Below are positions 1-55,331 of a DNA stretch of 55,331 nucleotides, piece by piece. Source of the stretch: Balneolaceae bacterium ANBcel3 (GTDB lineage: Bacteria; Bacteroidota; Rhodothermia; Balneolales; Natronogracilivirgulaceae); contig JASCXY010000002.1 of the NCBI GenBank assembly GCA_030012235.1, positions 1 to 55,331 on the forward strand, read 5' to 3'. The translations under genes were made by a program, and so were the position numbers. The notes beneath the pieces are model-generated. The model did not search any database and was not told the DNA's origin. It saw only the letters and a list, made by a program, of their open reading frames with translations. How positions within the stretch are numbered: position 1 is the stretch's first letter; each line of letters starts with the position of its first letter.

Positions 1-357
1 CAGGGCGTGGTTACTTTCTATACCCAATTCTATGAGAAATCAAAAGGAAGACATGTTCTGGATGTTTGTACCTGTTTCAGCTGTCAGGTGTGCGGCGGAT
101 ATGACATGCTGAACTATATTGAAGAGAAGCTTGGAATTAAGGCCGGAGAAACCACCGAAGACGGATTGTTTTCTTTACAGTCGGTTGAATGTCTCGGAGC
201 ATGCGCTTATGCACCCATGCTTCAGGTAACGAACGATACGTATGTAAATCATCTGACAAAAGAAAAGATTGATACGCTCATTGAACATTTAAAAATGGGA
301 AAAGAAGTGCCCTTTGAATCCATGTCCCTGCCGCAACATCAAAAAGAGGATAAATGA
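1..357 (+). CDS. nuoE: NADH-quinone oxidoreductase subunit E (NuoE), 5'-truncated
   Basis: This is the C-terminal part of the thioredoxin-like [2Fe-2S] subunit of the complex I NADH-dehydrogenase arm. The frame is open to the first base of the window, so the real start lies upstream; the GTG at position 7 is an internal Val codon in the usual GV(V/A)TFY motif. The cluster ligands are visible as C-x4-C (VCTCFSC) and C-x3-C (ECLGAC), the NuoE pattern. Two extra cysteines make the first motif CxCxxCxxC, which is unusual. The stop codon overlaps the nuoF start in ATGA, so the two genes are probably translationally coupled. Identification is firm; only the N-terminus is missing. Confidence 0.95.
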   Translation, partial: QGVVTFYTQFYEKSKGRHVLDVCTCFSCQVCGGYDMLNYIEEKLGIKAGETTEDGLFSLQSVECLGACAYAPMLQVTNDTYVNHLTKEKIDTLIEHLKMGKEVPFESMSLPQHQKEDK

Positions 358-1652
358 GTATGAGGCCAGAAGATTGGAAACAATATAACCCCGTATTATT
401 GCCACCGATACCGAATCTGCATGATATTCAGGTATATGAAAAAAACTCCGGATACGACAGCCTTAAGAAGATCCTTGAGGATAAAGAGAACTGGAGTCCG
501 GCAGATGTAATACAGGAAGTAAAGGCGGCCAATATTCGGGGGCGTGGTGGTGCAGGATTCAACGCCGGGTTAAAGTGGTCCTTTATGCCGGAACCCGATG
601 GTAAGCCTCGTTATCTGGCGTGTAACGGAGATGAATCTGAACCCGGTACTTTCAAAGACCGCAAAATTTTTGAATACAATCCTCATTTATTTATCGAAGG
701 CGCTATTATAGCCGCTTATGCCATGCAGGTAGATGCCATTTATGTGTACATCCGGGGCGAGTACCGTGCATTCGTCCAAATGCTGCAAAAGGCCATCGAC
801 CAGGCCTATGAAAAAGGCTATCTCGGAAAAAATATTCTGGGATCGGGTTTTAGCGTCGAAATGTATACCCATATGGGAGCCGGAGCGTATATCTGCGGAG
901 AGGAGTCATCGTTGATGGAATCTCTCGAAGGCAAGCGGGGATATCCGCGTGTCAAGCCGCCCTTTCCGGCACAAAAAGGACTTTGGGGACGACCAACTAC
1001 GATTAATAACATTGAAACCTTGGCGAATGTCCCTTTGATTATACAGCATGGCGCGCCCTGGTACCTTGGAATTGGGAAAGAGACTCACCCCGGACCCGTT
1101 CTGTATGGTATTTCAGGTCATGTAAATCGCCCCGGTGTGTATGAATACCCCGCAGGTATGAATATCATGACGTTAATAAACGATGTCTGTGGTGGGGTTC
1201 GAAACGGGAAAAAACTCAAGGCCGTTATTCCCGGAGGCTCCTCTACACCTCCGTTGCGTGCCGATATGCTGGATGGTGTTTCTATGGATGCCGATTCTCT
1301 CAGAGAAGCTGGTTCGATGATGGGTACCGCAGGAATGCTCATTCTTGATGAAGATACCGATATGGTTGACCTCGTGTGGCGAATCTCTTATTTCTACGAC
1401 CATGAATCTTGCGGGCAATGTACTCCCTGCAGAGAAGGTACCGGATGGCTGCAAAAGACTCTTTTTAAAATTAAAAGCGGCCAGGGAGAATACCGGGATC
1501 TGGAAACATTGCTTTCTATTTGCAATGGAATGGAAGGAAGGACCATTTGCGCGTTGGCTGATGCGGCTGCCTGGCCTGTCCGGTATTCCATTGAGCGCTT
1601 TAGAGATGAATTTGAAAGCAAGTGTAAGAAAACCGTTTATGCCCTTGCTTAA
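354..1652 (+). CDS. nuoF: NADH-quinone oxidoreductase subunit F (NuoF), FMN and NADH binding
   Basis: This is the 432-residue complex I subunit that oxidises NADH through FMN and passes electrons to a [4Fe-4S] cluster; 432 residues is a normal length. The glycine-rich NADH/FMN loop GRGGAGF is at residues 63-69, followed by CNGDESEPGTFKDR. The signature GAYICGEESSLMESLEGKRG follows. The C-terminal cluster ligands are C353, C356 and C359 (SCGQCTPC), with C399 as the fourth (TICALADA). The start overlaps the nuoE stop by 4 bp, and nuoG follows after 51 bp. Nothing looks truncated or degenerate. Confidence 0.97.
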   Translation: MSMRPEDWKQYNPVLLPPIPNLHDIQVYEKNSGYDSLKKILEDKENWSPADVIQEVKAANIRGRGGAGFNAGLKWSFMPEPDGKPRYLACNGDESEPGTFKDRKIFEYNPHLFIEGAIIAAYAMQVDAIYVYIRGEYRAFVQMLQKAIDQAYEKGYLGKNILGSGFSVEMYTHMGAGAYICGEESSLMESLEGKRGYPRVKPPFPAQKGLWGRPTTINNIETLANVPLIIQHGAPWYLGIGKETHPGPVLYGISGHVNRPGVYEYPAGMNIMTLINDVCGGVRNGKKLKAVIPGGSSTPPLRADMLDGVSMDADSLREAGSMMGTAGMLILDEDTDMVDLVWRISYFYDHESCGQCTPCREGTGWLQKTLFKIKSGQGEYRDLETLLSICNGMEGRTICALADAAAWPVRYSIERFRDEFESKCKKTVYALA

Positions 1653-1703
1653 ATAAAGGATTAAAAACTGTAATACATATCAGGATAATTAACAGATCTG
1701 AAC

Positions 1704-3428
1704 ATGCCGGAAATTTTCATAGATAACCAAAGGTACACTTTTGACAAGCCCGGAAAGGTCCTGCAGTTTATGCTGGATCAGGGCCTTGATTTGCCTTTTT
1801 TCTGTTATCATCCCTCCCTTTCCATTCCAGCCAATTGTCGTCAATGTATGGTAAAGGCAGGTATGCCCGTGTACGATCGGGATAAGGGTATCTTTGAAAC
1901 AGACGAAGAAGGTAACCGCCTGATCAGATATTTTCCGAAACTTATGACCGCCTGTAACCTGGATATGTCGGACGGGATGGTTATACATACGCATCATTCC
2001 GATGAACTTGTGAAACAGGCGCAGGCCGATAATCTTGAGTTTATACTGATCAATCATCCGCTGGATTGTCCTATCTGTGATCAGGCCGGTGAATGTCCCC
2101 TTCAGATCCTTACCTATAAATACGGCCCTGAAGGCAGCCGCTTTGAACACAAAAAGGTTCACAAACCAAAATCTATACAACTCGGGCCAAGGGTTATTCT
2201 TGACGCTGAACGTTGTATCAATTGTACCCGATGTGTCAGATTCACCGATGAAATAAGTAAATCTCATCAGTTGAGTATTGTTTCCCGTGGGGATAAAAAC
2301 TATCCGCTTACGGCAGAAGGTGAATCTTTTGATGACCCTTATTCTCTTAATACAGTGGATATTTGTCCTGTTGGAGCGCTTACTTCTGCAGACTTCCGGT
2401 TCAAAGCCAGGGTATGGGAAATGAATCAGACTCCGGGTATTGATGTAAGTAATGGAAAAGGATGCAATACCTACATTTGGACCAGAGATAATCTCGTTCT
2501 TCGAATAACTCCCCGCTTCAATGAACATGTAAATGATCACTGGATGCCGGATAAAGGCCGGGAATATTATCGTGAGTTTAATGAGAATCGTGTCTCCGGG
2601 CCAAAGATTAAAGTGGGCAAAGAAGACCAGGTAGGATCTTCCTGGAATAATGCCATGCTTACTTTTAAGGAAACACTGGAAGCCGCTTCCCCTGAAAACG
2701 TACTTGTTATTGGTAGTCCCTACGCATCCTTGGAAGATAATTTTGCATTAAAAACCTTTGCAAGTCATTTGGGTATTACAGAAGCCTTTATTGTTCCTCA
2801 TATCATTGACGGATATGGCGATGGTTTACTCCTGGTGGATGATCAGGCACCCAATACCCAAGGTGCGGCATTGCTGGAATTTCAAAAAATATCAGCCTCT
2901 GAACTGAAAGAGCGAATTCTGAAAATGAAACCGGAAGCGATTGTATGTCTTGATGACCGCCTTCTGGATCGTGAAAGTACTCTGCAAGAGGTGTTCTCTT
3001 CTTCTTTTTCCATAGTTTTCGGTTCAAATATGACCAAAACTTCTCAACAAGCGGATGTGCTTATTCCTGTAACATGCGCTGCCGAGCATACGGCATCCTA
3101 TGTAAACTCTGAAGGAAGAATTCAGCGAACAGTTCCGGCAAAGGAAACGAAATATACTCACCGACGACTGAATCTGGAAATGTCCATGAGTCGGCTGGAT
3201 CATTTTGGAACCCGTTATGACAACTGGGTCAACGAGGATAATAAAATAGATTGTATACCAGCCTGGGAGTTCCTGGGTAAGGTAACGATTGAAAACAATC
3301 CGATTGTCTGGGAATCATCAAAAGATATGTTAGAACACCTGTCGGCTTCCCTCCCGGTTTTTGAAGGAGTGAGTTACCCTGCTATGGACAGTCAAAAAGG
3401 GATACAACTATCAATACCAAAATCTTAA
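1704..3428 (+). CDS. nuoG: NADH-quinone oxidoreductase subunit G (NuoG), short form
   Basis: This is the iron-sulfur wire subunit of complex I, located in the peripheral arm. The N-terminal ferredoxin-type [2Fe-2S] ligands are C34, C45, C48 and C84. They are followed by the H-x3-C-x2-C-x5-C motif (HPLDCPICDQAGEC) and by a CxxCxxC...C group (CINCTRC, then DICPVGAL). The remaining C-terminal part is a degenerate molybdopterin-oxidoreductase-like domain. At 574 residues the protein is much shorter than the roughly 900-residue enterobacterial form, because this last domain is reduced; a short NuoG is common outside Proteobacteria. It sits between nuoF and nuoH, 11 bp before nuoH. Confidence 0.95.
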   Translation: MPEIFIDNQRYTFDKPGKVLQFMLDQGLDLPFFCYHPSLSIPANCRQCMVKAGMPVYDRDKGIFETDEEGNRLIRYFPKLMTACNLDMSDGMVIHTHHSDELVKQAQADNLEFILINHPLDCPICDQAGECPLQILTYKYGPEGSRFEHKKVHKPKSIQLGPRVILDAERCINCTRCVRFTDEISKSHQLSIVSRGDKNYPLTAEGESFDDPYSLNTVDICPVGALTSADFRFKARVWEMNQTPGIDVSNGKGCNTYIWTRDNLVLRITPRFNEHVNDHWMPDKGREYYREFNENRVSGPKIKVGKEDQVGSSWNNAMLTFKETLEAASPENVLVIGSPYASLEDNFALKTFASHLGITEAFIVPHIIDGYGDGLLLVDDQAPNTQGAALLEFQKISASELKERILKMKPEAIVCLDDRLLDRESTLQEVFSSSFSIVFGSNMTKTSQQADVLIPVTCAAEHTASYVNSEGRIQRTVPAKETKYTHRRLNLEMSMSRLDHFGTRYDNWVNEDNKIDCIPAWEFLGKVTIENNPIVWESSKDMLEHLSASLPVFEGVSYPAMDSQKGIQLSIPKS

Positions 3429-3439
3429 CCTAGTTTCAG

Positions 3440-4438
3440 ATGGATCCTCTGATTTTTTCGATATTGGTCATGTTGGCCGTCGTCCTTTTATTTATGCTTC
3501 CTTCAGCAGCGGTTGCCGTATATGCTGAAAGACGCGTGTCGGCTTTTATACAAAACAGATATGGCCCTAATCGTGTTGGACCATTAGGCCTGTTTCAGCC
3601 TTTTGCAGATGTGATCAAGCTCTTTTTTAAAGAAGATATTATCCCCGATAAAGCCAATCGGGCTCTGTATATCCTTGCTCCGATGATTCCTGTAGCAACT
3701 GCCATTGTAACGGTTGCTGTTATACCATTCAGTGAATTTGTCTATATCACGGATCTGAATATTGGTGTGCTCTTTTTACTTGCTGTAGCTTCGCTTTCGG
3801 TCTATGGCGTAACATTGGCCGGCTGGGCATCAAACAGTAAATACTCGCTTTTAGGTGGACTACGATCTGCTGCTCAGATGATCAGCTATGAACTGCCTAT
3901 GGGTGTGGCACTGGCTTCGGTCATACTGTTTGCAGGCTCTCTAAGTGTAGTTGATATTGTTGGTTCGCAGGAAACCTGGTGGAATGTTTTCAGAAATCCT
4001 ATTGCATGCATCATTTTTATAGTGGCGGCCTTTGCAGAGGCCAATCGGACTCCCTTTGATCTTGTGGAAGCAGAGCAGGAACTGGTTGGCGGATTTCATA
4101 CAGAATACAGCTCCATGAAATTTGGCACCTTCTTTCTTGCGGAATATATGCACGTAGTAATCGCAAGTATGTTGATCACCACCTTTTTCTTCGGCGGGTA
4201 TCATCTCCCCTTTGCCGGATATTGGCTTCCAGAAATGGGGGTTATAGCTAAATCTGTCTTGGATATCTCGGTGTTTCTCGCAAAAACTACGTTTTGGGCC
4301 TTCGTCTTTATCTGGATTCGCTGGACACTTCCCCGATTCAAGTTTAATCAGTTGATGAGAATTGGTTGGTCAAGACTTCTTCCTCTCGGAATTATAAATT
4401 TTATAGTCATAGCGATTATTCTGTATTACCTGGGATAA
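3440..4438 (+). CDS. nuoH: NADH-quinone oxidoreductase subunit H (NuoH), membrane quinone-site subunit
   Basis: This is the complex I membrane subunit that joins the peripheral arm and forms part of the quinone channel. Its 332 residues contain about eight hydrophobic segments. The conserved cytoplasmic loops are visible: ERRVSAFIQNRYGPNRVGP near residue 30 and FAEANRTPFDLVEAEQELV near residue 195. Both are hallmarks of NuoH/ND1. It follows nuoG by 11 bp. In most bacteria nuoI comes next; here a 123-bp gap and mtaB follow, so the remaining subunits must be encoded elsewhere or be absent. Confidence 0.97.
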   Translation: MDPLIFSILVMLAVVLLFMLPSAAVAVYAERRVSAFIQNRYGPNRVGPLGLFQPFADVIKLFFKEDIIPDKANRALYILAPMIPVATAIVTVAVIPFSEFVYITDLNIGVLFLLAVASLSVYGVTLAGWASNSKYSLLGGLRSAAQMISYELPMGVALASVILFAGSLSVVDIVGSQETWWNVFRNPIACIIFIVAAFAEANRTPFDLVEAEQELVGGFHTEYSSMKFGTFFLAEYMHVVIASMLITTFFFGGYHLPFAGYWLPEMGVIAKSVLDISVFLAKTTFWAFVFIWIRWTLPRFKFNQLMRIGWSRLLPLGIINFIVIAIILYYLG

Positions 4439-4484
4439 GATCTTTAGCAGTACGAAAGATTTGTACGACTTCAGGAATACATTC

Positions 4485-4565
4485 ATGTCATTCCCGAACC
4501 AGGATATTCATTCAATAGATACCAATGAGTATCGGAATACATGTGAACAGGTCCTTTTAAAATGA
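4485..4565 (+). CDS. Possible 26-residue leader ORF ahead of mtaB
   Basis: The nuoH-mtaB gap holds an ATG-initiated frame of 26 codons. Its TGA stop overlaps the mtaB ATG in an ATGA arrangement, the geometry of translational coupling. The peptide is polar (it begins MSFPNQDIHS) and matches no family I know. There is no strong ribosome-binding site. An overlap of this kind can arise by chance, so this is only a candidate; the alternative is plain untranslated leader. Confidence 0.2.
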   Translation: MSFPNQDIHSIDTNEYRNTCEQVLLK

Positions 4566-5896
4566 ATCCGTTGAACGAACAATCACAAAGCGTTCTGAAA
4601 AAAATTGCGTTCTATACGCTGGGCTGTAAGCTGAACTTTGCTGAAACCTCGATGCTAAAGAAGGACTTTGATTCCGAACGGTTTCTGATAGTACCTTTTA
4701 AAAGCAAAGCAGATATTTATGTTATTAATACCTGTTCTGTCACAACAGATGCAGAAAGAGATTGCCGGAAAGTGGTCCGGCAGGCTTTACGAAAAAATCC
4801 TTCTGCATTTGTGGTTGTAACCGGTTGCTATGCGCAGTTGGATCCGGAAGTGATTGCCGGAATCGAGGGAGTTGATCTGGTTCTTGGTGCTAAAGAAAAG
4901 TTTGATATTGTAAAACACTCCAAAAACTTCAAGAAACACGATCAGGCCGTAATCCATCGAAAGGATGTAAATGAAGCGGTTGATTTCCATCATGCGTTCT
5001 CCTCCAGTGACCGCACCCGTGTTTTTCTGAAAATCCAGGATGGATGTGATTATAAATGTTCTTTTTGTACCATACCGCTGGCACGGGGTCAAAGTCGTAG
5101 CCCGTCTATTGAGGAAATCCTGGAGCAGGCTCGTATCGTTATTAAAGACGGGTATAAAGAGATTATTTTAACCGGTGTTAATGCGGGAGACTTTGGAAAA
5201 CAGACCGGCGAAACGTTCTATGAACTGCTTCTGGCGTTGGACAAGCTGGATGGTCTTGAAAGGATTCGAATTTCATCCATAGAACCCAACTTACTGAGTC
5301 ATGATATCATTGACCTGGCAGCCCGTTCAACCACGATTCAGCCTCATTTTCATATCCCTCTTCAAAGCGGTTCAGACCACATGCTGCGGATCATGAAAAG
5401 ACGCTACGACACGGCTTTGTACACGGATCGGGTAAAGAGTATCCGCGAGAAAATTCCAGATGCATGCATAGGTGTGGATGTTATTACAGGCCATCCCGGA
5501 GAAACACCGGAACTCTTTCAGGAAACGGTATCCTTTCTCCAGTCACTTGACATTTCCTATCTTCATGTCTTTACCTATTCTGAACGCCCGGATACTCTCT
5601 CTTATACCATGGAAAAGGCGGTGGATGTCAAAGAGCGAAAAAAAAGAACACATATTCTTAGAAATATTTCCAGGCAAAAGCGCTATGATTTTCATGTGAA
5701 GCATATCGGATCCATAAGACAGGTACTTATTGAAGATGAACAAACAAATGCGTATGCAGCCGGTTGGACGGATAATTATATCAGAGTTGTGCTTAAAAAG
5801 CCTGCGTTAAAAGTTAAATCGAGTCAAATAATTCAGTGTAAACTTATTGATACGGACGCTCATCAAGAAGCGGTTTTTGGCGATATTATTTCATAA
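4562..5896 (+). CDS. mtaB: tRNA (N6-threonylcarbamoyladenosine37-C2)-methylthiotransferase MtaB
   Basis: This radical-SAM enzyme adds a methylthio group to t6A at position 37 of ANN-decoding tRNAs. The N-terminal MTTase domain has its three cluster cysteines in LGCKLNFAE, NTCSVTTDAE and VTGCYAQ. The radical-SAM motif CxxxCxxC is C162, C166 and C169 (GCDYKCSFCTIP). A C-terminal TRAM-like segment is near residues 380-440. The LGCKLNFAE motif and 444-residue length favour MtaB over MiaB (which typically has LGCQMN) or RimO. The start is the ATG with AATCCG following; it overlaps a possible small leader ORF by 4 bp. The uracil-DNA glycosylase gene follows after 57 bp. Confidence 0.92.
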   Translation: MNPLNEQSQSVLKKIAFYTLGCKLNFAETSMLKKDFDSERFLIVPFKSKADIYVINTCSVTTDAERDCRKVVRQALRKNPSAFVVVTGCYAQLDPEVIAGIEGVDLVLGAKEKFDIVKHSKNFKKHDQAVIHRKDVNEAVDFHHAFSSSDRTRVFLKIQDGCDYKCSFCTIPLARGQSRSPSIEEILEQARIVIKDGYKEIILTGVNAGDFGKQTGETFYELLLALDKLDGLERIRISSIEPNLLSHDIIDLAARSTTIQPHFHIPLQSGSDHMLRIMKRRYDTALYTDRVKSIREKIPDACIGVDVITGHPGETPELFQETVSFLQSLDISYLHVFTYSERPDTLSYTMEKAVDVKERKKRTHILRNISRQKRYDFHVKHIGSIRQVLIEDEQTNAYAAGWTDNYIRVVLKKPALKVKSSQIIQCKLIDTDAHQEAVFGDIIS

Positions 5897-5953
5897 ATTC
5901 TACGGGAAAGTTGTACCTGTTTTTCATCCCGTAAATCAAATTAACAGACGGTA

Positions 5954-6694
5954 ATGGGTGATCGTGTTTTTGGGTTATTTGACGAAATAAGAGATTATTT
6001 TCAACAGGAAGAGAAGATGTACGGAGCCTTTTCCATGCCTGAAGAGAATCGCTTGTCTAAAGGCGCCGGGATCACTCAGGATCAGGTAGTTTCAGCAGAA
6101 GAATCAATAACTGATATGGAATCACTAAAAAAGGTAAAAACCCTGGATGAACTCAGGGAGTTGTGTGAACAAGCAGAAGAACTCAAAACAGATTTAGAGC
6201 AAACCAATCTGGTTTTTGGCTCCGGAAATCCGGAAGCTAAAATCATGTTTATTGGCGAAGCTCCCGGTGCAGAAGAGGATAAACAAGGATTGCCGTTTGT
6301 TGGAAGGGCCGGAAAGCTTCTTACAAAAATTATTGAATCGATTTCATTTACCAGGGAGCAGGTGTACATTGCCAATATTTTAAAACACAGGCCTCCTAAC
6401 AACAGAGACCCGCTTCCTGAAGAAAGAAAGCGAAGCCTCCCCTATTTGTATCGACAGATTGAATTGATACAGCCTGCTTTTATCGTTTGTTTGGGGCGAG
6501 TATCAGCGCAAACATTGTTGGAAACCCAGGAACCGATGAAAAATCTGAGAGGTCGTTTTCATTCTTTTCATAATGATTCCAACCTGTTGGTTACCTACCA
6601 TCCTGCAGCACTTCTACGAAATCCTGCCTGGAAAAAACATACCTGGGAAGATGTACAGATGCTTCGGAAAAAATATGATTCTATCTATGGTTGA
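5954..6694 (+). CDS. Family-4-type uracil-DNA glycosylase lacking the Fe-S cysteines
   Basis: A 246-residue member of the UDG superfamily, closest by eye to family 4 (UDGa), which removes uracil from DNA. Motif A is GEAPGAEED from residue 101, followed by [12 protein letters not shown]; motif C is HPAALLR at 216-222. An acidic N-terminal extension of about 65 residues precedes the core. Family 4 enzymes bind a [4Fe-4S] cluster through four cysteines. At the corresponding positions I read A74 and L77 (CxxC of the family), H145 (KCRPP becomes KHRPP) and R160/S161. The protein has only two cysteines in all, C71 and C179, so a four-Cys cluster cannot form. It lies between mtaB and dnaB, 45 bp before dnaB. 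Confidence 0.85.
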
Positions 6695-6739
6695 ACTCTC
6701 GAATAATGAAACGCACTTTTAATACAGGCTAAGAAATTC

Positions 6740-8278
6740 ATGGCAAAAAACGATCCAAAAAGAAAGAAAGAGGCTTCCTCCTATTTTGAAACTTCCGGAA
6801 GGATCCCTCCTCAGGCTGTTGAGGTTGAAGAAGCCATTCTTGGCAGTATGCTGATTGATAACGAAGCTGTGGATACCGCATTGGATGTGTTAAAGCCGGA
6901 GGATTTTTATAAATCGGCGCACAGGCACATATTTGAAACCATTGCCAAACTGAATGGAAGAAACAACCCGATAGATATTTTGACGGTTGAAAGTGAATTA
7001 AGAGATCAGGAGTTGCTTGAAACGATTGGAGGTACAGGTTATCTCTCAGATTTAACCCGAGCTGTAACTTCTGCGGCAAACATTGAATATCATTGTCAAA
7101 TTGTAGCTGAAAAAGCACTAAAAAGACACTTGATTATTGGGTGTACCGATATCATTCAGGAGGCCTATGATACTACCAGTGATTCTTTTGAAGTGCTTGA
7201 TGCCGCCGAGAAACGTATTTATGATATCACAAACTCAAGAACGCACTCCGGCCAAAGAAACCTGCCGGATCTGCTAAAAGGGACCATAGAATATCTTGAA
7301 GAAATACGGGGTAAAAAACAGGGTATTACCGGTATCCCTACCGGCCTGGAAGTAGACTCTATGACTGCCGGATGGCAAAAAGGAGATTTAATTATTATCG
7401 CTGCAAGGCCATCCATGGGAAAAACGGCTTTTACACTTACTGCAGCAAGAAATGCCGCTCTTCATCAGGATCCGGAAAAACAGACCGGTGTTGCCTTGTT
7501 CAGCCTTGAAATGTCGGATCAGGCACTGGTGCAAAGATTGCTGACTATGGAAGGCCGGATTGACGCTCAAAAGGCCAGAACCGGTAAACTGGATGATTCA
7601 GAGTTTAAAAAACTGATAGAAGCCGCCGGAAGGCTACATACGGCTCCTGTTTTTATTGATGATACTCCATCAATCAGTATCATGGAAATGAGATCCAAGT
7701 GCCGCCGTTTAAAAAGTGAACACGACATCGGACTGATCATTGTGGATTACTTGCAGCTGATGACTGGAATGCAAAATGATCGACAAAACCGGGAACAGGA
7801 AATTGCCGGTATTTCACGAGGCTTAAAAGCACTTGCCAAAGAACTGGATGTGCCGGTTATAGCGCTTTCACAGCTCAGCAGAGCCGTAGAGCAGCGTGGC
7901 GGAGATAAACGTCCACAACTTAGTGATTTACGTGAATCTGGCTCTATTGAACAGGATGCGGATGTGGTCTGTTTTCTTTATCGTCCGGAGTATTATAACA
8001 TTGCAACCGATGATCAGGGAAATTCAACGGAAGGTGTTGCAGAACTCATCATAGGAAAACAAAGAAACGGCCCGGTTGGTACGGTGAGCCTGCATTTTGT
8101 TAAAAACTATGCCCGGTTTGAAAACCTGGCAAGATCGTTTGATAATCAGCCGTATATCGAATCCGGGCATGAAGACCCTGTTCGGGGAGATGATGTTTCA
8201 CCGGATGAGAGCAGTGAACAGCGGGCGCGTAAAACGGGCTTTACCCCTCCTCCGGACGATGAGGATTCTCCTTTTTAA
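6740..8278 (+). CDS. dnaB: Replicative DNA helicase DnaB
   Basis: This is the hexameric 5'-3' helicase of the replication fork. The N-terminal DnaB domain starts near residue 20 (PPQAVEVEEAILGSML). The RecA-like domain has Walker A around K228 (RPSMGKTAF) and Walker B/H3 at IIVDYLQLM. Sensor and arginine-finger regions are seen in ALSQLSRAVEQR and DLRESGSIEQDAD. The length, 512 residues, is normal and no intein is present. The C-terminus is an acidic, proline-rich tail (PPPDDEDSPF). The last 38 bp overlap the 3' end of the convergent glycosyltransferase gene. Confidence 0.97.
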   Translation: MAKNDPKRKKEASSYFETSGRIPPQAVEVEEAILGSMLIDNEAVDTALDVLKPEDFYKSAHRHIFETIAKLNGRNNPIDILTVESELRDQELLETIGGTGYLSDLTRAVTSAANIEYHCQIVAEKALKRHLIIGCTDIIQEAYDTTSDSFEVLDAAEKRIYDITNSRTHSGQRNLPDLLKGTIEYLEEIRGKKQGITGIPTGLEVDSMTAGWQKGDLIIIAARPSMGKTAFTLTAARNAALHQDPEKQTGVALFSLEMSDQALVQRLLTMEGRIDAQKARTGKLDDSEFKKLIEAAGRLHTAPVFIDDTPSISIMEMRSKCRRLKSEHDIGLIIVDYLQLMTGMQNDRQNREQEIAGISRGLKALAKELDVPVIALSQLSRAVEQRGGDKRPQLSDLRESGSIEQDADVVCFLYRPEYYNIATDDQGNSTEGVAELIIGKQRNGPVGTVSLHFVKNYARFENLARSFDNQPYIESGHEDPVRGDDVSPDESSEQRARKTGFTPPPDDEDSPF

Positions 8279-9386
8279 TATGCTCTAAAAGAGAATCGTA
8301 TTCATTGATTATTTCACTCCAGTCAAAGTGTCGGTTAACCGCCTGCAACGTGGCTAATGGAAGACGCTTAAGTGTACCATCCAGTAGTTTTTTCATTTTC
8401 CTGAACAAGTCTGTTTCATCGTCATAAAAAACCGGACCATGTAATAAAGGATCATGAAGGGCTTTCGGGATTATTTCCGGATACGTAAGATCACGCGGCA
8501 GAACCGGGTGGCATCCATTGTAAATGGCTTCCATAATCGCTGTACAGAAAAACTCATGAAAGGCTGTTGAAACTACGATATCCCCTTTTTGTAATAATTT
8601 TCCATATGCTTCGCTGTTCTCTACATAGCCATAATGTAAAATCCGACTGCCATATCTTTTCCATGCTTCTTCAAAACGGGTTGATTGGTCATGAAGATGA
8701 TCGCCGGCCAGTATCAAATCAAAAGAACACTCCGCATCATCCAGTTTGTCGACTACCCGGAAAAACTTATCAGGATCCTTGTCAAACGACCAACGCTGAT
8801 TCCATACGATAACAGGGCGAGGGTTTTCAGGTCTTTTTTTTCGCATCTCGACAGCAGGCTCAAATACCTTCAAGTCGAGGCCGGGATACAGCAAGCCAGA
8901 TTTATTGGCGATACGAGCGATAGATTCAGATTGCTGATAGTCTGGAAACTGGGCAAGAAAACCGGGTAATGCATCCAAAAAACTCTGTCTGTGGAATTCC
9001 GAATTAAAGAAAACATAGTCTGCAGCGAGGACACTGAGGTAGTTGATATAACAATAGGTAATATCCCTTTCTTCATTGCCCGGAACAGGCTGTGTCAGTT
9101 GATTCTCATGCATATACAAAACAATAGGAACATGAGCAAAGCGGGGGTTGGTAAGTGCAATAAATGCCGGTAAGTTGGTCATGCTGCTTGCCATCACAAG
9201 ATCTATTTTATCCGGAATGGCGTGCGTTTTTTCAGCAAGTGTTACGGAGCCCCCGCTCATACGCCATTTCCAGTGGCTTCCCTTCATGGTCACAGAGAAG
9301 ACACGGTGTCTGGAATGTTGACTGAAACCGTCTATAAATGCTCTGTGTGAGCCGCCAAGGAAGGGTTCTACTAATAAAATGTTCAT
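8241..9386 (-). CDS. tRNA-queuosine mannosyltransferase-like glycosyltransferase (QTMAN/GTDC1, DUF3524)
   Basis: A 381-residue GT4-like glycosyltransferase resembling human GTDC1, described as the enzyme that mannosylates queuosine in tRNA-Asp. The N-terminal DUF3524-type signature is clear: EPFLGGSHRAF at the start, WKWRMSGG near residue 40, MHENQLTQP near 107. The C-terminal GT-B half carries RWSFDKDP and HEFFCTAIMEAIYNG, where the family binds the nucleotide sugar. The activity is inferred from the family; bacterial members are less studied, and another acceptor or sugar is possible. It is last in an apparent glgA-glgC-nucleotidase operon (6 bp after the nucleotidase). Its 3' end overlaps dnaB by 38 bp tail to tail. 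Confidence 0.75.
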   Translation of the reverse strand: MNILLVEPFLGGSHRAFIDGFSQHSRHRVFSVTMKGSHWKWRMSGGSVTLAEKTHAIPDKIDLVMASSMTNLPAFIALTNPRFAHVPIVLYMHENQLTQPVPGNEERDITYCYINYLSVLAADYVFFNSEFHRQSFLDALPGFLAQFPDYQQSESIARIANKSGLLYPGLDLKVFEPAVEMRKKRPENPRPVIVWNQRWSFDKDPDKFFRVVDKLDDAECSFDLILAGDHLHDQSTRFEEAWKRYGSRILHYGYVENSEAYGKLLQKGDIVVSTAFHEFFCTAIMEAIYNGCHPVLPRDLTYPEIIPKALHDPLLHGPVFYDDETDLFRKMKKLLDGTLKRLPLATLQAVNRHFDWSEIINEYDSLLEHIKKENPHRPEEG

Positions 9387-9392
9387 GTACTT

Positions 9393-11078
9393 CTAATAAA
9401 TCAGCTTCCAGTTGTTTTGTGCTACATCTGCTTTGGATATAGACTCTCTTTTTTGCAAGTATGAAATGATCATATCTGAAACGGAACGGTAAATGGTTTT
9501 TAAAACCGAAGCATTAGACAGCATATCAAACCCACCTCCTCCCGATGCTCTGTAAGAGTTTATCGCAAGGGTGAATACGTCCTCATCCTTAATCTCTTTT
9601 CCTTTGTATGTCAACTGGACTATCCGGTTTCCTGGATGATTTCGAAGATCCATATGATATTCTATTCCGGAAATCATGTCAAAATTGAATCCCGGCCAGT
9701 CCCGGTTGATTCGAGGCTCCTGCTCCTCTTCTGACATGGTTTCATAATATCGTGATGTAAACTCAAGATATTTTTTAAGATCTTCTCCCGTAATTTCAAT
9801 TTTGAAGAGTGTATTATGAAAAGGGTATAATAAGCCAATGTCCCCCCTGGTAATTTTACCCGGTCCGAACTGTACATTCGTATTAAAGGAAGCCGCTGCG
9901 GATAGTTGAGCTCCTGTTTCCCGGAGCTGCACCTCATGTATCAGGTCAATGATGGCAGAATTACCATGGCGTGAATGAGCTGCGGACCAGTGGTCAACGG
10001 TATAAGCCAGGGGCTCGGTTGCAAAAGAAACGACCCTTTGATGAGCCTCCTCGGTTATGGAAACAACTCCGGGATGCTCTTCAGTAGATTCGGTAACCGG
10101 TATATTATACGTACTTACTTCAACCACGGATGGATTAATATCCTTGCCTTTAATGATTTTAAACTCTGCAATACCCAGGTGAGATGCCCACCGGCCTGGT
10201 TGTAGTACAGCTACGGAGGCTCCATCAGGCCCGTCTATGTGTTGATTATCCAATACCCGGTGCGTATGCCCTAGCGCAAGAAGATGAACCCCCGGAATCG
10301 TTTCTGCAATGGTTCTCCCGAAATTTTCTTCACCGAGAGTATCGCTTTGGTAGCCCGACGATCCATTCAGGCCGGAATGGGCGAGAATAATGACGACATC
10401 GGCAAGATCTTTTTCCTGAAGTAACCGGGTATATTGTTCTGCAACAGATGGTCCATCGGCAAACGTCAGACGTTGATTCACATGATGTTTGTCCCAAATA
10501 GCAGACCCGGGAGTAGTTAATCCGATGATGGCAACATGGATACCCTCTATTTCTTTTACAAGATAGGGTGTATAAGCCGGTTCTTCGGTTCCGTATGTCA
10601 GAATATTAGCACCTAATGCCGGTGTATTTGTTGCCTCCAGCTGTCGATTCAGGTACTCAATGCCAAAGTTGAATTCATGATTGCCAATTACAATGGCATC
10701 ATAAGACATATGATCAACGGCCTTTAAAAACGGATAATGGCTTTGTTTCTGATCATGAACCGCAAAATATTCAGCAAATAAATTGCCCTGCAGCCAGTCA
10801 CCTGCATCCAGAAGAATAGTGTTTGGATTACTTTTACGAATAGAATCTGCTAACGTGGCTATTTTTGCCAAAGAATGATAGGGGTCTTCCAGGTTTTGGT
10901 AGTAATCCCATCCGCGAACTCTTCCGTGTACATCTGCGGTCAGCATTACTTCTATCCTCACCGTATCCACAGAAACCGGAGACCCATCTTCCTTTGTATA
11001 GTTTTCTTCGTTACAGGAAACCAGAAACAGAAAGAAAAAGGCCGTATAGAAAAAAAAACCTTTCTTAGACATTGTCAT
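9393..11078 (-). CDS. Lipoprotein 5'-nucleotidase / UDP-sugar hydrolase family (UshA-like)
   Basis: A 561-residue two-domain metallophosphoesterase. The N-terminus is a lipoprotein signal: a hydrophobic FFFLFLVSC stretch with a lipobox Cys, so the enzyme should be anchored on the outer side of the inner membrane or on the outer membrane. The metal site is visible in TADVHGR, LDAGDWLQGN, IGNHEFNFG and LGHTHR. The C-terminal 5'-nucleotidase domain has INSYRASGGGGFDML near the end, the nucleotide-binding segment. Likely substrates are nucleoside monophosphates, UDP-sugars or cyclic nucleotides, for periplasmic salvage. It lies 27 bp after glgC and 6 bp before the QTMAN-like gene. Confidence 0.88.
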   Translation of the reverse strand: MTMSKKGFFFYTAFFFLFLVSCNEENYTKEDGSPVSVDTVRIEVMLTADVHGRVRGWDYYQNLEDPYHSLAKIATLADSIRKSNPNTILLDAGDWLQGNLFAEYFAVHDQKQSHYPFLKAVDHMSYDAIVIGNHEFNFGIEYLNRQLEATNTPALGANILTYGTEEPAYTPYLVKEIEGIHVAIIGLTTPGSAIWDKHHVNQRLTFADGPSVAEQYTRLLQEKDLADVVIILAHSGLNGSSGYQSDTLGEENFGRTIAETIPGVHLLALGHTHRVLDNQHIDGPDGASVAVLQPGRWASHLGIAEFKIIKGKDINPSVVEVSTYNIPVTESTEEHPGVVSITEEAHQRVVSFATEPLAYTVDHWSAAHSRHGNSAIIDLIHEVQLRETGAQLSAAASFNTNVQFGPGKITRGDIGLLYPFHNTLFKIEITGEDLKKYLEFTSRYYETMSEEEQEPRINRDWPGFNFDMISGIEYHMDLRNHPGNRIVQLTYKGKEIKDEDVFTLAINSYRASGGGGFDMLSNASVLKTIYRSVSDMIISYLQKRESISKADVAQNNWKLIY

Positions 11079-11105
11079 ATCAATGTATAAACTGCGAAGA
11101 TGGCT

Positions 11106-12392
11106 CTAAATAACAGTTCCGCTTTTAAGCATTCCGTTTTTTTCCACAACCACGATTCCATCAATTACAGAAAAGTTATCATTTTGTGTGTCCTCAAGAT
11201 GGTCACCACCGATGATTCGGACATTATCACCAATTCGTGCGTTCTTATCAATAATCGCTTTTTCGATATGGCAATTGGCACCTATTCCCTGCAGAGGTTG
11301 ATCCGGTGATGTATTGTCAAGCTCCTGGACGGTAGGGAAATAATCTTTACCCATCACTATAGAATCTTTAATAACGGTATTTTTTCCGACCCTGGAACGA
11401 ACTCCAATGATCGAATGCTCAATAACGGAGGCTTCAATAACACTTCCTTCGGCGATAATAGACCGGTTTACATGTGTACCAAAAATTTTTGATGGTGGCA
11501 ATAAACGAGGCCTTGTAAAAACTCGTTTGCCAGGAGCGTAGAGGTCAAATCGAGGCAAAGGATCTGTTAATTCAAGATTTGCTTCATAAAAAGATTTAAT
11601 AGTTCCAATGTCTGTCCAGTATCCCGTGTATTTGTAACTGATTACTTTTTCTCCGGAATTGATAACCATGGGGATGATTTCTTTTCCAAAATCAACGGCC
11701 ATCGGGTTTTCATCTATCAGTTTTTTGAGATGGCACATATCAAAAATATAAATCCCCATGGAAGCCAGGTACTCCTTTCCAACTTGTTTAAACTCTTCCG
11801 GAACAGGTGATTTCCAGTTCTGTAACTCTGCGCCTGAAGGTTTTTCCACAAAACTTGTAATGAAATCCTCATCATCGGTTTTCATAATACCGAAGCCTTC
11901 GGCATCTTCTGCTGTAACAGGAATAGTAGCGATGGTAAGCTTGGCATCTTTATCAATATGATTTTGCATCATACTGTGAAAGTCCATTTGATACAATTGA
12001 TCTCCGGAAAGGATCATTACATACTTTGCGCCGTGGTTTTGTAAATAGCGAAACGTTTGCCGAACGGCATCAGCCGTTCCCTGAAACCATTGATGAGAAG
12101 TCGGAGTTTGTTCCGCGGCAAGAATATCCACAAAGCCTCTCGAGAAAACATCAAAAGTAAACGTATTCTTTATGTGTTGGTTCAGAGATGCCGAGTTAAA
12201 CTGTGTCAACACGTATATTTTCCGAATATTGGAATGCAGACAATTGGAAATGGGGATGTCTACCAATCTGTACTTTCCGCCAACCGGTACGGCAGGCTTG
12301 GACCTGCTTTTGGTCAAAGGATAAAGGCGGGATCCGGCGCCACCACCCAAAATTACAGCTAATGTTGATTCCATGATTGTTGGTTCCATCAT
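11106..12392 (-). CDS. glgC: Glucose-1-phosphate adenylyltransferase GlgC
   Basis: ADP-glucose pyrophosphorylase, the committed step of glycogen synthesis. The nucleotidyltransferase core opens with ILGGGAGSRLYPLT and contains RLVDIPISNC, LSGDQLYQMD and FVEKPSG, all typical GlgC motifs. The C-terminal half is a left-handed beta-helix (repeats such as VIEHSIIGVRSRVGKNTVI). Length 428 is normal. The start overlaps the stop of glgA by 4 bp. An alternative start is the second or seventh residue (MMEPTIMEST). With glgA this makes an ADP-glucose-dependent glycogen module. Confidence 0.95.
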   Translation of the reverse strand: MMEPTIMESTLAVILGGGAGSRLYPLTKSRSKPAVPVGGKYRLVDIPISNCLHSNIRKIYVLTQFNSASLNQHIKNTFTFDVFSRGFVDILAAEQTPTSHQWFQGTADAVRQTFRYLQNHGAKYVMILSGDQLYQMDFHSMMQNHIDKDAKLTIATIPVTAEDAEGFGIMKTDDEDFITSFVEKPSGAELQNWKSPVPEEFKQVGKEYLASMGIYIFDMCHLKKLIDENPMAVDFGKEIIPMVINSGEKVISYKYTGYWTDIGTIKSFYEANLELTDPLPRFDLYAPGKRVFTRPRLLPPSKIFGTHVNRSIIAEGSVIEASVIEHSIIGVRSRVGKNTVIKDSIVMGKDYFPTVQELDNTSPDQPLQGIGANCHIEKAIIDKNARIGDNVRIIGGDHLEDTQNDNFSVIDGIVVVEKNGMLKSGTVI

Positions 12393-13846
12393 TGTGGTAT
12401 CTCCTTTATTACATCTTTATACATTTGTTGATAATGCCCTGCCGAATTGTACCAGGAAAAATCTTTTTCCATAACTCTTTTTCTAAGAAGATCTAATAAT
12501 TCGGGGTCGGAGTATAAGGTAGTTGAACGTTGTAATGCATGAAAAGTGTCATCAATATTAAAATGATTAAACGTGACTCCATATCCGTCAGGGTCTCCGA
12601 AATCGATTACCGTATCTTTTAAACCACCGATTTTTCTTACAATCGGGATGGTTCCATATCTCATAGCATATAATTGATTCAGGCCGCAAGGTTCAACTCT
12701 TGAAGGCATGATCAAAAAATCGCTTCCGGCATACATTCGATGAGCGAGTTCCTCATTATATGTAATCGCTGCATCAAAATAGCCGACATGTTCACTTTTC
12801 ATAGATTCAAATCTATGCTGCAATCCCGGATCTCCTGTCCCCAGAATAAGGAAACTACCCTTAAGGCCGGCATGAAGATATCGGGATATTAAATCAGGAA
12901 GGATGTCGGCTCCTTTTTCTTCCGCCAATCTACCAATAAAAATATACAAAGGTAAGTCCTTGTTTAGCCCAAATTCTTTGCAGAGCCATTTTTTATTCTC
13001 TTCTTTACCTTTTTCACATTGCTTTACATCGAAATTGTGTACAATAAGCGAATCTGAAGACGGATCCCAGACATCTGTATCAATCCCGTTAAGTATACCA
13101 AAGGACTTTTGTCTTTCTGCCGCCAGTAAAGATTCCAGGCCTTTACTGGAATATTGCAATTCTTCAAGATAAGAATGAGATACTGTTGTAATCCTCCATG
13201 CCGTTCGTAAACCGGCAGAAAGAGCGTTTAACCGTCCGTTCCAGAAAAGAAGCCCCTCTTTATCAGGGTCTGTTTTGGGCAGGAGTTCTTTTTTGCCCGT
13301 TTCATACCAACCCTGATAATGGCCGTTATGGATCGTTAAAACAGAAGGTATCCGGGCAAATTCATGATACACCGGGCTACCTGCCATTAAAAAAGGCACA
13401 AAAGCGGTATGATGATCATGACAGTGGATGATGTCCGGCTTTTTTGAAAAAGACTTCATCCAGTCGAGTGAAGCCAGTTGAAACGATGTGTACCGTTCAA
13501 AGTCATCCCAGTACCCATAGTCGCTTTCCGAGTCAATGTAGATACCTTCACGGTCCAATCGGCCTGGCACATCCACGAAATAAATGGGAAAACCAAGTAT
13601 ATCGCCTTGTTCTTTGAAGATATTGTATTCAATTTTTTCTTCGCCAAGCCAAGTGATTCCGTCGTGAACATGTTCTAATTGGTGATTTCGAATCCAGCTG
13701 TTGTTAAATTTGGGCATGACCACCCAGGATTCGACCCCTTTAGACTTAAGATATTTGGGCAATGCCCCTACTACATCGGCGAGGCCGCCGGCCTTGGCCA
13801 CCGGATAGCATTCAAAACTGATATGAATTACATGCATTTGAAACAA
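12389..13846 (-). CDS. glgA: Glycogen synthase GlgA (ADP-glucose, GT5)
   Basis: GT5 starch/glycogen synthase of 485 residues. The N-terminal ADP-glucose-binding KxGGL motif is KAGGLADVVGALPK near residue 17. The C-terminal GT-B domain shows GRLAEEKGADIL and the nucleotide-sugar motif PSRVEPCGLNQLYAMRYGT. The first of two close Met codons is taken (MFQMHVIHIS); the second, Met4, is equally plausible. It is the promoter-proximal gene of the (-) operon glgA-glgC-nucleotidase-QTMAN and is divergent from the ABC exporter across a 180-bp gap. Confidence 0.95.
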   Translation of the reverse strand: MFQMHVIHISFECYPVAKAGGLADVVGALPKYLKSKGVESWVVMPKFNNSWIRNHQLEHVHDGITWLGEEKIEYNIFKEQGDILGFPIYFVDVPGRLDREGIYIDSESDYGYWDDFERYTSFQLASLDWMKSFSKKPDIIHCHDHHTAFVPFLMAGSPVYHEFARIPSVLTIHNGHYQGWYETGKKELLPKTDPDKEGLLFWNGRLNALSAGLRTAWRITTVSHSYLEELQYSSKGLESLLAAERQKSFGILNGIDTDVWDPSSDSLIVHNFDVKQCEKGKEENKKWLCKEFGLNKDLPLYIFIGRLAEEKGADILPDLISRYLHAGLKGSFLILGTGDPGLQHRFESMKSEHVGYFDAAITYNEELAHRMYAGSDFLIMPSRVEPCGLNQLYAMRYGTIPIVRKIGGLKDTVIDFGDPDGYGVTFNHFNIDDTFHALQRSTTLYSDPELLDLLRKRVMEKDFSWYNSAGHYQQMYKDVIKEIPQ

Positions 13847-14026
13847 AAATTAGTACGATTACGTAGGAAAAAGGTTTTAATGGCGATCTGTCCTGATAGA
13901 TATCAACTATGCCTGAATGGAACATGATCTTGTTCATGTATATAAGGAATTCAAGTTGTATCTTACAAACTTTATTTTCCAGAATAAGCGAAAAATCACA
14001 CTTTATACAGTTTTTATTCTTCGCAT

Positions 14027-14929
14027 ATGAATAATTCGGTAGTCTCTTTCGAAAATGTAAGTAAACGCTTCGGTAAACAGTATGCCGTTGATGGGGTGTC
14101 GTTTGAAGTCCAGGAAGGAAGAATATTTGGGCTTCTGGGTCCAAATGGAGCCGGTAAGACCACCAGCATCCGAATGCTGACCAATATACTGGTACCGGAT
14201 GAAGGTGTTGTTCGTTTGGGTGGAGAAGTGGTTTCTCCTGAAACACAGCGCCATATCGGGTATTTGCCGGAAGAGCGAGGCCTCTATAAAAAAATGAAGG
14301 TCAAGGAGCAGCTTATCTATTTTAGTCGGTTGAAGGGGCTTTCAAGGTCAGACTCTGCAAAAAGCATTTCCTACTGGCTGGATCGCTTCGGAGCCAAAGA
14401 GTGGGCCGAAAAAGAAGTGTCGGAGTTATCCAAAGGGATGCAGCAGAAGATTCAGTTTATCGCTACGATCGCACATGATCCTATGTGCCTTATTTTTGAT
14501 GAACCTTTTAGCGGCCTGGATCCCATTAACAGTGAATTGCTTAAAGACATCATTCTGGAACTTCGTAGTACCGGAAAAACCATCTTCTTTGCCACACACC
14601 GCATGGAACAAGTAGAACAGTTGTGTGATGACATTGCGTTGTTTAATCACGGGAAACTGGTTTTAAGTGGAGAAGTATCAAAAGTGAAAGCGGCATTTGG
14701 GAAAAATACTTTAAAAATACGGTTTAAAGGCTCTCCGGATTTTTTAAACCAGTTAGAGCATGTGCGTATTGCCAGTAAATCACAGCACTCTGCAGAGATC
14801 GTTCTTAAGGATGGTGCCGATGATCAAAAAATATTGCGGCATGCACTGGACTCTGTTCACGTGCACTCTTTTGAATTAATTGAGCCAAGTGTTCAGGAAA
14901 TCTTCATTGATACCATATCTAAATCATAA
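14027..14929 (+). CDS. ABC transporter ATP-binding protein (NatA-like)
   Basis: A 300-residue ATPase subunit of an ABC exporter of the ABC-2/NatA type. Walker A is GPNGAGKTT with K44, the signature is ELSKGMQQKIQF, and Walker B is LIFDEPFSGLDP; the H-loop is ATHRMEQ. The last roughly 80 residues form the C-terminal extension usual in NatA/CcmA-like exporters. It is divergent from glgA and is followed 4 bp later by its permease. The substrate cannot be told from sequence; Na+ or organic compounds are suggested for NatAB relatives. Confidence 0.9.
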   Translation: MNNSVVSFENVSKRFGKQYAVDGVSFEVQEGRIFGLLGPNGAGKTTSIRMLTNILVPDEGVVRLGGEVVSPETQRHIGYLPEERGLYKKMKVKEQLIYFSRLKGLSRSDSAKSISYWLDRFGAKEWAEKEVSELSKGMQQKIQFIATIAHDPMCLIFDEPFSGLDPINSELLKDIILELRSTGKTIFFATHRMEQVEQLCDDIALFNHGKLVLSGEVSKVKAAFGKNTLKIRFKGSPDFLNQLEHVRIASKSQHSAEIVLKDGADDQKILRHALDSVHVHSFELIEPSVQEIFIDTISKS

Positions 14930-14933
14930 CACG

Positions 14934-16205
14934 ATGTCGATGATAAAAAAAATCTTTGTTGTTATTGAACGAGAATATCTTGTCCGCCTGAGAAGTAAGG
15001 TTTTTATCATTTCAACCTTGCTTGCTCCTGTGCTTATGGTTCTTATCCTTGTATTGCCATCAGTAATCAATGCATTATCTGGTGATAAAGCGCAATACTT
15101 CGTAGTTCACGACGAGACCGGATTGATTGATACCCTATTAATGAGTCAGGATTCCGTGTTTTACCAGCGTTCAGAAACCGGGCTGGATGAACTTAGATCG
15201 CAGCTTAATTTAAGAGAGATACAGGGTTATATTCATATTCCGGCTTCTGTATTAGACAGTAACGTAAGTGTAACGTTCTTTCATGATGGTAGTGCCGGTA
15301 TTACTGCAGGAAGCCGGATCCGGTCTGATATCAGGCAATCCATTCGGGATATTAAACTGGATCAACTGGAAACTCCGCGGGAAGTCCGGGAAGTACTTGA
15401 AGAGCGTATTTCTGTGGATAATGTCATTGTTTCAGAAACCGGTGAAGAGGCTGCTGATTCTGGCTTATCGGCCATACTTGGCTTTATCATGGGCTTTATT
15501 ATTTATGGAGCCATGTTGGGCTACGGTACGCTCATATTGAAGAGTGTTTTGGAAGAAAAATCGAGTCGTATTGTAGAAGTGGTTGTTTCATCGGTCCGAT
15601 CTTTCGAGTTGCTTCTGGGAAAATTATTCGGCATAGCACTTCTCGGGCTCACACAGTTTGTGATTTGGTCGGTGTCTGGGGCCGCCATACTGTTTTTTGC
15701 GGCACCGCTTATTGCACTGTTTAGCGGAAGTGCTGAGGGTAGTGCAGAAATGGCAGAAGCTCAGGCTATATCAATTCCTGTTATCGGAATAGATGTATGG
15801 ATTGGATTTACCGGCTTCTTTCTTCTTGGGTTTTTAATATACAGTTCCTTGTTTGCGGCCGTTGGTGCAGCTGTGGAACAAGAATCCGATGGTCAACAAC
15901 TTCAATTGCCCATTGTTATGCTGATCATTGTTCCTCTGCTCTTTCTATTTGCTGTGGCGGATCACCCTACGTCTACCATGGCTGTAATTACATCTATGAT
16001 ACCTTTTTTTGCACCTATTCTGATGCCGGCACGTATGGCGGTGATATCCGTTCCTTTCTGGCAGCTGGCACTCACATTTCTGCTGATGCTATTGACGTTT
16101 CTTTTCCTTATTTGGGTGAGTGCAAGAATATACAGAGTTGGTATACTAATGTACGGAAAAGAGGCTTCTTTTAAAGAACTATGGAAGTGGATTTGGCAAG
16201 ATTAG
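14934..16205 (+). CDS. ABC-2 type permease (NatB-like)
   Basis: Membrane partner of the preceding ATPase, 423 residues from the ATG at 14934 (MSMIKKIF). This start is preferred over an in-frame ATG at 14880, which would lie inside the ATPase gene. One N-terminal membrane segment (ISTLLAPVLMVLILVLP) is followed by a roughly 150-residue external domain. A cluster of about five membrane segments follows from residue ~190, including the conserved EEKSSRIVEVVVSS loop. This is the NatB/ABC2_membrane_3 topology. The pair forms a two-gene operon. Confidence 0.85.
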   Translation: MSMIKKIFVVIEREYLVRLRSKVFIISTLLAPVLMVLILVLPSVINALSGDKAQYFVVHDETGLIDTLLMSQDSVFYQRSETGLDELRSQLNLREIQGYIHIPASVLDSNVSVTFFHDGSAGITAGSRIRSDIRQSIRDIKLDQLETPREVREVLEERISVDNVIVSETGEEAADSGLSAILGFIMGFIIYGAMLGYGTLILKSVLEEKSSRIVEVVVSSVRSFELLLGKLFGIALLGLTQFVIWSVSGAAILFFAAPLIALFSGSAEGSAEMAEAQAISIPVIGIDVWIGFTGFFLLGFLIYSSLFAAVGAAVEQESDGQQLQLPIVMLIIVPLLFLFAVADHPTSTMAVITSMIPFFAPILMPARMAVISVPFWQLALTFLLMLLTFLFLIWVSARIYRVGILMYGKEASFKELWKWIWQD

Positions 16206-16291
16206 GTAATAGTGACAAATCCCCAATGGATAGAATTCCAATAAGTGCTTTTTGATTATACGGTAATACTTTACAAGATTTGTACTGAATA

Positions 16292-16555
16292 TTAGTTTAG
16301 ACTTATAGGGTTACCGAAGGCAATATCAGCAAGGTCATAGCGTGATTTTTGCATGATTTTTCGCTTCGCAATTTCATGCGTGGTTCGGTGTAAAAACATA
16401 AACATTACCCCATCCCTGTTAAAGCCGCTATCAATGAGATCACGGATGGTGGCCCTGAACTTTGGGTAGTTGTGATCGTGCAGGACATCATTGACCCAGG
16501 CATCTATGATATCGTCCCGTTTAGATTTTGGAGGCAATTTAATAATGTAATTCAT
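16292..16555 (-). CDS. Unknown 87-residue protein
   Basis: A small cytoplasmic-looking protein with no signal or membrane segment, and no family I recognise. It is charged and mostly helical in appearance, with KSKRDDIIDAWVNDVL near the start and HRTTHEIAKRKIMQKSRYD near residue 57. The ATG lies 11 bp downstream of the pseudopeptidase stop on the same strand, so it is probably the last gene of the hisN-like/pseudo-M1 operon. Its position and composition suggest a real gene. I do not assign a function. Confidence 0.6.
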   Translation of the reverse strand: MNYIIKLPPKSKRDDIIDAWVNDVLHDHNYPKFRATIRDLIDSGFNRDGVMFMFLHRTTHEIAKRKIMQKSRYDLADIAFGNPISLN

Positions 16556-16566
16556 AATGATGTGGA

Positions 16567-18885
16567 TTAAAGGGTCCGTGCCATTCGTTGTAGATGCTCT
16601 AAAATTCTCTGGTCATACTCTTTTAACAATCTTTGCTCTATAAAAGATTCCTTATCGGATTGATCCAGAACCGAAACCGAGGCCACTGCAAGAAAACGAA
16701 TTCTGGGATCCGGATCGGTATAGTAGTTATCGACAAAACTGCTTCTCCACTGAAGCTCTTCCGAATTATTTAATAATAATTTATAAGCAAGCCATCGAAG
16801 TTCAAAAGGCCAAGACTCTGATAAATAATATTTTGCAGCTTCCGTGGTTTCGGAAGCAACAGGAAGTTCAAATAATTCTACCAGTAGCGTGGCAGAAAAC
16901 AGGAGATCCTGACGGTCTTCTCTGAGAAAACGAATGGCAAATCGTCGGAAATCTTCCGGCTCAAGCAAATAGCGATATGTTCGTATGGCTTCATTTACAA
17001 GAGCGATATCACTGGATACCTGAATGGTTGATAGTACGTGTTGTTCAACATGGGGAACGCCTCTGTACGCTCGAAGTGCCTTCATTGAAATATGCCGGAT
17101 GCTTTTTTCCTGGTTACGTGTTCCGTCTATGAAACGACGTTCTGTTCCTCTTGCTCCGGAAGTTATTTCAGATAAAACGGCATACAAAGCTGCACGTACA
17201 TCCGGGTTCTCCTCTCTTGCAAGCATATCCTGCAAAGCAAGTTCTAGGTCAGGATTCGAGGCAAATTCTACTAAAGCCAATGCGGCCTGTTTTCTTTTTT
17301 CGGCGTCTTCATTGCGTCGCATTTGATGAAGCCAAAATGGAAACGGTTTTACCTCTGTAAAGTCAATCTGACCGGATATATTCGTAATCCAGATAGCTGT
17401 GATGGCATGGTCCGGTTCAAGCGTATATTGATCTCCATTTGGATCGATCTTTATTTCTTTTTGAGATAAACTTCCTTCGCTTTCCCAAGACAGGTTTATT
17501 GTTATAGAATCCTCCTGAGGGTATCCAAGGGGCTCGGCCAGTATGTGGATTTCAGTAGGTGTTTCCTCTATAAATTCTATTCGATATGTTCCAACCTCCG
17601 AGACATCGGAAGTTCTCCAGTCTGGAACAGATACCCTTCTTCCTACCGACTCATAGAGAGTTATGTCGAAATCAGCATCGGAAAAAGGCGTGTTTCTTGA
17701 AGCAAGTGCACGAATAGATGCATCCAGAGATTCCATTACCAGTAAATCTTTACTGCCTTTTAAAGCACTCTTTGCATTAAGAAGTGCTCTTTGTCCAAAG
17801 TGATCATACAAAGAAACGGGCCGGTCATATGCATCATCTAACGGATCGGAAGCATTAACGTTATCGCTGGAAATATTTTGTTGAATAGCCAGAAAGGCTT
17901 GAAGAACAGGCATATAATAAGCATCGGACCATGTCAGCGGTCTGAATGAAACCCCATACCACTGAGAAATAATGGCTTTCCATAGCTGCAACTCAAGGTT
18001 ATCTATACTTTTATATAAAAATCCAACTCCATAAGCCGCGTTTTTTGTTTCCCAAAAATGGTCTTCGAGATGTATAATATTAAATTCAGTTGCAGGAAAC
18101 TCATTTCTTAAATAACGTTCTGAATCACGGATATAGCGAATGGCAGAGGTCAGAATCTCGGTTCTTTGAGCTTCATCAGAAACTCCTTCTTCCTGATATA
18201 CTCTGATTTGCTTTATGCCCATAAAGGTTTCGTTCATGTCGAACTTCCCTACAGCAAATGACAGCTCTGATAATGGTGTTGAATATTCTGAAGACCAGCT
18301 AACCGATTTTTTCCCATTTTTTTGTGTAACCGTATTTTTTTTACCAGAAAAAACCGCATCATATTCTTCATCTACCGTTATTTTTGCTGTAAAGGTGGCT
18401 TGTATTGCAGGATGCACCGGTCCGGGCAGCCAATGAGATACCGCACCCGGAAGCCGGGAAGAAATCATGCTTCCTTTTCGGGTAATATGAACTCCAAAGG
18501 ACGGTTTCGATGTGTAGGAAAGGCTAAGCTTGAAGTTTTCTCGAGGATCCAGGGGTTCATCAAAAGAAATAATAAGGGTGTCCCCGGCTTGAGAATAATC
18601 AAGAGAAACATTACGATCTGCAGTTACACTATGTATCTCTGTTTCAGGTGCAAACCAAACCAGCTCCTGAACCCGAGTGTTTTTTGGAGTAAATGCATAA
18701 ATGGCTTTTCCTTCAAGCGATCGGCTTTCAATGTCTGCATGCAGACGAAGGTCCAGGTGTGTAATCTCCACATTATAATCAGGGAAAGGAGCATAGTCTC
18801 CATTTTTAAGGGGAAAGGAATAGGTATTTGCCGCAGAAACAGCAAATAGAAGAATTACAAACAGTGAATAACTTTGGGATCTCAT
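16567..18885 (-). CDS. Secreted M1-family pseudopeptidase with helical-repeat C-terminus
   Basis: A 772-residue protein from the ATG at 18885, chosen because it starts a clear signal peptide (MRSQSYSLFVILLFAVSAANT); an in-frame ATG at 18996 would overlap the upstream gene. The N-terminal part has the beta-rich fold of M1 aminopeptidases (ITHLDLRLHADIESRSLEG, like other M1 N-domains). The zinc region aligns without gaps to the canonical M1 gene at 35738-37465 through W-Y-G and W-S-D, but HExxH reads K303-A304-I-I-S307 and the third ligand position is P326. All ligands and the catalytic Glu are therefore missing. Residues ~518-772 look like HEAT-type helical repeats. A scaffold or peptide-binding role in the periplasm is possible. 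Confidence 0.75.
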   Translation of the reverse strand: MRSQSYSLFVILLFAVSAANTYSFPLKNGDYAPFPDYNVEITHLDLRLHADIESRSLEGKAIYAFTPKNTRVQELVWFAPETEIHSVTADRNVSLDYSQAGDTLIISFDEPLDPRENFKLSLSYTSKPSFGVHITRKGSMISSRLPGAVSHWLPGPVHPAIQATFTAKITVDEEYDAVFSGKKNTVTQKNGKKSVSWSSEYSTPLSELSFAVGKFDMNETFMGIKQIRVYQEEGVSDEAQRTEILTSAIRYIRDSERYLRNEFPATEFNIIHLEDHFWETKNAAYGVGFLYKSIDNLELQLWKAIISQWYGVSFRPLTWSDAYYMPVLQAFLAIQQNISSDNVNASDPLDDAYDRPVSLYDHFGQRALLNAKSALKGSKDLLVMESLDASIRALASRNTPFSDADFDITLYESVGRRVSVPDWRTSDVSEVGTYRIEFIEETPTEIHILAEPLGYPQEDSITINLSWESEGSLSQKEIKIDPNGDQYTLEPDHAITAIWITNISGQIDFTEVKPFPFWLHQMRRNEDAEKRKQAALALVEFASNPDLELALQDMLAREENPDVRAALYAVLSEITSGARGTERRFIDGTRNQEKSIRHISMKALRAYRGVPHVEQHVLSTIQVSSDIALVNEAIRTYRYLLEPEDFRRFAIRFLREDRQDLLFSATLLVELFELPVASETTEAAKYYLSESWPFELRWLAYKLLLNNSEELQWRSSFVDNYYTDPDPRIRFLAVASVSVLDQSDKESFIEQRLLKEYDQRILEHLQRMARTL

Positions 18886-18910
18886 GTTGGAAAACGTTGC
18901 GATGAAGGTA

Positions 18911-19690
18911 TTATAAATCCGATGACATATATGATAAAACGGTCTTGGCCAGTATTTCATTGGAGGAAAATCCATTTCCCCCGTTAATCGTTGCATTGCC
19001 TTTTAAATCCAGGAACACTCCTCCAGCTTCATGCAAGATGGGAAGCAGTGGTGCCGCATCCCAGACATTCAGAACCGGATCAAACATAATATCTGCTTTA
19101 CCGGTTGCAACCATCATATGCCCATAAGCGTCGCCCCAGGTACGATGGAGTTTCACCTGATCCAAAAGATGTGAAAAGTCATCAAACATTCCTTCTTCTC
19201 TTATTGTAGTAATGTCTGTACTCAAAAGGGAAGCTTTTGTTAATGTGTCGGTATTAGAAACACGGCAAGGCCTGCCATTATATCTTGCTCCCATACCTGT
19301 TGCAGCTTCACAGAGTTCGTCGGTTGCTGGAGCATATATAATTCCGACTTCAGGTTCATCATCAATGGTTACACCAATTAAAGTGGTATATAAAGGAACG
19401 CCATGTATGAACGACCGGGTTCCGTCAATCGGATCCAGAATCCACTTGATCGTTTTGTTTTCACCTGAGGTTCCGAACTCTTCACCAATGATACCATGGT
19501 CAGGATATTTTTTTTCAATCTGTTCTCTCATCCATGTTTCGGCCATACGATCCGCAGCCGTAACGGGAGAGTCGTCGTCCTTGGAGATAACTTCAATATC
19601 TTTGTTGAACATCTCAAGTGTCTTTTTTCCGGCAGTACGAGCCAGATATATTCCAAACTGAAGTATTTCTTCTTTAATCGTTGATTTCAT
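18911..19690 (-). CDS. Inositol-monophosphatase-family phosphatase, histidinol-phosphatase (HisN)-like
   Basis: A 259-residue Mg2+-dependent sugar-phosphatase-fold enzyme. The metal-site motifs are IGEEFG, WILDPIDGTRSFIHGVPL and VWDAAPLLPILHEAGG. The TRSFI...GTLIG-like segment and HRTWGDAYGHMMVATGKAD resemble the monofunctional histidinol phosphatases (HisN) more than SuhB inositol phosphatases, so dephosphorylation of L-histidinol phosphate is the best guess; inositol-1-phosphate or PAP are alternatives. It is the first gene of a (-) operon with the pseudo-M1 gene (25 bp) and the 87-residue gene. It is divergent from tex across 244 bp. Confidence 0.8.
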   Translation of the reverse strand: MKSTIKEEILQFGIYLARTAGKKTLEMFNKDIEVISKDDDSPVTAADRMAETWMREQIEKKYPDHGIIGEEFGTSGENKTIKWILDPIDGTRSFIHGVPLYTTLIGVTIDDEPEVGIIYAPATDELCEAATGMGARYNGRPCRVSNTDTLTKASLLSTDITTIREEGMFDDFSHLLDQVKLHRTWGDAYGHMMVATGKADIMFDPVLNVWDAAPLLPILHEAGGVFLDLKGNATINGGNGFSSNEILAKTVLSYMSSDL

Positions 19691-19934
19691 AAAATAGAGA
19701 AGTGAAATAAAAAGGATGAACGCTCTGCAAAATACGGTTCTTTTAGAAAAATGCAGTAAAGCGAATGAACGAAAAATAGGAGTATAAATACGATTAAATA
19801 CTCATTGGAAAATCAAAAATCCATTAATATTTTCATTCGTTCGTTTTAAATTGCAGCAGACTTCGGTAAAACGCTTATCTATCTTGAAAGGATAGGAATT
19901 TTGTTCAATTAGTTTATAAAAAATTAGTAAAAAG

Positions 19935-22118
19935 ATGAATGTTTCAGCCATCATTTCAGAGATATCCAGGCAACTTTCACTCACTGCAAAACAAGTGGAA
20001 ACGGTTGTAAACCTCCTGGACGAAGGTGCAACGATCCCCTTTCTTGCACGATACAGACAAGAAAAAACCGGAGGGCTGGATGAAGAAAAACTTAGAGAAG
20101 TAAGAGATTTACTGGAGTTTTTAAGACTGTTTCAGGAGCGTAAAGCCACCATTCTGGAATCTATTGAAAGTCAGGGTAAGCTGACACCGGAGTTAAAAAA
20201 GGAAATCGAGAGCTGCAAGACATTGAAAGAGCTTGAGGATTTGTATTTACCTTACAAACCAAAACGAAGAACCCGAGCAGATATAGCCAAAGAAAAAGGC
20301 CTGGAAGAGCTTGCTGTAATGATTTGGGAAGAAGATGTTTTTAAAGGAACACCGGAGGAACATGCCTGTTCCTTTATCGATGAGGAAAAAGGGGTCCATT
20401 CTGCTGAAGAGGCTCTGGCTGGAGCGCGGGATATTTGTGCAGAATGGATTAATGAGGAGCCGGATGTAAGAAAGAATATTCGGAAACAGCTTCAGCGATT
20501 TGGCCAACTTATATCCAAAAAAAGTAAAGAAACCGATGAAAAAGAGGTCTATCGGGAGTATTATGAATACACGGCAAATATCAACTATCTACGTCCTCAT
20601 CAGATTCTTGCAATCAACCGGGGTGAACGGGAAGGTATTTTAAAAGTGGATATTGAAATTGACAAACAAAAAGCCATATCAAATCTGGAGCATTATCTCA
20701 TTCTCAACCCTTCCTCTGTATTCACAGAAGAATTTAAAAAGGCGATTAGTGACAGTTACATACGACTCATATTTCCGGCTTTGGAAAGAGAAGCAAGAAA
20801 AGATCTCACTGAAAAGGCGGAAGAGCATGCCATTATTACTTTTGCTGAAAACTTAAAAAACCTGTTGATGCAGCCACCTTTGAAGAGCCAGGTTGTAATG
20901 GGAATAGATCCCGGGTACCGGACGGGATGCAAGGTTGCTGTCATTGATGAAACCGGCAGATATCTTGACGGAGCGACCATCTACCCTACTCCACCCAGAG
21001 AGGATATTGAAGGATCCATAAAAGTGATGGACCGCTTGATTGCGAAATATCAAATTTCTCTGGTTGCAATTGGAAATGGCACAGGAAGCCGCGAAACAGA
21101 AAAGGTGGTTGCAGAACTTATCCGGATAAGAAAAGAAAGGAATCATACCGATGATATTCACTATCTGATCGTAAACGAGGCCGGGGCGTCTGTTTATTCG
21201 GCCTCACCGCTTGCAAAAAAAGAATTTCCGGACTTGGAAGCAGCCATGAGGGGTAATATATCCATTGCAAGAAGGGTTCAGGATCCGCTGGCGGAGCTTG
21301 TGAAAATCGACCCGAAATCTATTGGTGTCGGACTGTACCAACATGATGTGAACCAGAGTCAATTATCCAGGAAACTGGATGATGTGGTGGAAAGTTGTGT
21401 GAATCTCGTAGGAGTAAATGTAAATACGGCAAGTGCCGCTTTGTTGGCCTATGTTTCTGGCCTGAGTTCGCTGATCGCCGAAAAAATTGTAGCGTACAGA
21501 AATGAAAACGGGCCGTTCAAAGACCGGAATGATCTTAAAAAAGTCCCCGGGATTGGGAATCTTCGTTTTGAACAGGCGGCCGGCTTTTTACGTATTCCGG
21601 GTTCGGAAAATCCATTTGACAACACCGCAATCCATCCGGAAAGCTATGTTGCGGCTCAGGAAGTATGCCGGCTTTTAGATTGTTCTCCAGATCAGCTTCA
21701 AAAAAATGCCCAGTTACTTACAGAAAAAATGCATCAACTGGACATGGAAACAACCGCCATGCAAGCAGGTATCGGGAAACCTACACTCGAACTTATTCTG
21801 GAAAATCTGCTGAAGCCCGGAAGGGATCCAAGAGAGTCCTTGAGAAAGCCTCTCCTTCGCCAGGAAGTTTTATCTATTGAGGATCTGGTGGAAGGACAGT
21901 CATTGGAAGGAACGGTACGAAACGTAGTGGATTTTGGAGCTTTTGTAGATATTGGTGTCAAGCAAGACGGTTTACTGCATATTTCACAGATGAGTGATAC
22001 ACAAAAAGTAAAAAACCCGCATGACATTGTATCTGTGGGAGATATAATTCAGGTAACGGTTCTTTCCGTGGATAAAGAAAGAAACAGAATTGGGCTGGGA
22101 CTCAAAAAGCAAAAATAG
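19935..22118 (+). CDS. tex: Tex family RNA-binding transcription accessory protein
   Basis: A 727-residue Tex/Spt6-like protein. An N-terminal helical Tex domain (LLDEGATIPFLARYRQEKTGG) precedes a YqgF-like RNase H fold starting at VMGIDPGYRTGCKVAVID near residue 320. Tandem helix-hairpin-helix motifs follow (NTASAALLAYVSGLS, KKVPGIGNLRFEQAAGFL). An S1 RNA-binding domain is at about 650-722 (LEGTVRNVVDFGAFVDIG). Length and order match the family. It stands alone on this strand, convergent with trmH 8 bp away. The family affects transcription and stress tolerance by binding nucleic acid. Confidence 0.95.
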   Translation: MNVSAIISEISRQLSLTAKQVETVVNLLDEGATIPFLARYRQEKTGGLDEEKLREVRDLLEFLRLFQERKATILESIESQGKLTPELKKEIESCKTLKELEDLYLPYKPKRRTRADIAKEKGLEELAVMIWEEDVFKGTPEEHACSFIDEEKGVHSAEEALAGARDICAEWINEEPDVRKNIRKQLQRFGQLISKKSKETDEKEVYREYYEYTANINYLRPHQILAINRGEREGILKVDIEIDKQKAISNLEHYLILNPSSVFTEEFKKAISDSYIRLIFPALEREARKDLTEKAEEHAIITFAENLKNLLMQPPLKSQVVMGIDPGYRTGCKVAVIDETGRYLDGATIYPTPPREDIEGSIKVMDRLIAKYQISLVAIGNGTGSRETEKVVAELIRIRKERNHTDDIHYLIVNEAGASVYSASPLAKKEFPDLEAAMRGNISIARRVQDPLAELVKIDPKSIGVGLYQHDVNQSQLSRKLDDVVESCVNLVGVNVNTASAALLAYVSGLSSLIAEKIVAYRNENGPFKDRNDLKKVPGIGNLRFEQAAGFLRIPGSENPFDNTAIHPESYVAAQEVCRLLDCSPDQLQKNAQLLTEKMHQLDMETTAMQAGIGKPTLELILENLLKPGRDPRESLRKPLLRQEVLSIEDLVEGQSLEGTVRNVVDFGAFVDIGVKQDGLLHISQMSDTQKVKNPHDIVSVGDIIQVTVLSVDKERNRIGLGLKKQK

Positions 22119-22126
22119 AAAACGGC

Positions 22127-22828
22127 TTAATTCCCAGGAGTGCCATATTCAGTGAGTAGTTTTTTTTCCAACGCATCTACTCTTTTAATGGACTTTTTCA
22201 GCCATTCTAAAAAGAGTTCCTTTTTTTCGATGTCGGGCAGTTTCCAGCTAAACGTATTTTGATCGCACAAGCTTCGAAGATGATAAAGACACAGTGCGGC
22301 CGAAACCGAGATGTTATAACTTTCGCTGAAACCAAACATAGGAATGGCCAGACAGCCATCTGCTTCACGGATAGCATAATCCGTCAGTCCCTCCTTCTCA
22401 GCACCAAATACAAGAGCCGTAGGTTTCTCCGGGGAAAAATCCGGGAGTGAAACCTGATGTTCATGCGGAGTTGTAGCAAAAATCTGATATCCTTTGGCTC
22501 TTAAAGCCTCATAAGCTGACTTCGTATTATTTGCATCAGGATGACAATAACGGCGCACGGTCAGCCATTTATCAGCTCCAATAGTCACCCCTTTATCCAC
22601 ATTGAAAAAATTTCTGTTCTCAACGACGTGAACATCCTGAATTCCAAATGCATCGCAACTTCGCAGAACCGCAGATGCATTTTGCGATTGATAAAGATCT
22701 TCCAGTACGACCGTAAAAAACCGGGTTCTTTGTTCCAGAATAGTTTTAAAAAGATTCTTTCTTTGCTCGCTTACATAGTTTGAAAAAAAGGAAAGAGCCT
22801 TATCAATAGGTACTTCAACCGTGTGCAT
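22127..22828 (-). CDS. SpoU-family tRNA/rRNA 2'-O-methyltransferase, TrmH-like
   Basis: A 233-residue SPOUT methyltransferase. The three SpoU motifs are present: QNASAVLRSCDAFGI, VFGAEKEGL and IPMFGFSESYNISVSAAL, which form the trefoil-knot SAM site. The length and the C-terminal extension with LEKKLLTEYG resemble TrmH, which methylates G18 of tRNA. The exact target is inferred. It lies 12 bp after the orphan response regulator on the same strand and is convergent with tex (8-bp gap). Confidence 0.82.
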   Translation of the reverse strand: MHTVEVPIDKALSFFSNYVSEQRKNLFKTILEQRTRFFTVVLEDLYQSQNASAVLRSCDAFGIQDVHVVENRNFFNVDKGVTIGADKWLTVRRYCHPDANNTKSAYEALRAKGYQIFATTPHEHQVSLPDFSPEKPTALVFGAEKEGLTDYAIREADGCLAIPMFGFSESYNISVSAALCLYHLRSLCDQNTFSWKLPDIEKKELFLEWLKKSIKRVDALEKKLLTEYGTPGN

Positions 22829-22840
22829 GAATACCTGTGC

Positions 22841-23524
22841 TTAATCCTTTTCGCAATTGAGCATAAATCCTTTTTTCCGAATGGTCTGGATATAGCTTTT
22901 GGGAGTAATTTCTTCGATTTTTTTTCTCAGGTAGCTTACATATACATTGAGAAAGTTTGTATTGGTATCGAAGTTTATATCCCAGACATTGTTTGTGAGT
23001 TCATCTTTATCAAGAATCCGGTTTGGATTTTTAAGAAGGTACGCCATGAGATTAAATTCATTGTTGGTCAACAAGACTTTTTGATCTTTGACGTAAAACT
23101 CCCTGCTGATGAGGTCAATTTTTAACTCACCGCACTCATAGGTATTTTTCGATCCGGGTCCTTTATTAACCCGCCGGGTGATAGCATCAATGCGTGCCAG
23201 CAATTCTTTATTATCAAACGGCTTGGTCAGATAGTCGTCGGCGCCTGTATTTAGTCCCGTAATCTTTGTATCTGTATTCTGATAAGCAGAAAGGATTAAG
23301 ATGGGAGTTGTAACATCATTTTCACGCAGAACTTTACAAACATCAAGACCACTTTTATCCGGAAGGCCAAGATCTAAAATAATAATATCAAAATCTTCAC
23401 GTAGTGCTATTTCTTCGCCAGTTTCCCCCTTTTCAGCAATAGACACTTCATGCCCTTCTTTCTCGAGAACGTGTTTAACCAATGTTCGTACAATACGGTC
23501 GTCTTCAATGACAAGAATTTTCAT
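22841..23524 (-). CDS. OmpR/PhoB-type response regulator (orphan)
   Basis: A 227-residue two-domain regulator. The receiver has the acidic pair D8-D9, phospho-acceptor D51 (ILDLGLPDKSG) and the conserved Lys in DYLTKPF. The C-terminal winged-helix domain ends with YIQTIRKKGFML, typical of OmpR-type DNA-binding domains. No histidine kinase gene is adjacent on either side, so its partner must be elsewhere. A 186-bp non-coding leader precedes it and trmH follows 12 bp later. Confidence 0.92.
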   Translation of the reverse strand: MKILVIEDDRIVRTLVKHVLEKEGHEVSIAEKGETGEEIALREDFDIIILDLGLPDKSGLDVCKVLRENDVTTPILILSAYQNTDTKITGLNTGADDYLTKPFDNKELLARIDAITRRVNKGPGSKNTYECGELKIDLISREFYVKDQKVLLTNNEFNLMAYLLKNPNRILDKDELTNNVWDINFDTNTNFLNVYVSYLRKKIEEITPKSYIQTIRKKGFMLNCEKD

Positions 23525-23710
23525 ATATACTCACAGTATGATGTTCATTAAAGTGCGATAATAAATATTTGTATTCGGCAGACAGGAGAAAAAGGATCTA
23601 AAAAACCTTCTTCGTGCTGAAAACTTATTCTAATTAAAGAAAAAAACGTAATTATTACCAACAGCTTTTTTAATAATTGCAAAAAACGCGTTTCTGGTGC
23701 AATAGATGTA

Positions 23711-24292
23711 CTATCTATGAATCCATAGATTAATGGTCTCGGCGACTTTTTCTTTGATTTCAGCATCTTTTCCGGTCAGGCCAAGTACTCTCAGATGCTT
23801 ATATTTTTCCGGATTGTTTTCATCCATCCAAATCCTGTTTAAGGTACCGTTAAACAGGATTAGTTCATTTATGTAGTGCGGGCGTGTTGCACAAAAATAG
23901 GAAAGTTGATTTATGGAAGCTTCCCATCCTATGAGAACAAGCCGGCTGGCCTTTATATGTGGAAGAATATTGTCAATGACTTCCTGAAGAAACTCAGAAA
24001 CATATTCTCTTGAGGATGTTAAGCCCTGTTCTCCTTGCTTTTCCGGGATCCACTGATACCCTTCTACTCCATGATCTGTTATTTTGGGATAGGGAGCCTG
24101 AATAATCAGATGATATCCCGAGAGGGCTAACAATGGCTGAATTTTCTTTTCAAGTTTGGACAAGTCCAGGCCACTTTCCTGAAGATATACAAACAGCGGC
24201 TGACCTTCTGGTTCATTCGATTTGTATAGTCTATAGGGTACCTCAATTGAAAAAGAGGCTTTTCCGGATAATATTACTTCAAACTCATTCAT
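23711..24292 (-). CDS. Alpha/beta-hydrolase-like protein without nucleophilic serine
   Basis: A 193-residue protein resembling small carboxylesterase-type alpha/beta hydrolases: a core beta strand (PLFVYLQESG), LIIQAPYP, then the elbow strand SRLVLIGWEAS and the next strand INELILFNG. The elbow of active members is GxSxG; here it is G-W-E-A-S, with Glu in the nucleophile place. No convincing catalytic His is seen near the C-terminus beyond the terminal HR. It is therefore probably non-hydrolytic, or uses a different mechanism. It follows the MFS gene by 5 bp, so it is co-transcribed with lysA-ltaE-MFS. Confidence 0.6.
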   Translation of the reverse strand: MNEFEVILSGKASFSIEVPYRLYKSNEPEGQPLFVYLQESGLDLSKLEKKIQPLLALSGYHLIIQAPYPKITDHGVEGYQWIPEKQGEQGLTSSREYVSEFLQEVIDNILPHIKASRLVLIGWEASINQLSYFCATRPHYINELILFNGTLNRIWMDENNPEKYKHLRVLGLTGKDAEIKEKVAETINLWIHR

Positions 24293-24297
24293 AGATA

Positions 24298-25527
24298 TCA
24301 GGATATGGTGTTTTGTGCTTCACGAAAGATAAATGACCCTGCAATCATTACCAACAGTATCAGAAATATACTCCCGTATATTATAGTTCCGAAAGAGATA
24401 CCTCCGTCTATCAAGGTGCCGAAAAGAATTGGACTTACCGCCGTACTCATAACCATAAACATCGACATCATACTGCGGATGGAACCCAGGTTGGCTGTCC
24501 CGTAAAGCTCAGCATATATGGCTGTTTTTATATTAGCGGCAAAGCCTTCAGAAATGCCGATAAGAAAATAATAGATAAATGCAGCGACCGGATGATAGAT
24601 GACAAGCAGAACCCCCATTGCTGTTAAAAAAGGAATTAGAAAAAAAGGAAACAGGCGACATGCTTTAAAGCGGTCAACCATAGGGCCGGTGATCAAGGCA
24701 AAGGAAGACTTTGCCAATGCAAACATAATGAATGCGGAAGCCATAATCTCCATTTCCCATCCTTTCCATGCAGCCATCTCTAACTGATATAAAAAGAATC
24801 CGGTAAGCAGAAAGGGAGATAATGTAACACCGGGTAATAAAAGATAAAACCGGTAATCTCTCAGCACTAACGAGCGTCTCCATTGTGTTCCGCGAAGATT
24901 TTTATTCTTAGTGCTTTTGTCATCCGGTACCTGTTCTCCTAATTTCTCCGGGTCTTTTCGGAGTGTGTACAGAATGAGCAAGGGCATGGCTGCAAGAATA
25001 AATAATGTGACACCCCCCCAGCCTGCTCTCCAGCCGTAGAGACCAATAATTGTAGCCATAGTGATAGGTAGTATCGCTTCACCTAAGGTATATCCTAAAC
25101 TGGACAAGCTTAGTGCTCTGCCTCGAAGAGTCAGAAAATAGCGGCCCATCACCGTATGAGAGGAAAGGCTGCAGAGTCCCTGGCCGAACAAACGCAACCC
25201 AAGTAAAGAAAGGAAGAAAAGCCATGGCCAAGGGGTGACAGAAAGAAGAAAAGCTGATACGAGTAACCCCAAAAAAACAAAAAAAGTAAAGGTTTTTATG
25301 GGATAGATATCAATTTTTGGCCCAATCCAGGCAAGTAAAAAAGCGCTACCAAGCGTTGCTGTTGAATATAGCGTTCCAAAAGTAGCATTGCTTATGGAAA
25401 ACTCTATCAAAAAAAACGGAACAAACAGTGAAATAAAAAAAGATTGTCCGAAATTTGAGAAAAAGGTAAAACCAAATCCAAAAAGTACCAGCTTTCGATA
25501 CTTTGAGGCAAAAGAAAAAATATTCAC
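24298..25527 (-). CDS. Major facilitator superfamily transporter
   Basis: A 409-residue inner-membrane carrier with about 12 hydrophobic helices in two halves. The early loop after helix 2 (WIGPKIDIYPIK) and the loop between helices 8 and 9 (ITGPMVDRFKA) fit the MFS loop 2-3/8-9 pattern. The central cytoplasmic loop carries KDPEKLGEQVPDDKSTKNK. The substrate is not evident; the family includes nutrient importers and drug exporters. It lies in a tight run: threonine aldolase ends 10 bp upstream, and the hydrolase-like gene starts 5 bp downstream. Confidence 0.85.
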   Translation of the reverse strand: MNIFSFASKYRKLVLFGFGFTFFSNFGQSFFISLFVPFFLIEFSISNATFGTLYSTATLGSAFLLAWIGPKIDIYPIKTFTFFVFLGLLVSAFLLSVTPWPWLFFLSLLGLRLFGQGLCSLSSHTVMGRYFLTLRGRALSLSSLGYTLGEAILPITMATIIGLYGWRAGWGGVTLFILAAMPLLILYTLRKDPEKLGEQVPDDKSTKNKNLRGTQWRRSLVLRDYRFYLLLPGVTLSPFLLTGFFLYQLEMAAWKGWEMEIMASAFIMFALAKSSFALITGPMVDRFKACRLFPFFLIPFLTAMGVLLVIYHPVAAFIYYFLIGISEGFAANIKTAIYAELYGTANLGSIRSMMSMFMVMSTAVSPILFGTLIDGGISFGTIIYGSIFLILLVMIAGSFIFREAQNTIS

Positions 25528-25537
25528 GAATGATATA

Positions 25538-26563
25538 CTATAATACAGGCCTGTAGCTGGTTACAGCTTTTCGGGCCATGTCAAGACCTTGATCATTTAT
25601 TTCAAGATGGAATGTAGCCCGGATCGTATTTCCCCCAAAAGGTACCATAGCAACCCCATGATCACTTAACCATTTTAGGGCTGAATCAACAGATCCTTTG
25701 ACAACTTCAAATATAACAATATTTGTTTCAACATGCTTTGGTTGAATAAAAAACGCGTCATTTTCAGCTACGGCTTCTGCCAGTAACGCTGCTCTGCGGT
25801 GGTCTTCTTTCAGCATGGGGAAATGATGGTCAACTGCATAGGATGCTGCAGAGGCCAGTAAACCGGCCTGTCTCATACCACCTCCCAGCACTTTTCTGTA
25901 ACGTCTGGCTTGTTCTATGGTTTTAGAGTCTGACAGAAGCATAGATCCAACCGGTGCTCCAAGCCCTTTGCTGAAACAAACAGAGATGGTGTCACAGAGC
26001 GCACCAAAAACGGGGAGCGGTATATCTGAGGCGATGGAGGCGTTCCAAATGCGTGCTCCATCTATGTGAACCGGAATGTTAACGGTTTGGGCAAGCGTAT
26101 AGATTTCCTGTATTTTATCCAAAGGATAGCACGTTCCGCCTCCCATATTGGCTGTATTTTCTACAGAAATGAGGCCGGTACGGGGCTCCCAGTCGTGGTC
26201 GCCGCGTATGGCTTTCAGAACCATGTCTGCATCCAACATCCCGCGAATTCCTTTTAAAGGATATAGCTGTACTCCGGAGATCATTGAACAAGCGGCGGTT
26301 TCAGCATGAAACAAATGTGCTTTTTCCTCAATTATCACTTCATCGCCCGGCTGGGTCAACACTTTTACGGCAAGCTGGTTTCCCATGGTTCCGCTTGGCA
26401 CAAACAATCCGCTTTCTTTTTCAAAAAGAGAAGCCACTTTTTCTTCTAGGGCGTTGACTTCCGGATCTTCTCTAAACATATCATCACCGACCGCACTGCA
26501 AGAGATGACCTTTCTCATTGCTTCTGTTGGGCGTGTTACCGTATCGCTTCGTAAATCAATCAT
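25538..26563 (-). CDS. ltaE: Low-specificity L-threonine aldolase (PLP)
   Basis: A 341-residue fold-type I PLP enzyme that splits L-threonine or allo-threonine to glycine and acetaldehyde. The N-terminus MIDLRSDTVTRPTEAMR and VGDDMFREDP are family hallmarks. The PLP lysine is in VCFSKGLGAPVGS, and HIDGARIWNA carries the cofactor-binding Asp. Length is normal. It lies 12 bp after lysA and 10 bp before the MFS gene. Related beta-eliminating aldolases could act on other beta-hydroxy amino acids, so substrate range is open. Confidence 0.9.
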   Translation of the reverse strand: MIDLRSDTVTRPTEAMRKVISCSAVGDDMFREDPEVNALEEKVASLFEKESGLFVPSGTMGNQLAVKVLTQPGDEVIIEEKAHLFHAETAACSMISGVQLYPLKGIRGMLDADMVLKAIRGDHDWEPRTGLISVENTANMGGGTCYPLDKIQEIYTLAQTVNIPVHIDGARIWNASIASDIPLPVFGALCDTISVCFSKGLGAPVGSMLLSDSKTIEQARRYRKVLGGGMRQAGLLASAASYAVDHHFPMLKEDHRRAALLAEAVAENDAFFIQPKHVETNIVIFEVVKGSVDSALKWLSDHGVAMVPFGGNTIRATFHLEINDQGLDMARKAVTSYRPVL

Positions 26564-26575
26564 ATGACACCTGGA

Positions 26576-27823
26576 CTACTCAGCCTGAAAACCGGTTTCT
26601 TTTAGAAATTCATCTACCGTTTCCATGGCAGATTTTCGTTTTCTTATCATTTTATGCCCTCCCTTTTCATCCAGCAGAACCTCTGCAGGAAGCGATCTCC
26701 TGTTATAACTGGAAGCCATTGTCATCCCATATGCACCAGCGTCCATTATGGCAAGATAATCTCCCGGATGTGTAACGGGCAATGTTCTGGAATGACCAAG
26801 AATATCCCCGCTTTCACAAATATTTCCAGCTATCTCATAGACGTTCGTTTTTTCAGATTCTGAGGACAGGTTAACAATATCATGGTATGCATCGTAGAGT
26901 GCCGGCCTTATGAGATGATTAAAGCCTGTATCGGTTCCAACGAAGATTTTAGAGCCTTGATCTTTTACCGTATTTACCTGAGTCAAAAGGACACCGGCAT
27001 GAGCTACCAGCCACCGCCCGGGCTCAAACAAGAACGTAATATCAGGCTTTACCTCAAGAAACTTTTTTAACTTTTCAGCAGCGAGCCGGGCAAAGTTCTC
27101 CATATCAAACTCTTTTTCGTCCGGTTTGTATGGAACAGGAATCCCTCCACCAAAATTAATTGTTTTAAGATCTTTGAATGAACGTGCGATATCCAAAAGA
27201 ACTTCTACTTCATGGAGCAGGTTTTCGGGTTTGGTTATTCCGCTGCCGATGTGAGCATGGACACCGGTAACAGCAACGTTGTTTTTATGTGCTATATGCA
27301 GTATTTCAGGGATACGATCCAGACGAATTCCAAATTTACTGTCTTTATTTCCCGTATCCACTTTGGCATGATGGCCATCACCTATATCCGGTTTAACACG
27401 AATGCTGCATTCTGATCCAGGGTAAGCTTCACAAAATGACTGAAATCGTCCGAGTGAACCAAAGTTAATCACGACTCCATTTTCTGCAGCCGCCTTCATT
27501 TCAGTATCGGTCATGTTATTTTCTGTATAGAAAACCTGACCGGGCTGAGTTCCTGTTTTCAGGCATACTAAAACCTCTTCAAAACTTACTGTGTCAAACC
27601 CAAACCCCTCCTCTCTGATCATCCGGACTATGTGCGGGTTGTCATTGGCTTTGACCGCATAGAGCCACTGAACAGAAACACCTGTATCTGAAAACAAATT
27701 TTTGAGTTTTCGGCATCGGTGGCGAATGGACGGTTCATTATAAAGATACGTGGGTGTACCGTATTCTTGAGCAACTTCCAGCAGCTTTGGACGAAGGGCA
27801 GATATTGAAGGTTTGTCTTGCAC
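26576..27823 (-). CDS. lysA: Diaminopimelate decarboxylase LysA
   Basis: The last step of lysine synthesis: meso-diaminopimelate to L-lysine and CO2. In this 415-residue fold-type III enzyme the PLP lysine is K58 (YAVKANDNP), followed by VHAHIGSG, the glycine-rich NFGGGIPVPY and FEPGRWLVAHAG. The partner-subunit active-site motif is CESGDILG. DTGFNHLIRPALYDAYH is typical of LysA and argues against arginine or ornithine decarboxylase relatives. It is the promoter-proximal gene of lysA-ltaE-MFS-hydrolase-like, and is divergent from the penicillin-acylase gene across 68 bp. Confidence 0.93.
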   Translation of the reverse strand: MQDKPSISALRPKLLEVAQEYGTPTYLYNEPSIRHRCRKLKNLFSDTGVSVQWLYAVKANDNPHIVRMIREEGFGFDTVSFEEVLVCLKTGTQPGQVFYTENNMTDTEMKAAAENGVVINFGSLGRFQSFCEAYPGSECSIRVKPDIGDGHHAKVDTGNKDSKFGIRLDRIPEILHIAHKNNVAVTGVHAHIGSGITKPENLLHEVEVLLDIARSFKDLKTINFGGGIPVPYKPDEKEFDMENFARLAAEKLKKFLEVKPDITFLFEPGRWLVAHAGVLLTQVNTVKDQGSKIFVGTDTGFNHLIRPALYDAYHDIVNLSSESEKTNVYEIAGNICESGDILGHSRTLPVTHPGDYLAIMDAGAYGMTMASSYNRRSLPAEVLLDEKGGHKMIRKRKSAMETVDEFLKETGFQAE

Positions 27824-27891
27824 GCTTGAGTAAAAGAATTTGTAATTTAGGATATTAAAAGAGCACCAAACTTACCTATATTTTTTGTTTC

Positions 27892-30270
27892 ATGAAATTT
27901 GCGGTTAAAATCTTTTTTATTTTTTTTCTGCTTCTTATTGGTTTTGTCTACATATCACATTATCTGACGATAAGGGTTTTGGTACCGGATTCTTCGGCTG
28001 ATATCAAGTTAGAGGAACTTCGAAATACGGTTCATGTAGCATGGGATGATTTTGGTGTCCCTACGATTCGGTCTCAAGATGAACTGGACATGTACACCGT
28101 ATTAGGCTATTTACACTCAAGAGATCGATTATGGCAAATGACGCTTCAGCAATACAGATTGCTTGGACTGCATTCTCTCCATATAGACCCTGCCTTGGCA
28201 GCCAAAGATCGTTTTTACATCTCGATGGGGTTTTCAGACCGGGCCCAAAAAATGTATCATTCATTGGATGTATCTGACCAGAGGATAATTAATGCGTATG
28301 TCAATGGGATAAACAGGTTTTTGATGGACCATAAAAAAAAGCTGCCTATCGAGTTTACTCTTTCCGATGCAAAACCTGTTTTATGGGAGCCCTGGCATAT
28401 AACCGGGTTATACTTACTCTGGAAGTGGGATCAAAACGAAGCATTTTGGTCCAAGTTATCCTTGCTTCCCGTGCTTCAGCAGAATGACCCTCAATTGATG
28501 GAAGCCTTATTGGGTATACAGGATCTGCCGGATACAGAGGAACGTTATATTTTTGAAAAATCCAATCAGGTATTACTTGAATTACTTGATCGGTTTGATA
28601 CGTTTTCTACGGTGGGAAGGCCTTCTTCAGCGCCCTATTCGAATTCAGGTATGGCTATTCCCGGCACAACGTCCTCTGATCTGCCCATGCTTTTTATCAA
28701 TCTTGGCACTCCGATGAAGCAATACGATCTCTACTATGAGATCCTTTATGATAACGGAAGCCAAACAACAGGAGGTTTTACTATCCCAGGCATTCCTGTT
28801 TTTTTTCATGGGAAGAACCCTTCAATAGCCTGGTCGGTTTCTCCCCTGCCTGGTAACGATGGAGCTTTTTTTACAGGATCTTTATTCAAAGAAGAGACGG
28901 AAGGGCCGTTTAACTGGAAAACCAATGTTAATCTTTACGATCAACTTTCTGATCACATTGCCCCAAGCAGATATATTTTATCATCAAAAGACGGGTCAGA
29001 GTCCTTTTTTGTATCGTTTACTTCTCATGACAGGCCTCTGGTTGCGTACTCTGAAAAAGACAATGTTTACATCGCTTATGAGTGGGAGCCAGATTCCGCT
29101 GCTTTGGAAATCAGTTCGATGCTATCATTGCACAAGGCAACGGAAAATGAAAACTGGACTACTGTCGCCGATTCCTTTAGGGGGCAGCCTCTGCAAATTT
29201 TATACACGGGGAAAAGCGGTGATGCCGGAATTGTAACGGGCGGAAGCGTAGTGAACACGACCAAAGACATTCAAGTATCCTTTTTGCACTCTGATCCGAC
29301 AAATCGTATCCCAGTTAAAAACAAGTATCCTTCCATATCAAGAACCTCCGGAAGTCCTGTTTTTTTGTATGAATCACGTACGGGTAATAACGATATTTTT
29401 CAAAAACCCTGGAATCGTAACAGGCGTTTAAACATGCTCGTATATAATGCCTCAGAAGATCAATACGGTGTTTATGCTTCTAAAGAGTGGACAAATGACA
29501 CACATTCTGTTTTTGCTTCAGATATCGTTCCTAAACTATCTCAAATCATCAGCCGAAATCCGTCTGAGCTTTCCAGCGAATATGCCCTTCCCTATTTTTT
29601 AAACTGGAACTACACGTATTCTGAACAAGAGACGGCTGCATCTCTGTTTGAGTTATTTCTTCATAAGGCTTCAAGAAATTTATATAAAAACCTGCTTAGT
29701 GAAAAAGAATGGGGCCACCTGCTCTATTCTTCACAAATTCCTTATGGTGCCGTCTACCGATTAATTGATACGCCACTTTGGCCTGATTTCTTTGAAAGTT
29801 CAAAATCAGAGTGGATTACCAGGAGTATGGATGAAGCCGTTCAATATTTAATGGAGCATGTCAGTGAAGAGCCCCATGACTGGCAATGGGGATTGGTGGT
29901 AGAAGGTGATTTTTCATCCGCCATCTTTCCGGAAACTACCAAAATCAGTTATCCTGCACGACTTGCCGAGCGTTTTCTGTTCCAAAAGAGATCAGAAACG
30001 GTGAAAGGTGCGCCTCATACGTTATTTAATGCATTTTATACCATTAGCGAAGATCCTCAATTAATCACGACAAGTGGAACGACGGCTGGTTTTATAGGTG
30101 TTTTTGGCGATGAGCCTGGGTTTTATTCCCTTTTGAGTTCGGGACAATCAGGAAACTTTTTCTCCGATCTCTATGATAACCAATTCTTGCTTTGGCAACA
30201 GGGAGAAATGAGGTTTAAACATTTGGATGCAGCGTCTGTGCCAGAGGAACAACTGTTTTTGCCACGTTAA
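27892..30270 (+). CDS. Penicillin acylase family (Ntn-hydrolase) protein
   Basis: A 792-residue member of peptidase family S45, which includes penicillin, cephalosporin and acyl-homoserine-lactone acylases. An N-terminal hydrophobic segment (IFFIFFLLLIGFVYI) directs it to the envelope. The alpha-chain motif is LGYLHSRDRLWQM, near residue 82. The probable autoproteolysis site and N-terminal nucleophile of the beta chain is S250 (YSNSGMAI). KNPSIAW further on supplies the family's oxyanion Asn region. The residue before the Ser is Tyr rather than the usual Gly, so processing should be checked. The natural substrate is unknown. Confidence 0.82.
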   Translation: MKFAVKIFFIFFLLLIGFVYISHYLTIRVLVPDSSADIKLEELRNTVHVAWDDFGVPTIRSQDELDMYTVLGYLHSRDRLWQMTLQQYRLLGLHSLHIDPALAAKDRFYISMGFSDRAQKMYHSLDVSDQRIINAYVNGINRFLMDHKKKLPIEFTLSDAKPVLWEPWHITGLYLLWKWDQNEAFWSKLSLLPVLQQNDPQLMEALLGIQDLPDTEERYIFEKSNQVLLELLDRFDTFSTVGRPSSAPYSNSGMAIPGTTSSDLPMLFINLGTPMKQYDLYYEILYDNGSQTTGGFTIPGIPVFFHGKNPSIAWSVSPLPGNDGAFFTGSLFKEETEGPFNWKTNVNLYDQLSDHIAPSRYILSSKDGSESFFVSFTSHDRPLVAYSEKDNVYIAYEWEPDSAALEISSMLSLHKATENENWTTVADSFRGQPLQILYTGKSGDAGIVTGGSVVNTTKDIQVSFLHSDPTNRIPVKNKYPSISRTSGSPVFLYESRTGNNDIFQKPWNRNRRLNMLVYNASEDQYGVYASKEWTNDTHSVFASDIVPKLSQIISRNPSELSSEYALPYFLNWNYTYSEQETAASLFELFLHKASRNLYKNLLSEKEWGHLLYSSQIPYGAVYRLIDTPLWPDFFESSKSEWITRSMDEAVQYLMEHVSEEPHDWQWGLVVEGDFSSAIFPETTKISYPARLAERFLFQKRSETVKGAPHTLFNAFYTISEDPQLITTSGTTAGFIGVFGDEPGFYSLLSSGQSGNFFSDLYDNQFLLWQQGEMRFKHLDAASVPEEQLFLPR

Positions 30271-30326
30271 TACATACTGGAATTTTAAAAAAAACAAATC
30301 CATATCCCTGTAAGCTATATGTACGT

Positions 30327-31043
30327 ATGAAATCATGGGAAGAGCTTTATGATCGAAATTACAGTCCGTATTCGGGCAAGAAAGAAGCATGTCTTGTACG
30401 CGGAGAATCAGGTATAATATATCCGGGCGTTCGTGTTGAAAATGTGTCGTTTCCACTTACAATACACGCTGTTCAGGCGGCGCTTTTTATGTGCATCAGC
30501 CAGGGAGATCAGCCGGAATCCGCTTTTATTCCAGAACAGGCCTATTGTAATGACACGATGCCATTCTGGAAAAAATCCTGTAATCTTGCTTTTAAAGAAT
30601 TATCTCAACCCTCTGAATGTGAAGGTATCTGGTTTCTTCCGAAACAGATGTCCATCGAACCAGACTTTAAAAAGCTTGAGGAGATTTCTAAAAAAGCACT
30701 TGTTCCGGAATCCAGTTTTCCTGTCGCTGCCGTAATAACGTCTGATATCGGTATGATTGATGGGGTTAATATCGAAGTCACTGATTGGCAGAAAGGCCTG
30801 TGTGCGGAACGTGTGGCTATTGCCAGTGGCATTAGTCTGGGTACCCGTCTTTTTAAAAAAATATATATCATTGCTCCTAAAAGTGACTATGTCAGTCCAT
30901 GTGGTGCATGTCGGCAGGTACTTTCAGAACACATGGCCGATGGTAAAGCAATCTTCATGGAAAACCCCTCCGAGTCCCATACTCTGATAGTTAGGGAGTT
31001 GCTTCCCTATCATTTCAGTGCCCATCAACTGAGAAATAAATAA
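30327..31043 (+). CDS. Tandem cytidine-deaminase-fold protein, C-terminal domain catalytic
   Basis: A 238-residue protein made of two CDA-like halves. The C-terminal half has the complete zinc site: C159-A-E161 (GLCAERVAI) and P-C192-G-A-C195. It should deaminate cytidine or deoxycytidine. The N-terminal half (residues ~1-105) keeps the fold signature: YSPYS, then IYPGVRVENVSFPLT. The C-A-E motif has become H47-A48-V49, and no PCxxC is present, so it is non-catalytic. E. coli Cdd has the reverse order, with the catalytic domain first. Fifteen bases separate it from the next gene on the same strand. Confidence 0.8.
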   Translation: MKSWEELYDRNYSPYSGKKEACLVRGESGIIYPGVRVENVSFPLTIHAVQAALFMCISQGDQPESAFIPEQAYCNDTMPFWKKSCNLAFKELSQPSECEGIWFLPKQMSIEPDFKKLEEISKKALVPESSFPVAAVITSDIGMIDGVNIEVTDWQKGLCAERVAIASGISLGTRLFKKIYIIAPKSDYVSPCGACRQVLSEHMADGKAIFMENPSESHTLIVRELLPYHFSAHQLRNK

Positions 31044-31058
31044 TTTGCTAATTGTCCA

Positions 31059-31664
31059 ATGAACTATCTGATACTTATCGATGCGGTTTCAGGAGGAGAT
31101 GTTGTTTTTTTGAAGTCCCTTGCCACCGCTATAGGAAGACACAAAAAGAGTCGGGGAATTATTCTTCATTCGGATAACCTTCTTTCAGGGTTGTCATCCG
31201 AAGCAGATCCTTCGGACTCTCAGTTTGTGGACAGATCCATTCGGGAGTTGAATAAAAAGCTGGTTGCTTTATTTGCAGATTACGGAATACCTGTCATTGG
31301 TATGCATGGGTATCAAAAAAGCATTATTCAGATAGATGCCAGCGAAATAAGGTTTGAAAAAGCCTGGTTTGATGCGATTCCATCTGGTGTTTCACTGGTT
31401 TTATCGAATTTGGTTTTAGATACCTCTACTTCAAATAGAACGACTTTACCACAGGGAGTCCTTGCTGATTCCATTGTGTCTGCTTTTGGTTTGAAACAAC
31501 TTATAACCCTTTGCCGAGGTCTTTCTTCAGCTGAAAAAAGCAAAAAAGGCTTGATGAATGGCTATATCCTGCCCGGGGAAACAGAACCTTTAAATACGAA
31601 CGTCTACGTTCTGGATGAAGAAGATTTATTAAAAGGCAGAATGGATGAAATATTATCAATTTGA
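31059..31664 (+). CDS. Unknown 201-residue protein, possibly amino-acid-kinase-like
   Basis: I do not recognise this protein with confidence. It has an early hydrophobic strand (NYLILIDAVSGGDVVFL), a basic helix (AIGRHKKSRG), a segment DYGIPVIGMHGYQ, and then TLPQGVLADSIVSAFGLKQLITLCRG. The last piece resembles the D-x2-A-x3-A...L-x-LT region of acetylglutamate and related amino-acid kinases. The glycine-rich phosphate loops of that family are weak, so activity is doubtful. There is no signal peptide. It follows the deaminase by 15 bp, which suggests co-transcription. Confidence 0.6.
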   Translation: MNYLILIDAVSGGDVVFLKSLATAIGRHKKSRGIILHSDNLLSGLSSEADPSDSQFVDRSIRELNKKLVALFADYGIPVIGMHGYQKSIIQIDASEIRFEKAWFDAIPSGVSLVLSNLVLDTSTSNRTTLPQGVLADSIVSAFGLKQLITLCRGLSSAEKSKKGLMNGYILPGETEPLNTNVYVLDEEDLLKGRMDEILSI

Positions 31665-31748
31665 TAGCCGTATATGGTCAATATTCAGATAAATATCCAA
31701 ATATTCGTAAAAAAAGTGCCTTTTTAAGCAAATTTAAAGAATTATTGC

Positions 31749-31772
31749 TTGACATCATGGATGGCTTATAAT
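31749..31772 (+). promoter_or_regulatory. TTGACA and TATAAT hexamers with 12-bp spacing
   Basis: Upstream of the Hc1-like gene a perfect TTGACA (31749-31754) is followed by a perfect TATAAT (31767-31772). The spacer is 12 bp, too short for ordinary sigma-70 recognition. TATAAT could serve alone as a -10 element, about 70 bp before the start codon. The call is weak, because Bacteroidota-type promoters use a different consensus. Confidence 0.25.
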
Positions 31773-31843
31773 TAGCTTCCGAGAAATGAAGGCATAATGT
31801 CTTCCAGAATTAAGTCAATCAATGATAAATAACGGAGTAATTC

Positions 31844-32020
31844 ATGAACAGATTCAGCGAAATCAAAGCTTTGGTGGATGAATTAGAGGTGGATATGGAA
31901 AAATTTTACAGCAAGAACAACAAAACGGCTGGTACACGTGCTCGTAAAACACTCCAGGATCTTAAAAAACTGTCTCAGGAAGTCCGCATCGATATTCAAG
32001 ACAAAAAGAAAGAAGACTAA
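31844..32020 (+). CDS. Histone-H1-like (Hc1-type) nucleoid protein
   Basis: A 58-residue, lysine-rich helical protein. The sequence MNRFSEIKALVDELEVDM followed by KFYSKNNKTAGTRARKTL matches the short Hc1/H1-like proteins widespread in Bacteroidota, which are thought to bind and compact DNA. An in-frame TAA stands two codons before the ATG, and GGAG lies about 9 bp upstream, so this start is well fixed. It has its own 179-bp upstream gap and is followed by a clear terminator, suggesting a separate transcript. Confidence 0.85.
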   Translation: MNRFSEIKALVDELEVDMEKFYSKNNKTAGTRARKTLQDLKKLSQEVRIDIQDKKKED

Positions 32021-32040
32021 TTTATTTCTTCCGACTTTGG

Positions 32041-32077
32041 AAAAAAGCCAATCCGATATTATCGGTTTGGCTTTTTT
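32041..32077 (+). terminator. Rho-independent terminator after the Hc1-like gene
   Basis: A 17-bp stem with a single mismatch (left arm 32041-32057, right arm 32061-32077) and a 3-base loop. The core reads GCCAATCCGAT / ATCGGTTTGGC, with an A-run on the left and a T-run on the right. It ends the Hc1-like transcript. Because both arms carry the A/T runs, it can also serve the M42 gene that converges from the other strand (stop at 32108). Confidence 0.88.
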
Positions 32078-32107
32078 CTTTTGTACCCTCTTTTTATAGC
32101 CTGCTCA

Positions 32108-33178
32108 TTACATTTCTCCAGCACTAAACCGCTGATCCGGTTTTAGAGAAAGGACACATTCTGTGAAAAGATCCGTCAACATCTCGACGTCACTCAAAGA
32201 AGCCAACTCTACCGGGCTGTGCATATATCGCAAAGGCAGTGAAACCAGTCCGCTGGGAATCCCCTGCTTTTGATGGAAAATACTGTCCGTGTCGGTTCCC
32301 GTTCTGGAGCCTGCGGCTTCATGCTGCAAAGGCATATTCATCTGTTCTGCTACTTCTCTGACGTGCTGTTGCACCAACGGATGATTGGATCCGCCATGGC
32401 ATACTACCGGACCTTTTCCAAGAAGGATAAAACCGTGTTCTTTCGGATCAATTCCCGGCGAATCTGTGGCATGGGTTACATCTGTGACAAGAGCAACGTC
32501 AGGAGTGTGTCTGAAAGCCATCATTTTAGCCCCGAAGCCCCCTATTTCTTCCTGTACGGCGTTTAATGCAATCACATTGACACCCAGTCTGCTTTTTTGA
32601 TTCCACAGTTTCTGAAGCGTTTTTGCAATAATATAGCTACCCAGGCGATTATCCAGAGCACGGCCGGTTATAATTTCGTCCGAAATAAACTCGTGCTGCT
32701 CAGAAAAGACCACTGGATCTCCCAACTGAACCATTTGTAACGCCTCTTCTTTGTTCTCAGCTCCAATATCAATGAAGATATCTTTCCACTTGGGTAGTTT
32801 GCCGTTTTTTTCTTTTAGGTGAATAGCGGTTGAACCGGTAACACCACTTACAGTTCCTTTTTGCGTTAAGATGTGTACCTTTCGTCCCTGGGCGATGGCC
32901 GAGTCACTTCCCCCGATTTTTTGAACATAAATAAAGCCTTTTTCATCGATGTAATGAATGATCATACCAATTTCATCACAATGCGCTTCCAGCATTACGG
33001 TACAAGCGGAAGAATTCGTCTGGATATGAGCGGAAGCGGACCCATAAGCATCCATTTGAACGACATCAGCGTATGATGATGTAAATGATGTCCATACATT
33101 TTGTCCTGCTTTTTCAAAACCGGACGGGCTTGCTGTGCTTAAAAGTTCTTCAAGAAAGATCCTTGAATCGGAGTTCAT
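32108..33178 (-). CDS. M42-family metallo-aminopeptidase
   Basis: A 356-residue cytosolic dinuclear-metal aminopeptidase of the glutamyl/tetrahedral (TET) aminopeptidase family. The metal and catalytic motifs are EAHCDEIGMI near residue 65, GRALDNRLGSY, QEEIGGFGA and VTDVTHATD, and the last ligand His is in HSPVELASLSD. Such proteins form dodecameric complexes and trim peptides. The ATG has an A-rich leader containing a hairpin (33204-33235). It converges with the Hc1-like gene. Confidence 0.9.
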   Translation of the reverse strand: MNSDSRIFLEELLSTASPSGFEKAGQNVWTSFTSSYADVVQMDAYGSASAHIQTNSSACTVMLEAHCDEIGMIIHYIDEKGFIYVQKIGGSDSAIAQGRKVHILTQKGTVSGVTGSTAIHLKEKNGKLPKWKDIFIDIGAENKEEALQMVQLGDPVVFSEQHEFISDEIITGRALDNRLGSYIIAKTLQKLWNQKSRLGVNVIALNAVQEEIGGFGAKMMAFRHTPDVALVTDVTHATDSPGIDPKEHGFILLGKGPVVCHGGSNHPLVQQHVREVAEQMNMPLQHEAAGSRTGTDTDSIFHQKQGIPSGLVSLPLRYMHSPVELASLSDVEMLTDLFTECVLSLKPDQRFSAGEM

Positions 33179-33572
33179 AGTGTTCGTTTTTTAATGAATT
33201 TTTAACGAGAAGTTTTACTGTAAAAGCTCCTCGTTGAAGATGGTTGTTTTGAAATGTATTCATATACATCTCATGAATGGCAAAATAAGACGGGTAGATA
33301 TGTAATAAAAATGAATCGCTTATTTAGGGGAATCAAAGCAGAAAAACCTTAAAAGGTTTCTTCTTCACAGCATATCAATAAAAGAGAGAGCGTATATGGT
33401 CAACAGTATCCCTCGTATATTTTATACAGCCTATTTTTTGATAATTTATCATAAAAAAGCGAATTATGGCTCCCGGATGGTTAAAACCAGTGAAAGAAGA
33501 AAATTCCTTTACAATTCAAAGGATATCATATGCAGAAGAAGTATATTTGACACTGAGACTCCAGCCTCATAA
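33179..33572. other. 394-bp intergenic region with two hairpins
   Basis: This is the only gap above 300 bp, between the divergent M42 and HD-domain genes. I see no tRNA, conserved ORF or mobile element. It holds an imperfect inverted repeat at 33204-33235 (arms AACGAG and CTCGTT, then a second AT stem), which lies in the M42 5' leader. A second hairpin is at 33341-33363 (AAACCTT-AA-AAGGTTT). The region is AT-rich and presumably contains the two divergent promoters, which I could not pinpoint. Confidence 0.5.
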
Positions 33573-34847
33573 ATGAAGTACAGGTTAGATTTTTTCATGG
33601 ATAAATCAACACGTTATAAAATATTTACAGATCCGGTACACGGCTTTGTCAGCGTACCAAAAGGTTTGATTCTGGAATTGCTGGATCATCCGTATGTACA
33701 AAGACTGCGACGTATACGTCAACTTGGACTTGCAAATACCGTATTCCCCGGAGCAGAGCATTCTCGGTTTTCTCATGCCCTGGGTGCACTGGGACTCATG
33801 CAGCGCGTCTTGAATCATCTTGTAGAAAAAGATACAACCATTACTCATCAGGAATTTGAAGCGACACTCATCGCAATTTTGCTTCATGATATTGGCCATG
33901 GTCCTTTTTCTCATACCCTGGAACATACCATCATCCCGGATGTGCATCATGAAAAAATCACCCTCTTGTTGATGGAGGAACTCAATAAGGAGTTTGACGG
34001 ACGTCTGGAAACAGCCATTCGGATATTCACGGATAAACATCCAAAAAAGTTTCTGCATCAGCTATTGTCCTCCCAGCTGGATGTGGATCGCATGGATTAT
34101 ATTCGAAGAGACAGTATGTTTTCAGGAGTTCTGGAAGGTTCTATCGGAATTGACCGAATCATTCGTACCATGCGGGTGCACCAGGGCAATATTGTCATTG
34201 ATAAAAAAGGCATCTATGCAGTCGAAAATTATATTGTTGCGCGAAGATTGATGTATATGCAGGTCTATCTTCATAAAACGGTTTTGGCCGGAGATAAACT
34301 TTTACTAGGGATACTGACCCGTGCAAAAGATATACTCCATCAGAAAAAAAAGCTTCCGTTTTATTCCGATGCATTAAAGTACTTTCTGTCCAAAAAACAA
34401 CAGAAAAAAGCGATTGATGGTAATGACCTGCAGCATTTTATCCGTCTGGATGACAATGATATTCTCATAAACCTTAAATACTGGCAATACTCCGATGACC
34501 CCATTTTATCAGACTTATGTCGCCGGTTTCTGAACAGAGACTTTTTCAGAACAACATTCCTCGAAAAAAAACCAGGAAAGGCTACTTTGTCTGAATGGAG
34601 AGTCCAAACCAAAGAGATTCTAAAAGAAAAAGGGCTGTACTTCTCCGAAAAGGATGTTGACAATTACTTTTTTTACGATTATAGTCATAGCGAAGCCTAC
34701 ACCTATCAAAGTGATGGTATCTGGATTCTTCAAAATGATAATATTGCCGTCGAGTTTTCAAAAGCATCGGACAGCACTCATATTCAAGCACTTACTCAAC
34801 CGGTTGTTAAGTATTATATTGTCCACTTAAAAGGATTATCTCTCTGA
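33573..34847 (+). CDS. HD-domain phosphohydrolase (dNTPase-like)
   Basis: A 424-residue HD-superfamily protein of the dGTPase/YdhJ-like group common in Bacteroidota. The N-terminal signature is FTDPVHGFVSVP, then HPYVQRLRRIRQLGLANTVFPGA and HSRFSHALG. The metal site is LLHDIGHGPFSHTLE near residue 105, with SSQLDVDRMDYIRRDS carrying the last Asp. It probably hydrolyses nucleoside triphosphates or other phosphates. The ATG at 33573 is used; Met9 (33597, MDKSTRYKIF) fits the family N-terminus at least as well. A FecR-like gene follows after 7 bp. Confidence 0.85.
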   Translation: MKYRLDFFMDKSTRYKIFTDPVHGFVSVPKGLILELLDHPYVQRLRRIRQLGLANTVFPGAEHSRFSHALGALGLMQRVLNHLVEKDTTITHQEFEATLIAILLHDIGHGPFSHTLEHTIIPDVHHEKITLLLMEELNKEFDGRLETAIRIFTDKHPKKFLHQLLSSQLDVDRMDYIRRDSMFSGVLEGSIGIDRIIRTMRVHQGNIVIDKKGIYAVENYIVARRLMYMQVYLHKTVLAGDKLLLGILTRAKDILHQKKKLPFYSDALKYFLSKKQQKKAIDGNDLQHFIRLDDNDILINLKYWQYSDDPILSDLCRRFLNRDFFRTTFLEKKPGKATLSEWRVQTKEILKEKGLYFSEKDVDNYFFYDYSHSEAYTYQSDGIWILQNDNIAVEFSKASDSTHIQALTQPVVKYYIVHLKGLSL

Positions 34848-34854
34848 ATATTTT

Positions 34855-35724
34855 ATGTACATGATTAAGTTATGGCTATTGTTTCTTCTTTTGGTGTCTT
34901 TGCCACCTGCAACTTCTCTGGATAGTACGGATAAAAAGTCATCCGAATCTGTTGGATATATTTCTTATACTTCTTCCCCCCTATCTGCCATTCGAAATGA
35001 TGAGCCTGTAGAACTATCCCACGGAAGCCCTATCTATAGCAGTGATCAAATTATGACCGAGTCCAGGCAACTAACTATTCTCCGCATATCTGAAATTGGA
35101 GACCTATTTGTACTTCCCCTATCCCAGATTACCATTGAGGATAACGGCCATTCCCTAATTTTAAGCAGCGCAGATGCATATTTTGAATCTGCTCCGGAGC
35201 AGATTCGCACTCATATAGATTGTTTTCAGAATAATCTCAGCGGATACTCTTTTTCAGCCGGCATTCAGTGCAGAGAACAGTCAGGTATCATTTTTTCACT
35301 ATTAAATGGATTTGCACAGTTGGAAACGACAGCACGTCAATCGTTCACTCTTCATTCATCCAGGGCTGTAAGCGGGCGTGCCGTACAGGGAAGCTTTTCA
35401 GAAATTGAAATTCCGGACAGGCCCACACTTACTCATATCGCAAAACAGGATTCTGCCGGCCAGGAGTTGGCTATTCAATGGGATCCGGTTGATATGGCGG
35501 ATCAATACCTCATCCACATATTTAGTGACAACCTGGAAAACGAAACCCACTTTTTAACCTTACATCCAACTCATCGTTTCTTAATCGATTCTGTCCTTGA
35601 AGATGAAGGTGAATATTACATCCGGGTTTCCGCTATTGACTATTACGGGGTTTCCGGTTTATGGTCAACGACGGCCTCCTTTGAGTTTACTCCGGATGTT
35701 TCCGAAGATGTTGATTCCGGATGA
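34855..35724 (+). CDS. Secreted FecR-like protein with fibronectin-III-like domain
   Basis: A 289-residue exported protein with a signal peptide (IKLWLLFLLLVSLPPATS). Residues ~50-190 show a FecR-type beta pattern (GSPIYSSDQIMTESRQLTILRI, then repeated short strands). Two cysteines about 20 residues apart (HIDCFQ...IQCREQ) could form a disulfide. Residues ~195-280 resemble a fibronectin type III domain (LAIQWDPVDMADQYLIHIF). The C-terminus is acidic. The role is unknown, perhaps envelope structure or binding. It starts 7 bp after the HD gene and converges with the M1 gene 13 bp away. Confidence 0.65.
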   Translation: MYMIKLWLLFLLLVSLPPATSLDSTDKKSSESVGYISYTSSPLSAIRNDEPVELSHGSPIYSSDQIMTESRQLTILRISEIGDLFVLPLSQITIEDNGHSLILSSADAYFESAPEQIRTHIDCFQNNLSGYSFSAGIQCREQSGIIFSLLNGFAQLETTARQSFTLHSSRAVSGRAVQGSFSEIEIPDRPTLTHIAKQDSAGQELAIQWDPVDMADQYLIHIFSDNLENETHFLTLHPTHRFLIDSVLEDEGEYYIRVSAIDYYGVSGLWSTTASFEFTPDVSEDVDSG

Positions 35725-35737
35725 ATGTTACTGCCTG

Positions 35738-37465
35738 CTAATCGAATAGTCCGCTTCTAAGCACTTTGTTTTTCGGGTCAATTTCAACCCTTTCAACGTC
35801 CCTTATTTCCAGAGATTTCTTTCCATCAGGAATTACTATATGAATCAAATCTCCATCCTGTACCTCTACAGGCATGGGAAAGGCTCTGTTTCCCGGTGTA
35901 TCCCATCTTAACGTTAACAGATTTTCGTCCCAATCTTTTATAAGTTCAGGAAGTTCTGACTCTTTCAGATATATATCAAAAAGCCATCGTAAAGAGTCTC
36001 CGTGTTTAGCTTCAACCAGGTCTGTAAAAGTATCTGTATCGGTGAACCTGCCGGGAACCGGTGTTTCCTGGGGCGTATAATAGAGGTCGTCGGGATATAA
36101 AAAAGACTTCAACGAGTTCCTGAAGGATTCTTCACCGATAACATATCTAAGTGTATGCAGAACCCAGGCGCCTTTCATATAAACATCTCTTCCTGAAAGT
36201 AAATCTGAAGCAAAAGGGTGTCCCTCTGGTACAATGGCTATGTTGTTCAGTATGCGACCATAAATGATTTCCATAAAACGCATATAGAATTCATAATCAT
36301 GGACAGACTCTACATACAAAGCCTGCATGTACGTAGCAAATCCCTCATGCAACCAGAAGTCTCTCCAGTTATAAGCGGTTAAAAAGTTACCCCACCACTC
36401 GTGAGCCAGTTCGTGATGATGCAGATCATCAAAACCTGCACCGGACTCAAAGACCACATCGGGAATATAACCGGCTCCATAGGCAATAAGTGTTTGATGT
36501 TCCATGCCGAGATACGGCATTTCCACGATCCCATACTTCTCACTTCTGAATGGATACGGACCCAGGAAGTCTTCAAAAAAAGCCATATGCTTCAAAACTT
36601 CCGGAAGAAGTCGTTCTGCTTTGTGAACATGCTCTGGAAGTGCCCAGAAATAGACCGGGAATTTTGTTCCTGTGATACTGGTATACTGTGAAGAAACCTT
36701 CTCGAATGGTCCGATTGCCAGAGTAATGTTGTAATTGTTTATTGGAAACTCATGAGTCCAACTAAAGGTATTTGTATCATCTGATAACGACTCTTCAGAA
36801 ACAAGAACACCGTTTGAGAGCGCATTAAGGCCGTCAGGAACCGTAATCGTCATAGAAACACGATCCGGCCGGTCTGATGGGTGATCTTTTACAGGAAGCC
36901 AAAGGTCAGCCCCATTTGCCTGACAGGATACCCCGATCCATGGCTGTCCGCTTTCAGATTCTGCCCAAACGAACCCTCCGTCCCAGGGAGGGTTTTCAGC
37001 AGAACGGGGTTCACCAAAATAGGACACTTCTATATCTATAACAGAGCCGGCAGGAACCTCATCATTAAAATCCATTATCAATAATCCGTCCTTATGGATG
37101 TAATCCAGGCTGTAAGAGTCATATGGAGGACGAATCCACATCACACGGTCCACCCAAAAAACAGAATCAAGATGCAGCACAAAACGGCTCATATCTTCCA
37201 GTATTTCTACTTGAATGATCACACTGGAATGGATGGTTTTGTACTCAGGTTCTATGTAAAGGTCGATATTGTATGAAAGAACATTCACGATGGACTGTTC
37301 ATACAGCAAATAGCCACCGGACTTTGAGGTCTGGTTTACATATTCATCAAGAGTAACAACCTTGGGGTGCTTGGACGCGATTGCTTGTAAACAAGGCGAA
37401 AGAATACCTCCTGTTGAAAGAATAAAAACAAGGAGGTATAATTTATTGAATACATTCCTGGCCAT
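35738..37465 (-). CDS. Exported M1-family zinc metallopeptidase
   Basis: A 575-residue peptidase from the ATG at 37465, which opens a signal peptide (MARNVFNKLYLLVFILSTGG); an in-frame ATG at 37531 would add 22 polar residues in front of it. The zinc site is complete: H351-E352-x-x-H355 (HELAHEWWGN) and E374 (LHEGFATY). The substrate-binding GxMEN is present as GMEH (MPYLGMEHQT). It should remove N-terminal residues from peptides in the periplasm. It is the last gene of the long (-) run, 83 bp after folA, and converges with the FecR-like gene. Confidence 0.9.
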   Translation of the reverse strand: MARNVFNKLYLLVFILSTGGILSPCLQAIASKHPKVVTLDEYVNQTSKSGGYLLYEQSIVNVLSYNIDLYIEPEYKTIHSSVIIQVEILEDMSRFVLHLDSVFWVDRVMWIRPPYDSYSLDYIHKDGLLIMDFNDEVPAGSVIDIEVSYFGEPRSAENPPWDGGFVWAESESGQPWIGVSCQANGADLWLPVKDHPSDRPDRVSMTITVPDGLNALSNGVLVSEESLSDDTNTFSWTHEFPINNYNITLAIGPFEKVSSQYTSITGTKFPVYFWALPEHVHKAERLLPEVLKHMAFFEDFLGPYPFRSEKYGIVEMPYLGMEHQTLIAYGAGYIPDVVFESGAGFDDLHHHELAHEWWGNFLTAYNWRDFWLHEGFATYMQALYVESVHDYEFYMRFMEIIYGRILNNIAIVPEGHPFASDLLSGRDVYMKGAWVLHTLRYVIGEESFRNSLKSFLYPDDLYYTPQETPVPGRFTDTDTFTDLVEAKHGDSLRWLFDIYLKESELPELIKDWDENLLTLRWDTPGNRAFPMPVEVQDGDLIHIVIPDGKKSLEIRDVERVEIDPKNKVLRSGLFD

Positions 37466-37548
37466 TAAAAAATACCTTTTCGATGAGATAAGACATTGCC
37501 TGTTACTAAAGCTATACGGGTCAATATACACTACAGAAGAGCAAAGTA

Positions 37549-38037
37549 CTAAACCGATGGACGGATTTCTTCATAATCAATGAAGGTCAGATTATCTTTT
37601 TCTTCTCTTCCTATTTCCTTCCAGCGGGTGCCAATATCTGTCCGGTATTCCGGAAAGAACGTGTCTCCTTTGTATGAGGTATGAATTTCGGTTATTTCCA
37701 GGCGATTGCAATGCGGATAAAAGAGCTTGTATATCTGTTCACCGCCAATAATGTACACTTTTTCTATGTTTTTACTTCGAAGGAACTCCATGGCGTCTTC
37801 AGCAGTGGAAAAAACAGAAACATCGGGGTGTGAGATTGAACGGGAAAGCACAAGATTCATTCTTCCGGGAAGAGGCTTTCTGTTAAGTTCATCAAATACC
37901 CCCCTTCCCATCAGTATTGGATGCCCCATGGTCCGGGCTTTAAAATGCTTTAAATCCTCCGGGATATTCCAGGGCAGCGACCCGTCTTTTCCAATGACAA
38001 GATGTGGATCATGTGCTGCAATCATACTTATGATCAT
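37549..38037 (-). CDS. folA: Dihydrofolate reductase FolA
   Basis: A 162-residue enzyme that reduces dihydrofolate with NADPH. Visible motifs are IAAHDPHLVIGKDGSLPW, with PEDLKHFKARTMGHPILMGR carrying the Asp/Glu-type active-site region and NADPH contacts, then VYIIGGEQIYKLF. Length is normal. It lies 38 bp after thyA on the same strand, so the dihydrofolate released by ThyA is recycled by a co-expressed enzyme. Confidence 0.94.
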   Translation of the reverse strand: MIISMIAAHDPHLVIGKDGSLPWNIPEDLKHFKARTMGHPILMGRGVFDELNRKPLPGRMNLVLSRSISHPDVSVFSTAEDAMEFLRSKNIEKVYIIGGEQIYKLFYPHCNRLEITEIHTSYKGDTFFPEYRTDIGTRWKEIGREEKDNLTFIDYEEIRPSV

Positions 38038-38075
38038 AACAGACTCCTGTATATCAAACCCAATACATCCATTTT

Positions 38076-38876
38076 CTATACCGCAACCTCAAACGATATC
38101 CTGGGATGTGGATCATAGCTTATCAGTTCAAAATCTTCGAAAGTAAGCTCATCGATAGGTTTTTGTTGTATCCTCAGTTCAGGAAGTGTTTTGGGTTCAC
38201 GTTTGAGCTGTTCCTTTAATCCATCAACATGATTGGTATAAATGTGAGCATCGACGATGGTATGAGCAAATACCCCGGGCTTAAGACCGGTGACACCGGC
38301 AATAGCTATGGTTAACGCTGAATAACAAGCCAGGTTAAAAGGAATTCCAAGCGCAATGTCACCGGATCGTTGTGTCAGGTGACAATTTAACCGGCTGTCT
38401 ACCACATTGAAAATAAACATGACATGGCAAGGAGGCAGTGCCATTTCTCCCAATAAACCGGGATGCCAGGCACTGACTACCATCCTTCGGCTGTCCGGTT
38501 CATTCTTTATCAAATCGATGACACGAGCAATTTGATCACATTCTTTGGGCGTTGATTGATCTTGGTATGGAAATCTTCTCCACATAACCGGATAAATAGG
38601 CCCAACATGGCCGTTTTCATCCGCCCAGGCATCCCATATATGGCAATCCTGTTCATCTCTGAGCCAGCGAATATGATCTTCACCCCTTAAATACCACAAC
38701 AATTCCAGGATGACAGACCGAAAAGGAACTCTTTTAGTAGTCAAGAGCGGATACCCTTCCGAAAGATCTGCAGTATAGGATTCGGCAAACGAGGAAATGG
38801 TGTCAATTCCGGTTCGATTCGTTTTTCTGATTCCGTTTTTTAAAACCCGGTCAACCAGGTCCAGGTAAGCTTTCAT
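38076..38876 (-). CDS. thyA: Thymidylate synthase ThyA, divergent sequence
   Basis: Converts dUMP to dTMP with methylene-tetrahydrofolate; 266 residues. The catalytic Cys is C150 (ALPPCHVMF). Phosphate- and dUMP-binding residues are seen in SRRMVVSAW, QRSGDIALGIPFN and DAHIYTNH. The Asn of PFN indicates dUMP rather than dCMP. The usual YGKQWRxW segment reads YPVMWRRFP, and the Gly of HTxGDAHLY is Val. The fold residues are intact, so it is probably active. It lies 21 bp after ilvE and 38 bp before folA. Confidence 0.93.
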   Translation of the reverse strand: MKAYLDLVDRVLKNGIRKTNRTGIDTISSFAESYTADLSEGYPLLTTKRVPFRSVILELLWYLRGEDHIRWLRDEQDCHIWDAWADENGHVGPIYPVMWRRFPYQDQSTPKECDQIARVIDLIKNEPDSRRMVVSAWHPGLLGEMALPPCHVMFIFNVVDSRLNCHLTQRSGDIALGIPFNLACYSALTIAIAGVTGLKPGVFAHTIVDAHIYTNHVDGLKEQLKREPKTLPELRIQQKPIDELTFEDFELISYDPHPRISFEVAV

Positions 38877-38897
38877 AAGGATTCCAGGTAAATGTTC

Positions 38898-39959
38898 TTA
38901 AAGGATAGTGCACCAGTTTTCATCATCCGGATGATCACCGTGCTGAATTCCGGTTATTCGGTCATAAAACCAACGGGCAACAGGCCCCATTTCTTTCTGA
39001 GGCAGTGTAATCTCTTTACCCTGATGGTGAATATGTCCAACCGGAGAAATCACAGCCGCTGTACCGGAGCCAAATATTTCTTTTAATTTTCCGTTCTCAT
39101 GTGCCTTGATAAGTTCATCAATAGCAACAGGCCGTTCCTCCACGTTCATCTTATGCTTCCTGGCCAGTTCTAAAACCGACATCCGTGTAATTCCCGGCAG
39201 AATACTTCCGTTAATGGGAGGTGTAATAAGAGTATCATCAATGAGAAAGAAAATATTCATGCTGCCCACTTCTTCAACATACTTTTTTTCGATGGCATCG
39301 AGCCAAAGTACCTGAGTATATCCCATTTGCTGTGCTTTGGTTGTCGGTTGCAGACTTGCTGCATAATTGCCGGGAACCTTTACGTCACCAACCCCGCCAC
39401 TAACTGCACGAACATATTCCGGCATGGTTGTAAGTCGAATGGGTTTGATTCCTTCCGAATAAAAATTACCTACGGGACTACAGAGAATATGGAAACGATA
39501 AGATGTTGATGCTCTTAAGCCAAGTGTTTCATCGGTTGCATAAACAAAAGGCCTCAGGTAGAGCGACTTGTATTTTTCTTGGGGCACCCATGCTCTTTCC
39601 AGGTTCACCAGATGGATCAGGCCTTGTTCAAAAACGTTTTTCGGGATTTCAGGAATACATACCCGTTTACAGGATCTGTTAAATCGCTCAAAATGAGAAT
39701 CGAGTCTGAAAATATTTATTTTGCCGGATGAATATGTGAAGGCTTTCATTCCTTCAAAAACCGCCTGGCCGTAATGCAGAGTTGTCATGGCCGGGTACAT
39801 CGGCGTAAGATCATACGGGATGATTTCAGGCGATTCCCACTGTCCGTTTCTGTAGTTTATCTGGAATTGGTGGTCGGAGAAATTTTCTCCGAAAGTCAAA
39901 TTACTGAAATCTACTGCACCGATGTTTGATGAGGTTGTTTTCCTGATATGGATATTCAA
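38898..39959 (-). CDS. ilvE: Branched-chain amino acid aminotransferase IlvE
   Basis: A 353-residue fold-type IV PLP aminotransferase for leucine, isoleucine and valine. Motifs are LHYGQAVFEGMKAFTY, the PLP lysine region DVKVPGNYAASLQP, VLWLDAIEKKYVEEVGSMN and GTAAVISPVGHI. The length and the N-terminal extension match BCAT type II. It stands between rnc (69 bp) and thyA (21 bp) on the same strand. D-alanine aminotransferase and ADC lyase are shorter, which makes IlvE the best call. Confidence 0.93.
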   Translation of the reverse strand: MNIHIRKTTSSNIGAVDFSNLTFGENFSDHQFQINYRNGQWESPEIIPYDLTPMYPAMTTLHYGQAVFEGMKAFTYSSGKINIFRLDSHFERFNRSCKRVCIPEIPKNVFEQGLIHLVNLERAWVPQEKYKSLYLRPFVYATDETLGLRASTSYRFHILCSPVGNFYSEGIKPIRLTTMPEYVRAVSGGVGDVKVPGNYAASLQPTTKAQQMGYTQVLWLDAIEKKYVEEVGSMNIFFLIDDTLITPPINGSILPGITRMSVLELARKHKMNVEERPVAIDELIKAHENGKLKEIFGSGTAAVISPVGHIHHQGKEITLPQKEMGPVARWFYDRITGIQHGDHPDDENWCTIL

Positions 39960-40028
39960 AGCGGAAATGAGTTATGGTGAAAAAAAGAACTTATGAAGTA
40001 TAGAAGGAACGAACGAATGAAACAAGAA

Positions 40029-40775
40029 TCATATCTCATTGAGCCGGTTCAGAGCATTTTTTGCAGCCTCCTGCTCGGCTTTTTTCTTGTTTTTACCACG
40101 CCCCTGGCCAAAGGGTAACTGATTAACAACGACTTCAACTTCAAACATCTTGTCATGTCCAGGTCCGCTTTCACTAATAACCCTGTAAATCGGAGCTGGT
40201 TTTTTTAACGATTGAACGGCTTCCAGCAGCATACTTTTGTAATTATCCTGAGTTGAAATTAACTCGTCAAAATCTATCCATGTCTGATATAGTTTCATTA
40301 CATAGGTTCGGGCCGTATAGTATCCGTGATCTTCAAAAATGGCTCCTACCAGTGCTTCAAAGGTGTCCGCCAATACGCTTTCGGTGTGCTCAACCCCCTG
40401 ATTTTTTACGCGGTCGCCAAGTTCAATAAAAGAAGGGATTCCTATGTTCTTGGCTATTTCTGCAAGCATTTGGCCTTTTACGAGCCTTGAACGAAGTTGC
40501 GTCATAAACCCCTCCGATTTAGAAGGGAATCGTTCAAAAATAATTTCTGATGTAACCAGATCAAGAATGGCATCACCTATAAACTCAAGTTGTTCATAGG
40601 ATTCTGTGGGATCCATATTTTTTTCTGTTACTATGGATCGATGTCTGAGAGCCTTCAAATAGAGTTCCGGACGAAGTACAGGAATGCCCGTCAACACTTC
40701 AATATCGGAAACCTTTTTCTTGTAATCTGGAGATAATTTTCTTCGGCTCCAAATTGACCGGATTCTTCTAAACAC
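40029..40775 (-). CDS. rnc: Ribonuclease III
   Basis: A 248-residue dsRNA endonuclease for rRNA and mRNA processing. The catalytic helix is LEFIGDAILDLV, the second acidic motif is LADTFEALVGAIF. The C-terminal dsRNA-binding domain begins near residue 160 (DNYKSMLLEAVQ) and ends with KKKAEQEAAKNAL. It starts at the last base of fabF (1-bp overlap), the usual fab-rnc linkage. Length and domain order are normal. Confidence 0.95.
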   Translation of the reverse strand: MFRRIRSIWSRRKLSPDYKKKVSDIEVLTGIPVLRPELYLKALRHRSIVTEKNMDPTESYEQLEFIGDAILDLVTSEIIFERFPSKSEGFMTQLRSRLVKGQMLAEIAKNIGIPSFIELGDRVKNQGVEHTESVLADTFEALVGAIFEDHGYYTARTYVMKLYQTWIDFDELISTQDNYKSMLLEAVQSLKKPAPIYRVISESGPGHDKMFEVEVVVNQLPFGQGRGKNKKKAEQEAAKNALNRLNEI

Positions 40776-42019
40776 TAGTCCATATACTTTTTAAAGACGA
40801 GACTGGTGTTGTGTCCTCCAAAACCAAAGGCATTATTCATGGCATACGTTATATCCTTTGCTTCTGTCTCGTTTGTGGTATAATTCAAGTCACACTCCGG
40901 ATCGGGTGTCTGATAATTTATGGTCGGTGGTATAAGTCCGTGGTAGATGGATAAAACCGTAGCAATAGACTCCGCAGACCCAGCGGCACCCAACATATGT
41001 CCGGTCATAGACTTTGTTGAATTAAGGTTCATTTTATATGCATGGTCATCAAAAACTCTCTTAATGGATTTAGTTTCAGCAATATCTCCAAGAGGAGTTG
41101 CCGTGCCGTGCATATTTATATGATCAATGTCTTTTGGTTGAATACCGGCAGATTTTAAAGCTGAATGAAGAGCCAGCATGACCCCTTTTCCATCCGGATC
41201 CGGAGCGGTAATATGGTGTGCATCTCCGGAGAAACCATATCCAGCCATTTCTCCATAAATTCTTGCTCCTCTTTTAATAGCAGAATCCAAAGATTCAAGC
41301 ATAAGAATACCGGCGCCTTCCCCAAGGACAAATCCGTCTCTGGTTTTGTCAAATGGACGAGAAGCTGTTTCCGGTGAATCATTTCGGGTAGAAAGAGCTC
41401 TTACGGCATTAAAGCCAGCCAGGCCCATACCAAATACGGGTGCTTCACTCCCTCCGCAAATCACATAATCGGCCTGATCCTGTACAATTGTGTCGTATGC
41501 AAGCCCGATATTGTGAGAGCTTGTTGCGCATGCAGACACGGCACAGTAATTAGGCCCGCGAAAGCCGTATTTAATGGAAACCTGCCCTGAAGCCATATCC
41601 GGAATGAGCATTGGAATAAAAAACGGAGAAACCCCACGGTGTCCTTTTTCATAGAAATCGACAGCCTGTTTGTAGAATATTTGCATTCCACCGATCCCGC
41701 TTCCAATGAGGACAGCAACACGATCCAGGTCTATGGTTTCCAGATTCACTCCAGAATCCTGAATAGCTTCATCGGAGGCAACCATGGCATACTGGCAGAA
41801 TTTATCCAGTCGCCTCGCCTCTTTGGCATTCATATATTCTGAAACATCAAAATCTTCTATCTGAGCAGCAAACTGGGTGGGAAAACCGGAAACATCAAAA
41901 TTATCAATGGATTTCGTACCACTTTTACCAGAAACCAGTCCGTTCCAAAACTCAGGGGCACCCTTACCAATTGGTGTAAGGGCCCCTAAACCGGTTATAA
42001 CGACTCTTTTTTTAGCCAT
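40775..42019 (-). CDS. fabF: Beta-ketoacyl-ACP synthase II FabF
   Basis: A 414-residue condensing enzyme that elongates acyl-ACP with malonyl-ACP. The catalytic Cys is in SACATSSHN; the two His are in INMHGTATPLGD and STKSMTGHMLGAAG. The N-terminal VITGLGALTPIG is the FabF hallmark. It is 19 bp downstream of acpP and overlaps rnc by 1 bp. FabB is shorter and has different motifs, so FabF is favoured. Confidence 0.96.
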   Translation of the reverse strand: MAKKRVVITGLGALTPIGKGAPEFWNGLVSGKSGTKSIDNFDVSGFPTQFAAQIEDFDVSEYMNAKEARRLDKFCQYAMVASDEAIQDSGVNLETIDLDRVAVLIGSGIGGMQIFYKQAVDFYEKGHRGVSPFFIPMLIPDMASGQVSIKYGFRGPNYCAVSACATSSHNIGLAYDTIVQDQADYVICGGSEAPVFGMGLAGFNAVRALSTRNDSPETASRPFDKTRDGFVLGEGAGILMLESLDSAIKRGARIYGEMAGYGFSGDAHHITAPDPDGKGVMLALHSALKSAGIQPKDIDHINMHGTATPLGDIAETKSIKRVFDDHAYKMNLNSTKSMTGHMLGAAGSAESIATVLSIYHGLIPPTINYQTPDPECDLNYTTNETEAKDITYAMNNAFGFGGHNTSLVFKKYMD

Positions 42020-42038
42020 TAAATAAGAAATGCTTTAT

Positions 42039-42278
42039 TTATGAAATTTTCCCTTTCAGATAATTGATAGCATCGCCAACGGTTGCAATATTCTCTGCAT
42101 CTTCGTCAGGAATGCTGATGTCAAACTCTTTTTCAAACTCCATAATCAATTCTACGGTGTCAAGGGAGTCTGCGCCCAAGTCATTTGTAAAATTTGCATC
42201 ACCGCTTACTTCTGATTCATCAACCCCGAGTTTATCTACGATGATTGATTTTACTTTTGCATCTATATCTTTCGACAT
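42039..42278 (-). CDS. acpP: Acyl carrier protein AcpP
   Basis: A 79-residue acidic carrier. The phosphopantetheine attachment Ser is S38 in [12 protein letters not shown]. Helices match ACP: the acidic [16 protein letters not shown] then [11 protein letters not shown]. It lies between fabG (128 bp upstream, with a terminator-like hairpin) and fabF (19 bp downstream). As in other bacteria it is probably strongly expressed, so the hairpin may help give separate control. Confidence 0.97.
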
Positions 42279-42327
42279 AATGTGTTACCTGTGTTGTTTG
42301 TTATCTGTTTGATTTCGCGATTCTTGG

Positions 42328-42360
42328 CAAAAAAACCAAAGGGCTCGCTTAAATGCCTTT
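42328..42360 (-). terminator. Possible attenuator/terminator between fabG and acpP
   Basis: On the (-) strand a short imperfect stem (AAAGGC at 42360-42355 with GCCCTTT at 42344-42338) is followed after GG by seven T residues (42335-42329). This is terminator-like but has a long loop and a weak stem. It stands in the 128-bp leader of acpP. It could attenuate read-through from fabG or stabilise an acpP-proximal transcript. Confidence 0.35.
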
Positions 42361-42406
42361 TATAATAAAAAGAGATTCGAGTTAAATCAATAAAAAACGG
42401 AATCTG

Positions 42407-43165
42407 TTACATAGCCATCCCGCCATCCACGGAGAGTACAATACCGGTAATGTATTGAGATGCATCACAAGCAAGAAAACGAACTCCTTGTGCAACGTCT
42501 TCCGGTTGTCCCGCTTTTTTAAAAGGAATACTCTGTTCGATACTTTCAAGAACCTTAGGGTCAAGCTTTTCCGTCATTTCGGTCATAATATATCCCGGAG
42601 CAACGGCATTCACTCTGATGTTTCTCGAAGCGACTTCTTTTGCAAGAGATTTGGTAAACCCGATGATTCCTGCTTTGGAAGCAGAATAATTGGTTTGACC
42701 TGCATTACCGGCAATACCAACCACAGAGCTGATGTTAATTATGGATCCGGACCGTGCCTTCATCATGGGACGTATAGCTGCTTTCGAGTAGTTGAACACA
42801 CTCTTAAGATTTGCATTGATAACACTGTCCCACATTTCTTCGGTCATTCTCATGATCAGTGTATCTCTGGTAATTCCCACATTATTTACCAAAATATCCA
42901 GCGAAGAGAATTCTTTGACAATGGCATCAATGACCTCTACGGCCTGGGCGCAATCAACAGCATCTGCCTGTATGGCTTTTGCTTTAACATTTTTAGACTC
43001 AATTTCTTTAACCACTTCTTCGGAAGCATCATTAAGAGCAATGTCTGTAAATACCACATTTGCTCCGGCACTTGCCAATTCCAGGGCAATCGCCTTTCCG
43101 ATACCCCTTCCACCACCTGTTACCAGTGCTGTCTTTCCTTTAAGAGAATACATATCTGAACTCAT
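42407..43165 (-). CDS. fabG: 3-oxoacyl-ACP reductase FabG
   Basis: A 252-residue short-chain dehydrogenase/reductase that reduces beta-ketoacyl-ACP with NADPH. The cofactor motif is TGGGRGIGKAIA near residue 16, the NNVGITRD motif follows, and the catalytic set is S-Y-K in NISSVVG and NYSASKAG. The C-terminus has DVAQGVRFLACDASQYITG, typical of FabG. It is 37 bp after fabD within the fab cluster. Confidence 0.95.
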   Translation of the reverse strand: MSSDMYSLKGKTALVTGGGRGIGKAIALELASAGANVVFTDIALNDASEEVVKEIESKNVKAKAIQADAVDCAQAVEVIDAIVKEFSSLDILVNNVGITRDTLIMRMTEEMWDSVINANLKSVFNYSKAAIRPMMKARSGSIINISSVVGIAGNAGQTNYSASKAGIIGFTKSLAKEVASRNIRVNAVAPGYIMTEMTEKLDPKVLESIEQSIPFKKAGQPEDVAQGVRFLACDASQYITGIVLSVDGGMAM

Positions 43166-43202
43166 GATACCATCTTTATTTATATACGTAATTATCGTTT
43201 TT

Positions 43203-44087
43203 TTAAAACCCGCTTATACCGGTCTTTTTCAGTGTACGTTTTACCAAACCTTGTAAAACATTCCCTGCCCCAACTTCCACAAAGTGTAATGCTCCATCTT
43301 TTTGCATCTGACGAAGCGTTTGAGTCCAGCGAACAGGGTTTAACATCTGCTTTTTCAAATTAAGTTTCAATGTGTCGGGGTCAGATGAAGCTTCCGCCGT
43401 AACATTGGAATAAACAGGTGCGACGGGGTTATTAAAAGTAAGCTGGTCGATAACTTCTTCCATTTCTTTATTTGCCGGCTCCATAAGGTTTGTGTGGAAA
43501 GCACCACTGACCGGAAGTAACTTAACCATTCTGGCGCCATTTTCACGAAGTTTTTCCATAGCCTGTACTACCCCGTTTTCACTTCCAGAGATAACTACTT
43601 GTCCATCGGCATTGTAGTTTGCAGGCTGTACCAGTTCCTTGCCTTCTTCCGATATGGAGACACAAATCTCTTCAACGACTTCATCAGAAAGTCCAATAAC
43701 AGCAGCCATAGCTCCGGGGTTCTTTTCACCTGCCTCTTGCATCAATTCACCGCGGGTTTTAACGGCTTTAAGGGCATCTTCAAACGATAAGGAACCTGAA
43801 GCTGCCAGTGCCGTATATTCACCGAGGCTATGCCCTGCTACCATGTCCGGAGTGTGTCCCAGTGACTCAAATCGCGCGATGGCATGAAGAAACAGCGCCG
43901 GTTGAGTAAATTTTGTTTGCATTAACTCTTCTTCTGATCCGGCAAACATAATATCGGTGATGCGGTATCCTATAATTTCATTGGCCTCATCGCATCTTTT
44001 TTTAAAAACAGGATCGAAACGATAGCTGTCGGCTCCCATTCCTTTATACTGTGACCCTTGACCCGGAAATACATATGCTTTTTTCAT
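43203..44087 (-). CDS. fabD: Malonyl-CoA:ACP transacylase FabD
   Basis: A 294-residue acyltransferase that loads malonate onto ACP. The N-terminal FPGQGSQYKGMG and nucleophile elbow GHSLGEYTALAASG are diagnostic; the catalytic His is in VSGAFHTNLM. It has normal length, lies 19 bp after fabH and precedes fabG by 37 bp. Confidence 0.95.
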   Translation of the reverse strand: MKKAYVFPGQGSQYKGMGADSYRFDPVFKKRCDEANEIIGYRITDIMFAGSEEELMQTKFTQPALFLHAIARFESLGHTPDMVAGHSLGEYTALAASGSLSFEDALKAVKTRGELMQEAGEKNPGAMAAVIGLSDEVVEEICVSISEEGKELVQPANYNADGQVVISGSENGVVQAMEKLRENGARMVKLLPVSGAFHTNLMEPANKEMEEVIDQLTFNNPVAPVYSNVTAEASSDPDTLKLNLKKQMLNPVRWTQTLRQMQKDGALHFVEVGAGNVLQGLVKRTLKKTGISGF

Positions 44088-44106
44088 ACCATTTATTATT
44101 GGTTAA

Positions 44107-45099
44107 TCAAATCGCCCATTTCAGATAGGTGGCACCCCAGGTGTACCCTCCTCCAAAAGCAGCGAGAATTATATTATCGCCTTTATTAAGTTTATTTCTC
44201 CAATCATAAAGACAAAGCGGTATTGTTGCCGCTGTCGTGTTTCCGTACTTTTCGATATTAATCATCACTTTCTCCGGATCCAGACCCATTCGTCGAGCGG
44301 TGGCATCGATAATGCGGAGATTTGCCTGATGAGGAACCAACCATGCAATGTCATCAGCCGTTAGTCCGTTTTTTTCCATGATTGCTACTGAAACATCGGC
44401 CATCCCTTCCGTGGCTTTTTTAAAAACAATACGGCCTTCCTGCCGGATATAGTGCATTTTTTTATCCACAGTTTCATGAGTTGCGGGATTTCGGCTGCCC
44501 CCTCCTTCCTGCATCAGAGACTCTGCGCCTTCGGCTGAGGAATGAAGAATATGATCTATGATTCCATCTTCGTCTTCTGACGGTTCAATAAGGACACCAG
44601 CAGCAGCGTCGCCAAATAAAATGCATGTTGTACGGTCTGAAAAATCGATAATCGAACTCATTTTGTCAGATCCGAGAACCAAAACTTTCCGGCATTGTCC
44701 GGATTCTACCAGGGCAGCGCCAGAACTTAAGGCAAAAATGAACCCGGAACATGCGGCAGACAAATCATATGCAAAAGCGTTTTTGGCCCCAATCATAGTT
44801 TGTGTTAGACAGGCTGCAGAAGGGAACATATAATCGGGAGTGATGGTCGCCACAATAACGGCATCGATTTCTGCAGGATCAAGATCACGTTGTTTCAGAA
44901 TTTCCCTGGCAGCTTCTGCTGCCATAAAAGCCGTAGCCTTCTCCGGATCTTTAAGCAGTCTTCTTTCTGCTATACCGGTTCGGGTGCGAATCCACTCATC
45001 ATTGGTTTCAACAAGCTTTTCAAGTTCCTTATTGGTTAACACATAATCAGGCAGGAAATGTCCTACAGCTGATATCTTTGCTCTGATTTTTGAATTCAT
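44107..45099 (-). CDS. fabH: Beta-ketoacyl-ACP synthase III FabH
   Basis: A 330-residue enzyme that condenses acetyl-CoA with malonyl-ACP to start fatty-acid synthesis. The N-terminal TNKELEKLVETNDEWIRTRTG is typical. The catalytic Cys is in LSAACSGFIFAL, with the His in LVPHQANLRI and the Asn in EKYGNTTAATIP. It is 146 bp downstream of plsX and 19 bp before fabD. The longer gap before it leaves room for its own promoter, but I could not define one. Confidence 0.96.
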   Translation of the reverse strand: MNSKIRAKISAVGHFLPDYVLTNKELEKLVETNDEWIRTRTGIAERRLLKDPEKATAFMAAEAAREILKQRDLDPAEIDAVIVATITPDYMFPSAACLTQTMIGAKNAFAYDLSAACSGFIFALSSGAALVESGQCRKVLVLGSDKMSSIIDFSDRTTCILFGDAAAGVLIEPSEDEDGIIDHILHSSAEGAESLMQEGGGSRNPATHETVDKKMHYIRQEGRIVFKKATEGMADVSVAIMEKNGLTADDIAWLVPHQANLRIIDATARRMGLDPEKVMINIEKYGNTTAATIPLCLYDWRNKLNKGDNIILAAFGGGYTWGATYLKWAI

Positions 45100-45245
45100 T
45101 TTATATTTATTACTGCTTCTTTACCAAAAATTATGCTACGGGATGAACGCAAAGTTTCACCTGATGCAATCATCTTTTAAAGCATAATTCTATAAACCCC
45201 AGGATAGGTATACCTTCTGAAAGAATCCGTCATAAGTACGTTCTT

Positions 45246-46229
45246 TTATTCAACAGAAGCTATAATTTTCTTATTAATTTCATTTTCGGCCATTTTTACA
45301 GCATTCAGAATCATATTCTTAATAGCTTCCGGAGAGCTACCTCCGTGACCGACCATACTTACTCCATCCACACCAAGGAATGGAACACCACCAACACGCT
45401 GATAATCAAAGGGCTCAAATACTTCTTTCAATACCTCGGAAATAAGTCCCATTTGCTCCTGGTTCAATCCTTTTTTCTTTGCAACGGCCATCAGAAGAAA
45501 CTTTATTGCTTCAGGAATTGACTCACCGAATTTTAAAAGAATATTTCCTACGATACCATCACAGACGAAGACATCTGCCTGGCCTTTCAGAATATCCCTG
45601 CCTTCGATATTACCGACAAATCCGGGCAATCCTTCCATAAGCTGATGAGCATTTTTCAAAATATCCGAACCTTTTTCTTTTTCTTCACCCACATTCAAAA
45701 GGCCGATTCTGGGGACATCTATGCTCATCATATCACGGGCATAAATATTTCCCATAGAAGCAAATTGTAACAGAATTTCAGGCTTAACCTCAAGATTGGC
45801 ACCTGCGTCAATCATAAGTCCGAGCCCTTTTACTGTAGGAAAATAGGTAGCAATAACGGGTCTGATTACACCTTTCAACCGTCCGAGGATGAAGGTGGAA
45901 GCAGCCATAAGTGCTCCGGTATTACCTGCGCTTACAAATCCGTCCACCATCCCTTTTTTGTGCATTCCCAGTCCGATAACAATCGATGAATCCGGTTTGC
46001 TTTTTACAGCAGTAGCCGGCGATTCATTCATACCAATTACCTGACTAGTATTATGCACCAGGATCCGGTCGGAAGGATACCTATTATCCTTTAGAACTTC
46101 CTTAATAGAGTCTTCCGGTCCAAGCAACACGACCGATAACTCCTCGTTCTCTTCAAGCGCTAAAAGGGATCCGAGTACGGGGTTTTTAGGATAATGATCT
46201 CCACCTGCAGCATCTACGGCGATTTTCAT
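45246..46229 (-). CDS. plsX: Phosphate acyltransferase PlsX
   Basis: A 327-residue enzyme that makes acyl-phosphate from acyl-ACP for phospholipid synthesis. The N-terminus IAVDAAGGDHYPKNPVLG and the segment VSAGNTGALMAAST are family signatures, as is CDGIVGNILLKFGES. It is 46 bp after rpmF, in the standard rpmF-plsX-fabH order, linking membrane lipid supply to the fab genes. Confidence 0.96.
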   Translation of the reverse strand: MKIAVDAAGGDHYPKNPVLGSLLALEENEELSVVLLGPEDSIKEVLKDNRYPSDRILVHNTSQVIGMNESPATAVKSKPDSSIVIGLGMHKKGMVDGFVSAGNTGALMAASTFILGRLKGVIRPVIATYFPTVKGLGLMIDAGANLEVKPEILLQFASMGNIYARDMMSIDVPRIGLLNVGEEKEKGSDILKNAHQLMEGLPGFVGNIEGRDILKGQADVFVCDGIVGNILLKFGESIPEAIKFLLMAVAKKKGLNQEQMGLISEVLKEVFEPFDYQRVGGVPFLGVDGVSMVGHGGSSPEAIKNMILNAVKMAENEINKKIIASVE

Positions 46230-46275
46230 ATTAGAAATATTTCTAAGGTTAAGGGTACGTTGTTAAGATATAACG

Positions 46276-46461
46276 CTACGCTTCTGTTGCTGCTTTAGTA
46301 ACCTGGCGGCCACGATAATAGCCACATTCTCCACATGCCCTGTGACGCATGTGAATCGCACCACAATTTGTGCATTCGGTCAATGTAACATCAGACAGTT
46401 TCTGATGCGTTCTTCTTTTATCCCGACGGGCCTTTGAAGTTTTTCTTTTTGGATGTGCCAT
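46276..46461 (-). CDS. rpmF: Ribosomal protein L32
   Basis: A 61-residue large-subunit protein starting at the ATG at 46461 ([17 protein letters not shown]), the standard L32 N-terminus; an in-frame ATG at 46518 would add 19 residues not seen in the family and would run into the upstream gene. A zinc ribbon is visible as CxxC...CxxC ([18 protein letters not shown]). It lies between DUF177 (20 bp) and plsX (46 bp). Confidence 0.95.
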
Positions 46462-46481
46462 AAGTCTTTTTGTTAATTCTG

Positions 46482-47015
46482 TTAATTGTTGCGTTTTAAT
46501 TTCTTTAACGAATCCCAACGCGGATCGGTTGAATCATCCTCTGTTTCACCAAACGATGCCGAATACCCGGATATTTCCCCGTCGTTTATGTATCTGGGAT
46601 GGATCTTTTTAACAGGAATACTTAGCAAAACGCCATCTCTGATTTCCCTGGTTATATCAATAACATTTTGAGAAGGATCCATCGATTTGAGTGCTCCACC
46701 CAAATCTTCCCTCTCATCGATCACTCTGTTCTGAAAAACCACTTCATAGGATCCGGTTGTTTCTGCTTCGTATGTATCCAGTGAACGGTCGCATACAAAT
46801 TCAGCTTCGGTGCGATAATGGCACTGAATTCGGATATGATCGTCCTGTTTATTGAACTCTAAGGTCAAAAAAACGTTCTTAATTCCTGATTCGAGAATAT
46901 CCAACTCTTCAGCACTCATAGAAAGCTTTTCCTCAGAAATGCCTTTGGGTATCTCGTTTATCCTAAATGAAACCATGTACTCTTCGGTTTCTTCTTTTAA
47001 TTTCAAAGCTAACAA
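46482..47015 (-). CDS. YceD/DUF177 family protein
   Basis: A 177-residue DUF177 protein, the usual neighbour of rpmF and thought to act in 23S rRNA accumulation or ribosome assembly. The family's central cysteine motif (CxRC) appears here as VCDRSLD, with the second Cys replaced by Ser. The C-terminus has [15 protein letters not shown], the DPRW...L tail that is diagnostic for the family. Met14 ([12 protein letters not shown]) is an alternative start. The stop is 20 bp before rpmF. Confidence 0.85.
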
Positions 47016-47044
47016 ATTTAGTAATAATTGACGTTATAAACAAT

Positions 47045-47686
47045 CTATGAAAACAGACCAAACCTTCGCTGTTCAATCAGCTCAATGATCTTTCCCAGGT
47101 CTTCCTTATTGTTTACAAAATCAAGATGATCGGTATCGACAATAAGCTTTTCATGCGGATACCTTGAAATCCAGTCCTCATAGAGCTTATTCAGGCGTTC
47201 CAGATATTCAATACGAATGCTGCTTTCATAATCCCGGCCTCGCTGCTGAATTTGCCTTACCAGTGTCGGGACATCGGCTCTAAGATATATTAACAGGTCC
47301 GGTGGTTTCAGAAAATCAACCATTTCCTGAAACAGCGCTTTGTAATTGTCAAAATCTCTTTTGCTCATTAATCCCATTTCGTAGAGATTTTTTGCAAAAA
47401 TTTCCACATCCTCATAAATGGTTCTGTCCTGGATGAAGCTTTGCCGGGTACGGACTATTTGATTCTGACTTCGAAAGCGACTGGATAAAAAATAAATCTG
47501 CAGATTAAAACTCCAGCGTCTCATATCGTTATAGAAGTCAGACAAGTAGGGGTTGTCGTCTACAGACTCTTTAAAAGCTTTCCAGTTAAAGTGTTTTGCC
47601 AGTAAGGTAGTGAGAGAGGATTTTCCTGCTCCAATATTGCCGGCAATGGCATAGTAAGAAAACTCCTGTTTTTTTCCGGTATCCAT
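47045..47686 (-). CDS. Deoxynucleoside kinase (dGK/dAK family)
   Basis: A 213-residue kinase of the thymidine-kinase-2/deoxyguanosine kinase fold for salvage of deoxynucleosides. The P-loop is GNIGAGKSSL near residue 16; the substrate motif is QDRTIYEDVEIFAKNL, resembling dGK/dAK enzymes of Gram-positive bacteria and Bacteroidota. The lid region is QIQQRGRDYES. It starts 9 bp after pgi. Substrate preference (dA, dG or dC) is not decided by sequence alone. Confidence 0.88.
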   Translation of the reverse strand: MDTGKKQEFSYYAIAGNIGAGKSSLTTLLAKHFNWKAFKESVDDNPYLSDFYNDMRRWSFNLQIYFLSSRFRSQNQIVRTRQSFIQDRTIYEDVEIFAKNLYEMGLMSKRDFDNYKALFQEMVDFLKPPDLLIYLRADVPTLVRQIQQRGRDYESSIRIEYLERLNKLYEDWISRYPHEKLIVDTDHLDFVNNKEDLGKIIELIEQRRFGLFS

Positions 47687-47695
47687 AGATGTTCT

Positions 47696-48985
47696 CTATT
47701 TTTTACCAAGAAGCTGATACATAGCTTTCTTATAGTCTTCGACCCCGGGCTGATCAAAGGGGTTCTCACCGATGGCATACACAAAAAGTGCTGTTGCCAG
47801 CTCAAAGTAATAAATAGCCTGGCCAAGAGATTCTTCGTTACGTTTTTCAAGGTGTGCTGTAAAAACAGGTACACCCCCATCAAGATGTGCCTGAAGAGTT
47901 CCCTGATATGCTTTACTATTGATCTCCTCCATACTTTTACCGGCAAGATAGTTCAGTCCGTCGTAATCTCTTGGATCTTCTTCTATAATTACAGATTCGC
48001 CGGGCTTATCAACAGTGATAAACGTTTCGATGATATTACGTTTTCCATCCTGAACCATTTGTCCAAGGCTGTGCAAATCTGTAGAGTATTGTGCTACAGC
48101 CGGGAATAACCCTTGTCCGTTTTTCCCTTCGCTTTCTCCATAAAGTTGTTGCAGCCAACCACCGAATGAAACCAGATCGGGCTCAAATGTAGAAATCAGG
48201 TCAATCGCAAACCCCTGGTTGTAGAGGGCATATCTGGCCGTTACGTATTCCAAAAGATTGGTTCGGTTTTCATCAAGGAAACGATATGCGTCAACGGCAC
48301 CGTAAAACAGCTGTTTAATATTGATCCCGGTCACGGCAATCGGCAGGAGGCCTACCGGAGTTAACACAGAAAATCTTCCTCCTACATCGTCCGGAAGAAT
48401 AAATTTCCGGTAACCATGCGCCCGAATAATTTTATTCAGAGCTCCCCCTTCCCTGCTGGTTGTACAGTAAATCCTGGAAATGGCTTCATCTCCATACTGG
48501 TCATGCATCCATTTTCTAAGTACACGAAAAGCAACCGCCGTTTCCATTGTTGTTCCCGACTTGGAAATAACGTTCATGTATACTTCTTTGCGGCTTCCAT
48601 CCGGTTTTGGGGTTTCAAGGTAAGCCACAAGATCTTTTAAATACGATCCGGATATCTGATGACCAGCATAAATGATTTCCGGCCCGTCAGACTGAAACCC
48701 GGAATGTAAAGCATCGATGACCGCTTTTGCCCCAAGGTAGGATCCACCAATACCACATATAATAAAGATATCGGCTTTTTTATTGATATCTGATCCCACC
48801 GAATCCAGGTTTTCCAGCAGAGCATCGTTTGGTTCTGCCAAAATGGACTGCCAACCAAGCCATTCTGTTCCTTCTCCTGTTCGGTCATCAAAGGATTTTG
48901 ATGATATCATTACGCGTTCATGCGATTGGCGCCATTGCTTGTCTGTAACAAATGCACGTGCCCGTGCGGAATCAATTTTAAACAT
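47696..48985 (-). CDS. pgi: Glucose-6-phosphate isomerase
   Basis: Interconverts glucose-6-phosphate and fructose-6-phosphate. The 429-residue length matches the short bacterial form. Motifs include GIGGSYLGAKAV, VISKSGTTMETAVAFR and DVGGRFSVLTPVGLLP; the catalytic Glu is in YGESEGKNGQG. It lies 12 bp after pfkA on the same strand, so two consecutive glycolytic steps are co-transcribed. Confidence 0.95.
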   Translation of the reverse strand: MFKIDSARARAFVTDKQWRQSHERVMISSKSFDDRTGEGTEWLGWQSILAEPNDALLENLDSVGSDINKKADIFIICGIGGSYLGAKAVIDALHSGFQSDGPEIIYAGHQISGSYLKDLVAYLETPKPDGSRKEVYMNVISKSGTTMETAVAFRVLRKWMHDQYGDEAISRIYCTTSREGGALNKIIRAHGYRKFILPDDVGGRFSVLTPVGLLPIAVTGINIKQLFYGAVDAYRFLDENRTNLLEYVTARYALYNQGFAIDLISTFEPDLVSFGGWLQQLYGESEGKNGQGLFPAVAQYSTDLHSLGQMVQDGKRNIIETFITVDKPGESVIIEEDPRDYDGLNYLAGKSMEEINSKAYQGTLQAHLDGGVPVFTAHLEKRNEESLGQAIYYFELATALFVYAIGENPFDQPGVEDYKKAMYQLLGKK

Positions 48986-48997
48986 AAAAGTGCTTGT

Positions 48998-49975
48998 TTA
49001 GCTCAAAACTTTTGCAAGTTCAAGAAGTTCGTAATTAAGGCTTTTCTTTTTGGCCCATGTATTTTTCATGGGAGTTAATTTTGTCTGATTGTTCACAACT
49101 CCGACCATAACATTGGTATGGCCATCAACCAGGGCCTGTACAGCGGCACTGCCAAGCCGGCTGGCGAGTACACGGTCTCTGGATGTCGGAGACCCACCAC
49201 GCTGGATGTGTCCGAGGACACTGACCCTCATTTCGTATTTTTCGAAATCCTCTTTCAGGTTTTCAGCAAGTTTTATGGCACCTCCGGTTTCATCGCCCTC
49301 GGCGACAATGACCAAACTGCTTCGGCGCTGAACGCGGAATACTTCACTAAGCGATTCCCGGACATCATCAATACGAGAAACAGCTTCCGGAAGTAAAATC
49401 AACTCGGCTCCCGTTGCAATCCCTGTTTCAAGAGCAATAAACCCGGCCTCACGCCCCATCACTTCAACAAGAAAAAGGCGATCGTGAGCATCTGCTGTAT
49501 CCCTGATTTTGTCTATGGCATCCATCGCAGTATTCATTGCGGTATCGTAGCCAATCGTTTCGTCGGTTCCGGATAAATCATTATCAATGGTCCCGGGAAC
49601 CCCGATCACAGGAATGCCGAATTCTTCATTCAGCTCAGTGGCACCACGAAACGTTCCGTCGCCACCAATGGCAACAATAGCATCTACATTCGCTTTTTTT
49701 AGATTCTCTACCGCTTTTTCCCGGCCTTCTCTTGCTCTGAAATCTTTGGATCTGGCAGACTTGAGTATGGTGCCGCCTCGCTGAATAATATTGGAAACCG
49801 AATGATCATGCAGATCGACAAGATCATCATCGATCATCCCCTGGTATCCAAAACGTACACCAACAACAGACAAATCATTATTGATAGCTGTGCGAACTAC
49901 AGCGCGAACGGCTGCATTCATTCCCGGAGAATCTCCTCCACTTGTAAAAACCGCTATTTTTTTGATTGTTTTCAA
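48998..49975 (-). CDS. pfkA: ATP-dependent 6-phosphofructokinase PfkA
   Basis: Phosphorylates fructose-6-phosphate at the committed step of glycolysis; 325 residues. Motifs: TSGGDSPGMNAAVR, IGGDGTFRGA (Gly of GGDGT indicates ATP rather than PPi use), PGTIDNDLSGTDETIG and VEVMGREAGFIAL. HIQRGGSPTSRDRVLA is the late PFK signature. It opens the (-) run that reaches to the M1 gene at 35738, and is divergent from the polyprenyl synthase over 126 bp. Confidence 0.96.
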   Translation of the reverse strand: MKTIKKIAVFTSGGDSPGMNAAVRAVVRTAINNDLSVVGVRFGYQGMIDDDLVDLHDHSVSNIIQRGGTILKSARSKDFRAREGREKAVENLKKANVDAIVAIGGDGTFRGATELNEEFGIPVIGVPGTIDNDLSGTDETIGYDTAMNTAMDAIDKIRDTADAHDRLFLVEVMGREAGFIALETGIATGAELILLPEAVSRIDDVRESLSEVFRVQRRSSLVIVAEGDETGGAIKLAENLKEDFEKYEMRVSVLGHIQRGGSPTSRDRVLASRLGSAAVQALVDGHTNVMVGVVNNQTKLTPMKNTWAKKKSLNYELLELAKVLS

Positions 49976-50101
49976 TGTCTTTTATAGGATTTTGTGATGA
50001 GAATTATGCTAAATTAAAACCTCAGGCTGTTTTTAATAGCAGGATTTTATTTTTAAGGTTGAAAGATACCAAATTAATCTCAAAATGATGGACTCTTTTG
50101 C

Positions 50102-51118
50102 ATGATATCTGATAATTCGGAGTACACGGAAAAAGATAAAAAAACAATCTCTTCTCTCGCAGAAATTCAAAAACCTATCCGTGCTGAGCTTAACGCTTTC
50201 AAAGTACATTTTAAGAAACATCTCAGAACCGATGTTTTTTTGTTGAACCGGCTCATCGATTATCTGCTCCGGATGAAGGGTAAAGAAATGCGCCCGTTAT
50301 TGGTCCTTTTATCTGCCCGAATCAGTGGAGAGATCTCTGAGCGGACGTATACGGCGGCTACCATGATTGAGCTTTTACACACGGCAACCCTGATTCATGA
50401 TGATGTCGTGGATGAAGCCGAAAAGCGTCGTGGATTCTTCAGTATCAATTATATATGGAAAAATAAAGCCAGTGTCCTGCTGGGAGATTATTTACTGGCC
50501 AGAGGCCTTTTAGTTGCCGTTCGTGAGAAAGAAACCGAGTTACTGGAGTCGCTCTCAACAGCGGTTCAGAAAATGAGCGAGGGAGAATTGCGCCAGTTAA
50601 AAGCCAGTAAACTTCAAAACATCACCGAAGACAAGTACTTTCAGATTATATCCGAGAAAACAGGAAGTTTGTTGGTCGCCTGTTGTGAATGCGGAGCCAT
50701 CAGTACCGGTGCTTCACCAGAAATAAGAGAGCGGCTTAAGTTGATAGGATATCATATTGGCCTGGCATTTCAAATAAAGGATGACCTTTTAGATTACAGT
50801 AGCAATAATACCGGTAAAAGCAGCGCAAATGACATTATTGAACGGAAGATCACGCTGCCGTTTTTAGCAGCAATGGATTCATCAGATCGGCGTGCAAAAA
50901 GAACCATGAAACGCCTTTACCGGAAAAAAAACAAAACCGATGAAGATATTTCAGAAATAAAATCGTTTGTTTATCATTCAGGCGGTATAGCGTATGCCAA
51001 AAATAAAATGGAATATTATGCAGGATGTGCGTTGAAGTTGCTGTATGAATTTCCAGATAGTGAAACCCGCCATATTTTTTCCGAATTTATTCGATTTGTC
51101 ATCTACAGAAAAAAATAA
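50102..51118 (+). CDS. Polyprenyl diphosphate synthase
   Basis: A 338-residue trans-isoprenyl diphosphate synthase for quinone side chains or a related long-chain product. The first aspartate-rich motif is LIHDDVVDEAEKRRG, with DDxxD; the second is IKDDLLDYS. Other features include GKEMRPLLVLLSARI and LLGDYLLARG. Octaprenyl/heptaprenyl-type synthases have this pattern, and it suits quinone supply for complex I. The 3' end overlaps the next gene by up to 74 bp. Confidence 0.9.
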   Translation: MISDNSEYTEKDKKTISSLAEIQKPIRAELNAFKVHFKKHLRTDVFLLNRLIDYLLRMKGKEMRPLLVLLSARISGEISERTYTAATMIELLHTATLIHDDVVDEAEKRRGFFSINYIWKNKASVLLGDYLLARGLLVAVREKETELLESLSTAVQKMSEGELRQLKASKLQNITEDKYFQIISEKTGSLLVACCECGAISTGASPEIRERLKLIGYHIGLAFQIKDDLLDYSSNNTGKSSANDIIERKITLPFLAAMDSSDRRAKRTMKRLYRKKNKTDEDISEIKSFVYHSGGIAYAKNKMEYYAGCALKLLYEFPDSETRHIFSEFIRFVIYRKK

Positions 51119-51920
51119 CATTCATATTTCGGGGCCCTCTTATCTTTTTTTGTCCGATGTCCACCTCGGAGCGTTTGATGACAGTAAAAATAATCAACTG
51201 GAAGACGACCTGGTCCAACTGATTGATTTTTGTGAAAAGAACCATGTTCGCCCGGTTGTCCTTGGGGATTTTTTTGATTTTTGGATGGAATATAAAGGTT
51301 TCAGGCCTGCTTTGGGTACCCGTATCCTTGGCCGATTTGCAGAGTTTCACAAAAAAACCGGTAATAATACCCTTTTTATTACTGGAAATCATGACAACTG
51401 GACCCTGAACGATGGCGTTTTAAAACAAACCGGATTTGATCTTGAGCATGAATACCGAATCATGGATATTAATAATAGCAAGGTAATGGTTTTTCATGGT
51501 GATGGATTCAAAAAAAGTGAGATGAAATACCCCCGGCCAATGTTTCACCGGATTCTGAGAAACCCGATTTTTACGTCCATTTACCGTGCCCTACTTTCAC
51601 CAACCAGAGGCCTTGCCATCATGGCTGCTTTTTCCAAACATTCCAGAAAAAAAAGCAACGCTGAGGATACCTCTAATAGCTGTTTGCGTCTGAATCGTTG
51701 GGTAGATGAATATTCAAAAGAAAATTCAACCATCTCTGCATATTTGTATGGACATACGCACCATGCAGAAATACGACAAAATTTCAGAGCCGTAATGGTT
51801 AACTGCGGCTATTTCGGCAAAGACCGAACGGCTTGTCTTTATACGAACCATCGCTTTGAACTCGTTTATTGGAATAGTGCTGATTGCACATTAACCCGGT
51901 TTCAAAAACCATCTGTATGA
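51045..51920 (+). CDS. LpxH-like UDP-2,3-diacylglucosamine diphosphatase family metallophosphoesterase
   Basis: A calcineurin-like phosphoesterase with the LpxH pattern: LFLSDVHLGAF, VLGDFFDFWMEY, ITGNHDNWTLN, FHGDGF and GHTHHAE, which together give the dinuclear metal site. LpxH makes lipid X in lipid A synthesis, so the call implies lipopolysaccharide. The first ATG in frame is used, overlapping the previous gene by 74 bp. A TTG at 51096 gives a shorter overlap and is equally plausible. It overlaps the PBP1A start by 4 bp, so the three envelope genes are likely coupled. Confidence 0.75.
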   Translation: MNFQIVKPAIFFPNLFDLSSTEKNNIHISGPSYLFLSDVHLGAFDDSKNNQLEDDLVQLIDFCEKNHVRPVVLGDFFDFWMEYKGFRPALGTRILGRFAEFHKKTGNNTLFITGNHDNWTLNDGVLKQTGFDLEHEYRIMDINNSKVMVFHGDGFKKSEMKYPRPMFHRILRNPIFTSIYRALLSPTRGLAIMAAFSKHSRKKSNAEDTSNSCLRLNRWVDEYSKENSTISAYLYGHTHHAEIRQNFRAVMVNCGYFGKDRTACLYTNHRFELVYWNSADCTLTRFQKPSV

Positions 51921-54268
51921 GTAAAAAGAAACGCGTAAATATCGATATGGATCGTTATCTTGACGATCCGGATTACAGAAAAGAAATTGCAAAGATGCAG
52001 GACGAAGATTCACAAGGCACGTACAGAGAAGGAATGGAACATTCGCTTAAAAAAAATCATAAAAAAAGCGCAACGGTTGGTTGGAAGCACTACTTTTATG
52101 CGTTTTTAGTGTTGTTTATAGTAGGACTTGCTGCTGTTTTTGGTGGTTTTATCTACCTCGCCCAGGGCCTGCCCTCTATCGAAGAGCTTGAAAATCCACA
52201 AACGGATATCGCCAGCTTTGTTGTTAGCCGGGACGGCCAGGTTCTTGACAAATATTTTACGGAAAACAGGACGTATGTCCGGTATGATGATATTTCTCCC
52301 CATATTATTGATGCTCTGGTGGCTACCGAAGACCATCGTTTTTATACGCATTGGGGGATTGATATGTATCGTACCCTGGCTATCCCCTATCATATTATAA
52401 AAGGAAACCCCCAGGGCGGATCTACTATTTCACAACAGTTAGCCAGAAACTTATACCGCAGCATCGGCCGGGAAGTCAGCGTTACCCGTAAACTGCGTGA
52501 AATGATCACGGCTATTCAGATTGAACATAATTATACGAAAAGAGAAATCATCGAGATGTATCTGAATACTGTAGAGTTCAGTAATAGTGCTTTTGGTATT
52601 GAAACCGCTGCCCATACCCATTTTAATAAACCGGCCAGTGATCTGGACATTGTGGAAGCGGCTACGCTCATCGGAACGCTTCAGGCTGTTTCTGCTTTAA
52701 ACCCAAGAACCCGCCCTGAAAGATCCCTCAGACGGCGAAACGTTGTTTTGTCTCAAATGATGCGCCATGGCTTTATTTCACAGGAAGAGTTTGCAGAATT
52801 TCGCCAGCGGCCGATTGAACTGGATTATAACCCACCCTTCCGGACAGGCAGGGAAAACAGGTACTTCGGACAATATGTACGACAGCAAATCATGGGATGG
52901 GCTACAGAACATGGTTACGATATCAATCGTGATGGCCTTGTTATTCATACTACGATCGATTCAAGAATGCAGCGTCATGCGGAAAATGCCTTGAAGGATC
53001 AATTAGCAGAGGTCCAGGTGCAGTTCGAGCGGGAATGGACTTCGGAAGGAAGCAGCGAATACATGGATTTACTATGGAAGGAATACCCTGGCTTTTTGGA
53101 GAGTTTTATCTCTGAAACCAATCGTTTTTCCCGTTATGTGAGAGAAGATCGTGGTTCTCGCCGTGAAGTTATGGATATGCTGTTACTGGACGAAGCTTTC
53201 GTGGATTCTGTTAAGCGGGCACGAACACGGCTTGAAGCGGGGTTTGTAGCTATAGACCCTTCCAATGGAAATGTTCTTGCATGGGTTGGAGGATCGGATT
53301 ACAGCTCCATTCAAAGAGATAATGTGCATCAGCTCCGTCGGCAAACCGGTTCAACATTTAAACCGTTTGTCTACGCCGTTGCTATCGATAATGGATACCG
53401 CCCCTTTCACCGTTTTTCGAAGTACCCGGTAAACTTTTTTGATGTCAGCGGGGATCGTTGGTCACCAAGAGATCCTGTAATCCCAAGTGGACCGGAAATG
53501 ATGACTCTGAATGAAGCCCTCGGACGAAGCCTGAACAATGTTACTGTTCGGCTGCTTCCGGAACTGGCCGGTGCACCGGGCACCAACCGGCTGGAAGATC
53601 TCAGGCCTGCCGGAATCAAAATTGCCGAATTTGCCAGAAATATGGGCATCAACCGGACACCATTGACCACCCTGCCATCTATCGCACTTGGTACAGCCGA
53701 GTCAAGTCTGCTAGAACTTACGAGTGCCTACGCAACATTTGCTAATATGGGAGTACATATTGAACCGTATGCCATCACACGAATTGAAGACAGTCAGGGA
53801 AATGTACTTCAGGAGTTTCGTTCGCCTCATCAGCAGGAAGTTATAAGCCCGGAAACCGCATATATCATGGTTGATATGATGCGCGGGGTTATTCGGGGCG
53901 GACCCGGATGGGTGGGAACCGGCAACCGGCTTAACTGGATGTTTAATATTAATCAGGATATTGCCGGAAAAACTGGAACCACGCAGAATAGTGCAGATAA
54001 CTGGTTTGTTGCCATGATGCCTCATATGGTTACCGGTGCATGGGTAGGCGGCGAGGACCGTAGAATTCGTTTCCCACAAAATACCCGTGTAGGTCAGGGT
54101 GCCAGAACCGCATTGCCCATTGTTGGACAATTTATTCAAAATTGTGCAAATGACCCGGCTGTTCCATGGAGTTCAGACGCGTTTGAACAGCCTCCCGGTT
54201 TCGTTATGGAACAACCTCCGGAAGAGCAGCCAACCCCTGCCAGCCGTCCGGGAACCATCAGTTGGTAG
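51917..54268 (+). CDS. Class A penicillin-binding protein (PBP1A family)
   Basis: A 783-residue bifunctional peptidoglycan glycosyltransferase/transpeptidase. The start at 51917 overlaps the previous stop as ATGA; an upstream in-frame ATG at 51884 is less likely. A membrane anchor is at 58-80. The GT51 domain has the catalytic E138 (ATEDHRFYTHWGID) and GGSTISQQLARNLY. The transpeptidase has S479-x-x-K482 (GSTFKPFVYA), S538-L-N540 and K685-T-G-T. All are intact. It is the last gene of the envelope trio and converges with atpC. Confidence 0.95.
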   Translation: MSKKKRVNIDMDRYLDDPDYRKEIAKMQDEDSQGTYREGMEHSLKKNHKKSATVGWKHYFYAFLVLFIVGLAAVFGGFIYLAQGLPSIEELENPQTDIASFVVSRDGQVLDKYFTENRTYVRYDDISPHIIDALVATEDHRFYTHWGIDMYRTLAIPYHIIKGNPQGGSTISQQLARNLYRSIGREVSVTRKLREMITAIQIEHNYTKREIIEMYLNTVEFSNSAFGIETAAHTHFNKPASDLDIVEAATLIGTLQAVSALNPRTRPERSLRRRNVVLSQMMRHGFISQEEFAEFRQRPIELDYNPPFRTGRENRYFGQYVRQQIMGWATEHGYDINRDGLVIHTTIDSRMQRHAENALKDQLAEVQVQFEREWTSEGSSEYMDLLWKEYPGFLESFISETNRFSRYVREDRGSRREVMDMLLLDEAFVDSVKRARTRLEAGFVAIDPSNGNVLAWVGGSDYSSIQRDNVHQLRRQTGSTFKPFVYAVAIDNGYRPFHRFSKYPVNFFDVSGDRWSPRDPVIPSGPEMMTLNEALGRSLNNVTVRLLPELAGAPGTNRLEDLRPAGIKIAEFARNMGINRTPLTTLPSIALGTAESSLLELTSAYATFANMGVHIEPYAITRIEDSQGNVLQEFRSPHQQEVISPETAYIMVDMMRGVIRGGPGWVGTGNRLNWMFNINQDIAGKTGTTQNSADNWFVAMMPHMVTGAWVGGEDRRIRFPQNTRVGQGARTALPIVGQFIQNCANDPAVPWSSDAFEQPPGFVMEQPPEEQPTPASRPGTISW

Positions 54269-54300
54269 ATCTGATGTAATATCCGGCGTATTACAGATCT
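54267..54300. terminator. Inverted repeat between convergent PBP1A and atpC genes
   Basis: AGATCTG-ATG-TAATA and TATTAC-AGATCT arms pair across a short GC-containing loop, with a 3-base bulge. The left arm begins inside the PBP1A stop codon. There is no good T-run on either side, so termination is possible but unproven. The repeat is symmetric and could act for both strands. Confidence 0.4.
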
Positions 54301-54320
54301 GTAGTTTGTACCGATTACAT

Positions 54321-54725
54321 CTATTTCTTAATGTGGAGCGCTATATGAATCCGGTTTCTTACTCTATGTAATTCACGCTCTATGGTGGCCTTTTCTGACT
54401 TTTTTGTGGTTTCGTCCCTCATCTGAGTGTTTAGCTCCTCTTGTCGTTGATATTCTTCATCGAGATTAATGTCGGTAGCTTCAACGGCCTCTTCAGCAAG
54501 AACCGTAACTACATCCTGGTTTACTTCTGTAAATCCACTGCTTACAGCAAATACCTTTTCAATGTAGGTTGAAGAGGTTACCGTAAGTTTACCTGTGTCT
54601 AATAAAGAGACAAACTTTGCGTGACCGCTTCGTATCTCGAATCCACCCTCTGTTCCCGGCATTTTGATGCTTAGTACATCGCCTTCATAAACAGAACCAA
54701 GAGGGGTTAAAATATGAGCTTTCAT
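54321..54725 (-). CDS. atpC: ATP synthase F1 subunit epsilon
   Basis: A 134-residue epsilon subunit that controls the F1 rotor and inhibits reverse hydrolysis. The N-terminal beta-sandwich is visible (LTPLGSVYEGDVLSIKMPGTEG, GHAKFVSLL). The C-terminal helical part has VLAEEAVEATDINLDEEY. It follows atpD by 32 bp, the conserved atpDC order. Confidence 0.93.
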   Translation of the reverse strand: MKAHILTPLGSVYEGDVLSIKMPGTEGGFEIRSGHAKFVSLLDTGKLTVTSSTYIEKVFAVSSGFTEVNQDVVTVLAEEAVEATDINLDEEYQRQEELNTQMRDETTKKSEKATIERELHRVRNRIHIALHIKK

Positions 54726-54757
54726 AAGAGCTATAACAGTAAAAATTCGAAACTAAA

Positions 54758-55331
<574 letters not shown>

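Follow-up and report, generated by a model that had tools for sequence, protein, structure and literature searches.

The described M1 proteins with which the present one is compared are TAF2 and Tma108. In TFIID, the aminopeptidase-like domain of TAF2 has a structural role and contacts DNA (PMC6220335). Tma108 is the M1 case of a 2024 review of pseudometallopeptidases, the passages found of which do not mention TAF2 and name no bacterial M1 protein (PMC11266112). Searches of the open-access literature gave no report of a pseudopeptidase of the M1 family in bacteria or of a Balneolaceae M1-HEAT protein. The gene analysed here was found in Balneolaceae bacterium ANBcel3, within a window of 55,331 nucleotides (the whole stretch of DNA analysed). 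Its product, pseudo-M1, appears to add a bacterial variant to the M1 pseudopeptidases, of which TAF2 is an example.

Gene layout and predicted fold

The pseudo-M1 gene starts at the ATG at 18885; ORF, frame and start were confirmed, and an in-frame ATG further upstream (18996) falls within a hisN-like gene. The encoded protein has the following parts.

16567–18885 (−): pseudo-M1 and HEAT gene, 772 aa; no catalytic residue conserved
18820–18885 (−): predicted signal peptide, residues 1–22; from hydrophobicity; no lipobox
18190–18771 (−): M1 N-terminal beta-saddle domain, residues 39–232; Pfam PF17900 and DSSP of the model
17644–18174 (−): degenerate, shortened catalytic-like domain, residues 238–414; no PF01433 match; from alignment and model
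17908–17979 (−): position of the HExxH(x18)E site, residues 303–326; reads K-A-x-x-S ... P; QW(F/Y)G anchor retained
17350–17592 (−): beta-sandwich, residues 432–512; DSSP of the model
16573–17343 (−): HEAT solenoid, residues 515–771; PF13646 and model helices

The initial annotation had described an exported, full-length M1 relative with added helical repeats. Export is still predicted from the hydrophobic N-terminus, which recurs in 66/69 orthologues. The repeats can now be named: HEAT_2 (PF13646) matches residues 516–576 at 31.8 bits, Pfam recognizes one further, weaker HEAT repeat, and HEAT_2 is matched in 45/47 orthologues. The description as full length fits only in part: the catalytic-like region falls tens of residues short of its length in active M1-HEAT proteins. 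The shortening lies between the zinc motif and the Tyr/KGxW region.

Descent from the M1 family, also proposed there, is borne out by a Pfam match, by the predicted fold and by the best matches in the PDB. Peptidase_M1_N (PF17900) covers residues 43–199 with 26.5 bits (cut-off 25.8). An AlphaFold2 model built from a 69-row alignment (pLDDT 92.2, pTM 0.86) came out as M1-like, with an N-terminal helix followed by the beta-saddle, catalytic-like domain, beta-sandwich and HEAT solenoid in that order. The best 50 Foldseek matches listed against the PDB are only M1 aminopeptidases (IRAP, ERAP1/2, PepN) and TAF2, all with probability 1.00; TM-scores are moderate, about 0.4–0.55. TAF2 (7edx chain B) ranks second and has the top TMq, 0.55, among the matches listed. 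The profile of the Balneolales family matches PDB M1 structures at E 1e-18 to 1e-19, with TAF2 best (E 2e-19) and leukotriene A4 hydrolase (LTA4H) next (1.5e-18). Judged from sequence, the M1_N score over the Pfam cut-off and these profile matches put the resemblance to M1 far beyond chance. The predicted arrangement, with a helical domain of catalytic type after the beta-saddle, is shared with M1 peptidases. LTA4H and the cold-active aminopeptidase 3cia have this fold of N-saddle and catalytic domain too, but unlike pseudo-M1 are active zinc enzymes.

Catalytic residues, retention and gene neighbourhood

A canonical M1 gene of the same window, outside the pseudo-M1 system, serves as comparator.

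35738–37531 (−): canonical M1 peptidase; PF01433 69.5 bits

Its site, HHELAHEWWGNFLTAYNWRDFWLHEG, aligns with WKAIISQWYGVSFRPLTWSDAYYMPV of pseudo-M1. K303 and A304 then stand at the His and Glu that open the motif, S307 takes the place of the second His and P326 that of the Glu ligand, and the anchors W309, G311, W319 and D321 are retained. The earlier claim that all zinc and catalytic residues are replaced stands for K303, A304 and S307. It is weaker for P326, the column of which is unreliably aligned across the family and reads E in 14/69 rows; for the third ligand, all that is certain is thus that no Glu is conserved. HExxH occurs in 0/69 rows of the census alignment (the window protein and 68 orthologues), anywhere in the row, and is absent from the motif region of 56 orthologues, a set that overlaps the first. 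Relatives with HExxH at this position had been named as the sign of recent decay; there are none among the orthologues, and such decay is not indicated. A predicted fold other than M1, the second refuting outcome named, did not arise either. Position 303 is Arg in 54/69 orthologues, where the window protein has Lys, and position 307 is mostly Ala, Gly or Ser. The QWxG anchor is nearly invariant (Q308 67/69, W309 67/69, G311 69/69). A Balneolales orthologue in G133 (L197:695-3466) has an insertion past the motif and QWTQ in place of QWFG.

The remaining hallmarks of M1 chemistry are also missing. The exopeptidase motif GxMEN is absent from pseudo-M1, where ETKNA stands in its place; the position of its Glu is Asn in the window protein and Pro, Ser, Thr or Gln in most other orthologues. 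The catalytic Tyr in its YxKG context is absent, in a region that has been trimmed. PF01433 gives no match to pseudo-M1 at E<=1, and the genome-wide search with it finds three other genes only, one of them L001, a long M1 that bears HEAT-like repeats. None of the residues that M1 chemistry requires is conserved; all domains are nonetheless under selection. With its predicted M1 fold, and with catalytic residues lost throughout the aligned orthologues, the protein qualifies as a putative pseudopeptidase.

Pseudo-M1 is a single-copy gene in its genome and widespread in its order, Balneolales, the members of which are marine and salt-loving. A match was found in 60/60 related genomes searched, from 27 genera, and a class-wide search gave a strong match in 68/72 Balneolales genomes. 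Carriers include Balneola, Fodinibius, Gracilimonas, Rhodohalobacter and many MAGs. The contig search gave matches with an alignment as query and none with a single protein. No strong match was found in G120 and G154, of one genus, or in G164 and G166, reduced 1.5-Mb genomes of another; pseudo-M1 is therefore not essential in every setting. HEAT is the most conserved part (mean pairwise identity in the 69-row alignment 34%, against 31% for the N domain, 26% for the catalytic-like domain and 23% for the sandwich).

Purifying selection acts on every domain. Pairwise dN/dS among close orthologues is 0.04–0.24. Summed over pairs, it is 0.138 for the whole protein, 0.125 for the N domain, 0.134 for the catalytic-like domain, 0.169 for the sandwich and 0.115 for HEAT; the value for the whole is twice that of the hisN-like neighbour (0.069). 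Together with order-wide retention and synteny, these values agree with the earlier view of a protein that is kept. Two further genes flank pseudo-M1 on the same strand.

18911–19690 (−): hisN-like gene, histidinol-phosphatase-like, inositol-monophosphatase family; TIGR02067 269 bits, cut-off 275
16292–16555 (−): conserved, helical 87-aa ORF downstream of pseudo-M1; 11-bp gap

Upstream on the same strand, the neighbour is the hisN-like gene in 62/71 loci with room. The stop of this gene lies 25 bp from the pseudo-M1 ATG, a gap that makes co-transcription likely. An ABC-2 permease gene lies downstream, in convergent orientation, in 54/63 loci. The 87-aa ORF probably belongs to the same operon as pseudo-M1. 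It matches no Pfam or NCBIfam family. In genomes of the same family its full-length matches are 74–84% identical, which exceeds the conservation of pseudo-M1, and by position it is found beside pseudo-M1 at 37–41% in three genomes of other families. Its product, which lacks a signal peptide, is nonetheless a candidate for an operon partner. A consensus scan for promoters and terminators gave scores near background. The window also encodes a penicillin amidase-family protein (27892–30270, +) and an M42 aminopeptidase (32108–33178, −).

M1-HEAT relatives beyond Balneolales

Active M1-HEAT proteins with complete sites are found elsewhere in the phylum and in the same genome (L001). Those of other Bacteroidota (such as L182, L183 and L185) and L001 resemble pseudo-M1 in domain order and QWFG context, and several (L182, L185) have a YQLR-type junction like that of pseudo-M1. 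They keep HExxH(x18)E, GxMEN and a Tyr of the YxKG type, all of which pseudo-M1 lacks.

A second, patchier group of pseudopeptidases occurs in the order that contains G065 and G087, which from its class-mates is judged to be Rhodothermales; strong matches were found in 9/114 of its genomes. Seven of these proteins (L178, L206, L207, L179, L180, L181, L212) lack HExxH, with sites such as LARLLARQWFG, QLATNLAKQWYG and ALAHQWVG. Unlike the Balneolales group, the seven retain a longer catalytic domain. In L191 (G082:C155) a contig end cuts the gene just past the HExxH site; WLNEGFATY and YRKG are retained. The ninth match, L211, is an active-type protein. L191 and L198 (G082:C73) were considered as halves of one gene and rejected, as their sequences do not join. 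The gene rlmB adjoins six of the seven Rhodothermales loci, so that the neighbourhood differs from that of the Balneolales group. Synteny common to both groups through a SpoU-type methyltransferase was likewise discarded: one is TrmH-like, the other RlmB.

The full-length tree unites the Balneolales pseudo-M1s in one group (SH-aLRT 100) and those of Rhodothermales in another (SH-aLRT 89, or 98 with L191). In this tree, taken as unrooted, both groups and L191 stand opposite the active M1-HEAT proteins (SH-aLRT 98). A further M1-HEAT protein, L190:499-3042 (G082:C9), has lost the His-Glu of HExxH (ELARSVAHQWFG) but retains the second His and a Glu. Since this protein falls within the active clade, its loss is an independent one.

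Proposed role and comparison with known systems

Binding is the most likely role, given that the protein is retained although catalysis is lost. The preferred reading, with a probability of about 0.68, is that pseudo-M1 is an ancient, exported, non-catalytic M1-fold protein that acts by binding or scaffolding, with HEAT as the likelier surface. The proposed mechanism has three elements. (i) Pseudo-M1 would be secreted to the periplasm or beyond, as the hydrophobicity of its N-terminus suggests. (ii) The core of M1 N-domain and sandwich would act as a rigid frame. (iii) Within a complex of the periplasm or envelope, the HEAT solenoid would be the chief surface for binding other proteins.

Pseudo-M1 might instead be a regulator or decoy. 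It would bind either peptides or the cell's own active M1 peptidases and adjust the activity of the latter, for example as an inactive partner subunit. The three ordinary PF01433 matches kept by the genome, L001 included, speak for this, and passages of the pseudometallopeptidase review present the regulation of active cousins by inactive paralogues as a known theme (PMC11266112). With GxMEN and the zinc residues, however, the canonical peptide-anchoring groups are gone. Active M1 genes are moreover not genetically linked to pseudo-M1, the conserved neighbours of which are the hisN-like gene and the ABC transporter. Such a role is considered unlikely.

It is also improbable that the protein is a cryptic enzyme, with the old site rebuilt for other chemistry by D275, W278, E279, R303, Q308 and W309. 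Conservation of D275 (61/69), W278 (64/69), R303 and Q308 would fit a rebuilt site, and USP53/54 were first called pseudoenzymes and later found active (PMC12037411). Several points speak against this. The QW.G anchor and, in several rows, an aromatic residue at 278 are matched in active M1-HEAT proteins and appear to be structural. At 303 the window protein has K rather than R, no new cluster of His, Asp or Glu is invariant, and the HEAT part is better conserved than the catalytic-like part. Recent decay of an active M1 peptidase to a pseudogene would account for the lost catalytic residues only. It is rejected as very improbable, because HExxH is missing from all orthologues across the order, long ORFs are intact, dN/dS is about 0.14 and synteny is kept. 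A protein outside M1 with chance motif resemblance has negligible probability: PF01433 fails to match and PF17900 is barely above its cut-off, but the profile matches, the confident model with its Foldseek matches and the Rhodothermales relatives, which bridge to active M1-HEAT proteins, rule it out.

The binding or scaffolding role preferred here had been suggested by analogy with TAF2, and that likeness is now supported at the levels of sequence and fold. Comparisons used only stretches of TAF2, PSA, F3, LTA4H and IRAP. Both bacterial pseudo-profiles have TAF2 as their top sequence match in the PDB. For the Rhodothermales profile it reaches E 9e-39 and 136 bits, with PSA next at 126, and the matching stretches span the catalytic domain, sandwich and HEAT. 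For Balneolales pseudo-M1 the matches are collinear in four stretches and partly weak. Loss of HExxH in the Rhodothermales profile explains part of the ranking of TAF2, but not the match at the sandwich/HEAT junction, which lies beyond the catalytic domain. There, human TAF2 619–697 (PDB 30ff) scores 13.8 bits with Balneolales, 22.3 with Rhodothermales and 26.0 with active M1-HEAT proteins, against at most 8.3 bits in 2000 shuffles; with the active M1-HEAT alignment, shuffles reach at most 5.0. From the junction matches, the M1-sandwich-HEAT layout seems to be shared with bacterial M1-HEAT proteins, and its common origin in TAF2 and bacteria is a lead drawn from sequence comparison, with convergence as the alternative. 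M1-region trees with human and yeast TAF2, in which branches are long, have no supported branch joining TAF2 to either bacterial pseudo group. A sister relationship of TAF2 to the Rhodothermales group finds no support in the trees, whether the motif columns are included or removed.

A broader proposal is tentative and doubtful. M1-HEAT proteins may be prone to losing catalysis and being reused as scaffolds; the cases would be Balneolales, Rhodothermales (perhaps as a separate event), L190 and TAF2. TAF2 might derive from bacterial M1-HEAT stock, and the Balneolales protein might then be an exported counterpart of TAF2, at the centre of an envelope complex not yet described. As an order-wide, single-copy gene of cultured Balneolales, pseudo-M1 offers a tractable model for the passage from peptidase fold to binding protein, and a comparison point for the origin of TAF2.

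Among known systems, Tma108, a yeast protein associated with nascent chains, is like pseudo-M1 an M1 member with a proposed binding role. According to the review passages, it keeps all zinc and general-base residues, has only a substrate-binding residue altered and is ribosome-associated, in all of which it differs from pseudo-M1 (PMC11266112). TAF2 shares with pseudo-M1 the M1 domain order, a helical solenoid and the absence of HExxH (the human site is LAQSLAQQFFG). It is a nuclear protein of 1199 residues and part of TFIID, whereas the bacterial protein has a predicted signal peptide.
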